A stretch of DNA of 37,085 nt from Candidatus Acidulodesulfobacterium acidiphilum (GTDB taxonomy: Bacteria > SZUA-79 > Acidulodesulfobacterales > Acidulodesulfobacteraceae), in NCBI GenBank assembly GCA_008534395.1, contig SHMQ01000020.1, forward strand, positions 1-37,085, given 5' to 3'. Below are positions 1-37,085 of the stretch, piece by piece (positions within the stretch are counted from its first letter, which is position 1; the number at the start of each line of letters is the position of its first letter). A program made the position numbers and the translations under genes. The notes beneath the pieces were generated by a model, which did no database searches, was not told the origin of the DNA, and was given only the letters and a program-made list of their open reading frames with translations.

Positions 1-561
1 GTTAACATAGTCAACAATTTTTACCGCATTAGAAAAAGTTGCGGCTATATGGTGTTTTTCATATAGTTTTCTTAAAATATCTTTTTGTTCCTCGGTCATT
101 TTAATTTTGGTTCTAACATCGGTTTTAATTTCAACTTTGTGCCTTTTTAATATTTTTCTCATGCCCGATATATCAAGTCCTGCACCGGAGCCGTCCCAAT
201 CTAAGGCGGAAATGGTAGTTTTTTTGACCCCTGCGTTAAGAAGGCTTATTATATCCTCGGTAAGATTAATATTCTCGTGTTTAATTCTGCGATTTTCAAA
301 AATTTTATTAGGGTCTAACCCTGTGAGTTGCGCAAATCGCATAACTCTTGCAAGACCGTAAGATTTTGGAAAATTACAGATATGTTCCATTAGGTCAGGG
401 GCTATCATGTTATCGTTGTAAGATGCGGGTTTTTTTGGAGTTTCAATGCCGTCCAAAATTCTATTAAGCCTCATTTTAGATATTCCATAATGCTTGATTA
501 TATTTGTTTTCTTTAATCCTGCCTTATAACAAACAATTATAGCGTCTTCATTAGCCAACAT
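1..561 (-). CDS. HTH-containing protein, 3' end cut by window edge
   Basis: The minus strand is open from an ATG at 561 to position 1 (187 codons, no stop), so the C-terminus lies outside the window. The protein begins MLANEDAIIVCYKAG. Residues about 11-38 look like a helix-turn-helix (KAGLKKTNIIKHYGISKMRL). A second stretch near residues 115-145 (GVKKTTISALDW...MRKILKRH) has the same HTH-like rhythm, so this may be a repeated-HTH DNA-binding protein. In-frame ATGs also occur at 567 and 576; GGAG at about 576-573 best supports 561 (8-9 nt spacing). It is divergent from the gene at 684. The family is not recognised. Confidence 0.55.
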   Translation of the reverse strand, partial: MLANEDAIIVCYKAGLKKTNIIKHYGISKMRLNRILDGIETPKKPASYNDNMIAPDLMEHICNFPKSYGLARVMRFAQLTGLDPNKIFENRRIKHENINLTEDIISLLNAGVKKTTISALDWDGSGAGLDISGMRKILKRHKVEIKTDVRTKIKMTEEQKDILRKLYEKHHIAATFSNAVKIVDYVN

Positions 562-683
562 ATACATACTCTCCATTAAAACTGCATAAACATAAATAAT
601 TATATCAAATTTTTTTTAAAAAAATAAAAAGGTATCGAATGTCCTCCTATTTTTTAAAAAAGATATCATAAAATATTTTTATT

Positions 684-893
684 ATGAAAGAAAAAGAATT
701 TACCGAAAAACAAATTAACGGGCTTTTAACAATGCGGCAAGCCGGAAGATATCTCGGAGTTTGCTACAGAACAATGCAGCGGCTTGTATATGAACGGAAA
801 ATAGGATTTGTAAAAATGTATTCTGAATACAGGTTTAGAATTGAGGATTTAGATAAATTCATTGAAAAAAATTACATCAAACCGGTGAAATAA
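684..893 (+). CDS. Excisionase/MerR-type HTH DNA-binding protein
   Basis: A 69-residue protein that is almost entirely one winged-HTH domain of the excisionase-family type (HTH_17 style). It shows the pattern MRQAGRYLGVCYRTMQRLV (residues about 17-35), a basic wing (ERKIGFVKM...YRF), then RIEDLDKFIEKNY. Such proteins act as recombination directionality factors or small repressors in mobile elements, which fits the island. No good Shine-Dalgarno precedes the ATG; an internal ATG at 732 is possible but would remove part of the domain. The two integrases are about 2.7 kb and 17 kb away, so the partner is unknown. It could instead be a local transcriptional regulator. Confidence 0.7.
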   Translation: MKEKEFTEKQINGLLTMRQAGRYLGVCYRTMQRLVYERKIGFVKMYSEYRFRIEDLDKFIEKNYIKPVK

Positions 894-950
894 TTTTTAA
901 ATAAAGGATATATAAATAATAAAAACTGTAAAAATGGAGGTAAAATTATC

Positions 951-1379
951 ATGAAAATTAGAGAAAAAACAAACATTAAACTTTTTCTGGGAGACGAAAC
1001 GGAGAATTATTATATATTATCGAATTGCAGCATTTTCGATTACGGCAACCCCAGCCCTGATATCGAACCTGACGGATATACATATATCCTTCCCAAACGA
1101 AAGTCTTTTTTTCAGTTTAAAGGGCAGGATCAAGAACTTCTGGTTTATGTTGAGAAAGTTGATCGGCAGAATAAGCTGGTTTATGTTTCACAGACCCATT
1201 GGTTATGGATGAAAAACCTGATAAAATCAGAACTTGGCCTGGACGTTAGGATCACAAAGAGATATGCGGGGAAGTTAACGGTAGGAAAACTCATAAATCA
1301 GGGACAAATTGTAGATAAAATTGCGGTAAAGCATTTATCGGAAATAATTAGGGAAAAGATTTATCTGAAAACCAAATAG
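951..1379 (+). CDS. Hypothetical protein, 142 aa
   Basis: I do not recognise this family. The start is well supported: GGAGGT lies about 10 nt before the ATG at 951. The protein is soluble, with no signal peptide or membrane segment. The N-terminal two thirds alternates short hydrophobic strands with charged turns (residues about 8-85), suggesting a beta-rich fold. The C-terminal part (residues about 98-142) is basic and helical (RITKRYAGKLTVGKL). It follows the excisionase-like gene by 57 nt in the same direction and could be co-transcribed. It is convergent with the SIR2-like gene. Confidence 0.6.
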   Translation: MKIREKTNIKLFLGDETENYYILSNCSIFDYGNPSPDIEPDGYTYILPKRKSFFQFKGQDQELLVYVEKVDRQNKLVYVSQTHWLWMKNLIKSELGLDVRITKRYAGKLTVGKLINQGQIVDKIAVKHLSEIIREKIYLKTK

Positions 1380-1435
1380 CATATGGATTTCAGTGGTATT
1401 TATTATAATGTTATTCTATTTTGCATAATAATCTT

Positions 1436-2602
1436 TCAAACTGATAAACCTAAATGGTCTGCGCTATTCATTATTTCTTTATAATCGCAATTTAAGTCTT
1501 CGGCGATTGTTCTTATACTTTCCTTGAATTTTAAATTTCTAATTTCTCTTCTGTAATTGTGGTCTTTGAATTGGTCTTTTAAAGACTGTTCGGGATTGAT
1601 TATTATCATGCGTTTGTAATTTTTAGCATGTTCATCTATATACTCCCTTATAGAATCATCGCTTTCCGGGAAAGAATATCCTATTATATAGATATAATCA
1701 GCCGAACTTATTTCTTTTTTTACTCTATCATGAATAATTTGAAGCTTTTCATAATTCTTGCTTTTAGCAGGAGGAATAATAAACGGTTCTTCATCGCAGA
1801 AAACGGGATTAGACAAGGATGTGGCTCTGCAATAAGGACACTCATGTTTATTCAATAAATTACGCATTTCTAAATTAATATTTCCTTCTTTCCACGGACT
1901 TACACCCCATCTTTCGCTGAGAGCTTTACTTATTTGACGAGACATGAAATATTTTTGTCCATGCTCGGTAAACGTTACAGGTGAAATTCCGCCGCATTTA
2001 TTGCATAAAGCCCAATTTAATGAGCCGTGTGGTTTAAGTAATGGTATTTGCGAATAACTCTTATCGAAACAATATCCATAGGGCAAACGCAAAAGATTTA
2101 ATGCGTAATCCAACGAAATATCATAATTGAAAGTAATCAGGGATATGTTATACGCTGTTTTAATTTTATCTAATAATGTTGCAAATAAACCATAAGGTTT
2201 TGGCGGTTGATTATATTTTAATTCATTTCTTACGGATTGCGGAAAGATGATAGATTGCGCGAGAGTTTCTAAAATTAAATTTTTTAAAGAAAATAAAATT
2301 GATTTTTTATCATCAATCGAAATAGGCAAATCTTCTATAAATTGGATTTCTTCTAATATCGAAAAAACCGATTCGATATTATTCCAATCAATTTCCTTAT
2401 TTAATTTTTCCTCTATTCTCCCATTTCTGAGGGTATCAATAGCACTAAAGACCCTTTCAAAATCATTTTTATTTTTCAAATCAACTTTCTTGTCAAAAAT
2501 AATTTCTTTTGCTTTATCAAGGAAGTTGCCCATTAAAGGCGCTCCTCCCTCCGCAGACGCTCCCGCTCCAAGGATAAATAATATTTTTTCCATATTCTTC
2601 AT
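1436..2602 (-). CDS. SIR2-like NAD-binding protein, probable defence effector
   Basis: A 388-residue protein with the hallmarks of the SIR2-like superfamily: a glycine-rich NAD-binding loop GAGAS at residues 12-16, the TFNYD motif at 157-161, and PHGSLNW with the expected catalytic histidine at 192. Two Cys pairs (C200/C203 and C255/C258) form a likely zinc ribbon, and GYSFPESD at 308-315 resembles the terminal Rossmann strand of the family. SIR2-like proteins in defence islands commonly degrade NAD+ to abort phage infection (family knowledge). Whether this one hydrolyses NAD+ or deacylates proteins cannot be read from sequence. It is a stand-alone gene. The start is either residue 1 or the Met four codons in (2593); both have weak ribosome binding sites. 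Confidence 0.8.
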   Translation of the reverse strand: MKNMEKILFILGAGASAEGGAPLMGNFLDKAKEIIFDKKVDLKNKNDFERVFSAIDTLRNGRIEEKLNKEIDWNNIESVFSILEEIQFIEDLPISIDDKKSILFSLKNLILETLAQSIIFPQSVRNELKYNQPPKPYGLFATLLDKIKTAYNISLITFNYDISLDYALNLLRLPYGYCFDKSYSQIPLLKPHGSLNWALCNKCGGISPVTFTEHGQKYFMSRQISKALSERWGVSPWKEGNINLEMRNLLNKHECPYCRATSLSNPVFCDEEPFIIPPAKSKNYEKLQIIHDRVKKEISSADYIYIIGYSFPESDDSIREYIDEHAKNYKRMIIINPEQSLKDQFKDHNYRREIRNLKFKESIRTIAEDLNCDYKEIMNSADHLGLSV

Positions 2603-2702
2603 TATATTACTTTAATCATGTTTTAACAAAATTTTTTAATACAACAAATTTTTCGTAAAAGTAAAGCTTTCCAAAGATTAACGTTTTTATGAACCCCCTG
2701 CG

Positions 2703-2902
2703 GTCAAGCGTGCATACGCTTGTCAGGTTCGGGCGGAAGCCCGATATAATGCCCTTAGACTGTTTGTTTCGCCGGAGTTTGATTTTGCCGAAAGGCTCGC
2801 TTTCCAAACCGCTTGCCGGTTTGGAAAGCAAAATCAAACGGAGCAAGAAACAAACCTCTATAAGCTTTCTTCAGTTTGTGTTTTTTACAAACTGAAGAAA
2901 GC
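2703..2902. repeat. Foldback hairpin array (four hairpins, msr-msd-like topology)
   Basis: Four perfect or near-perfect hairpins follow one another. (1) CAAGCGT/ACGCTTG, 2705-2722, loop GCAT. (2) TCGGGC/GCCCGA, 2729-2744, loop GGAA. (3) A long compound stem 2762-2855: outer GTTTGTTTC/GAAACAAAC, middle GTTTGATTTT/AAAATCAAAC, a side hairpin GCC-GAAA-GGC at 2787-2796, and an inner 13-bp stem GCTTTCCAAACCG/CGGTTTGGAAAGC with loop CTTGC. (4) A 16-bp stem 2864-2879/2887-2902 with a 7-nt T-rich loop. The order of small hairpins then long ones resembles a retron RNA, but no RT gene is adjacent. A MITE-like foldback element or REP-type repeat is equally possible. Confidence 0.75.
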
Positions 2903-2960
2903 GTGGAAAATGCTTGAAAAACCTAATTTGACGAAAAGTGATTACTATTTTTATAAATTG

Positions 2961-2969
2961 TGGTATAAT
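2961..2969 (+). promoter_or_regulatory. Extended -10 promoter
   Basis: TGGTATAAT is a full TGnTATAAT extended -10 element; no matching -35 sits at 17 bp. The predicted start is near 2976, about 625 nt before the recombinase ATG, so transcription from here would yield a very long leader or a free RNA. Confidence 0.5.
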
Positions 2970-2975
2970 TAAAAT

Positions 2976-3595
2976 ATAAAATGTTTAGTCAATTCTTTTT
3001 AGGTTTCGCGCTTTAATTGGCGGCGCTTTTAAAGAAATCTATTATCTTCGCAAGAGATTAAAACTTACCTATCTTCGAAAGAAGATCAAAAACTTTCCAA
3101 TCCGAAACGAACGGATTATTAAATTCGCAAATATTTGCTTTGGATTTTGTAAGATTTTTATTTCCACGGTGATTTTTAAGTTTATTTATAAACGATGAAA
3201 ATACCGGCGGGATTAAAGATTTTAAAAAGGAAATATTCCTGCTCGGAAAGAAATCCGGGTCAATTCTAAAAGTAAATATCCTTTCTAATGCAGGCCGAAA
3301 TCCTGCACAGTTATTTTGCTAACCGTTTAAGGTTTAACTCTAAAAAAACCTTCCAAGACTTGCCGGGTCTTTAAATCCGAAAAATAATATTAAAAACTAT
3401 ATAGGGATTATTGGCTTATCCTCAAAAGATTTTCTCCTTAGAGCTGGTATTGTCTTTCCAGTCAAAAGCCATATTAAAAGACATTTTCGACCTTAAATCG
3501 GCATGGGTGTTTCATGGCATTATAGAATATAGGCAGGGTTAAATGCCAATGGCAAAAGTTTGTCTAAATAAAAATAAATATTTTTACGGAGGATA
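2976..3595 (+). ncRNA. Candidate structured RNA or long structured leader
   Basis: The stretch between the TGGTATAAT promoter and the recombinase is non-coding and carries many short stems joined by A-rich linkers. Examples: ATCTTC-GAAA-GAAGAT (about 3070-3085, GNRA-type loop), AATCCG/CGGATT (about 3099-3117), the perfect palindrome GCAAATATTTGC (3127-3138), AGGAA-ATA-TTCCT (about 3228-3240), CTCGGA/TCCGGG (about 3242-3259, one G-U), TGCAGG/CCTGCA (about 3289-3307), AAGAC/GTCTT (about 3355-3371) and TGCCA-A-TGGCA (about 3543-3553). Large ornate RNAs are known from mobile elements (GOLLD, ROOL), but I recognise no diagnostic motif of any class. Transcription and folding are inferred. Confidence 0.35.
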
Positions 3596-3600
3596 TTAAA

Positions 3601-4476
3601 ATGACTAAAATAGAATATAAGATAAATCGGGAATTAAGAGAGATAGAGCATTTTCATAAAATGGACGCGCCGTTATCGGTTGTTTCAAATAAAACAGACC
3701 ATGACATAAGGCAGGACATGCGCCGCATAGCTCATGACGCCAGGCATTACGATATAGGCGTAACCGCCAACAGGAAAGCCGACATCGGCAAATGGAGTAA
3801 CGCCGATATCGAAAAAATGGTAAATTATTATAAGGCTCAGGGTCTAAAAGACGCTACTATTATCAACTATGTTTCTTCCTTAAGGTCTTTTTTGCATGAA
3901 ACAGGCAGAACGAATATTAATATTTCCAACGGAGAACTTGGACTTAAAAGAGAAATTGAATATAAGGACAAAAGCCTCGCCGCCAAAGGAGTGGATATAA
4001 AAGAAAAGCTCCGGTATTTTAAAGAAAAGGACGCCAACGTTTACGTTCAGTTGAAAATTGCGAGTATAGCGGGCTTAAGGAAAGAAGAAAGCGTCCACGC
4101 CGGACTTGCGCTTTCAAAAGGTTATGAAATAGTAAAAAACGGCACTCTTGAATTAAAAGGCTCTTGGTGCAAAAACGGCAGACCCAGAGAAATAAAACTT
4201 TCTTCGAAGAAACTTAAAGAACTTGCGGAACTTCGTAAATTCGCGATGAACTGCAATTACGATACCGGCAGGAACTTAAAGCAGGAAATGAACCATCTGG
4301 GAAATTCCATTAAAAATGCAGGCTTCAATATGCACGCCATAAGGCACGCTGTGGCACAGGAAAGATATGCGGAATTAATTGTGGAAGGGAAGTCGGATAA
4401 GGAAGCCAGGCAGGTCGTTTCCAACGAACTCGGACACGGTAGAATTTATGTGACGAAGATTTATCTGGGGAAGTAG
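3601..4476 (+). CDS. Tyrosine recombinase, Integrase_1-like
   Basis: A 291-residue site-specific recombinase. An N-terminal SAM-like core-binding domain (about residues 60-100, with ATIINYVSSLRSFLHET) is followed by a catalytic domain with the tyrosine-recombinase residues: Arg in AGLRKEES, HAIRH (HxxR box), and ELGHGR with the terminal tyrosine in VTKIYLG. The set is complete, so the enzyme is probably active. It breaks and rejoins DNA through a 3'-phosphotyrosine. The start is firm: GGAGG lies 8 nt before the ATG. It is only distantly related to the integrase at 17987-19048, so the island carries two independent recombinases. The hairpin-rich 1 kb upstream may contain its target or regulatory sites. 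Confidence 0.85.
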   Translation: MTKIEYKINRELREIEHFHKMDAPLSVVSNKTDHDIRQDMRRIAHDARHYDIGVTANRKADIGKWSNADIEKMVNYYKAQGLKDATIINYVSSLRSFLHETGRTNINISNGELGLKREIEYKDKSLAAKGVDIKEKLRYFKEKDANVYVQLKIASIAGLRKEESVHAGLALSKGYEIVKNGTLELKGSWCKNGRPREIKLSSKKLKELAELRKFAMNCNYDTGRNLKQEMNHLGNSIKNAGFNMHAIRHAVAQERYAELIVEGKSDKEARQVVSNELGHGRIYVTKIYLGK

Positions 4477-4602
4477 AGTAAATTTTACTTGATAAATATC
4501 AATAATTTGATATTATGAATAATGAATTTTCTCTATTATTCAAAGTTTTATAATTTGGTCATTTTATTTGATTGAGGAATCAACAAATTTCGGTTTTAAA
4601 AT

Positions 4603-5541
4603 ATGGAAAAGACTTTATCAAAATTAAATAAAGTAGAATTGCGCTCTGTTTGGGGGCATGAAGCGATTGATTTTACAAGCTGGCTTGCCAGACAGGAAAA
4701 TCTTGATATATTGAGTGAAGAAATCGGGGTTAACATAAAGCTTATCGAAAAAGAAGCAAATGTTGGAAAATTCAGCGTTGATATTCTTGCCGAAGAAGAA
4801 TCCTTAGATAGAAAGATAATAATTGAGAATCAACTTGAAGCCACAAACCATGATCATTTGGGAAAAATTATCACCTATGCGTCAGGATATGACGCTAAAA
4901 TAATAATATGGATCGTTAAAGATGTACGCGAAGAACATCAAAAAGCAATTGAGTGGTTAAATGAACATACTGATGAAAACATCAGTTTTTTCTTAATAAA
5001 AATTGAACTTTGGCAGATTAACAACTCTAATCCTGCGCCAAAGTTTGAAATTATAGTCAGCCCTAATGAATGGGCAAAAACATTTAAAACAAGCCCGTCA
5101 AATAGGGATTTTACAGATACTAAACTTAAACAACTAGCATTTTGGGACAAATTCAAAAGTTTTGTTCAAGGAAAAAATGATAGTATTCGCTTACAAACTC
5201 CGAAACCTCAACACTGGTATGTTATTAGCATAGGAAGCTCGGAAGCCAATATTGTTTTAACTATCAACTCACGCGAAAATTTACTTGTTTGCGTTATTAG
5301 CATAAACAAAAATAAAGATTTATTTGATTTTTTAAAAAAAAAGAAGGATGAAATCGAAAAAGAAATTGGTGAATCCACCACATGGAGAGATGACCTCGCT
5401 TATCCCCAAATTTTTATCGAAAAAAATGTACCAGGTATATTTAATATAGAGAAAACCGAAGAATATTTTGAATGGTTTTATGAGAAAACGCTTTTATTTC
5501 AAAAAGTGTTTAGGAAATATATTAAAGAATTTAAAAAATAA
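4603..5541 (+). CDS. DUF4268 protein with PD-(D/E)XK nuclease-like N-terminus
   Basis: A 312-residue two-part protein. Residues about 40-110 form a restriction-endonuclease-like fold: D60 in GKFSVDILAE, then IIIENQ with E75 and Q77 replacing the usual ExK. Downstream, HLGKIITYASGYDAKIIIWI is typical of this nuclease group. The C-terminal half (from about 155, FWDKFKSFV ... EWFYEK) matches my memory of DUF4268. It is the first gene of a co-directional run with an AAA+ ATPase, Mod and Res, suggesting a DNA-targeting role. The Gln in place of Lys occurs in some nucleases of the superfamily but could lower activity. No Shine-Dalgarno is visible. Confidence 0.75.
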   Translation: MEKTLSKLNKVELRSVWGHEAIDFTSWLARQENLDILSEEIGVNIKLIEKEANVGKFSVDILAEEESLDRKIIIENQLEATNHDHLGKIITYASGYDAKIIIWIVKDVREEHQKAIEWLNEHTDENISFFLIKIELWQINNSNPAPKFEIIVSPNEWAKTFKTSPSNRDFTDTKLKQLAFWDKFKSFVQGKNDSIRLQTPKPQHWYVISIGSSEANIVLTINSRENLLVCVISINKNKDLFDFLKKKKDEIEKEIGESTTWRDDLAYPQIFIEKNVPGIFNIEKTEEYFEWFYEKTLLFQKVFRKYIKEFKK

Positions 5542-5646
5542 GTAGCATGAAGCTAAAGATGAAGGATTTAAACCTCTACAGAGAATGCATACTGAATCAT
5601 GGTTGAGCATGCTATCGATCCACAAACTCGCTAAAATAAATGAATC

Positions 5647-6888
5647 ATGAATAAAGTAAATCCATTTACCCCAAATAGTCCTATTAACAGAGGTACATTT
5701 GCTGGCCGTTATGAAGAAATTGAGGCTATTGATAAGGGTTTATATCAAGCTAACAATGGAAACCCGACGCACATACTTCTGGTTGGAGAAAGAGGTATTG
5801 GGAAAACCTCCTTGCTTTATGTTAGTGAAATTTTTGCCAAAGGGGAACTTAATTGGTCAGGGGGAAAGCATAATTTTTTGGTTGTAAGACTTAACTTAAA
5901 TGATAAAATTGGTTTAGTCGATTTTGCAATAATTTTAGCAAAAGCTATTAAAAGGCAGATAGACATAGAACATCCTACCCTTACTTTTGTAAAAAAAGCT
6001 TTGGAAATTCTTAGCAGACTTGAGGTTCAAGGATTAAGTTATAAAAAAGAAAAATCTAGTATTTCAAATGAGGAAGAATTTATTCAAGATTTTATTTATT
6101 CAATTGCAGATACTATTAAATCAATAAGAGACCCAAAATCTTCAACAGAAAGCAAGGATGGGTTAGTAATTCTTATAGACGAAGCGGATAAGGCTTCAAA
6201 AGAACTCAATCTCGGTTCTTTTTTGAAAAATTTATCGGAAAATCTTGTTGCAGAGAACGCAAATCATATTCTTTTTATAGTATCTGGTCTTCCTGGAATG
6301 AGAAAAATGCTTACTGATAGCCATGAGTCATCTCTTCGTCTTTTTGAAGAGCATTATCTTGGGCCATTGTCAAAAGAAGATACTAAAAAGGTTATAAAAC
6401 AAGGATTAGATGATAATATAGAAAAAAATTCAAAAGAAAATATAAAAATAAACGATGATGCTCAAGAAGCTATTTATGTTTTTTCAGAAGGGTACCCACA
6501 TTTCGTCCAACAAATTGGATATTCAGTTTTTGAAGAGAATAATGATGATGTAATTTCAATAGAGGATTTTAATAAGAGTTATGCTAAAGCCCTTATTCAA
6601 ATAGGAAGCAGATTTTATTATAAACCTTTTTATCAAGATATAACAGCCGAAACACAACGACAAATATTACGAATAATGGCCGAAAAATGGAATGGTTGGA
6701 TAACACGTGGTGAAATAAAAAATAAATTTCAAGGCAAAGAAACAGCTTTGACTAATGGCTTAAAAGCTCTTAGGGACAAAGCTATTATAATTTCTAAAGA
6801 AGGTGTTAAGGGAGAGTATCGCTTACAATGGGCAAGTTTTGCTCTTTGGATAAAATTGCAAGGAGGAACCGATGAAGATTCCTTGTAG
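5647..6888 (+). CDS. AAA+ ATPase with C-terminal winged helix (AAA_16/Orc1-Cdc6-like)
   Basis: A 413-residue ATPase. The N-terminus (NPFTPNSPINRGTFAGR) is the typical lead-in of this family; Walker A is GERGIGKTSL (about 47-56) and Walker B is LVILIDEADKA (about 173-183). A sensor-like segment IVSGLPGMRK follows. The last about 75 residues (TAETQRQILRIMAEK ... GWITRGEIKNKF ... GEYRLQWASFALWI) form a winged-helix domain, so DNA-bound ATP hydrolysis is likely. It is 106 nt after the DUF4268 nuclease gene and 182 nt before mod, all co-directional. Pairing of an ATPase with a nuclease is common in defence, but a link to the Mod/Res pair is inference. Confidence 0.8.
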   Translation: MNKVNPFTPNSPINRGTFAGRYEEIEAIDKGLYQANNGNPTHILLVGERGIGKTSLLYVSEIFAKGELNWSGGKHNFLVVRLNLNDKIGLVDFAIILAKAIKRQIDIEHPTLTFVKKALEILSRLEVQGLSYKKEKSSISNEEEFIQDFIYSIADTIKSIRDPKSSTESKDGLVILIDEADKASKELNLGSFLKNLSENLVAENANHILFIVSGLPGMRKMLTDSHESSLRLFEEHYLGPLSKEDTKKVIKQGLDDNIEKNSKENIKINDDAQEAIYVFSEGYPHFVQQIGYSVFEENNDDVISIEDFNKSYAKALIQIGSRFYYKPFYQDITAETQRQILRIMAEKWNGWITRGEIKNKFQGKETALTNGLKALRDKAIIISKEGVKGEYRLQWASFALWIKLQGGTDEDSL

Positions 6889-7069
6889 TGGCGATATATC
6901 TGAATGCTTGGCTGCAGGAACATGGACATGAAGTGTAATAGTTTGCAACTATTGAGCCTTGGAATTATGATTTTAAATTAAGACATAATAAAATTTTACA
7001 CATAAAAAAGAAAATAATATTATTCGTTACGGAATGAAAACAATTACTCAATAAAAAAGAATAAAAAAA

Positions 7070-9310
7070 ATGAAATTGGCAGAATCTGAAAAACGGGAAA
7101 TAGTGCAGTTTATAGAAAAAGATAAACCCCTTCCCGATAAATACCGGTTTTTACTCTTTGATGATAAGCGCGAAGTAGAACTTGTCTGGAATGGAAAAAC
7201 TGAAGATGTATCAAATATAGTTCTGCCGTTTCAGGTTATAGAGCAGATTGATGAACCCCGCCCGGAAAAGCCTGAAGATACCAAATCTCAATTATTCCTG
7301 TTTGACGAACGCGGACGCCAAAAATCCGGCTGGACGAATAAGCTTATATGGGGCGATAACAAGCTTATTCTTTCCAGTTTGAAAAACGGTCCTATGCGAG
7401 ATGAAATTGAACAAGCCGGCGGTGTTAAACTTATTTATATTGACCCTCCTTTTGATGTCGGCGCCGATTTTTCCATGGATATAGAAATAGGAGAGGAAAC
7501 ATTCACAAAAAAGCCGAGCGTTTTGGAGGAGCTTGCATACCGAGATACCTGGGGCAAAGGAGCGGATAGTTTTATAGCCATGATTTACGAAAGACTTGTT
7601 TTAATGCGTGATTTATTGGCGGAAGACGGAAGTATTTATGTACATTGCGATTGGCGGGTGAATAGTTATATTAGATTAGTTTTAAATGAAATTTTTGGTA
7701 ATAATTCTTTTAGGAATCAAATATCTTGGCAAAGATTTGGAGCACATAACGACGCACATAGATTTGGCAATGTTACAGATACTTTATTATTTTGTTCAAA
7801 ATCTGATCAATATACCTTTAATCCACAATATATTGGTTATTCGGAAGAGTATATTAAGGAACGATTTATTAAGGACGATGTTACTGGCAAGCTTTTTTAC
7901 CCACATACATTTACTGGTAAAGGTCAAGGTCCAGCCAGAAGATTTAGGACTGGAATTTTAAATCCACCTAAAGGCAGGCATTGGTCACGAACTCAAGAAA
8001 AAATAGACGAACTAGATAAGCAAAATCTGATTTATTATACGGCAAATGGAACACCATATCTAAAAAGTTTTCTTGATGATTATAAGGGGCGACTAATTCA
8101 GGATATTTGGACAGATATAGTTATGACAAAGAGTGGCAAGGAGTTAGTTGATTACCCTACTCAAAAACCTGAAGCCCTTCTTGAGCGTATAATTAAAGCC
8201 TCATCCAACGAAAACGACATCGTTGCCGACTTCTTCTGCGGCTCTGGCACCACTCTTGCTGTGGCCGAAAAACTTGGTCGAAAATGGATAGGTTCCGACC
8301 TCGGCAAGTTTGCGATACACACAACCCGTAAAAGAATGATTCAGGTTCAACGGGAACTAAAAGCTGGCGGAAAAGATTTTCGCGCTTTTGAAATATTAAA
8401 TATCGGCAAATATGAAAGAGCGCATTACATCGGCGTTAATATGAACCTTCGTGAGGAAGAACGCCAAAAACAGCTAGAGCAAAAAGAAAAAGATTTTGTA
8501 TTGCTTATACTTAAGGCCTATAAATCGGAAACGGTTGAAAACTTTAAATGTTTTCAGGGCAAAAAGGCAGGTAGATTTGTTACGGTCGGACCGATAAATC
8601 TTCCGGTAACACGCCTTTTCGTCGAAGAAGTCATACTTGAGTGTCAGGAAAAGAGAATTTCGCGCATAGATATCCTTGCCTTTGAATTTGAAATGGGGTT
8701 ATTTCCGCGTATTCAAGAAGAAGCAAGGGCTAAAGGAATTGATTTAGCGCTTAAATATATACCCAGAGATGTTTTCGATAAAAGGGCAATAGAGAAAAAT
8801 CAGGTTGTATTTTACGATGTAAATTACATAGAAGTAAAACCGCACGTAAAAAATAATCAGATAACTATTGAATTAACAGATTTTTCAGTCCATTATTCTC
8901 AGGATACGGTAGATAATGCGGCATCATCGCTTTCAAACGGCAAAAGTAAAATTGTTGTCGAAAACGGCAGGATTATTAAGATAAATAAGGATAAAGACGG
9001 CATTATAACTAAAGAAATACTTACTGAGAATTGGACTGACTGGATTGATTACTGGAGCGTTGATTTCAATTTTGAATCTCGGCGTGAAATTATAAAAGTT
9101 AAGAACTTCGATACAGGTAAAATTGAAGAAAAATGGACGGGCGATTATATCTTCGAAAACGAATGGCAGTCTTTTAGGACTAAGAAGAACAGGTCATTAG
9201 AACTTATAACGCCTTATCATGACTGCAATAATGGGAGGCATAAGATTGCAGTCAAAGTTGTCGATATATTCGGAAACGATACTATGAAGGTATTTGAGGT
9301 TTCCGTCTGA
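7070..9310 (+). CDS. mod: Type III-like DNA methyltransferase (Mod)
   Basis: A 746-residue beta-class amino-methyltransferase: catalytic motif IV DPPF (125-128, in LIYIDPPFD) precedes the AdoMet-binding motif [10 protein letters not shown] (387-395), the order expected for type III Mod. The region between (about 207-360) would be the target-recognition domain. A long C-terminal extension (about 470-746) includes [12 protein letters not shown] and [12 protein letters not shown], which I associate with large Mod proteins paired with helicase-type Res. It should methylate adenine (or N4-cytosine) in an asymmetric site and form a complex with the Res 38 nt downstream. Base usage changes inside the recognition region (see findings). 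Confidence 0.9.
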
Positions 9311-9347
9311 ATTATATAACCGAAATAGATTTATAAAGGAATAAAAA

Positions 9348-12032
9348 ATGGCAATTCATACTAATTTTTCAAAATCTCCGTATGACGTTCTATATCCTGA
9401 ATACAGATGGTTTCCTGCTGATGAGTCTTTAAGGGATACAAGTTACGAGAAGCTTTTGCCGCCGCTTGTTTCTAAAATTAGAAAAGAAGTTAAAGACTGG
9501 CGCGATGACCTCTATGCCGGTGCAAGTGCAACTTCAAAGTCCTTATTAGAATGGTGGTTTAATACAGCGCATATTATAGAAAAATCAGGCGACGATACGG
9601 CCGAGTTTAAATATTACTTTGCCCAAAGAGAAGCTATAGAAACCATTATTTATTTATACGAAGTTGCAAAAGTTAAAGATAAATACGACCTTTTAAAATA
9701 TGATTCTTCGAAAGCGGTTTCTACCGGAATGTTTGATGAAGACTGGCTTAGATTAGTTATAAAAATGGCTACCGGAAGCGGCAAAACTAAAGTAATGAGC
9801 CTTATAGTTACCTGGTGCTATTTCCACAAGCTATACGAAGAAGACTCTAAACTATCGACCAACTTTCTTATAATTGCCCCAAATATAATAGTCTTAGATA
9901 GGCTGCGCGCCGATTTTGACGGATTAAAAATATTCTGGAACGACCCCCTTTTGCCGAATAACGGTTTTGGAGGTCAAAACTGGCAGGATGATTTTCAACT
10001 TACGCTTCATATTCAGGATAACGTTTCTGTCGTTCGCAAAACCGGAAATATTTTCTTGACTAATATTCATAGAGTATATAGCGGAAACGATACCGACCCG
10101 AGCTTTAATGATGAAAACCTCGACGACTATTTTCTTGGAAAAAGACCCGTAGGCAAAACGAACGATTCAAAAGTGGATTTAGGAATTATAGTCAGGGAAA
10201 TTGACGAATTAATAGTAATTAACGATGAAGCCCATCATATTCACGACAGCCGTCTTGCATGGTTTAAATCGATAGAAGATATCCATAACCGTTTAAAACA
10301 AAAAGGACATTTCCTTTCATTGCAGATGGATGTTACGGCAACGCCTAAGCACAATAACGGGGCTATTTTCGTACAAACCGTAGTTGACTATCCGCTGGTG
10401 GAAGCTATTTACCAGGATGTCGTAAAGCATCCTGTTTTACCTGATTCAGCAAGTCGGGCAAAACTTTCCGAAAAGAAAAGTTCAAAATATACCGAAAAAT
10501 ATTCAGATTATATAGCCTTGGGAATAGAAGAATGGCGCAAAGCATATATAGAACATGAAAAGCTCGGCAAAAAAGCCATTCTTTTCATTATGACGGATGA
10601 CACAATAAACTGCGACGATGTTGCCGACTATCTTGAAAACAGGTATTCAGACCTTAAAGGTGCTGTTTTAGTAATACACACTAAAAATAACGGTGAAATT
10701 GCCGAACATGACACAGGAAAGAGCAAAGAAGAACTAGATAGATTGAGAAATGCTGCAAACGAAATAGATAGCTTCGAAAGCCCTTATAAAGTCATAGTTT
10801 CCGTCCTTGTTTTAAAAGAAGGCTGGGATGTCCGCAATGTCACCACTATAGTAGGGCTTCGTGCCTATGCCGCAAAAAGCAATATTCTGCCGGAACAGAC
10901 CTTAGGAAGAGGTTTAAGAAGGATGTATCCCGGCACTGACGCCACGGAATATGTGAGCGTCATTGGAACCGACGCATTTATGGAATTTGTAGAATCTATC
11001 CAGACTGAAGGCGTCGAACTTACGCGAAAACCGATGGGGTCGGGCACGGAACCAAAAGCTCCGATAATTATAGAAGTGGATAATGACAATGTAAAAAAAG
11101 ATATAGATAAGCTTAATATAGAAATACCAGTCCTGTCTCCAAGAATTTACAGGGAATATAAGCAATTAGAAGACTTAAATCCGTCTATTTTCGGAAATAA
11201 GCGGATTGAATACAAGCAATTCAGCGAAGAAGAAAAACGTGAAATAGTTTTTAAAGAAATAACTTCCGGAGAAATAAACCATACTATAATACTTAGTTCT
11301 GATTTAATTGCCGATTATAGAAACGCAATAGGCTATTTTACGCAGGTTATTATGCACGAATTAAGGTTAATAAGCGGATATGACGTTCTATACGGGAAGG
11401 TGAAAGAATTTATTTCAAGATATCTGTTCGACAGGCAGGTAGAAATTGACGATTTAAACACATTAAGAAACTTGTCTGAACTTGAAGCAACAAAAACAAT
11501 AGTCCAGACTTTTATTAAAAAGATAAACGATTTAACAATTCTAGATAAGGGTAGTGCAGAAATTAGGGATTATATAAAACTAAGACAAACAAGGCCGTTT
11601 GTCGTTAAAGACCAGGGCTTCATAATGCCGCAAAAGAGTCTTTTTAATAAAATTATCGGCGACAGCCATCTCGAACTGCTTTTTGCCTCATTTTTAGAAA
11701 GATGCCCGGATACCGTTTCTTATGTAAAAAATTATTTGGCGGTGCATTTCAAAATAGATTATGTTAATGCAAACGGTAATATTTCCGATTATTACCCGGA
11801 TTTCATCGTAAAAACTGATGAGAAGCATATTTATATTGTAGAAACCAAAGGACTTGAAGACCTCGATACTCCGTTAAAAATGGCACGCCTAAAGCAATGG
11901 TGCGAAGATATAAATATTTCTCAGCATAAAGTAGTTTTCGATTATATTTTTGTTGATGAGGAAGGTTTTAATAAATACAAGCCGGATTCATTTGGGGAAT
12001 TATTAACCGTCTTTGTAAAATATAAAGAATAA
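9348..12032 (+). CDS. res: Type III-like restriction subunit (Res), DEAD/DEAH helicase-nuclease
   Basis: An 894-residue SF2 helicase fused to a nuclease. Walker A is ATGSGKTK (about 140-147), the DEAH box lies in VINDEAHHIHD (about 291-301), and motif VI is QTLGRGLRRMYP (about 516-527, preceded by LKEGWDVRNVT). The C-terminus has a PD-(D/E)XK nuclease: YYPDFIVK (D near 817) and IYIVETKG (E-x-K near 831-833). Together with Mod it would translocate or diffuse on DNA and cleave unmodified targets (family knowledge). The start has AAAGGA 7 nt upstream. All core motifs are intact, so the system is probably functional. The next gene starts 2 nt after its stop, implying translational coupling. Confidence 0.9.
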   Translation: MAIHTNFSKSPYDVLYPEYRWFPADESLRDTSYEKLLPPLVSKIRKEVKDWRDDLYAGASATSKSLLEWWFNTAHIIEKSGDDTAEFKYYFAQREAIETIIYLYEVAKVKDKYDLLKYDSSKAVSTGMFDEDWLRLVIKMATGSGKTKVMSLIVTWCYFHKLYEEDSKLSTNFLIIAPNIIVLDRLRADFDGLKIFWNDPLLPNNGFGGQNWQDDFQLTLHIQDNVSVVRKTGNIFLTNIHRVYSGNDTDPSFNDENLDDYFLGKRPVGKTNDSKVDLGIIVREIDELIVINDEAHHIHDSRLAWFKSIEDIHNRLKQKGHFLSLQMDVTATPKHNNGAIFVQTVVDYPLVEAIYQDVVKHPVLPDSASRAKLSEKKSSKYTEKYSDYIALGIEEWRKAYIEHEKLGKKAILFIMTDDTINCDDVADYLENRYSDLKGAVLVIHTKNNGEIAEHDTGKSKEELDRLRNAANEIDSFESPYKVIVSVLVLKEGWDVRNVTTIVGLRAYAAKSNILPEQTLGRGLRRMYPGTDATEYVSVIGTDAFMEFVESIQTEGVELTRKPMGSGTEPKAPIIIEVDNDNVKKDIDKLNIEIPVLSPRIYREYKQLEDLNPSIFGNKRIEYKQFSEEEKREIVFKEITSGEINHTIILSSDLIADYRNAIGYFTQVIMHELRLISGYDVLYGKVKEFISRYLFDRQVEIDDLNTLRNLSELEATKTIVQTFIKKINDLTILDKGSAEIRDYIKLRQTRPFVVKDQGFIMPQKSLFNKIIGDSHLELLFASFLERCPDTVSYVKNYLAVHFKIDYVNANGNISDYYPDFIVKTDEKHIYIVETKGLEDLDTPLKMARLKQWCEDINISQHKVVFDYIFVDEEGFNKYKPDSFGELLTVFVKYKE

Positions 12033-12034
12033 AT

Positions 12035-12853
12035 ATGAATTTAAACAAAAAATACAATAAGTCGGAACGCAGAAAAGGACTCATTGTTTTTATTGATGCA
12101 CTTGGGACCAAATCTGTCTGGAATAGGGAAGATCCTCTTAAATATTTAAAATCTTGGAAAGGTATTATAAAATCTTTAAGAAATGAAAAAAAATTTATTT
12201 CTAGGGTTTTTAAAGAAGTTTGTTTGATTGATAAGGAAGAAAATATGCCAAAATTAGATATTGCTTCTTTCTCAGATACAATAATTCTAACCTTATCTTT
12301 CTCATTAGATATAATCAATAAAAACGAAATTAATTATAAAGAACATTCGCGTGAGATGTTGATATTTTTAGGTAGTGCTTTAAAGGAAAATTTTTATAAA
12401 ACTATTATGCAAGACAAAATATTTTTACGTGGCGTTGTTAGTTATGGAGATTTTTATAAAATGGACTCATTCCTTATAGGGCCTGCGATAGATGAAGCAG
12501 CTATGTGGTATGATAAAGCTGAGTGGTTTGGTATATCTGCAACACCAAGTGCAAAATATTTTATTGAAGGCACAGATATTGCCAAAGAAGGCGATATTTT
12601 TATAAGGTATCAAATACCTATGAAAGACGGAAAAACAACTGATAGCTACGTTATTTCATGGCCATACTTTGCTTCTTTGAGCACAAAGATTCTCGAAAAT
12701 ATTGATGACATATATTATGAGTCAAGAACCCAGCTATTAGAGTCTTTTTGTTCTAATAAAGTAATAGATAAATCTTCATACCTAAAATATGATAACACAT
12801 TAAAATTTTTTGACGATATTTATAAAATTTTCTGTCGGAGATTAAAGGATTAG
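12035..12853 (+). CDS. Nucleotide-cyclase-like protein coupled to res
   Basis: A 272-residue soluble protein resembling class III nucleotidyl cyclases and the cyclases of Pycsar-type signalling. LIVFIDALGTKS (about 16-27) and ASFSDTIIL (about 77-85) supply two aspartates in the positions that bind metal. LRGVVSYGDFY and GPAIDEAAMWYDKA follow the later strand-helix pattern. The usual transition-state Asn and Arg appear replaced (D and M/W), so catalysis is uncertain. Its ATG is 2 nt after the res stop with only a weak AAAGA upstream, pointing to translational coupling. It could make a nucleotide signal, bind one, or be a degenerate scaffold. The assignment rests on motif pattern only. Confidence 0.5.
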   Translation: MNLNKKYNKSERRKGLIVFIDALGTKSVWNREDPLKYLKSWKGIIKSLRNEKKFISRVFKEVCLIDKEENMPKLDIASFSDTIILTLSFSLDIINKNEINYKEHSREMLIFLGSALKENFYKTIMQDKIFLRGVVSYGDFYKMDSFLIGPAIDEAAMWYDKAEWFGISATPSAKYFIEGTDIAKEGDIFIRYQIPMKDGKTTDSYVISWPYFASLSTKILENIDDIYYESRTQLLESFCSNKVIDKSSYLKYDNTLKFFDDIYKIFCRRLKD

Positions 12854-12912
12854 CAAGATTGTGTTAATTTATTTTTAAATTTTTAGTTTAATGTTCAGGC
12901 TGAAGAATGAGC

Positions 12913-13593
12913 TCAATTCATGTCAGATTCTAATAATATTAACAATTGCTTAATTTGAGCATCTAATCGATCTTGTTCGTTTTTTACTTGCAATATATAA
13001 AAAGAGAGGTCTGTCAAAAGCTTTTTGTATTCTTTAACAACTTGATCCTCAATGCTCACAAATTTAGCATTGCCGGAATTAGGTTCCTTTATTTCTTTTG
13101 CGGAATCCCTCAAACTATCCTGAAATAAACCAAATAATAAAATTTTATCAATAATGCCCTTAGTATTAGTATAAGTGGAAACTATTTCTTTTCTAAGGCT
13201 ATCATTCTTAATTTTCCCTATAAAAGAACTATTCCCTTTATATATAGTAAAATAATCCTGAGATATTGATATCTTATAAGACAATAAATTATAGAAATAT
13301 CTTTTATCTTCATGTATATTTTGAAAACTAATAAAACGCATATTGCAATTATAGGTTAATTCTCGTAATTTATCTACCAAAGGTTTAATATTTTCATTGT
13401 ATCTTTCCCAGTTGACTTTAATTTCGGTTTCAATTGCCTGCAGAACCGCGTTTTCTAACCTTTCTTCTTCTTCATTAATTATGCGTAAATTATATTTATG
13501 GTTATCATGGTTTTGCCATATCATAAACAACCCCGTAATAACTCCGCCTATTATGAAATCTATAATCCCATTTAGCATATGCGTTAATAACAT
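12913..13593 (-). CDS. Membrane-anchored protein of unknown function, 226 aa
   Basis: Residues about 6-27 form one hydrophobic helix (LNGIIDFIIGGVITGLFMIW). The remaining about 195 residues are polar and largely helical, with coiled-coil character near 38-60 (INEEEERLENAVLQAIETEI) and at the C-terminus (QVKNEQDRLDAQIKQLLILL). No family is recognised. It is convergent with the cyclase-like gene, 59 nt away. An N-terminal anchor with a cytosolic helical domain would suit a membrane effector, but nothing in the sequence proves this. Start choice is uncertain: AAGGGG directly abuts the first ATG, and a second in-frame ATG lies five codons in. Confidence 0.6.
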   Translation of the reverse strand: MLLTHMLNGIIDFIIGGVITGLFMIWQNHDNHKYNLRIINEEEERLENAVLQAIETEIKVNWERYNENIKPLVDKLRELTYNCNMRFISFQNIHEDKRYFYNLLSYKISISQDYFTIYKGNSSFIGKIKNDSLRKEIVSTYTNTKGIIDKILLFGLFQDSLRDSAKEIKEPNSGNAKFVSIEDQVVKEYKKLLTDLSFYILQVKNEQDRLDAQIKQLLILLESDMN

Positions 13594-13612
13594 CCCCTTA
13601 TTTTTTTAATTT

Positions 13613-13905
13613 TTATCGGCTTTTATTTTCTTGCCAGTTTTCGAAGACGTCATTTACGGCTTTTTTAATGTCTCCGGCACTAAATGACTATACCTTTTCG
13701 TCATCTGAGTCGTCCTGTGTCCTAGAAGTTTCCCTGTTATATAAAGCGACGTTCCGTTCATTGTCATCTTGCTTTGCGAATACGTGGCGCACAAGTTGTG
13801 GATATGTAAGTCCATGATTCTCATTTTTGCAGACCATATGAAAGTAACGCTTAAAATCCGCCAATTTAGCCCCGTTTCTATTAAAGACATACACAAAATG
13901 CACCT
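13613..13905 (-). pseudogene. Decayed tyrosine-integrase 3' fragment
   Basis: Read on the minus strand, this stretch encodes in shifting frames the last about 95 residues of a tyrosine integrase: VFNRNGAKL, then the decayed HDLRHVFA region, then GTSLYITG and LLGHRTTQMTKRYSHLVPETLKK. The same segment occurs intact in the integrase at 17987-19048 in the same orientation, clearly similar but not identical at DNA level. At least three frameshifts are needed to follow it, including one after PETLKK that breaks the tail VNDVFENWQENK. It is a relic of an earlier related element rather than a fresh duplication. Confidence 0.8.
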
Positions 13906-14100
13906 TAAAATTACCTTTAACAGTGTTTTTTCTTATACCTAAGCTTCTTGCTATTTCCCTTTTGAAGTAGCTCTATCTATATAAATAAAAGAAATTTCCA
14001 TAACGACATCCTGATAAATCATTATGATAACTCCTTATTCTTAAGAATTTTTTAAGAATGGAGTTTATCGCGTAGTGGGTCAATTCTAAAGCGTCATATG
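13906..14100 (-). mobile_element. Probable IS21-family (istA) 5' remnant
   Basis: An ATG at 14022 with AAGGAG 8 nt upstream opens a short frame, MIYQDVVMEISFIYIDR, which after a frameshift continues EIARSLGIRKNTVK. This resembles the N-terminal HTH of IS21 transposases (IARxLGIxxNTV). The segment stops where the integrase relic starts. Upstream, near 14077-14090, the minus-strand sequence TTTAGAATTGACCC resembles the GGGTCAATT-type end motifs I associate with IS21 elements. Only the start of the transposase survives, and istB is absent. Confidence 0.45.
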
Positions 14101-14107
14101 AGTCATT

Positions 14108-15241
14108 TTAACACCCCAGCGACAACATTAATTCATTAAATTTTTTATTAAATAGCCCATATCTATCTGAATCTACATCTTTTAAATAACTTATTAAGCC
14201 TAATAGATGATTAATAAGCCCAAAAGTTGAATTAAAACCTAAATGTTTTGCCGTATTTTCAAACTTAAACCGGTTTACATAGTAAAAAATCTTTTCAATT
14301 CTTTTATACATTTCTTTAGAAATTCTTGGCTGATTACCATCAACCAACAACCCTAAAACAATCTTTTTTGCACCAGGTCCTGCAATTCTAATTTTATTAG
14401 AATTCTCTTTAAAACAATTTTTTCTAATTATTTGAATTATTTGCCATCGTATTTTCCCTATAGACATACCTTGAGGTAAATTTATTGCCGAAAAAGTTAG
14501 ATCATCAGCATAACGAGTATAAATAAACCCGTTTTTTAATGCAAAAACATAAAGATCTTCGTCTAATTCCATTGCAGCTAAATTGCTTAGCATAGGACTT
14601 GTTGGAGAACCTTGCGGAAGAACGCCTATAAAATCATTATTGTAAAACGGGTAATCATCAAGAGAAAATGATTTAAATTGTTTAAGCATGCTTTGTAGTT
14701 GTCTTGGCAAACGTATTGTTGTACATAAACGAGCAAGTTCAAAGGATAACAACTTCCTATATCCCATTCTTTGAAAGATATTATAAACGTCTATCTCGTT
14801 TATGCGATAGAAAAAATCAGCAAGGTCAAATTGAAATAACCATTTAGCGTTGCAGTGCATAGCAGCGCATTTTTTAATTCCGCCGGAAGGATGATAAGCA
14901 TAAGAACAATTATGAGGTTGTTGGGATTGAAGAATAATATTATTAATAAATGTCTGCACTATTGATAGTTTTTTGGAAACGGCATGAATAAATCTTGTGC
15001 CACCAGAACGCTTTTTAATAGGGAACATCCTGTAATTGACATATTCTCTTTCTCTACATACAGTTTTGTATAAAAAACTGTATTCGGTATTAGTTATAAT
15101 TCCTAAGTGATTTAGCGTGAATATAACGGGAAGGCTTTGAATTTTTAAATTTGTAGTATACTTTTGTAAATCATTAGCTTTTTCGCTTCCAAGTTTAATT
15201 ATCGCATTTTCTTTAAGTTGGTGTGTTGACCAGTCTTCCAC
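14108..15241 (-). CDS. Retron reverse transcriptase
   Basis: A 377-residue RT of retron size. Motifs: FDLADFF (138-144) with the first catalytic Asp, PQGSPTSP (209-216), and the catalytic box YADD (244-247). The retron region-X motif NAxxH appears as CAAMH (125-129), and the region-Y VTG appears as VLG in IVLGLLVDG (about 294-302). The enzyme would prime from the 2'-OH of a guanosine in its own RNA and copy the msd (family knowledge). The start is GTG at 15241, chosen because AAGGAG sits 6 nt upstream. The first eight codons are also the a2 repeat of the RNA. It is the last gene of the retron operon; the IS21 relic begins just after its stop. Confidence 0.93.
   Translation of the reverse strand: MEDWSTHQLKENAIIKLGSEKANDLQKYTTNLKIQSLPVIFTLNHLGIITNTEYSFLYKTVCREREYVNYRMFPIKKRSGGTRFIHAVSKKLSIVQTFINNIILQSQQPHNCSYAYHPSGGIKKCAAMHCNAKWLFQFDLADFFYRINEIDVYNIFQRMGYRKLLSFELARLCTTIRLPRQLQSMLKQFKSFSLDDYPFYNNDFIGVLPQGSPTSPMLSNLAAMELDEDLYVFALKNGFIYTRYADDLTFSAINLPQGMSIGKIRWQIIQIIRKNCFKENSNKIRIAGPGAKKIVLGLLVDGNQPRISKEMYKRIEKIFYYVNRFKFENTAKHLGFNSTFGLINHLLGLISYLKDVDSDRYGLFNKKFNELMLSLGC
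15218..15240 (-). repeat. Retron a2 repeat
   Basis: This is the complement of a1, with core TGGAAGACTGG. It covers nearly all of the RT start codon and the following codons (EDWSTHQ), so pairing with a1 would occlude RT translation initiation. Confidence 0.9.
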
Positions 15242-15253
15242 TCACTTCTCCTT
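15239..15253 (-). promoter_or_regulatory. Ribosome binding site fixing the RT GTG start
   Basis: AAGGAG at 15253-15248 is followed by 6 nt and the GTG at 15241-15239. It sits in the short single-stranded gap between the last msd hairpin and a2. Confidence 0.75.
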
Positions 15254-15435
15254 ATATAATCATGGTCCAAGGGACCATGATTGTCAAATCTCTTCCGAGA
15301 CCCCGAAGGTATTTGAGATTTGACAAACATGGACGGCAAAGCCGTCCTTGCGTCAGTTCTTTCCAGAGAAACCGAACTGATTTCCCCATCAGCCTCCACG
15401 CATTTTGACTGCGAGATGCTGAATCTGTTTGTTTT

Positions 15436-16665
15436 TTAGGCAAACGGCTGAATGGAAGACTGGTCAGCACACCAAGATTTAGGAATATATAACGAATAGT
15501 CATAATTAAAATCTTCATTAATGTTTTGAGCATGTAGGAAATTTTTCCCGCTTTTTGTCAAAAAATGTTTTTGCGTTATTAAACCTGTACATATTGCTTT
15601 ATTCAATAATTCATTGATTATTTTTATATCTAAGTCCATACGTAATGATAAACTAGTTTTATTTCTAACCCCACGCTTAATAAGAAGAATTAACTGTAAC
15701 ATTTCGTTATTAATCATTTGATTATTGAAGGATTTAGATTTATTTTTTTTAATAATTGATTGGATTACTGGTTTATTGGTGCTCTTTTTAGGTTTATTGT
15801 TAAGCATCTCAATTATTTCAATAGGAATGGTTCTATTAGGAAATAAAGGCAACCAATGATTTTTTTTACAAAACAACATCCCTGGAATATTGTTAGGAAC
15901 GCTATGCTCAAAAATTATATTGCTCATAACCTTTCCAAAACCACGCCTATAATTTTCTGGTATATCTGTCTTTGAATCGCAAAGCTTCAATATGTGTTCA
16001 TATTCCGCACCCCAGCGCTTACTTAAGAATTTATTAGTATATATTATAGGACTATTAAAATTAATTTTCTCTGATTTTTTATACTTTCTTTTGTGGTGAT
16101 TAGAACCTGGTAGCGAATCCAATATTATTTTTTCAGATTCGATTGTCCTGGCAAAAGAAAGAATATATAGTTTAATTATCCCGTAGCTCCACCAACTTTT
16201 AAGTGTTTTTTGATTTATAAATTTTCTTATATAAGTTGAAGCCCGTTTCCCGCTTCCAATGGCGTCATCAATAAGTACAATGTTATTTATTTTTTCTTTT
16301 TTTAATTTATCAATAGATGGATGGTCAAAGAAATTATTATTATTATTTATTAATGAAATCACAAAGTCTTCACTGCCTAATTTCTCTGCCGGGCGATTGA
16401 TTATGTCCCCATTTCCTTCCCAAAGTTCTTCTGTAGCTTCCATTTTTCTAATTGCATAAAATGCAAACTTTTCATTTCCTTGAAGAAAAGGATAGATGTT
16501 TTTATTAAACCAAGTTGAATAGCTATCACGTGAGATGAATTTTAAATGGGTCAAGATGGAAATAGCGGTAGGACGTTCATAATCTTTAAATTGTTTTAAC
16601 CATGCTAATATATTACTAGACTCCTCTATCATTTGATTAGATATTTTCTTTATAGCTATGTCCAT
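15436..16665 (-). CDS. Retron effector: phosphoribosyltransferase-like domain plus winged helix
   Basis: A 409-residue protein. The centre holds a PRTase-type PRPP loop, IVLIDDAIGSGKRAS (129-143). The downstream segment (YRRGFGKVMSNIIFEH, then VPNNIPGMLF, then WLPLFPNR; about 239-279) resembles the PRTase-CE domain of defence proteins. Residues about 322-378 (LILLIKRGVRNKTSLS ... GLITQKHFLTKSGKNFL) look like a winged helix. PRTase plus winged-helix proteins are, as I recall, the effectors of type III retrons, where the retron RNA/cDNA is thought to restrain the toxin until infection. The ATG at 16665 has GGAG about 11 nt upstream. It lies 27 nt after the nuclease-like gene, and its final codons form a1. 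The enzymatic reaction is unknown. Confidence 0.82.
   Translation of the reverse strand: MDIAIKKISNQMIEESSNILAWLKQFKDYERPTAISILTHLKFISRDSYSTWFNKNIYPFLQGNEKFAFYAIRKMEATEELWEGNGDIINRPAEKLGSEDFVISLINNNNNFFDHPSIDKLKKEKINNIVLIDDAIGSGKRASTYIRKFINQKTLKSWWSYGIIKLYILSFARTIESEKIILDSLPGSNHHKRKYKKSEKINFNSPIIYTNKFLSKRWGAEYEHILKLCDSKTDIPENYRRGFGKVMSNIIFEHSVPNNIPGMLFCKKNHWLPLFPNRTIPIEIIEMLNNKPKKSTNKPVIQSIIKKNKSKSFNNQMINNEMLQLILLIKRGVRNKTSLSLRMDLDIKIINELLNKAICTGLITQKHFLTKSGKNFLHAQNINEDFNYDYSLYIPKSWCADQSSIQPFA
15453..15475 (-). repeat. Retron a1 repeat
   Basis: This 23-nt segment pairs with a2 at 22 of 23 positions (one C-A mismatch); its core is CCAGTCTTCCA. It lies wholly inside the effector reading frame, encoding residues S397 to I405, so effector mRNA and retron RNA share sequence. 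Confidence 0.9.
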
Positions 16666-16692
16666 TTGTTTTTATTCTCCAAAATATTCTGC

Positions 16693-17385
16693 CTAACTAT
16701 TTATTGAATATAATTGAATTAAAGATTGTAAAAGGCGGTTCCCGTCTTCAATTTTTTCAAATTTATCCTTGATATAAATAAAGTGTCGTCTGCCATACCT
16801 TTTATTATTATTGGTTTCAACCTCCGTTATAATAAAATATAATTTTCTCTCAGCGCCACATAAATTAGTGCCTAAACGTTTTTTAGCTTCCGAAATAGAA
16901 CTATTGTAGTGATTCACAAGGTCATGCAAATACCCATTCTTTGATAATTTTTTTTCCCGCAAAATTATAGCAAGTGATAAGGAAGTTTTGAATGGATTTT
17001 TTTTGTCCATTAGTTTTAAAAAGTCAAAAACCATACCATCATTGTTCCAATTATTAGATAGCTTAAATTCTATTCCAATATGCGGTTTTTTGTATTCACC
17101 AATTGCAAAATCAATATGACCGCCCATCCCGTTTTTACCTACATTGGAGTTTTTATATTTACTGCAAGTTATACCTGATGTTTCTTTATATGTAGGCCAC
17201 TCAGGATGAAGTATGGTTTCTGAGATGTTTCCGTAAAGATTTATGGGGGATATTATATTTTGTAATTTATTAGAAAAAAAATGATGCAAATATCTCTCAT
17301 TAAATTCAGCATGATTATTCTCAATTTCTTCAGCAATTTCACATATTAAATTAAGAACTTTTAGTTCTATGCCTATTTGTTGCAT
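16693..17385 (-). CDS. PD-(D/E)XK nuclease-like protein in the retron operon
   Basis: A 230-residue soluble protein. The early segment NERYLHHFFSNKLQN, then GGHIDFAIGEY with the catalytic-type Asp and HIGIEFKLSNNW with E-x-K, give the PD-(D/E)XK nuclease pattern (D near residue 92, E/K near 105-107). The C-terminal part (KLYFIITEVETNN ... GRRHFIYI) is consistent with the remaining strands. It is the first gene of the minus-strand operon, 27 nt ahead of the PRTase effector, so it is likely co-transcribed and part of the retron system. No Shine-Dalgarno is visible before the ATG. It could be a second toxin, or an accessory that processes RNA or DNA. Confidence 0.7.
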   Translation of the reverse strand: MQQIGIELKVLNLICEIAEEIENNHAEFNERYLHHFFSNKLQNIISPINLYGNISETILHPEWPTYKETSGITCSKYKNSNVGKNGMGGHIDFAIGEYKKPHIGIEFKLSNNWNNDGMVFDFLKLMDKKNPFKTSLSLAIILREKKLSKNGYLHDLVNHYNSSISEAKKRLGTNLCGAERKLYFIITEVETNNNKRYGRRHFIYIKDKFEKIEDGNRLLQSLIQLYSINS

Positions 17386-17986
17386 TTTATATTTTAATCG
17401 CCACTAATTTATACTATTTATTTTAAAAGCTTATATGTTCTTCATAGAATGCGTATTACGTCTTTAATCGAACACTAAAATCGATAATCAATCCTCTTTA
17501 TTTTTATAATATTTGTTAGTTATAAGTCAATAAAAATATTTATTATTTAATATTTTATGAAAGCTTATAAGAGGGGTGTCCCTCTTATAAAATAAAAAGT
17601 ACTTTTACTACCTAAAATTTACCTGCTACCATTTTCTTCCTCATAGATTCTCCATGTAAAATCCTAACCAAACCAAATTATACTGAAAGTTGTTTTATCG
17701 CACTGTGCCAAGCTGCATTTTCTAATATAATAACATTTTTTGCTTGAGGATTTTTGGTAGTAAATGTAAAAATTAAGATACAAAATAGTAAGAATAAACC
17801 ATAATATAAATTACAATATATCACAAAATGTTTTTCAAATTCAAAAGCTTGTATGTAAAACGGTGCTTATTGTTTTAACAATCAAAATTGTACCGTATTA
17901 GAATATATTATAATATAAATACTGTCGCCAGACATATTTAAGATTATAAAAAAATTAGGCTTAAGATTTGATTTTTAGTTTAAAAA
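17386..17986. other. AT-rich gene-free stretch upstream of the retron operon
   Basis: I see no coding frame in these 601 nt. The only clear structure is an 11-bp perfect hairpin, TTATAAGAGGG-GTGT-CCCTCTTATAA at 17565-17590, without a T-tract, so it is not a typical terminator. The retron operon promoter should lie here; TATAAA-like boxes occur about 30 nt before the nuclease-like gene, but I see no clean -35. Confidence 0.6.
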
Positions 17987-19048
17987 TCATTGACTTTCCA
18001 TGTTATCTTTACTCCAAATGTCGTTAACCGCTTTTTTAAGTGTTTCAGGCACTAAATGACTATACCTTTTTGTCATCTGCGTCGTCCTGTGTCCTAAGAG
18101 TTCCCCAGTAATATATAACGATGTTCCGCCCATTACCATCTTGCTTGCAAAGACGTGTCTTAAATCGTGGATACGCAAATCTTTTAGTCCTGCCTTTTTA
18201 CAGGCGGTATGAAAAGAACGCTTAAAATCGGTCAATTTTGCTCCGTTTCTATTAAAGACATACAAACTATCCTGATTCTTTTCGATACCGCTTAAAACCG
18301 CTTTTAACGGTTCAGAAATCGGAATATACCGGTCATATTTTGTTTTCGTTCCTTTAATTGCAATAACGCCGGTTTTTAAATCCACGTCGTCCCATTTTAA
18401 ATTCAAGGCCTCGCCTTTCCGACAGCCGGTATAAATTAAAAAAGTTATTAAATCCCTGGTTAATTTATTCGTTGCGCCTGAAATTAGTTTTTGAATGTCT
18501 TCATCGGAAAGAGTTTTAATTCGCGATAAAGTATTTAATTTTCTTATACCGGCGGCAGGATTTTTATCAATAAGATTTTTTTCTATGCAGAAGTTGAAAA
18601 AATTATGCAATATCTGCAATTCATGGTTTAAGCTTTTAAAACTTATTTCGGATTCTCTTTTATCTTTGTTCTTAGGATTGTTTATTATTTCTAGTCTTCT
18701 TTGAAGTTGATAATTTTTTAAGTCGAGCGTATTAATATCTTCAACGGGTTTATTTTGAAATACAGGCAAAAAATGCTTGGCTCTTGATATAGTGCTTGTC
18801 AGTGTATTTTTTGCATTGGTTGATTTTTTAATATATTCCTGCCAGAGTATAGTAAAATTTACTATACTTTTATTTCTTAAAGCAGGTAAATCATATGTTT
18901 CGCGTGCAAGGTCGGTTTGTATAGATTCGGCAATTTGCTTAGCCGACTGTTTATCGGTGGTTTTTGTACTGCCTTGATATTTTTTACCGTTATAGGTTAT
19001 GCAATAATACCAGTTTTTAGAATTTTTAAGCATGTAAATGCTTGCCAT
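17987..19048 (-). CDS. int: Phage-type tyrosine integrase
   Basis: A 353-residue integrase with three parts: an N-terminal beta-rich arm-binding domain (YYCITYNGKKYQGSTKT, about 13-30), a SAM-like core-binding domain (about 62-165), and a catalytic domain with Arg in TGCRKGEAL, HDLRH (HxxR), LLGHRTTQMTKRY with the terminal His and nucleophilic Tyr. All catalytic residues are present. It should integrate and excise the island at tRNA-fMet, whose 3' end lies 137 nt upstream of its start. A decayed copy of its 3' end lies at 13613-13905. Context makes the tRNA target likely but not proven. Confidence 0.92.
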   Translation of the reverse strand: MASIYMLKNSKNWYYCITYNGKKYQGSTKTTDKQSAKQIAESIQTDLARETYDLPALRNKSIVNFTILWQEYIKKSTNAKNTLTSTISRAKHFLPVFQNKPVEDINTLDLKNYQLQRRLEIINNPKNKDKRESEISFKSLNHELQILHNFFNFCIEKNLIDKNPAAGIRKLNTLSRIKTLSDEDIQKLISGATNKLTRDLITFLIYTGCRKGEALNLKWDDVDLKTGVIAIKGTKTKYDRYIPISEPLKAVLSGIEKNQDSLYVFNRNGAKLTDFKRSFHTACKKAGLKDLRIHDLRHVFASKMVMGGTSLYITGELLGHRTTQMTKRYSHLVPETLKKAVNDIWSKDNMESQ

Positions 19049-19185
19049 TACTGTATTACCCCGTTTTGAAAAGTATAGTAATAGTATAGTAAAACAATGT
19101 CATTTCTATACATATTTATACATTTTTTTGCATACTGACGTCAAGAGGAAAATCCGAGGAAAGGCTTATTTACTGCAGTTTTAAT

Positions 19186-19262
<77 letters not shown>

Positions 19263-19281
19263 ATGTTTTTGTAGATTAATA

Positions 19282-19310
19282 ATTATATAATTTATTTAAC
19301 CCGATTGCAA
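19282..19310 (-). promoter_or_regulatory. Sigma-70 promoter of tRNA-fMet
   Basis: On the minus strand, TTGCAA (19310-19305), a 17-nt spacer and a perfect TATAAT (19287-19282) stand about 20 nt before the tRNA 5' end. Confidence 0.8.
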
Positions 19311-19434
19311 GTTTATTTATCGGCGTATCATTTAAATTTTAAAACCGAGATATGATTTTATAAGTTTTATAATTTTAATTTATCTATTTTTATTTTATAC
19401 TCTTTATTTTCTAATGGGTTGCTTGTATATAATA

Positions 19435-19443
19435 TGGTATATT
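19435..19443 (+). promoter_or_regulatory. Possible extended -10 promoter of the antiporter
   Basis: TGGTATATT ends 7 nt before the ATG at 19451, so a transcript from it would have almost no leader. No Shine-Dalgarno is present, in keeping with a near-leaderless message. The surroundings are very AT-rich, so chance is possible. Confidence 0.3.
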
Positions 19444-19450
19444 ATATATT

Positions 19451-20800
19451 ATGTATCATGGAAGCCATATAATCATTACGGCGATAATTTTGCTTTCTAT
19501 AGCGTCGGCAGGAGGAATTTTAACAAGATATTTTAAGATTCCTTATGCCTCTATGCTTGTTATTATAGGTCTTTTTGTCGGGATATTTCATATTTTTCCA
19601 AGTTTAAAAATTACGCCTTATCTTATTTATTATGTTTTTTTGCCTGTCGTTATATTTGAAGGCGCGGTTGGAATTAAACTGCGTCCGTTAATGTCTAACG
19701 TACTTCCTATAGGCGCATTGTCAATTTTCGGTACTATAATTTCTGCGATATTTACAGGCGTTGTTTTCCATTTTGTTTTGGATTTTCCGCTGAAACAGTC
19801 TTTAATTTTCGGCGCTATAATAACGCCTACGGATCCTATTACTATACTGTCTATGCTGAAAAACGGCGCAATGAAACATAAAAACAAAAAAGAAGATAAA
19901 AAAGAAATTGAAAACAGAGAAGACATAGAGACTCTTCTTGCAGGAGAAAGTCTTTTTAACGACGGCATCAGTCTTGTTTTATTCGAGGTTTTTTTAAACC
20001 TTAATCTTCATAAAGCAGCCCATATTTTCTCGGACGGCATACGCATTAGTTTAAGTTCGCCGCATAGTTCGTTATATCATTTATATAACATGTTTTACTA
20101 TATTTTTGGAATAATACAGACGTCGGCGGTTCAATTTTTATATGAATCTATCGGCGGATCGATACTGGGAATAATTATCGGTTATTTAGTATCCCTTATT
20201 TTATCTCTTGCTACAGATTTTTTAACCGAAATTATGATTTCTCTGCTGCTTGCTTATGCGTCTTTAATAGCCGCATACTATCTGCATATGTCGTTTATAA
20301 TGGCGGTAATTTTCAGCGGAATAACGCTTGCTAATTACGGTTTTAAAAACAAAGTAACCGGCAGGACGCTTGAAGTTTTTCCTATAGTAGTGGAATATAT
20401 AACTTTTATAATAAATTCAATTTTATTTTTGATAATAGGAATAGAGATAAATCTTTTTAAAATTTTCGATATATGGCTTATATCTCTGTTCATAATAGCT
20501 CTCGTACTTTTTTCGCGTTTTCTTGGGGTCTATATCATTTCGCCTCTGGTCAATTTAATAAAAAACAGATTTAAAATATTTTCAAACGGTTTGACTTTAA
20601 ATAAACGGTATAAGCGTTTTTTGGTTTTCGGAGGATTAAAAGGCGCATTGCCTATTGCTATGGCATTATCTCTGCCTTTAAATATGCATTTGAGGAATGA
20701 AATTATTACCTATGTTTTTATAGCCGTTCTGTTTTCTTTAACCGTTCAAGCGATATCTTTTGACATTTTAATGAAAAACAATAATAAAAATGTTATATAA
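19451..20800 (+). CDS. Na+/H+ (cation/proton) antiporter, CPA1/NhaP type
   Basis: A 449-residue polytopic inner-membrane protein with about 11-12 hydrophobic segments. The CPA1 signature is clear: ITPTDPI (about 123-129) and GESLFNDGISLVLF (about 165-178), whose Asn-Asp pair binds the cation. The C-terminal GGLKGALPIAMALSL also fits the family. It would exchange Na+ (or K+) for H+ for pH and salt homeostasis. A lysine-rich cytosolic loop (HKNKKEDKKEIENR, about 139-152) is larger than usual. It is the first gene on the chromosomal side of the tRNA and lacks a Shine-Dalgarno. Confidence 0.9.
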   Translation: MYHGSHIIITAIILLSIASAGGILTRYFKIPYASMLVIIGLFVGIFHIFPSLKITPYLIYYVFLPVVIFEGAVGIKLRPLMSNVLPIGALSIFGTIISAIFTGVVFHFVLDFPLKQSLIFGAIITPTDPITILSMLKNGAMKHKNKKEDKKEIENREDIETLLAGESLFNDGISLVLFEVFLNLNLHKAAHIFSDGIRISLSSPHSSLYHLYNMFYYIFGIIQTSAVQFLYESIGGSILGIIIGYLVSLILSLATDFLTEIMISLLLAYASLIAAYYLHMSFIMAVIFSGITLANYGFKNKVTGRTLEVFPIVVEYITFIINSILFLIIGIEINLFKIFDIWLISLFIIALVLFSRFLGVYIISPLVNLIKNRFKIFSNGLTLNKRYKRFLVFGGLKGALPIAMALSLPLNMHLRNEIITYVFIAVLFSLTVQAISFDILMKNNNKNVI

Positions 20801-20942
20801 TATATATGTTATATAGCCGATTTAAATAAATTTATAAAACTTTACGGTAAATTAATAAGTAATAATTTAATAGATTAAAATTTAAATCGATTATAAATTT
20901 AATTAATTTATAATTTATAATTCAAGGAGGTCGAATTTATAA

Positions 20943-21806
20943 ATGAATTATTTTAAGACTTTTCTTTTAATGCTTGTTTTAACCGGAATCTTAATATTTG
21001 CTGGCGGCGCAATCGGCGGAGAGCAGGGAATGGTAATAGCTTTAATATTTGCCGCCGTAATGAATCTCGGAACGTACTGGTTCAGCGACAAAGTAGTTTT
21101 ATCTATGTATCATGCCGTTCCCGTTACGGAAGCCGAATACCCCGAACTTTATTCTATAGTGAGAAATCTTGCGGCAAGAGGCAATATTCCTATGCCGAAA
21201 GTTTATATAGTAGATGAGGAAACGCCCAACGCTTTTGCTACAGGCAGAAATCCTAATCATGCCGCCGTATGCGTCACGACCGGCATTATGAAAATTTTAA
21301 ATGCAAACGAACTTTCGGGAGTTATAGGGCATGAGCTTACGCACGTAAAAAACAGAGATATTCTTATAAGCTCTATAGCCGCAACAGTTGCCGGCGCAAT
21401 AAGCATGCTTGCATGGATGGCGGAATGGGGAGCTATGTTCGGCGGTTTCGGCGGAAGAAGCGACGACAGGGAAGGAAACATTATCGGCATAATCGCCATG
21501 GCTATTATAGCCCCGCTCATCGCAACCATGATACAGCTTGCTATATCGAGACAACGGGAGTATGCGGCGGATAAAGGCGGCGCAATGCTGAGCGGAAATC
21601 CTATGTATCTTGCAAGCGCTTTAAATAAATTAGAAGCCGGAAACGAAGAAGAACCTATGCAAGCTAATCAGATGACCCATGCTACCGCACATATGTTTAT
21701 AGTCAACCCTTTAAGGGGAGGCGCATTTAAAAGCTTGTTCAGCACTCATCCTTCTACCGAAGACAGAATAGAAAAGCTTAAAGAAATGGCAAGAGGCGGT
21801 ATTTAA
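20943..21806 (+). CDS. htpX: Membrane zinc metalloprotease HtpX
   Basis: A 287-residue M48 protease. Two N-terminal membrane helices (about 5-23 and 27-46) precede the zinc site HELTH (130-134), followed by two more hydrophobic segments (about 144-166 and 178-200). The third ligand Glu lies in [10 protein letters not shown]. HtpX degrades misfolded membrane proteins under envelope stress and works alongside FtsH (family knowledge). The length is normal. AAGGAGGT about 11 nt upstream fixes the start. Confidence 0.96.
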
Positions 21807-21932
21807 TAATAAATTACAATAAATTATAAATTTTATAAATTGAAAAAATATAAAAATTAAATTAAAATTAAATTGTATAAAAAACCATTGAATAAATAAA
21901 AAAAAATAAAAAAACGACGGGAGAAAACAATA

Positions 21933-22361
21933 ATGAGTCTGCACGAAAAAATAAAAGCGGATTATCTAAACGCCAGAAAAAGCAACGATAATTCTAAAAA
22001 AAATATTTTAACGATGGTTTTAAGCGATGCGTTAAAACTTACTAAAGAAAAGAATCACGGAGATACCGTAAGCGACGACGATATGACTAAGATTATAAAA
22101 TCATGGATAAAAAAAACTGACCAGTCTATAGAAATTTTAACGGCTAATAAAAAAGACGTTTCGGAACTATCGGCGGAAAAAGAGATACTTTTATCCTATC
22201 TTCCTAAGACATGGTCTTTTGAAGAGACTAAATCTTATATAGAAAAAATTTCCAAAGAAAAAAACACCAAAGAAATAAGCCAAATAATGAAAGAATTAAA
22301 AACTAATTATAACGGCTTATTCGACAATAAAATTGCTTCCGAGATAATAAAGAGTCTATAA
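21933..22361 (+). CDS. yqeY: GatB/YqeY domain protein
   Basis: A 142-residue helical protein matching the YqeY family at full length: the LHEKIKADYLNARKSND start, KKTDQSIEILTANKKDV in the middle, and LLSYLPKTWSFEE before the C-terminal bundle. YqeY resembles the tail domain of GatB that contacts tRNA, but its own role is not established. GGGAG lies 9 nt before the ATG. It follows htpX by 126 nt in the same direction. Confidence 0.88.
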   Translation: MSLHEKIKADYLNARKSNDNSKKNILTMVLSDALKLTKEKNHGDTVSDDDMTKIIKSWIKKTDQSIEILTANKKDVSELSAEKEILLSYLPKTWSFEETKSYIEKISKEKNTKEISQIMKELKTNYNGLFDNKIASEIIKSL

Positions 22362-22433
22362 ATAATTCGTAGCTTTAATATTAATGGAAAATCGGTAAAA
22401 TTTTTAAAAAAAATGAAGAAAGGAGGGAGCGAA

Positions 22434-23222
22434 ATGATTAAAAAATTTAATATTTTTAAGATATTGCTGTCGTTTTTTATAATTTTAGGATTAGGTTACT
22501 TTGTTTTTTCTGGCATACCGGTAAAAAAAGCTTATGCTTCCGGTATGTTTGGGCTTGAAGTTAAAGGCGGGGCATACTTTCAAAACCTTTCGGGACATTT
22601 AGCCGTAGGAAACGGAGGAACGGTTATAACACCTTCCCTTTTGGGGCTTCAAACTACAAAGACGGAGCCCATGTTAAAAGTCGCCCTGTATTTATTGTAC
22701 GACAATAGAATTTCTTTTACTTACGTACCATACTTATATAGCGGTTCTACGACGATATCGCAGAACGTTTATTTTAACGGTCAGACGTATTCTATTAATA
22801 CTCCTGTAACTTCAAAGCTTCATCTATACAGTTACAAAATGTTTTACGACCATAATTTCGAGATAAACAGATACGCCTCGGTAGGTTTGGGAGTAGGAGT
22901 GGACGTTATTACTGCTAAAACCGAATTAGATTCGCCGTATGCTTCCGATACTAAAAACGTCAGTCTGCCAATTCCTATAATCGGAGGAAGGATAAAAATA
23001 ACGCCTATAAACGACTTTTCTTTTATAGGAAAAATTCAAGGATTATCGGTAGGTTCCGACGGATATTTCTATCATATCAACGCAGGCGTTAATTATAAAG
23101 CTGTAGGCCCTCTTTCTATTTTTGCGGATTACATTTACGACAAGGTGCACGTGGACACTAATAACGTCGACGGCACTTTAGAGTTCAACGGACCGGAAGC
23201 CGGCGTCAGGCTTAGGTTTTAA
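22434..23222 (+). CDS. Outer-membrane beta-barrel protein
   Basis: The start is set at 22434, not the in-frame ATG at 22413, because AGGAGG lies between the two with 7-nt spacing to 22434. That gives 262 residues beginning MIKKFNIFKILLSFF. The signal peptide ends near AYA-SGMF (about residue 35). The mature part is made of alternating amphipathic strands (SISFTYVPYLYSG-like, ASVGLGVGVDVITA, FSIFADYIYDKVHV type) and ends in RLRF, whose terminal Phe is the usual BAM-recognition residue. It is OmpW-like in size but I cannot assign a family. The function is unknown; it could be a small pore or receptor. Confidence 0.75.
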   Translation: MIKKFNIFKILLSFFIILGLGYFVFSGIPVKKAYASGMFGLEVKGGAYFQNLSGHLAVGNGGTVITPSLLGLQTTKTEPMLKVALYLLYDNRISFTYVPYLYSGSTTISQNVYFNGQTYSINTPVTSKLHLYSYKMFYDHNFEINRYASVGLGVGVDVITAKTELDSPYASDTKNVSLPIPIIGGRIKITPINDFSFIGKIQGLSVGSDGYFYHINAGVNYKAVGPLSIFADYIYDKVHVDTNNVDGTLEFNGPEAGVRLRF

Positions 23223-23297
23223 AAGTTTTTTAAAGGGCGGAACATTGGATATAAACAAATATAAACAATAAAAATCAATTCTGCAAAAATATCGGTT

Positions 23298-24254
23298 CTA
23301 TTTTTTATTAAAAACGGATAAAATATTTTCTATAAATGCAGGCGTGTTTTTATAGGATTCGAGATAAATTTGCGCCTGCGATTTTTTATCTCCGATAACG
23401 CAGTTAATATTTTTTACGTTTATATTTATGCTTATGTTTTTATTTAAATTATACGATTCGTTGAAGCCGTTATCGTAATAATCCTCATTTGTAATTTGAT
23501 AATCCGGTACGAACATGGTCTCGTCGGTAATGTCATCCCCGAGATTTATACTTAAGATATTATAATCGCTTTTAACCTTGCCCGTGGATTTTATTATTAT
23601 ATTTTTTGAGAATTCTTTTAAAATATAACCGCAAGCACGTCCCTTATTCCATTCTATATTAGGTCTTATTTCCAAAATTTTTTTACCCCTTGTAATATGC
23701 AGATATTTTTTGAAATCTATATTTTCTATAAATAAATTTTTAACGTATTTTTTTAAAATTTTAGTTTCATCGGAATTTAATAACCTGTAGTGCATGCTTA
23801 TAGAAAACTTTTTATCTTCAATAATCAGATTCCGGAGTTTTGTTTTACGAAATTCATCGATATAGCCTAATGCCTGTTTAATAAATGCAATATATTTTTC
23901 GGTATTTTCGACGAGAAAATCAATTTTTAAATCGTTGTAATAACTTTTTATTTCAAAACCGTGGTTTCCCGAATAAATTATATTGTTCAAAATGCCGAGT
24001 CTGTTCACTATATCGTTTAATGCGCGTCCTGTAATTATACTTACTTTTACTCCTTCTATATCGCTTAAATTTTTTAAAAATTTTTTTAGCTGTAAAGAAG
24101 GATAAACGTCCAAAGGGCTTTTACGTATTCTAACTAAAGTTCCGTCAAAATCCAAGCAGAAAAATATAAAATCTGGATGGTAAAATTTATTATCCGAAGA
24201 ATTTAATATATTCGTTTTTATTTCGTTAAATTCCGTAATTCCATTTAAATGCAT
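23298..24254 (-). CDS. otsB: Trehalose-6-phosphate phosphatase
   Basis: A 318-residue HAD-family phosphatase. Motif I is LDFDGT (D35 nucleophile, D37 acid), followed by SIITGRALNDIV (about 72-83), SGNHGFEI (95-102) and the C-terminal GDDITDE (239-245), the OtsB signature. It removes phosphate from trehalose-6-phosphate to give trehalose. It is divergent from otsA with 140 nt between them, so both may share a control region. The protein is somewhat longer than usual, with an about 25-residue N-terminal lead. No Shine-Dalgarno precedes the ATG. Confidence 0.93.
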   Translation of the reverse strand: MHLNGITEFNEIKTNILNSSDNKFYHPDFIFFCLDFDGTLVRIRKSPLDVYPSLQLKKFLKNLSDIEGVKVSIITGRALNDIVNRLGILNNIIYSGNHGFEIKSYYNDLKIDFLVENTEKYIAFIKQALGYIDEFRKTKLRNLIIEDKKFSISMHYRLLNSDETKILKKYVKNLFIENIDFKKYLHITRGKKILEIRPNIEWNKGRACGYILKEFSKNIIIKSTGKVKSDYNILSINLGDDITDETMFVPDYQITNEDYYDNGFNESYNLNKNISININVKNINCVIGDKKSQAQIYLESYKNTPAFIENILSVFNKK

Positions 24255-24394
24255 AATTTATTATTATATCATCTTATAAAAATTAATGAAATATTGCAAA
24301 AATAATAAAAATATTGTAAAATATTATAAAATATAATTAAATAATAATTTTTTTTATTAAATCTTTGATAAACTTGTAAATTTTATAAATAAAT

Positions 24395-25966
24395 ATGGAA
24401 AAAAAAAGATTTAATGATTTAATAAAAGAGAAATTGGGCAATATAAATTTAATAGTTGCCTCCAACAGGGAACCAGTTTCTCACGAATACTCCGGAAAAA
24501 AAATCAAGGCAGTAAAATCCGTAGGCGGACTTACGATAGCGCTTGAACCTATAATGAAGAATCTTAACGGAACATGGGTTGTTTACGGAAGCGGAAACGC
24601 AGATAAAACTGTATCCGACGAAAAAGGCAGGATAATGCTTTCCGAAGACGGCGAATCTTATACTCTTAAAAGAATTTTTCTAAATAAAAGCGATATTAAC
24701 GATTATTATTACGGATATGCAAATTCGGTTTTATGGCCGCTGTGTCATATAGTTTACGTTAAACCGGTTTTTAATTCCGCTCAGTTTTTGACTTACGACG
24801 AAGTTAATAAAAAATTTGCTGATTCTATTATAGAAGAGATAAAGGAATCGAAGAGAAAGCAGGAATATGAATATTTAAATTCAGGAATGCCGGAAGGTGA
24901 AGGTTTAAACTCAGCGGAAAACTTTGCAGAAAGGCCGCAGTCGTCTTTTGCCGAAAACGTAGTGTGGCTTCAAGACTACCATCTTGCAAGATGCGCAAAA
25001 TATATAAAAGAATATGACGAAAAAATTAAAGTTTCTATATTCTGGCATATACCGTGGCCAAATCCCGAAATATTTTCTATATGTCCCGAAAAACACGAAC
25101 TTCTTGAAGGCTTGCTGGCAAACGATTTAATAGGTTTTCAAATTATTTACCACTGTCAGAATTTTTTAAGGACTTGCGAGTGGGAACTGGAAGCGCAGGT
25201 TAACTGGTCGGATTATTCCGTTACTTATAAGGGGCATAAAACATGGGTTAAGCCTTTCCCAATTTCCGTCGATGCAAATTATCTTCGTCATCTCGCAATG
25301 TCTAAAGAGACCGATAAAATTCTTAATAAAATAAAAAAAACCGATGAAATTATCGGGCAGCGCTATAAATATTTAGCCGTATCGACGGACAGACTTGATT
25401 ATACAAAGGGCATAGTAGAAAAGTTAAAGGCTATAGACAAAATGCTTGAAAACCATCAGGAACTTATAGGCAAGTTTGTTTTCGTACAGTTCGCCGTTCC
25501 TTCAAGGGTTCATATAAATGCCTATAAGAAGTTAAACGAAGAAATTACGGAACTTATAACCGATATTAACTGGAAATACGGAACGTCGGAATGGCATCCG
25601 ATAACTGGCTATTTCAAACAGCTTGAATTACAGGTGTATCTTGCATACTACAGGCTTTGCAATATTATGATAGTTTCTCCTCTGCACGACGGAATGAATC
25701 TTGTATCCAAAGAATATATAATGTCTAATACGGACTATAAGGGGATGCTGGTGCTGTCTAAGTTTGCAGGATCGTCGAAAGAGCTATACGACGCTTTTTT
25801 AATAAATCCTTTCAATACCGAGTGTTTTGGAGAAAGGATATACGAAGCCTTAATGATGAATAAAGAAGAAAAAATCAATAGGATTAATAAGATGCAGAAT
25901 ATAATTATAGAAAACGATATTTACGACTGGGCTTATAATTTTCTTACAGCACTTTATTTTATTTAA
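24395..25966 (+). CDS. otsA: Trehalose-6-phosphate synthase (GT20)
   Basis: A 523-residue GT20 glycosyltransferase. It shows SNREPV (about 23-28), KSVGGLTIALEP (about 43-54), VWLQDYHLA (about 190-198), FWHIPWP (about 215-221), STDRLDYTKGI (about 330-340) and the nucleotide-sugar site SPLHDGMNLVSKEY (about 428-441). It transfers glucose from a nucleotide sugar to glucose-6-phosphate. Residues about 147-186, including EYLNSGMPEGEGLNS, are an insertion relative to the typical enzyme. A related glucosylglycerol-phosphate synthase is the main alternative, but the neighbouring otsB favours trehalose. No Shine-Dalgarno is seen. Confidence 0.93.
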   Translation: MEKKRFNDLIKEKLGNINLIVASNREPVSHEYSGKKIKAVKSVGGLTIALEPIMKNLNGTWVVYGSGNADKTVSDEKGRIMLSEDGESYTLKRIFLNKSDINDYYYGYANSVLWPLCHIVYVKPVFNSAQFLTYDEVNKKFADSIIEEIKESKRKQEYEYLNSGMPEGEGLNSAENFAERPQSSFAENVVWLQDYHLARCAKYIKEYDEKIKVSIFWHIPWPNPEIFSICPEKHELLEGLLANDLIGFQIIYHCQNFLRTCEWELEAQVNWSDYSVTYKGHKTWVKPFPISVDANYLRHLAMSKETDKILNKIKKTDEIIGQRYKYLAVSTDRLDYTKGIVEKLKAIDKMLENHQELIGKFVFVQFAVPSRVHINAYKKLNEEITELITDINWKYGTSEWHPITGYFKQLELQVYLAYYRLCNIMIVSPLHDGMNLVSKEYIMSNTDYKGMLVLSKFAGSSKELYDAFLINPFNTECFGERIYEALMMNKEEKINRINKMQNIIIENDIYDWAYNFLTALYFI

Positions 25967-25987
25967 TTATTATTATATTATAAAATT

Positions 25988-27007
25988 ATGTCCGATAAAA
26001 ACGGCGAAAAACAGGAAGACGAATTAAATAAAGACAAAAAGAACATACGGCCTGCGCCGTTTAAAAGACTCGGCAATATCGTAGTGCCTTTAACCGTTTT
26101 AGGTTTTTTATTTTTCGCCTTGTTTTACGTTATACATTTTTATTCTAAATATCTTTCCAAAAACATGCTTCCCAAGGGTTATTTTTCTATTATAGAAGCT
26201 ATATTTATAGCTGTTTTCGGTATTTTAGCGATAAAAATAATTCAGAAAAGCTCGTCTAAAATATTAAGCGGTTATGTTTCCGAAGACAAAGCGGGGTTTT
26301 TAAGATTTTTGTTAAGTTTTACGGCGTATTTTATTTTAGTTCTTTTCATCTTTACTACGTTAGGCATAAATATATCCAATATTCTTCTCGGCGCTACTTT
26401 TATAGGCGTAATATTCGGAATAGCGGCGCAGTCGTTTTTATCCAATCTGCTTGCCGGTTTTATAATACTATTCGGCAAACCTTTTAAGATAGGCGATAGG
26501 ATTACTATAGTTACATGGCAGTATGGATTGCTTATGTCCACCTATCAGCACGAAGCCGCAAAGCCGGGTTATACAGGCGTCATAAAAGATATAAATATGC
26601 TTTTTACGACCGTTCTCGAAGATTCCGGTTTTACTATGAGGTCTCCTAATAATGTTTTAATGCAGGCTTTAATAACTAATTACGATAATATTAAAAGAAG
26701 ATTAGTAAGGGTAAGGTTTGAATTAGATAAAGAAACCGATTTTGAAAACTTTAAAAAAGAATTATACGATTATTTGACCTTAAGCGGAAATTACGGAGTT
26801 GTTCCCGAAGAAGATTCTAAAATTATAGAGGCTTTAATTGAAAAAAATTCGTCCCCCGTTATCAGGGCGGTAGATGTTTCTCTTACAAGCTATTTTGTCG
26901 CGGTCGAAGTTTACAGCCCTCAACTTTACGACGATCCGGTAAGAGATTTAATATTATCTTTTGTTTTAAAACTAAAAAGGAGAAAGAAAAATGGAAACGA
27001 GAGCTAA
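25988..27007 (+). CDS. Mechanosensitive channel, MscS family
   Basis: A 339-residue inner-membrane protein with four hydrophobic segments (about 28-50, 60-80, 100-122, 128-160). The last is the pore helix and beta-domain entry: LLGATFIGVIFGIAAQSF then FGKPFKIGDRITI (about 132-175). A loop of about 30 residues (QYGLLMSTYQHEAAKPG) is inserted before the MscS beta-domain core. Such channels open on hypo-osmotic shock to release solutes such as trehalose, which fits the neighbours otsA and treT. Its end overlaps the next gene by 17 nt. Confidence 0.9.
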   Translation: MSDKNGEKQEDELNKDKKNIRPAPFKRLGNIVVPLTVLGFLFFALFYVIHFYSKYLSKNMLPKGYFSIIEAIFIAVFGILAIKIIQKSSSKILSGYVSEDKAGFLRFLLSFTAYFILVLFIFTTLGINISNILLGATFIGVIFGIAAQSFLSNLLAGFIILFGKPFKIGDRITIVTWQYGLLMSTYQHEAAKPGYTGVIKDINMLFTTVLEDSGFTMRSPNNVLMQALITNYDNIKRRLVRVRFELDKETDFENFKKELYDYLTLSGNYGVVPEEDSKIIEALIEKNSSPVIRAVDVSLTSYFVAVEVYSPQLYDDPVRDLILSFVLKLKRRKKNGNES

Positions 27008-27644
27008 ATATCCTTTCAAATTTTATACCCGCTTGACGTTGCCGCAGCTTACCGGAATTTACGCATTAAACTTAAAAGAGCTTTTGGACGGCATAAAAAA
27101 TGCCGACGATTCTATTATTTACTACCATACGCATCACTATCTTATGCAGCACCATTACGTTGTTCCGGATGCGCCGAACGACTTTGCCCACTGGATTATA
27201 CATACGCTGGGAGAAAAATTGCTCGGCGAAGAAATATCGAGCATAGATATGTTTAATTATACTTCTATGACGGATTACAAACAAGAACTTATAAAAAGGC
27301 TGTCCGCTTTTATTTCTAAAGATTCTAAAACCAGGAAGGTCGAAATAAACGAAAGATTTAATTTCATGAAAGCCGCTACTTTCGTTATGTCCACCGGAAA
27401 AGAAGCATATACCCTAAAAGAGTTTGGCGATATCCTAAGAAATATTACTATTTTTTCGGTATATTATCATTTTTTTGAATCCCATTTTAGATTAGGTTCG
27501 GGACTCGACGATTTTTCCGTGTGGATAAGAAGCGAACTTAAGCTGCCTGATTTATCCCTCAAAATTCAGAATCTCGACCCTTATTCCGTTACTATGGACA
27601 GACTTAAAGAGCAGATAATAAGATATACCGAAAAATATATTTAG
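26991..27644 (+). CDS. DUF5752 family protein
   Basis: A 217-residue soluble protein whose start is inside the 3' end of the MscS gene (17-nt overlap, AGGAG a few nt upstream), so the two are translationally coupled. The pattern FKFYTRLTLPQLTG, LLDGIKNADDSIIYYHTHHYL and NDFAHWIIHTLGE matches my memory of DUF5752, a family often beside trehalose synthase genes. His-rich stretches (YYHTHHYLMQHHY, about 44-56) could bind metal. The biochemical role is unknown; an accessory to TreT is plausible from position only. Confidence 0.75.
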   Translation: METRAKYPFKFYTRLTLPQLTGIYALNLKELLDGIKNADDSIIYYHTHHYLMQHHYVVPDAPNDFAHWIIHTLGEKLLGEEISSIDMFNYTSMTDYKQELIKRLSAFISKDSKTRKVEINERFNFMKAATFVMSTGKEAYTLKEFGDILRNITIFSVYYHFFESHFRLGSGLDDFSVWIRSELKLPDLSLKIQNLDPYSVTMDRLKEQIIRYTEKYI

Positions 27645-27714
27645 ATATGACTGAATTATTTAAAAATAAATAAAATTAAATAACTATAATAATGATAATA
27701 AAAAGGATAATAAA

Positions 27715-28950
27715 ATGAGGTCTATAAGGGATTACGCAGATATAGCAGGCAAAGAAACTATCGAAGAAATCGAAAAATTAGGTTCTTATTTAAACGGTAA
27801 AATTGTGCAAAATATAAATTCAACTCCCGTCGGCGGGGGCGTAGCCGAAATTCTTTCAAGAATGGTACCTCTTTTAAAAGAAGTAGGCGTCGATGCAAGA
27901 TGGGATTTTATAAAAGGCGGAGAAAAATTTTTTGAAATAACTAAAAAAATTCACAATTCTCTTCACGGAGTAGAAGAAAATATATCGGAAAACGACTTTA
28001 AGCATTTTTTGGACGTTATGGAAGAAAATTTAAAAGACATGAATCTTATCGGCGATATCATATTTATTCATGACCCCCAGCCTATAGGATTAATAAAGGT
28101 TAAAGACAAAAACGGTTTTAAAGAAAAAAAATTTATATGGAGATGTCATATAGATTTAAGTTCGGCTAATATGAAGACATTTAATTTTTTAAAAAAATTT
28201 ATAGAAAAATACGATTATTCGGTTTTTTCGTCGCCTCTTTTTTCAAATAAACTTAAGATACCGCAGATATTAATTTCGCCGTCTATAGATCCTCTGTCTG
28301 ATAAAAATAAAGATTTACCGCCTGAAACTATAAACGAAGTATTGTCTAGATTTAAAATAGACCCAGAAAGAAATATTATAACGCAGGTTTCAAGATTTGA
28401 CAGGTTAAAAGACCCGTTGGGAGTTATCGACGTTTACAGGCTCGTTAAAAAACACGTAGATTGTCAGCTCGTTCTTGCGGGCGGAGCGGCGGCGGACGAC
28501 CCTGAAGCTACGGAAGTTTATAACGAAGTCATAGAAAAAGCAGGAGGAGACAAAGATATATTTATTTTAAATCTTCCGCCGATAAGCAATATCGAAATTA
28601 ATGCCCTTCAGAGAGCGTCCACGGTAATATTGCAAAAATCTATCAAGGAAGGTTTTGGACTTACGGTTTCGGAAGGTTTATGGAAGTCTAAACCGGTAAT
28701 AGCTTCTGCCGTCGGCGGCATACCGTTACAGATTACGCATAAATATTCGGGGCTTTTATCCAGAACTACGGAAGGAACTGCTTTATACGTAAAACAGATT
28801 CTGCAAAATCCGGAATATGCCAAACAGCTTGGAGAAAACGGGCATAACCACGTCAAGCACAACTTTTTAATTACAAGACATTTAAGGGATTATATCCTGC
28901 TTTTTTTAAAAACCGGATATCCGCAGACGCAGGATACGGTTTATTTATGA
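27715..28950 (+). CDS. treT: Trehalose synthase, TreT-like GT4 glycosyltransferase
   Basis: A 411-residue GT4 enzyme. The N-terminal domain has NINSTPVGGGVAEILSRMVPLL (nucleotide-sugar loop, about 34-55) and WDFIKGG. IFIHDPQPIGLI (about 118-129) and WRCHID are TreT-typical. The C-terminal Rossmann domain shows QVSRFDRLKDP and the E-x7-E motif SIKEGFGLTVSEGLW (about 304-318). TreT couples NDP-glucose and glucose directly to trehalose, giving a second route beside OtsA/OtsB. AAGGA lies about 8 nt upstream. It follows the DUF5752 gene by 70 nt. Confidence 0.85.
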   Translation: MRSIRDYADIAGKETIEEIEKLGSYLNGKIVQNINSTPVGGGVAEILSRMVPLLKEVGVDARWDFIKGGEKFFEITKKIHNSLHGVEENISENDFKHFLDVMEENLKDMNLIGDIIFIHDPQPIGLIKVKDKNGFKEKKFIWRCHIDLSSANMKTFNFLKKFIEKYDYSVFSSPLFSNKLKIPQILISPSIDPLSDKNKDLPPETINEVLSRFKIDPERNIITQVSRFDRLKDPLGVIDVYRLVKKHVDCQLVLAGGAAADDPEATEVYNEVIEKAGGDKDIFILNLPPISNIEINALQRASTVILQKSIKEGFGLTVSEGLWKSKPVIASAVGGIPLQITHKYSGLLSRTTEGTALYVKQILQNPEYAKQLGENGHNHVKHNFLITRHLRDYILLFLKTGYPQTQDTVYL

Positions 28951-29004
28951 TTATATAGTATCGCGTTGAAATTATTAAATATAAAACTGTAAATATATTA
29001 TTTA

Positions 29005-29013
29005 TGATATAAT
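29005..29013 (+). promoter_or_regulatory. Extended -10 promoter of the aquaporin gene
   Basis: TGATATAAT (TGnTATAAT) lies 18 nt before the ATG, so the leader would be only about a dozen nt and has no Shine-Dalgarno. No good -35 is seen. Confidence 0.5.
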
Positions 29014-29031
29014 TTGAGTTAATATGAAAAT

Positions 29032-29781
29032 ATGAAAATATGGAAATTGTATTTTTCAGAATTTATAGGGACGGCTCTGCTTATAGGCATAGGAGTTTCT
29101 TTCGTAATTTTAGATTTCGGCAAAGGAAGCCCTATAGTTTCTTTAATTCCAAGTTCCGGTATTAGAAGGGCTCTTACGGGATTTTTATTCGGCGGCACAG
29201 GTATGCTTATAACGTTTTCGCCGGTTGGGAAATGGAGCGGCGCTCATATTAATCCGGTCGTTACCTTTTCTTTCTGGATGAAAGGCAAAATTAAGAGCAC
29301 TATGGCTATAGGTTATGTTGCAGCGCAGTTTCTCGGAGCGGCGGTCGGGGCTTTTACGCTTCTTTTTTGGGGAAGTATAGGAAAAGCGATATATTACGGA
29401 GCGACTATTCCAGGAAAAGGAGGCGCGTCGGAAGCGGTTTTAGGCGAAGTTGTAACGACTTTCTGTCTTGTAGCCGGTCTTTTTTTATTTCTCGGTTATA
29501 AACGCTTGAGGCCATTTACCCCCGTTTTGTTCCCTTTTCTTTATGCGGTTATGGTTTATTTTGAAGCTCCTATTTCAGGAACCAGCACTAATCCTGCAAG
29601 AAGTTTTGGACCGTCTTTAGCGTCGGGCATGTGGAGCGGTTGGTGGGTTTACTGGATAGGTCCGCTGCTCGGCGCTTTTGTAGCCGTATCTATTCAGACG
29701 AAATGGCTTAAAATGTTAGAAATAGAAGTAGCTAAAGTGTATCATTTCGAACACGACCCGTTTAAAGTTTTTCATATTTAA
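29032..29781 (+). CDS. Aquaporin/glycerol-facilitator (MIP) family channel
   Basis: A 249-residue six-helix channel with both half-helix signatures: GAHINPVVTFSFW (NPV, about 70-82) and SGTSTNPARSFGPSLASG (NPARS, about 181-198). The first NPA is altered to NPV, which is common in divergent MIPs. It would conduct water or small neutral solutes across the inner membrane. Bulky residues around the second motif hint at water rather than glycerol, but this is weak. The start at 29032 is preferred; the upstream ATG at 29024 is out of frame. A strong terminator follows. Confidence 0.93.
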   Translation: MKIWKLYFSEFIGTALLIGIGVSFVILDFGKGSPIVSLIPSSGIRRALTGFLFGGTGMLITFSPVGKWSGAHINPVVTFSFWMKGKIKSTMAIGYVAAQFLGAAVGAFTLLFWGSIGKAIYYGATIPGKGGASEAVLGEVVTTFCLVAGLFLFLGYKRLRPFTPVLFPFLYAVMVYFEAPISGTSTNPARSFGPSLASGMWSGWWVYWIGPLLGAFVAVSIQTKWLKMLEIEVAKVYHFEHDPFKVFHI

Positions 29782-29789
29782 TTTTAAGT

Positions 29790-29813
29790 AAAAAGGCGTC
29801 AGACGCCTTTTTT
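29790..29813 (+). terminator. Rho-independent terminator after the aquaporin gene
   Basis: Stem AAAAAGGCG/CGCCTTTTT with loop TCAGA, running into a T-tract. Confidence 0.9.
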
Positions 29814-29840
29814 GTAAAAAAAAGGAGGTAATAAACGGTT

Positions 29841-30623
29841 ATGGATATAAATTTAAAAGGCAAAAGAGCATTAATTACAGGTGCAAGTTCAGGCTTAGGT
29901 GAATCGATTGCTAAAAAATTCGGCGCTGCCGGAGCAAAAATTGGATTAAATTTTCATTCCCACCCCGATGCGGCGGAAAAAATTGCTTCGGAAATAAAAG
30001 CATTAGGGGCAGAAGTTATTAATATTCAGGCAGACGTTTCAGACAGCGGCGAAGTTAAAAATATGGTCGATACTTTTGTTAAAAAGTGGGGCGGAGTAGA
30101 TATATTGGTAAATAATGCCGGAATTGACGGAAAACATTCTCTTATATACGAATCCGATATATCGGAATGGGAAAAAGTAATCAAAATAAATTTATTCGGC
30201 CCTTTTTACTGCGCAAGAGAAGTCGTGAAGTACATGATAAACCAGAAAAAAGGCGTTATATTAAATATGACGTCGGTACATGAAGTAATTCCGTGGAGCG
30301 GTTACAGCGGATATACCGCTGCGAAAGCCGGTCTTTCTATGCTTACTAAAACTATGGCGCAGGAACTGGGTTCGTCGGGTATCAGGGTACTGTCTCTTGC
30401 GCCGGGCGCCATTCAAACGGCTATCAACAAAAGCGTATGGAGCAATCCTGCGACGCTTAAAGATCTTCTTGACAAAATTCCGCTCGGCAGAATGGGCAGT
30501 ACTGATGAAATTGCCGACGTCGCCGCGTTCTTAGTTTCCGATGCGGCTTCATATATAACGGGCAGTACCATATTTGCAGACGGAGCGATGATTGATTATG
30601 CTAATTTTACCCATGGCGGTTAA
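29841..30623 (+). CDS. SDR-family oxidoreductase, glucose 1-dehydrogenase-like
   Basis: A 260-residue classical short-chain dehydrogenase. It has the dinucleotide loop TGASSGLGES (about 14-23), NNAG (about 90-93), the catalytic Ser in MTSVHE, Tyr and Lys in SGYTAAKAG (about 154-162), and the C-terminal ITGSTIFADGAM. It most resembles glucose 1-dehydrogenases, which oxidise glucose with NAD(P)+. The context next to a glucoamylase that releases glucose supports this, though substrate cannot be read from sequence. AAGGAGGT lies about 11 nt upstream. It is preceded by the aquaporin terminator, so it is a new transcription unit. Confidence 0.85.
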   Translation: MDINLKGKRALITGASSGLGESIAKKFGAAGAKIGLNFHSHPDAAEKIASEIKALGAEVINIQADVSDSGEVKNMVDTFVKKWGGVDILVNNAGIDGKHSLIYESDISEWEKVIKINLFGPFYCAREVVKYMINQKKGVILNMTSVHEVIPWSGYSGYTAAKAGLSMLTKTMAQELGSSGIRVLSLAPGAIQTAINKSVWSNPATLKDLLDKIPLGRMGSTDEIADVAAFLVSDAASYITGSTIFADGAMIDYANFTHGG

Positions 30624-30739
30624 TCCCAAATTTAAATTTAGAAATTTCTCGTAATTTTAAATAAAAAATATATAAAATAAATCAAAACATATTGCGTTAA
30701 ATCATAGTTTATTTAGCGTAATTTTAATCGGGTGTAAAT

Positions 30740-33112
30740 ATGAATAATGAATTTTTTGCTTCAGGATGGCCTGGAATACCGGGCAGATGGACGGGAGCTA
30801 ATAAAAGCGCAGTAGGAACGGCTTTTAACGGAAGTTCCGTATGGTTTACTATGTCTCACGGTATTCTAAACGAAGTTTATTCGCCGAGGGAAGACGAAGC
30901 GGCAATCCGCGACCTTGGTTTTGTGGTAACGGCGGACGACGGTTTTTTTTCGGAAGAAAAAAGGCATGCTAAACATTCCCCTTCGCTTATTTATACGGGC
31001 GTACCGGCATATCACGTAGAAAGCTTATGCGAAAACGGGTATTACATGATAGAAAAAGATATTATAACTGACCCTAAAAGGTCGGTAGTTATTATAAGAG
31101 GGAAATTTACTCCTTTAAAGCCGGGTAAATACAGGCTCTATGTAATTACGGCATCCCACATTGGCAATCATGGCGCGGGCAATACGGCTTGGTTTGATGA
31201 ATTCAAAGGAAAAACGGGACTTTTTGCCTCACGTCATAAAACTTCTTTATGCCTTATGAGCGAAAAAGGTTTTAAAGCTTGTTCGGTCGGTTTTGTAGGT
31301 TTTTCGGACGGCTGGCAGGATTTAAAGAAAAACGGAAAACTTACGTCTGTCTATAAAAGAGCCGAAAACGGCAATGTTGCGCTAACCGGAGAAATAATGC
31401 TCGATGAAGACGGCTCTTTTCTGCTGGCTCTGGGATTCGGGCGCAATCCTTCGGAAGCGGCGCTTCAATCTATAGCCTCTATAAACGTTGGTTTTGAAAA
31501 AATTCTTGAATTTTACGCTGGAAAATGGCAGGAGTTTTGGCAAAAACAAAAACCTGTTTTTTATGCCGAAAAGCATGAGCTTTTTTCTATAAGCGCCATG
31601 GTAATATTAATTCACAGGTCTAAATATATTCCGGGGGCGGTTCTTGCAAGTCTTGCCGTGCCGTGGGGTTTTTCGAAAGGAGACGGCGACCTAGGAGGTT
31701 ATCATCTTATTTGGCCGCGCGATATGGTTCAGTCCGCAGGCGGACTTATCGCCGCAAATATAAAATCGGAAGTTATGAATATGCTTATATATTTTGAATC
31801 TACTCAGGAATCCGACGGTCATTGGCCTCAAAATATGTGGCTTGACGGCTTTCCATACTGGAACGGCATTCAAATGGACGAAACGGCGCTGCCCGTTTTG
31901 CTTTTAGACCTTGCCCGCAGGGAAACGGCTATTTTAGAAAGCGATATTAACCGTTTCTGGCCTATGGTAAAAAGAGCCCTCGCCTATATAGTAAAGAACG
32001 GTCCCGTAACGCAGCAGGATAGATGGGAAGAAAACGGCGGTTATACTCCATATACTATTGCGGCTGAAATTTCCGCTCTTATAATAGGAGCCGAACTTGC
32101 CAAATTAGCCGGCGAGTCCGATTATGCCCCATATTTAAGGGAAACGGCGGATTCATGGTATTCATGCATAGACCGCTGGCTTTACGTAAAAGGAGGGGAA
32201 CTTGCAGACAAAGCCGGGGTAGAAGGTTTTTACGTAAGGGTTACTCCGCCCGATTTTGAAGAAGGCGACGACGTTATATGTATTAAAAACCGCCCGCCCG
32301 CATCCTGTTATCCACATATATCTTCGGTTGTTTGTACGGACGCTTTGGCGTTGGTTCGATTCGGTTTGAGAAAAGCGGACGACAAAAGAATAATAAACAC
32401 GGTAAAAGTTATAGATGCAATGCTAAAAGTAGAAACGCCTTCCGGTCCATGCTGGCATAGATACAACGGAGACGGTTACGGCGAACATCAGGACGGCAGT
32501 CCTTTTGATGGTACGGGCAGAGGCAGGCTTTGGCCGCTTCTTTCCGGAGAACGCGGACACTACTGCGTTGCCTTAGGAGATTTCGAAGAAGCAAAACGCC
32601 TGCTAAAAACAATGGAAAGTTTTGCCGACGGCATAGGGCTTTTTCCTGAACAGGTATGGGATAGCAACGATATACCGGAGCGGGGACTTTTCTTTGGCCG
32701 TCCGTCCGGTTCGGCTATGCCTTTGGTATGGGCGCACGCCGAATATTTGAAACTTATCCGTTCTATTACTGAAGAAAGAGTATTCGACATGCCTCCTCAG
32801 ACCGTTTTGCGTTATCTTAAGAACGGAGTAACGTCAAATATTATGCAATGGCGCTTTAATCATAAATTGCATAAAATTCCCGCCGGAAAAAAAATGCGTA
32901 TTGAAACGCTTTCCCATGCTTTAGTTCATTGGACGAGCGATGGATGGCGCACTGTTAACGATACCGAAGTAAAAGATTCCGGACTAGGAGTTTTTTATGC
33001 CGATTTGCCGACGGAAAATTTAAAGGAAAACGATGAAATTGTTTTTACTTTTTACTGGACTGATGCAAAAAAGTGGGAGAATAAGAATTTTTATGTTCAA
33101 ATTAAGGATTAA
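30740..33112 (+). CDS. GH15 glucoamylase-type glycosidase
   Basis: A 790-residue enzyme. The N-terminal beta-sandwich (about 1-270) opens PGIPGRWTGANKSAVGTAF, typical of bacterial GH15. The catalytic alpha/alpha barrel has GDGDLGGYHLIWPRDMV (about 315-331), the general acid in WEENGGY (E430/E431), and the base in PEQVWD (E637), followed by PLVWAHAEYLKL. A C-terminal beta domain follows (about 690-790). No signal peptide is seen, so it should act in the cytoplasm, releasing beta-glucose from glycogen-like or other glucans. It may feed the trehalose enzymes and the SDR upstream. The Shine-Dalgarno is weak. Confidence 0.92.
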   Translation: MNNEFFASGWPGIPGRWTGANKSAVGTAFNGSSVWFTMSHGILNEVYSPREDEAAIRDLGFVVTADDGFFSEEKRHAKHSPSLIYTGVPAYHVESLCENGYYMIEKDIITDPKRSVVIIRGKFTPLKPGKYRLYVITASHIGNHGAGNTAWFDEFKGKTGLFASRHKTSLCLMSEKGFKACSVGFVGFSDGWQDLKKNGKLTSVYKRAENGNVALTGEIMLDEDGSFLLALGFGRNPSEAALQSIASINVGFEKILEFYAGKWQEFWQKQKPVFYAEKHELFSISAMVILIHRSKYIPGAVLASLAVPWGFSKGDGDLGGYHLIWPRDMVQSAGGLIAANIKSEVMNMLIYFESTQESDGHWPQNMWLDGFPYWNGIQMDETALPVLLLDLARRETAILESDINRFWPMVKRALAYIVKNGPVTQQDRWEENGGYTPYTIAAEISALIIGAELAKLAGESDYAPYLRETADSWYSCIDRWLYVKGGELADKAGVEGFYVRVTPPDFEEGDDVICIKNRPPASCYPHISSVVCTDALALVRFGLRKADDKRIINTVKVIDAMLKVETPSGPCWHRYNGDGYGEHQDGSPFDGTGRGRLWPLLSGERGHYCVALGDFEEAKRLLKTMESFADGIGLFPEQVWDSNDIPERGLFFGRPSGSAMPLVWAHAEYLKLIRSITEERVFDMPPQTVLRYLKNGVTSNIMQWRFNHKLHKIPAGKKMRIETLSHALVHWTSDGWRTVNDTEVKDSGLGVFYADLPTENLKENDEIVFTFYWTDAKKWENKNFYVQIKD

Positions 33113-33161
33113 AATTTTGCCGATATAAATCTTAAAATAGGTCTTAAAGCTATGTGAACAC

Positions 33162-33198
33162 TGGATGACGCAAACGACATGCGTTTGCATGCTATCCA
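33162..33198. repeat. Intergenic hairpin after the glucoamylase gene
   Basis: TGGAT/ATCCA outer and GCAAACG-ACATG-CGTTTGC inner stems. There is no T-tract, so a terminator role is only possible. Confidence 0.5.
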
Positions 33199-33305
33199 TA
33201 AAGATAATTTTCTATCGGCAAATTTGGGATGGATGTTTACATTGATTTTTGTTATGATTTATAGTAACATAGTAAACATAATATTTAATTAAAAACTTAT
33301 TTGCT

Positions 33306-34709
33306 ATGAGTAAAAAAGAAACAAAAATTACGCTGTTTTTTTTTATTCTAATGCCTTTTGTCCTAACTATATTATTTCTGGCTTACCCAAGCATGTCTTT
33401 TGCTTCCAAAAACTTAAAAAAAAAACTTCATCATTCGATAATCAGAGATAAAAAAAATTTCGGTTCAGGTTTAAAACGCTCAAATAAAGTTTTAATAAAT
33501 AAAAAATACAGTAAAAAACTGAAAAAAATTTTATCGTTGAAGCGGTTAATTAAAAATTCCCTGAAAAATTATAATTTGAAATCTTTAGAAATGAAAGCCG
33601 CAGCTTCTAAAGAAAATATCAAAATAGAAAAAAGCCTGCCTAACCCCAAAATAGCATTCGGTTATAATGATTCCGACGGTTTTAATAATTTTATGATAGG
33701 CAACAAAGTATATCAGGGAACTAAAGTACGGTTTACTTTTACTCAGTTGATACCTTTTCCGACAAAACTATTTTTAAGAAGCAAAATTGCAAAAAATTAT
33801 TACGCCTATAATAAGGAAATCACCGAATCTGCAAGAGTTTCTACCGTTGCCGACGTAAAAAACTATTATTACAGGCTTGCGCAAATAGAAAACGACATTG
33901 CTATAATAAAAAGCGATTATTCGCTGTTAAAGCTATTGGAGAAAAATACGGACAACGGTTATGCCGTGGGGAAAACCAAAGAAACCGACGTAATTAGAAT
34001 TGAACTAAAGATGATAGCACTTAATAACCAATTAACCGATATGGAAAAAGATAAACTTGAAGCATTATACGAACTGTCCAGGTTCTCAGGATTAAAGCTA
34101 AATAAACTGAAAGGAAAAGCAATTCTGCCTAACATAAAAAAATTAAAGCCTAAAAAATTTAAAAATATTATTTTAGAAGCTTTTAAAAATAGCCCTTTGC
34201 TTAAAGCTATTAATTTTTTATTTAAAAATTCAAAAGATGAAAAACAATTAGCTGACCAGGGATTATATCCAAATATTATTTTTCATGTAAAATACGGCTA
34301 TAGATACGATATACAACCTGCCTTAGGAGGCTCGATAGGCCTTCAAATTCCGCTATATTTTAATCAGAGACAGTTTCCTGAAATCGACAAAGCGAAAAAA
34401 AATATGATTTCTACAATGTTTGCAAGAAGTTGGGAGTATAGCGGGGTGTCAAGAAAAATTTCGACATATTTAACAAAAATTAAAAAATATTATAAACTTT
34501 ATGAAACCGAAAAGAAGATTTATCTTCCCGAATCGTCCCTTCTTTTGAAATTATATATAAACAGATATATATTCGGAAAAACCTCCGCTTTTGAACTTCT
34601 TAATTCGTTTAAAAAAATGGTCAAAGCGGAATTGCTGTCAAATAGCTATAAATTGAATTTCTTAATAAACAAAAGCGATTTAACGGCATCGTTAGGCAAA
34701 ATAAATTAA
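33306..34709 (+). CDS. TolC-type outer-membrane efflux protein
   Basis: A 467-residue protein with a signal peptide (hydrophobic about 9-28, likely cleavage after MSFA). It has the coiled-coil alpha-hairpin layout of outer-membrane efflux proteins: long helices with SLPNPKIAFGYND (about 112-124), a strand region FTFTQLIPFPTKLFLRSKI, and the second repeat beginning near ILEAFKNSPLLKA (about 295). It is CusC-like in the way it precedes a CusB-like adaptor. It would form the outer-membrane exit duct. It is very lysine-rich compared with the GH15 protein upstream. No Shine-Dalgarno is visible. Confidence 0.82.
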   Translation: MSKKETKITLFFFILMPFVLTILFLAYPSMSFASKNLKKKLHHSIIRDKKNFGSGLKRSNKVLINKKYSKKLKKILSLKRLIKNSLKNYNLKSLEMKAAASKENIKIEKSLPNPKIAFGYNDSDGFNNFMIGNKVYQGTKVRFTFTQLIPFPTKLFLRSKIAKNYYAYNKEITESARVSTVADVKNYYYRLAQIENDIAIIKSDYSLLKLLEKNTDNGYAVGKTKETDVIRIELKMIALNNQLTDMEKDKLEALYELSRFSGLKLNKLKGKAILPNIKKLKPKKFKNIILEAFKNSPLLKAINFLFKNSKDEKQLADQGLYPNIIFHVKYGYRYDIQPALGGSIGLQIPLYFNQRQFPEIDKAKKNMISTMFARSWEYSGVSRKISTYLTKIKKYYKLYETEKKIYLPESSLLLKLYINRYIFGKTSAFELLNSFKKMVKAELLSNSYKLNFLINKSDLTASLGKIN

Positions 34710-34726
34710 AAAATTGAAATTATAAT

Positions 34727-35944
34727 ATGTTTAAAATAAAAAAAATTTTCAACGGCGTTAAAACGACGGCTGCTAAAAATAAATTAATTATTTCTGCGGT
34801 TTTAGTAGCAATACCGGTGATACTTTTTATTGCTTATAGATTCTTTATAATGCCGGTTATTTACTATAATAAAAAATTATACAATTTTTATAATTATAAT
34901 ATCGGTATTGGGAAAAGTAGTAAAATTCATCTATTAAAACTTGATAATATAAAAAAAATAAAGCCGTATTTTAGAACCATAAAAGAAATTAAAGTGTTTC
35001 CTACAATACGGGCAAGCGGCAGAACTACATTTGCATCTCCTCTTGTAAGAATTATTTCATTAAAATTCGGCGGCTATATATCTAAAATATATGCCGACAA
35101 AGCTGGAATTAAAGTTCATAAGGGAATGCCCCTGTTTTTGCTTTATAGTCCGTCTTTAATCGATGCCGAAAACGATTATGTTCTTGATTATAAAAATTAT
35201 CTAAGGCTTAAAAATACTTCTTTTAAATCGCAGGCAGAAACAATTTATTTATCCGCCGAAAAAAAACTTTTATTCTGGGGAATAAATAAATATCAGCTTA
35301 AAAAAATAGAAAAAGATAATAAAATTATAAAACAAATTCCTATATATTCACCTATAAACGGAATTGTATTCAAAAAATTAATTTCTGACGGCGGTTACGT
35401 TAAGCCAAGCGCAAGACTTTACGAGTTGGCCGATATATCAAAATTATGGATGAAAATATTTATAAACGTTCGAGATTTAAAATTTATTCATATTGGAAAG
35501 CGTGTTTCGTTAAGATTTACATATTATGGAAATACGATTTTTCACGGTATAATTTCATACATTTATCCATATACTTTTAAAAAAGGGAAATTTATTAAGG
35601 CTAGAATATCTATAGATAATAAAAAGGATATCTTGAAAATTAATTCATACGGAAATGTATATATAAAAATGCCTTATAGCAAACGTTTGGTTGTTCCGAT
35701 ATCCGCGGTAGCGCATATCGACCATAAAGACATTGTCCTTATTTATAATAAAAATAAAAACGTTTTTCAGGCTAAAAGTATTATCGTCGGAACAAGATAC
35801 GGAAGCTATTATTCCGTTATAGAGGGGCTGAAATCTAATGAAACGGTCGTTGACCTGAAAAATTTAAACAAGGTAAGCGTTAATAAAGCCGAAAAAATAT
35901 ATCATTATCTTATTTTATCTTCCGTGAAAATAAAATCTTTATAA
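34727..35944 (+). CDS. Periplasmic adaptor of an RND-type efflux system (CusB-like)
   Basis: A 405-residue membrane-fusion protein, 17 nt after the TolC-like gene. One N-terminal helix (about 19-43) anchors it. The lipoyl halves are KFGGYISKIYADKAGIKVHKG (about 107-127) and IYSPINGIVFKKLISDGGYV (about 205-224). The phrases PLFLLYSPSLIDAENDYV and LYELADISKLWM are typical of CusB-type heavy-metal adaptors, while the Met-rich metal-binding N-terminus is not evident. No RND pump gene follows: the next gene is on the other strand. It must borrow a pump encoded elsewhere, or the operon lost it. Confidence 0.82.
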   Translation: MFKIKKIFNGVKTTAAKNKLIISAVLVAIPVILFIAYRFFIMPVIYYNKKLYNFYNYNIGIGKSSKIHLLKLDNIKKIKPYFRTIKEIKVFPTIRASGRTTFASPLVRIISLKFGGYISKIYADKAGIKVHKGMPLFLLYSPSLIDAENDYVLDYKNYLRLKNTSFKSQAETIYLSAEKKLLFWGINKYQLKKIEKDNKIIKQIPIYSPINGIVFKKLISDGGYVKPSARLYELADISKLWMKIFINVRDLKFIHIGKRVSLRFTYYGNTIFHGIISYIYPYTFKKGKFIKARISIDNKKDILKINSYGNVYIKMPYSKRLVVPISAVAHIDHKDIVLIYNKNKNVFQAKSIIVGTRYGSYYSVIEGLKSNETVVDLKNLNKVSVNKAEKIYHYLILSSVKIKSL

Positions 35945-35983
35945 ACAAACCGCATAGTAATTATTTTGTTTTTTTACTCCATA

Positions 35984-36044
35984 TTACGCGGAAACGACTT
36001 ATCTTTGTAAATATTTAAATTTATTTATCGTCGTTTCCGCGTAA
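35984..36044. repeat. 15-bp perfect inverted repeat
   Basis: TTACGCGGAAACGAC (35984-35998) and its exact complement (36030-36044) are separated by 31 AT-rich nt. It lies between two convergent genes. It may be a bidirectional terminator, though the loop is long and no T-tract follows. The core TACGCGGAAA recurs at 36821. Confidence 0.75.
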
Positions 36045-36135
36045 ACTAATGCAAATTCACTCTATTTATGCAGAAAATAAATTTTCTTTTGGCAAAATTA
36101 AGCGATAAACTTTAATATAACTATCTATATTATAA

Positions 36136-36660
36136 TTATATAAAAGATAGTCCGTTAATTTTATTGTTTTTAATTACCGTTTTAATATATATAAATCTTC
36201 CGCTTTTTAATAATAATTTCCAAACATAAAATTTGACGCCTGATAGTTTTAATGCAGTCATATATTGAATATTATAACCGTTTTTTAATTGCAATTTATT
36301 ATTTAAAGAGTTTGAAACTTTATCGAAATTAGTTTTAGTTATATTTTTTTTAAACGATGATGAAGTAGTTTTAATAAATTTAGTGTAATTTTTTTTTGCC
36401 AAAGCATTGACAGCTTTTGATACCACTTTTTTTACTATCTTAATATGGGCTGGACTTACATGTAGTTTCACCGGCTTATTTGCATAATAGTTATTTGAAT
36501 GCATAGTTGGACGTGCCGCAGGGGCATCGTATTGGTTTGAAGAATTGTTGCTAGAAGCTGGCGCATTAGATTGCTCCTGTGAATTTAACATAGCATTGGC
36601 ATTTACTCCGCCAAATGCAAAAAACGACATCAATGCAATTAAATAAATAAATAGTTTCAC
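36136..36660 (-). CDS. Secreted hypothetical protein, 174 aa
   Basis: The start is GTG at 36660, fixed by AAAGGAGGT about 5 nt upstream. A clear signal peptide (hydrophobic about 3-17, cleavage after ANA at about 23) precedes a low-complexity Asn/Ser/Ala segment (EQSNAPASSNNSSNQY). A basic C-terminal domain follows (about 70-174, LHVSPAHIKIVKKVV ... FIYIKTVIKNNKINGLSFI) that may adopt an alpha/beta NTF2-like fold. The family is not recognised. It is expected in the periplasm or outside the cell. It is convergent with the efflux adaptor gene. Confidence 0.7.
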   Translation of the reverse strand: MKLFIYLIALMSFFAFGGVNANAMLNSQEQSNAPASSNNSSNQYDAPAARPTMHSNNYYANKPVKLHVSPAHIKIVKKVVSKAVNALAKKNYTKFIKTTSSSFKKNITKTNFDKVSNSLNNKLQLKNGYNIQYMTALKLSGVKFYVWKLLLKSGRFIYIKTVIKNNKINGLSFI

Positions 36661-37085
36661 TTTAACCTCCTTTAAATTAATTTGATTTAAGTTTATTTAA
36701 TCTTAGTATATATATACCCCGTAAAGATATGCATGCGATAATATATAATAATATAAATAAGATTATTATTTTAGAAATTATTATTATATTATATAGATGT
36801 TTAATCCGAATAAAACAATGTACGCGGAAATTACATTTAATTTTAGTAAATGTAATTTTTAAAAGATTGATGAATGATTAAAATAAAAATATAATACTTT
36901 ACAAACAGTAAATAAAATTAATTATTCATTACAGGTTATCATAAAAATTATACAATGTCAAATGAAGGGCAACACTGTGGAAATAGTCTTATACTTGCTC
37001 AAGCGCACTTAAGGCTAATTTATCCTAAAATTTTTTAAACAATCCACCCGCCTTCCTTATTCGTTATCAGGCTGACGAAGGCGGG
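36661..37085. other. Gene-free right edge of the window
   Basis: No coding frame is seen in these 425 nt. They contain a 12-bp hairpin AAATTACATTTA/TAAATGTAATTT (36828-36858) followed by Ts, which looks like a plus-strand terminator without an upstream gene, and a GC-rich inverted repeat at the very end (37047-37085). Confidence 0.6.
37047..37085. repeat. GC-rich inverted repeat at the right edge
   Basis: CCCGCCTTC (37047-37055) pairs with GAAGGCGGG (37077-37085), with an inner CGT/ACG extension. Its base composition differs sharply from the flanks. The window ends within or just after it, so it may be part of a larger repeat or terminator. Confidence 0.55.

What the first reader, a model, noticed from the sequence alone, without database searches (positions are those of the whole stretch)
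12035..12853. Nucleotide-cyclase-like gene translationally coupled to a type III Res
The start is 2 nt after the res stop. FIDALG and FSDTII resemble the two metal-binding aspartate strands of class III cyclases, and GPAIDEA resembles the later helix, though the transition-state Asn/Arg look replaced. A signalling domain tied to a restriction enzyme would suggest a back-up abortive response when restriction is engaged.
Basis: partly seen in the sequence, partly recalled or inferred. Interest (0 to 1): 0.6.

Follow-up and report, generated by a model that had tools for sequence, protein, structure and literature searches.

The report
Cyclase-fold gene attached to restriction systems
A bacterial gene sitting directly behind a DNA-restriction enzyme gene encodes a distant, unannotated relative of the enzymes that make cyclic-nucleotide signals, and its relatives sit repeatedly beside very different restriction systems, which hints at (but does not prove) a signalling arm added to restriction.

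Summary
Window 12035-12853 is a real 272-aa gene starting 2 nt after the res stop of a type III mod-res operon. No Pfam, NCBIfam, PADLOC or PDB sequence model recognises it, but a confident AlphaFold model (pLDDT 90.7) matches only class III nucleotide cyclases among the top 50 PDB folds. Both metal-binding Asp are kept in 54/54 aligned homologues. The tie to restriction is recurrent: within the host phylum, every copy found lies beside restriction genes (type III, type I, two type II systems; one with only a weak REase-like gene). Elsewhere 4 of 36 loci lie in type I, type II or BREX operons. A second clade is coupled to a conserved upstream partner. It is not obligate: a relative carries the same mod-res (97% nt) without the cyclase, homology ending 39 nt before the res stop. 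So it is exchangeable cargo. No cyclic-nucleotide-binding effector is nearby, so Pycsar membership fails. Best reading: a new, probably catalytic, class III-like cyclase lineage acting as an accessory to restriction. Signal, effector and abortive outcome are inferred only.

The parts
12035..12853 (+). Divergent class III nucleotide-cyclase-fold gene (272 aa)
   Evidence: ORF; AF2 pLDDT 90.7, pTM 0.89; Foldseek PDB top 50 all class III cyclases, E down to 2e-6, probability 1.00; family members
12095..12097 (+). Codon of D21, first metal-binding Asp (FIDALG)
   Evidence: Invariant 54/54; aligns with FxDIxGF of canonical cyclases
12275..12277 (+). Codon of D81, second metal-binding Asp (FSDTII)
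   Evidence: Invariant 54/54; aligns with the GD hairpin of canonical cyclases
12428..12430 (+). Codon of R132 in the RG(A/V)xSxG strand
   Evidence: 52/54 Arg, remainder Lys
12479..12508 (+). GPAIDEAAMW, place of the canonical G-D-x-V-N-x-A-x-R helix; Asn and Arg replaced
   Evidence: hhalign with canonical cyclases, HMMER alignment to 5o5k and 1yk9, column counts
12785..12787 (+). Codon of K251 in the C-terminal KYxNTLxF helix
   Evidence: 51/54 Lys; role unknown
9348..12032 (+). res, type III restriction subunit
   Evidence: PF04851 1e-15, PADLOC REase_III 7e-21; Walker A, DEAH and PD..ETK motifs visible in the translation; 97% aa identity to the Res of L139, which has no cyclase
7070..9310 (+). 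mod, type III methyltransferase
   Evidence: PF01555 7e-45, PADLOC MTase_III 5e-116
11994..12032 (+). Last 13 codons of res, beyond the point where homology to the cyclase-free mod-res island stops
   Evidence: blastn window 8147-11993 vs L139 6136-9982, 97.1%
5647..6888 (+). AAA ATPase upstream of mod (possible accessory)
   Evidence: PF13191 5e-10; absent from the L139 island
4603..5541 (+). DUF4268 protein, PADLOC candidate PDC-S11
3601..4476 (+). Tyrosine-recombinase-like gene at the island border
   Evidence: 76% aa identity to the recombinase beside the type I RM-cyclase locus L013; 91% nt to L139
12913..13593 (-). Convergent one-TM, helical protein; possible but unproven effector
   Evidence: 26% identity, E 2e-10, to the protein directly downstream of the cyclase in L092/L006; no Pfam family

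Best explanation
The gene encodes a divergent class III nucleotide cyclase of an unannotated family that is carried as an exchangeable accessory of restriction modules. SHOWN by computation: the class III cyclase fold, the invariant two-metal Asp pair, the loss of the usual transition-state Asn/Arg, the repeated neighbourhood of restriction/BREX genes, and an RM core that exists without the gene. INFERRED: it binds NTP with two metals as a head-to-tail dimer, uses other conserved residues (R132, K251) for phosphate and transition-state contacts, and releases a nucleotide product when restriction is engaged or fails, which triggers a second, cell-level response. The receptor is not a CNBD protein nearby; the adjacent one-TM protein is only a candidate. 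Step confidences: cyclase fold 0.97; functional link with restriction 0.75; catalytic rather than dead 0.55; nucleotide-signal back-up arm 0.35.
For: Fold: pLDDT 90.7 model and only class III cyclases in the PDB top 50. Active site: D21 and D81 invariant in 54/54 sequences from many bacterial phyla and two contigs labelled archaeal, many only 20-30% identical to the window protein. Restriction link: window type III; L013 cyc-hsdM-hsdS-hsdR; L018 hsdM..hsdS-partner-cyc..hsdR; L099 hsdS-partner-cyc..hsdR; L025 C5-MTase then cyc; L012/L093 N6 MTase and putative nuclease then cyc; L094 MTase beside a cyclase remnant; L098 pglZ-brxL-partner-cyc-gajA-gajB. The window clade (support 0.995) contains type III, I and II neighbours, so the cyclase has kept company with restriction while the RM type changed. 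Precedent for cNMP cyclase domains in conflict systems, including with NaeI-type REase: PMC7159879; for class III-related cyclases in phage defence: PMC11224242.
Against: Canonical transition-state residues are missing, so activity may be absent or different. No CNBD protein is within the locus, and G026, which carries two copies, has none detected in a 78%-complete genome. A near-identical mod-res has no cyclase. Outside the host phylum most loci (32 of 36) have no RM gene detected within 3 kb. Several copies are broken (L092, L094, L033, L035).
Confidence: 0.42

Rival explanations
1. A catalytically dead or altered cyclase fold that binds a nucleotide and regulates the restriction machinery, or competes for a nucleotide, without making a second messenger.
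For: Transition-state Asn/Arg are replaced throughout the subfamily; no CNBD receptor nearby; inactive cNMP cyclase domains are proposed as nucleotide binders or dominant-negative regulators in other conflict systems (PMC7159879).
Against: The two metal Asp never vary in 54 sequences, which a dead domain would not need; R132, K251 and the glycines are kept too.
Confidence: 0.25
2. An independent accessory or defence gene carried in the same mobile islands, with no functional link to the RM genes next to it.
For: Defence islands cluster unrelated systems; the host genomes are rich in MTases (3 to 18 PF01555 matches each); recombinases flank the window island; most loci elsewhere lack RM; one mod-res lacks the cyclase.
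Against: In the phylum every copy found is beside restriction or REase-like genes, for three RM types; in L013, L018, L099 and the window it lies inside or directly abuts the RM operon.
Confidence: 0.22
3. A Pycsar system: a pyrimidine cyclase with a TM effector, here the convergent 12913-13593 gene.
For: Class III fold; one-TM neighbour with a homologue downstream of the cyclase in L092.
Against: No PADLOC model matches any of 27 members apart from one stray Csm3; the TM gene has no detectable CNBD and lies on the opposite strand.
Confidence: 0.06

Closest known systems
Class III adenylate/guanylate cyclases (Pfam PF00211; e.g. OaPAC 4yut, sGC 3uvj, Ma1120 4wp9)
   Same: Fold, order of elements, both metal Asp, glycine-rich strand and following helix
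   Different: No PF00211 match even at E 1; transition-state Asn/Arg replaced; extra C-terminal KYxNTLxF helix conserved; hhalign probability only 4% although register and E 0.01 agree
Pycsar PycC (clades A-E; PMC11224242)
   Same: Class III-type fold and two metal Asp in a phage-defence setting
   Different: No PADLOC match, no CNBD-TM or CNBD-TIR effector, tied to restriction genes instead
cNMP cyclase domains of VMAP/vWA conflict systems (Kaur et al. 2020, PMC7159879)
   Same: cNMP cyclase domains used in conflict systems, some said to be inactive, one combined with NaeI REase
   Different: Those are domains in large multidomain proteins of VMAP/vWA systems; here stand-alone genes beside classical RM and BREX operons. 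I did not compare sequences with them.
Type III restriction-modification (mod-res)
   Same: The upstream mod and res genes are of this kind
   Different: A nucleotide-cyclase fold gene is not a part of type III RM; the same mod-res occurs without it

Membership tests
Class III nucleotide cyclase | Cyclase homology domain fold | tested here: met
   AF2 + Foldseek
Class III nucleotide cyclase | Two metal-binding Asp | tested here: met
   54/54 sequences
Class III nucleotide cyclase | Transition-state Asn and Arg | tested here: not met
   Asp/Glu and Trp or variable
Class III nucleotide cyclase | Match to PF00211 | tested here: not met
   (E up to 1)
Class III nucleotide cyclase | Makes cNMP from NTP | not testable with these tools
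   needs enzyme assay
Class III nucleotide cyclase | Head-to-tail dimer with shared active sites | not tested
   only a monomer was modelled
Pycsar | Match to PADLOC defence models, which I understand to include Pycsar (content not checked) | tested here: not met
Pycsar | Neighbouring effector with cyclic-nucleotide-binding domain plus TM or TIR | tested here: not met
   neighbour scans; whole-genome PF00027 hits are on other contigs with frames of CRP size
Pycsar | cCMP or cUMP synthesis | not testable with these tools
   needs enzyme assay
Type III RM component | Constant companion of mod-res | tested here: not met
   97%-identical mod-res without the gene; homologues with type I, II and BREX

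The most novel reading that the evidence does not exclude
A previously undescribed kind of defence accessory: a non-canonical class III cyclase lineage that plugs into restriction systems of any type (I, II, III, BREX) and produces a nucleotide signal by an altered catalytic site when restriction engages, read by a non-CNBD effector.
Probability: 0.22. Interest if true: 0.85.

Novelty: new variant of a known kind. Interest (0 to 1): 0.55.

Why it matters
If catalytic, it would join two branches of bacterial immunity usually treated as separate, DNA restriction and nucleotide second-messenger signalling, through one small gene that moves between RM types. It also defines an unannotated protein family (no Pfam or NCBIfam model) that keeps the cyclase metal site without the usual transition-state residues, which is a directly testable catalytic puzzle. 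The pair of 97%-identical mod-res islands with and without the gene is a ready-made experiment.

Tried and rejected
Single-sequence PDB search: nothing. Profile PDB search: only weak hits, two of them adenylate cyclases at the right helix. Single-protein viral and phage searches: nothing. Panoptes/GGDEF/Cas10 kinship rejected because all top 50 PDB folds are class III cyclases. TM gene as a universal partner rejected: the L094 TM protein is not detectably homologous. CNBD-TM neighbour in L034 is a single case with sigma-54 AAA and ferredoxin domains, not a Pycsar effector. The partner protein was modelled but matches only VCH_CASS3, an integron cassette protein. No paper describing this family was found in the open-access library; subscription papers were not searchable.

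Full report
OBSERVATION. The ORF at 12035-12853 (+) encodes 272 aa, starting 2 nt after the stop of res. Upstream, on the same strand, lie a recombinase-like gene, DUF4268/PDC-S11, an AAA ATPase, mod and res. Downstream, on the other strand, lie a one-TM protein, a partial integrase copy, a type III-A retron (RT and PRTase) and an integrase. The protein has no match in Pfam, NCBIfam or PADLOC at E 1; only an uncharacterised PHROG matches weakly.

FAMILY. Homologues were found in own-phylum genomes, in genome contigs of many bacterial phyla and of two contigs labelled archaeal, in viral contigs and as a TPR fusion in Fusobacterium. The subfamily is rare elsewhere (5/399 Bacillota, 1/399 Pseudomonadota, 3/241 in the phylum of L018 at E 1e-25, counts that include the seed genomes used to reach each phylum) but occurs in 5 of 30 genomes of the host phylum. 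A broader, weaker set with the pattern FIDILGFK..FSDS..RGG..G is seen in Bacteroidota (16/396 genomes at E 1e-10) and also lacks Pfam and NCBIfam models in the members tested.

FOLD. AlphaFold2 with 27 homologues gives pLDDT 90.7 and pTM 0.89. All of the 50 best PDB matches are class III nucleotide cyclases (E 2e-6 to 7e-4, probability 1.00, TM normalised by target up to 0.68); the best viral library matches are guanylate-cyclase-like giant virus proteins. Sequence-level comparison is marginal (hhalign E 0.01 for a single comparison, probability 4%) but in the same register: D21 against FxDIxGF, D81 against the GD hairpin, GPAIDEAA against GDxVNxASR.

ACTIVE SITE. In 54 aligned homologues D21 and D81 are invariant, R132 is kept in 52, K251 in 51, and G133, G138 and G149 in all. 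Where canonical cyclases have Asn and Arg, this subfamily has D/E (positions 153/154) and S/M/variable or W (157/158, depending on a one-residue gap). The host genome has no PF00211 match at E 1e-20 and three CNBD matches, all on other contigs and in frames of CRP size.

RESTRICTION LINK. Own phylum: window, type III; G003/L013, cyc-hsdM-hsdS-hsdR; G026/L012 and G023/L093 (near-identical copies), N6 MTase, a putative nuclease, an RHH-like gene, cyc; G026:C160/L094, cyclase remnant beside a DNA MTase and a likely HNH nuclease (judged by eye); G027/L092, split cyclase beside a gene with a sub-threshold BsuBI/PstI match. Elsewhere: L018 and L099, inside type I operons; L025, after a C5 MTase; L098, after pglZ-brxL and before gajA-gajB. 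Seeds taken from these systems find RM/BREX genes within 3 kb in 8 of 41 distinct subfamily loci: 4 of 5 in the own phylum and 4 of 36 elsewhere. In the 5-10 kb flanks only one unconnected hit appears (L028). The seeds come from the positive loci, so recall elsewhere is uncertain, and host genomes are MTase-rich; I treat this as strong for the phylum and suggestive outside it. FastTree puts window, L012 and L013 in one clade (0.995) with three RM types.

PARTNER CLADE. In 11 loci (L018, L027, L030-L033, L036, L040, L098-L100) a protein of about 215 aa directly precedes or overlaps the cyclase. Its C-terminal half resembles the integron cassette protein VCH_CASS3. The window lacks it.

NATURAL EXPERIMENT. 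Contig G026:C168 (L139) has the same recombinase (91% nt), the same mod-res (97.1% nt over window 8147-11993; Res 97% aa) and a 97.5% identical flank integrase fragment, but no cyclase. Homology stops 39 nt before the res stop. So the RM core exists without the cyclase, and the last 13 codons of res plus the cyclase entered as one block (inference). The genes between recombinase and mod differ too, so the island swaps accessory cargo on both sides of mod-res.

MECHANISM. The invariant metal pair argues for NTP chemistry; the missing Asn/Arg argue for altered or lost cyclisation. I favour an active, non-canonical enzyme giving a nucleotide product as a back-up to restriction, at modest confidence. 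Pycsar is not supported.

VERDICT.

Noticed in passing
window 13654-13896 (-) and 17987-19048 (-): A partial copy of the C-terminal part of the integrase (114 nt at 84% and 70 nt at 86%, spacing 4.37 kb) brackets the type III-A retron block (RT 14108-15241, PRTase 15436-16665), suggesting an integrated cassette.
   Followed up: partly
window 1436-2602 (-): An ORF that looks by eye SIR2-like (FILGAGASAEGG...) lies at the left end of the same island; not scanned against a library.
   Followed up: no
L094 6316-7482 (-) and 7491-9392 (-): A cyclase with PF00211 match (E 2e-5) that keeps a NINYAK motif, next to a GHKL-type ATPase (by eye), on the contig with the cyclase remnant.
   Followed up: partly
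L034 9920-13268: In Thermincola the cyclase homologue is followed 80 nt later by a protein with CNBD, sigma-54 AAA, TM and ferredoxin domains, the only CNBD neighbour seen.
   Followed up: partly
L139 10206-11882: In the cyclase-free mod-res island the downstream slot holds other genes, including a PemK/MazF-like one (by eye).
   Followed up: no
L039 3873-5668: In a viral contig a two-TM protein resembling (by eye) putative phage abortive infection proteins overlaps the start of a cyclase homologue.
   Followed up: no
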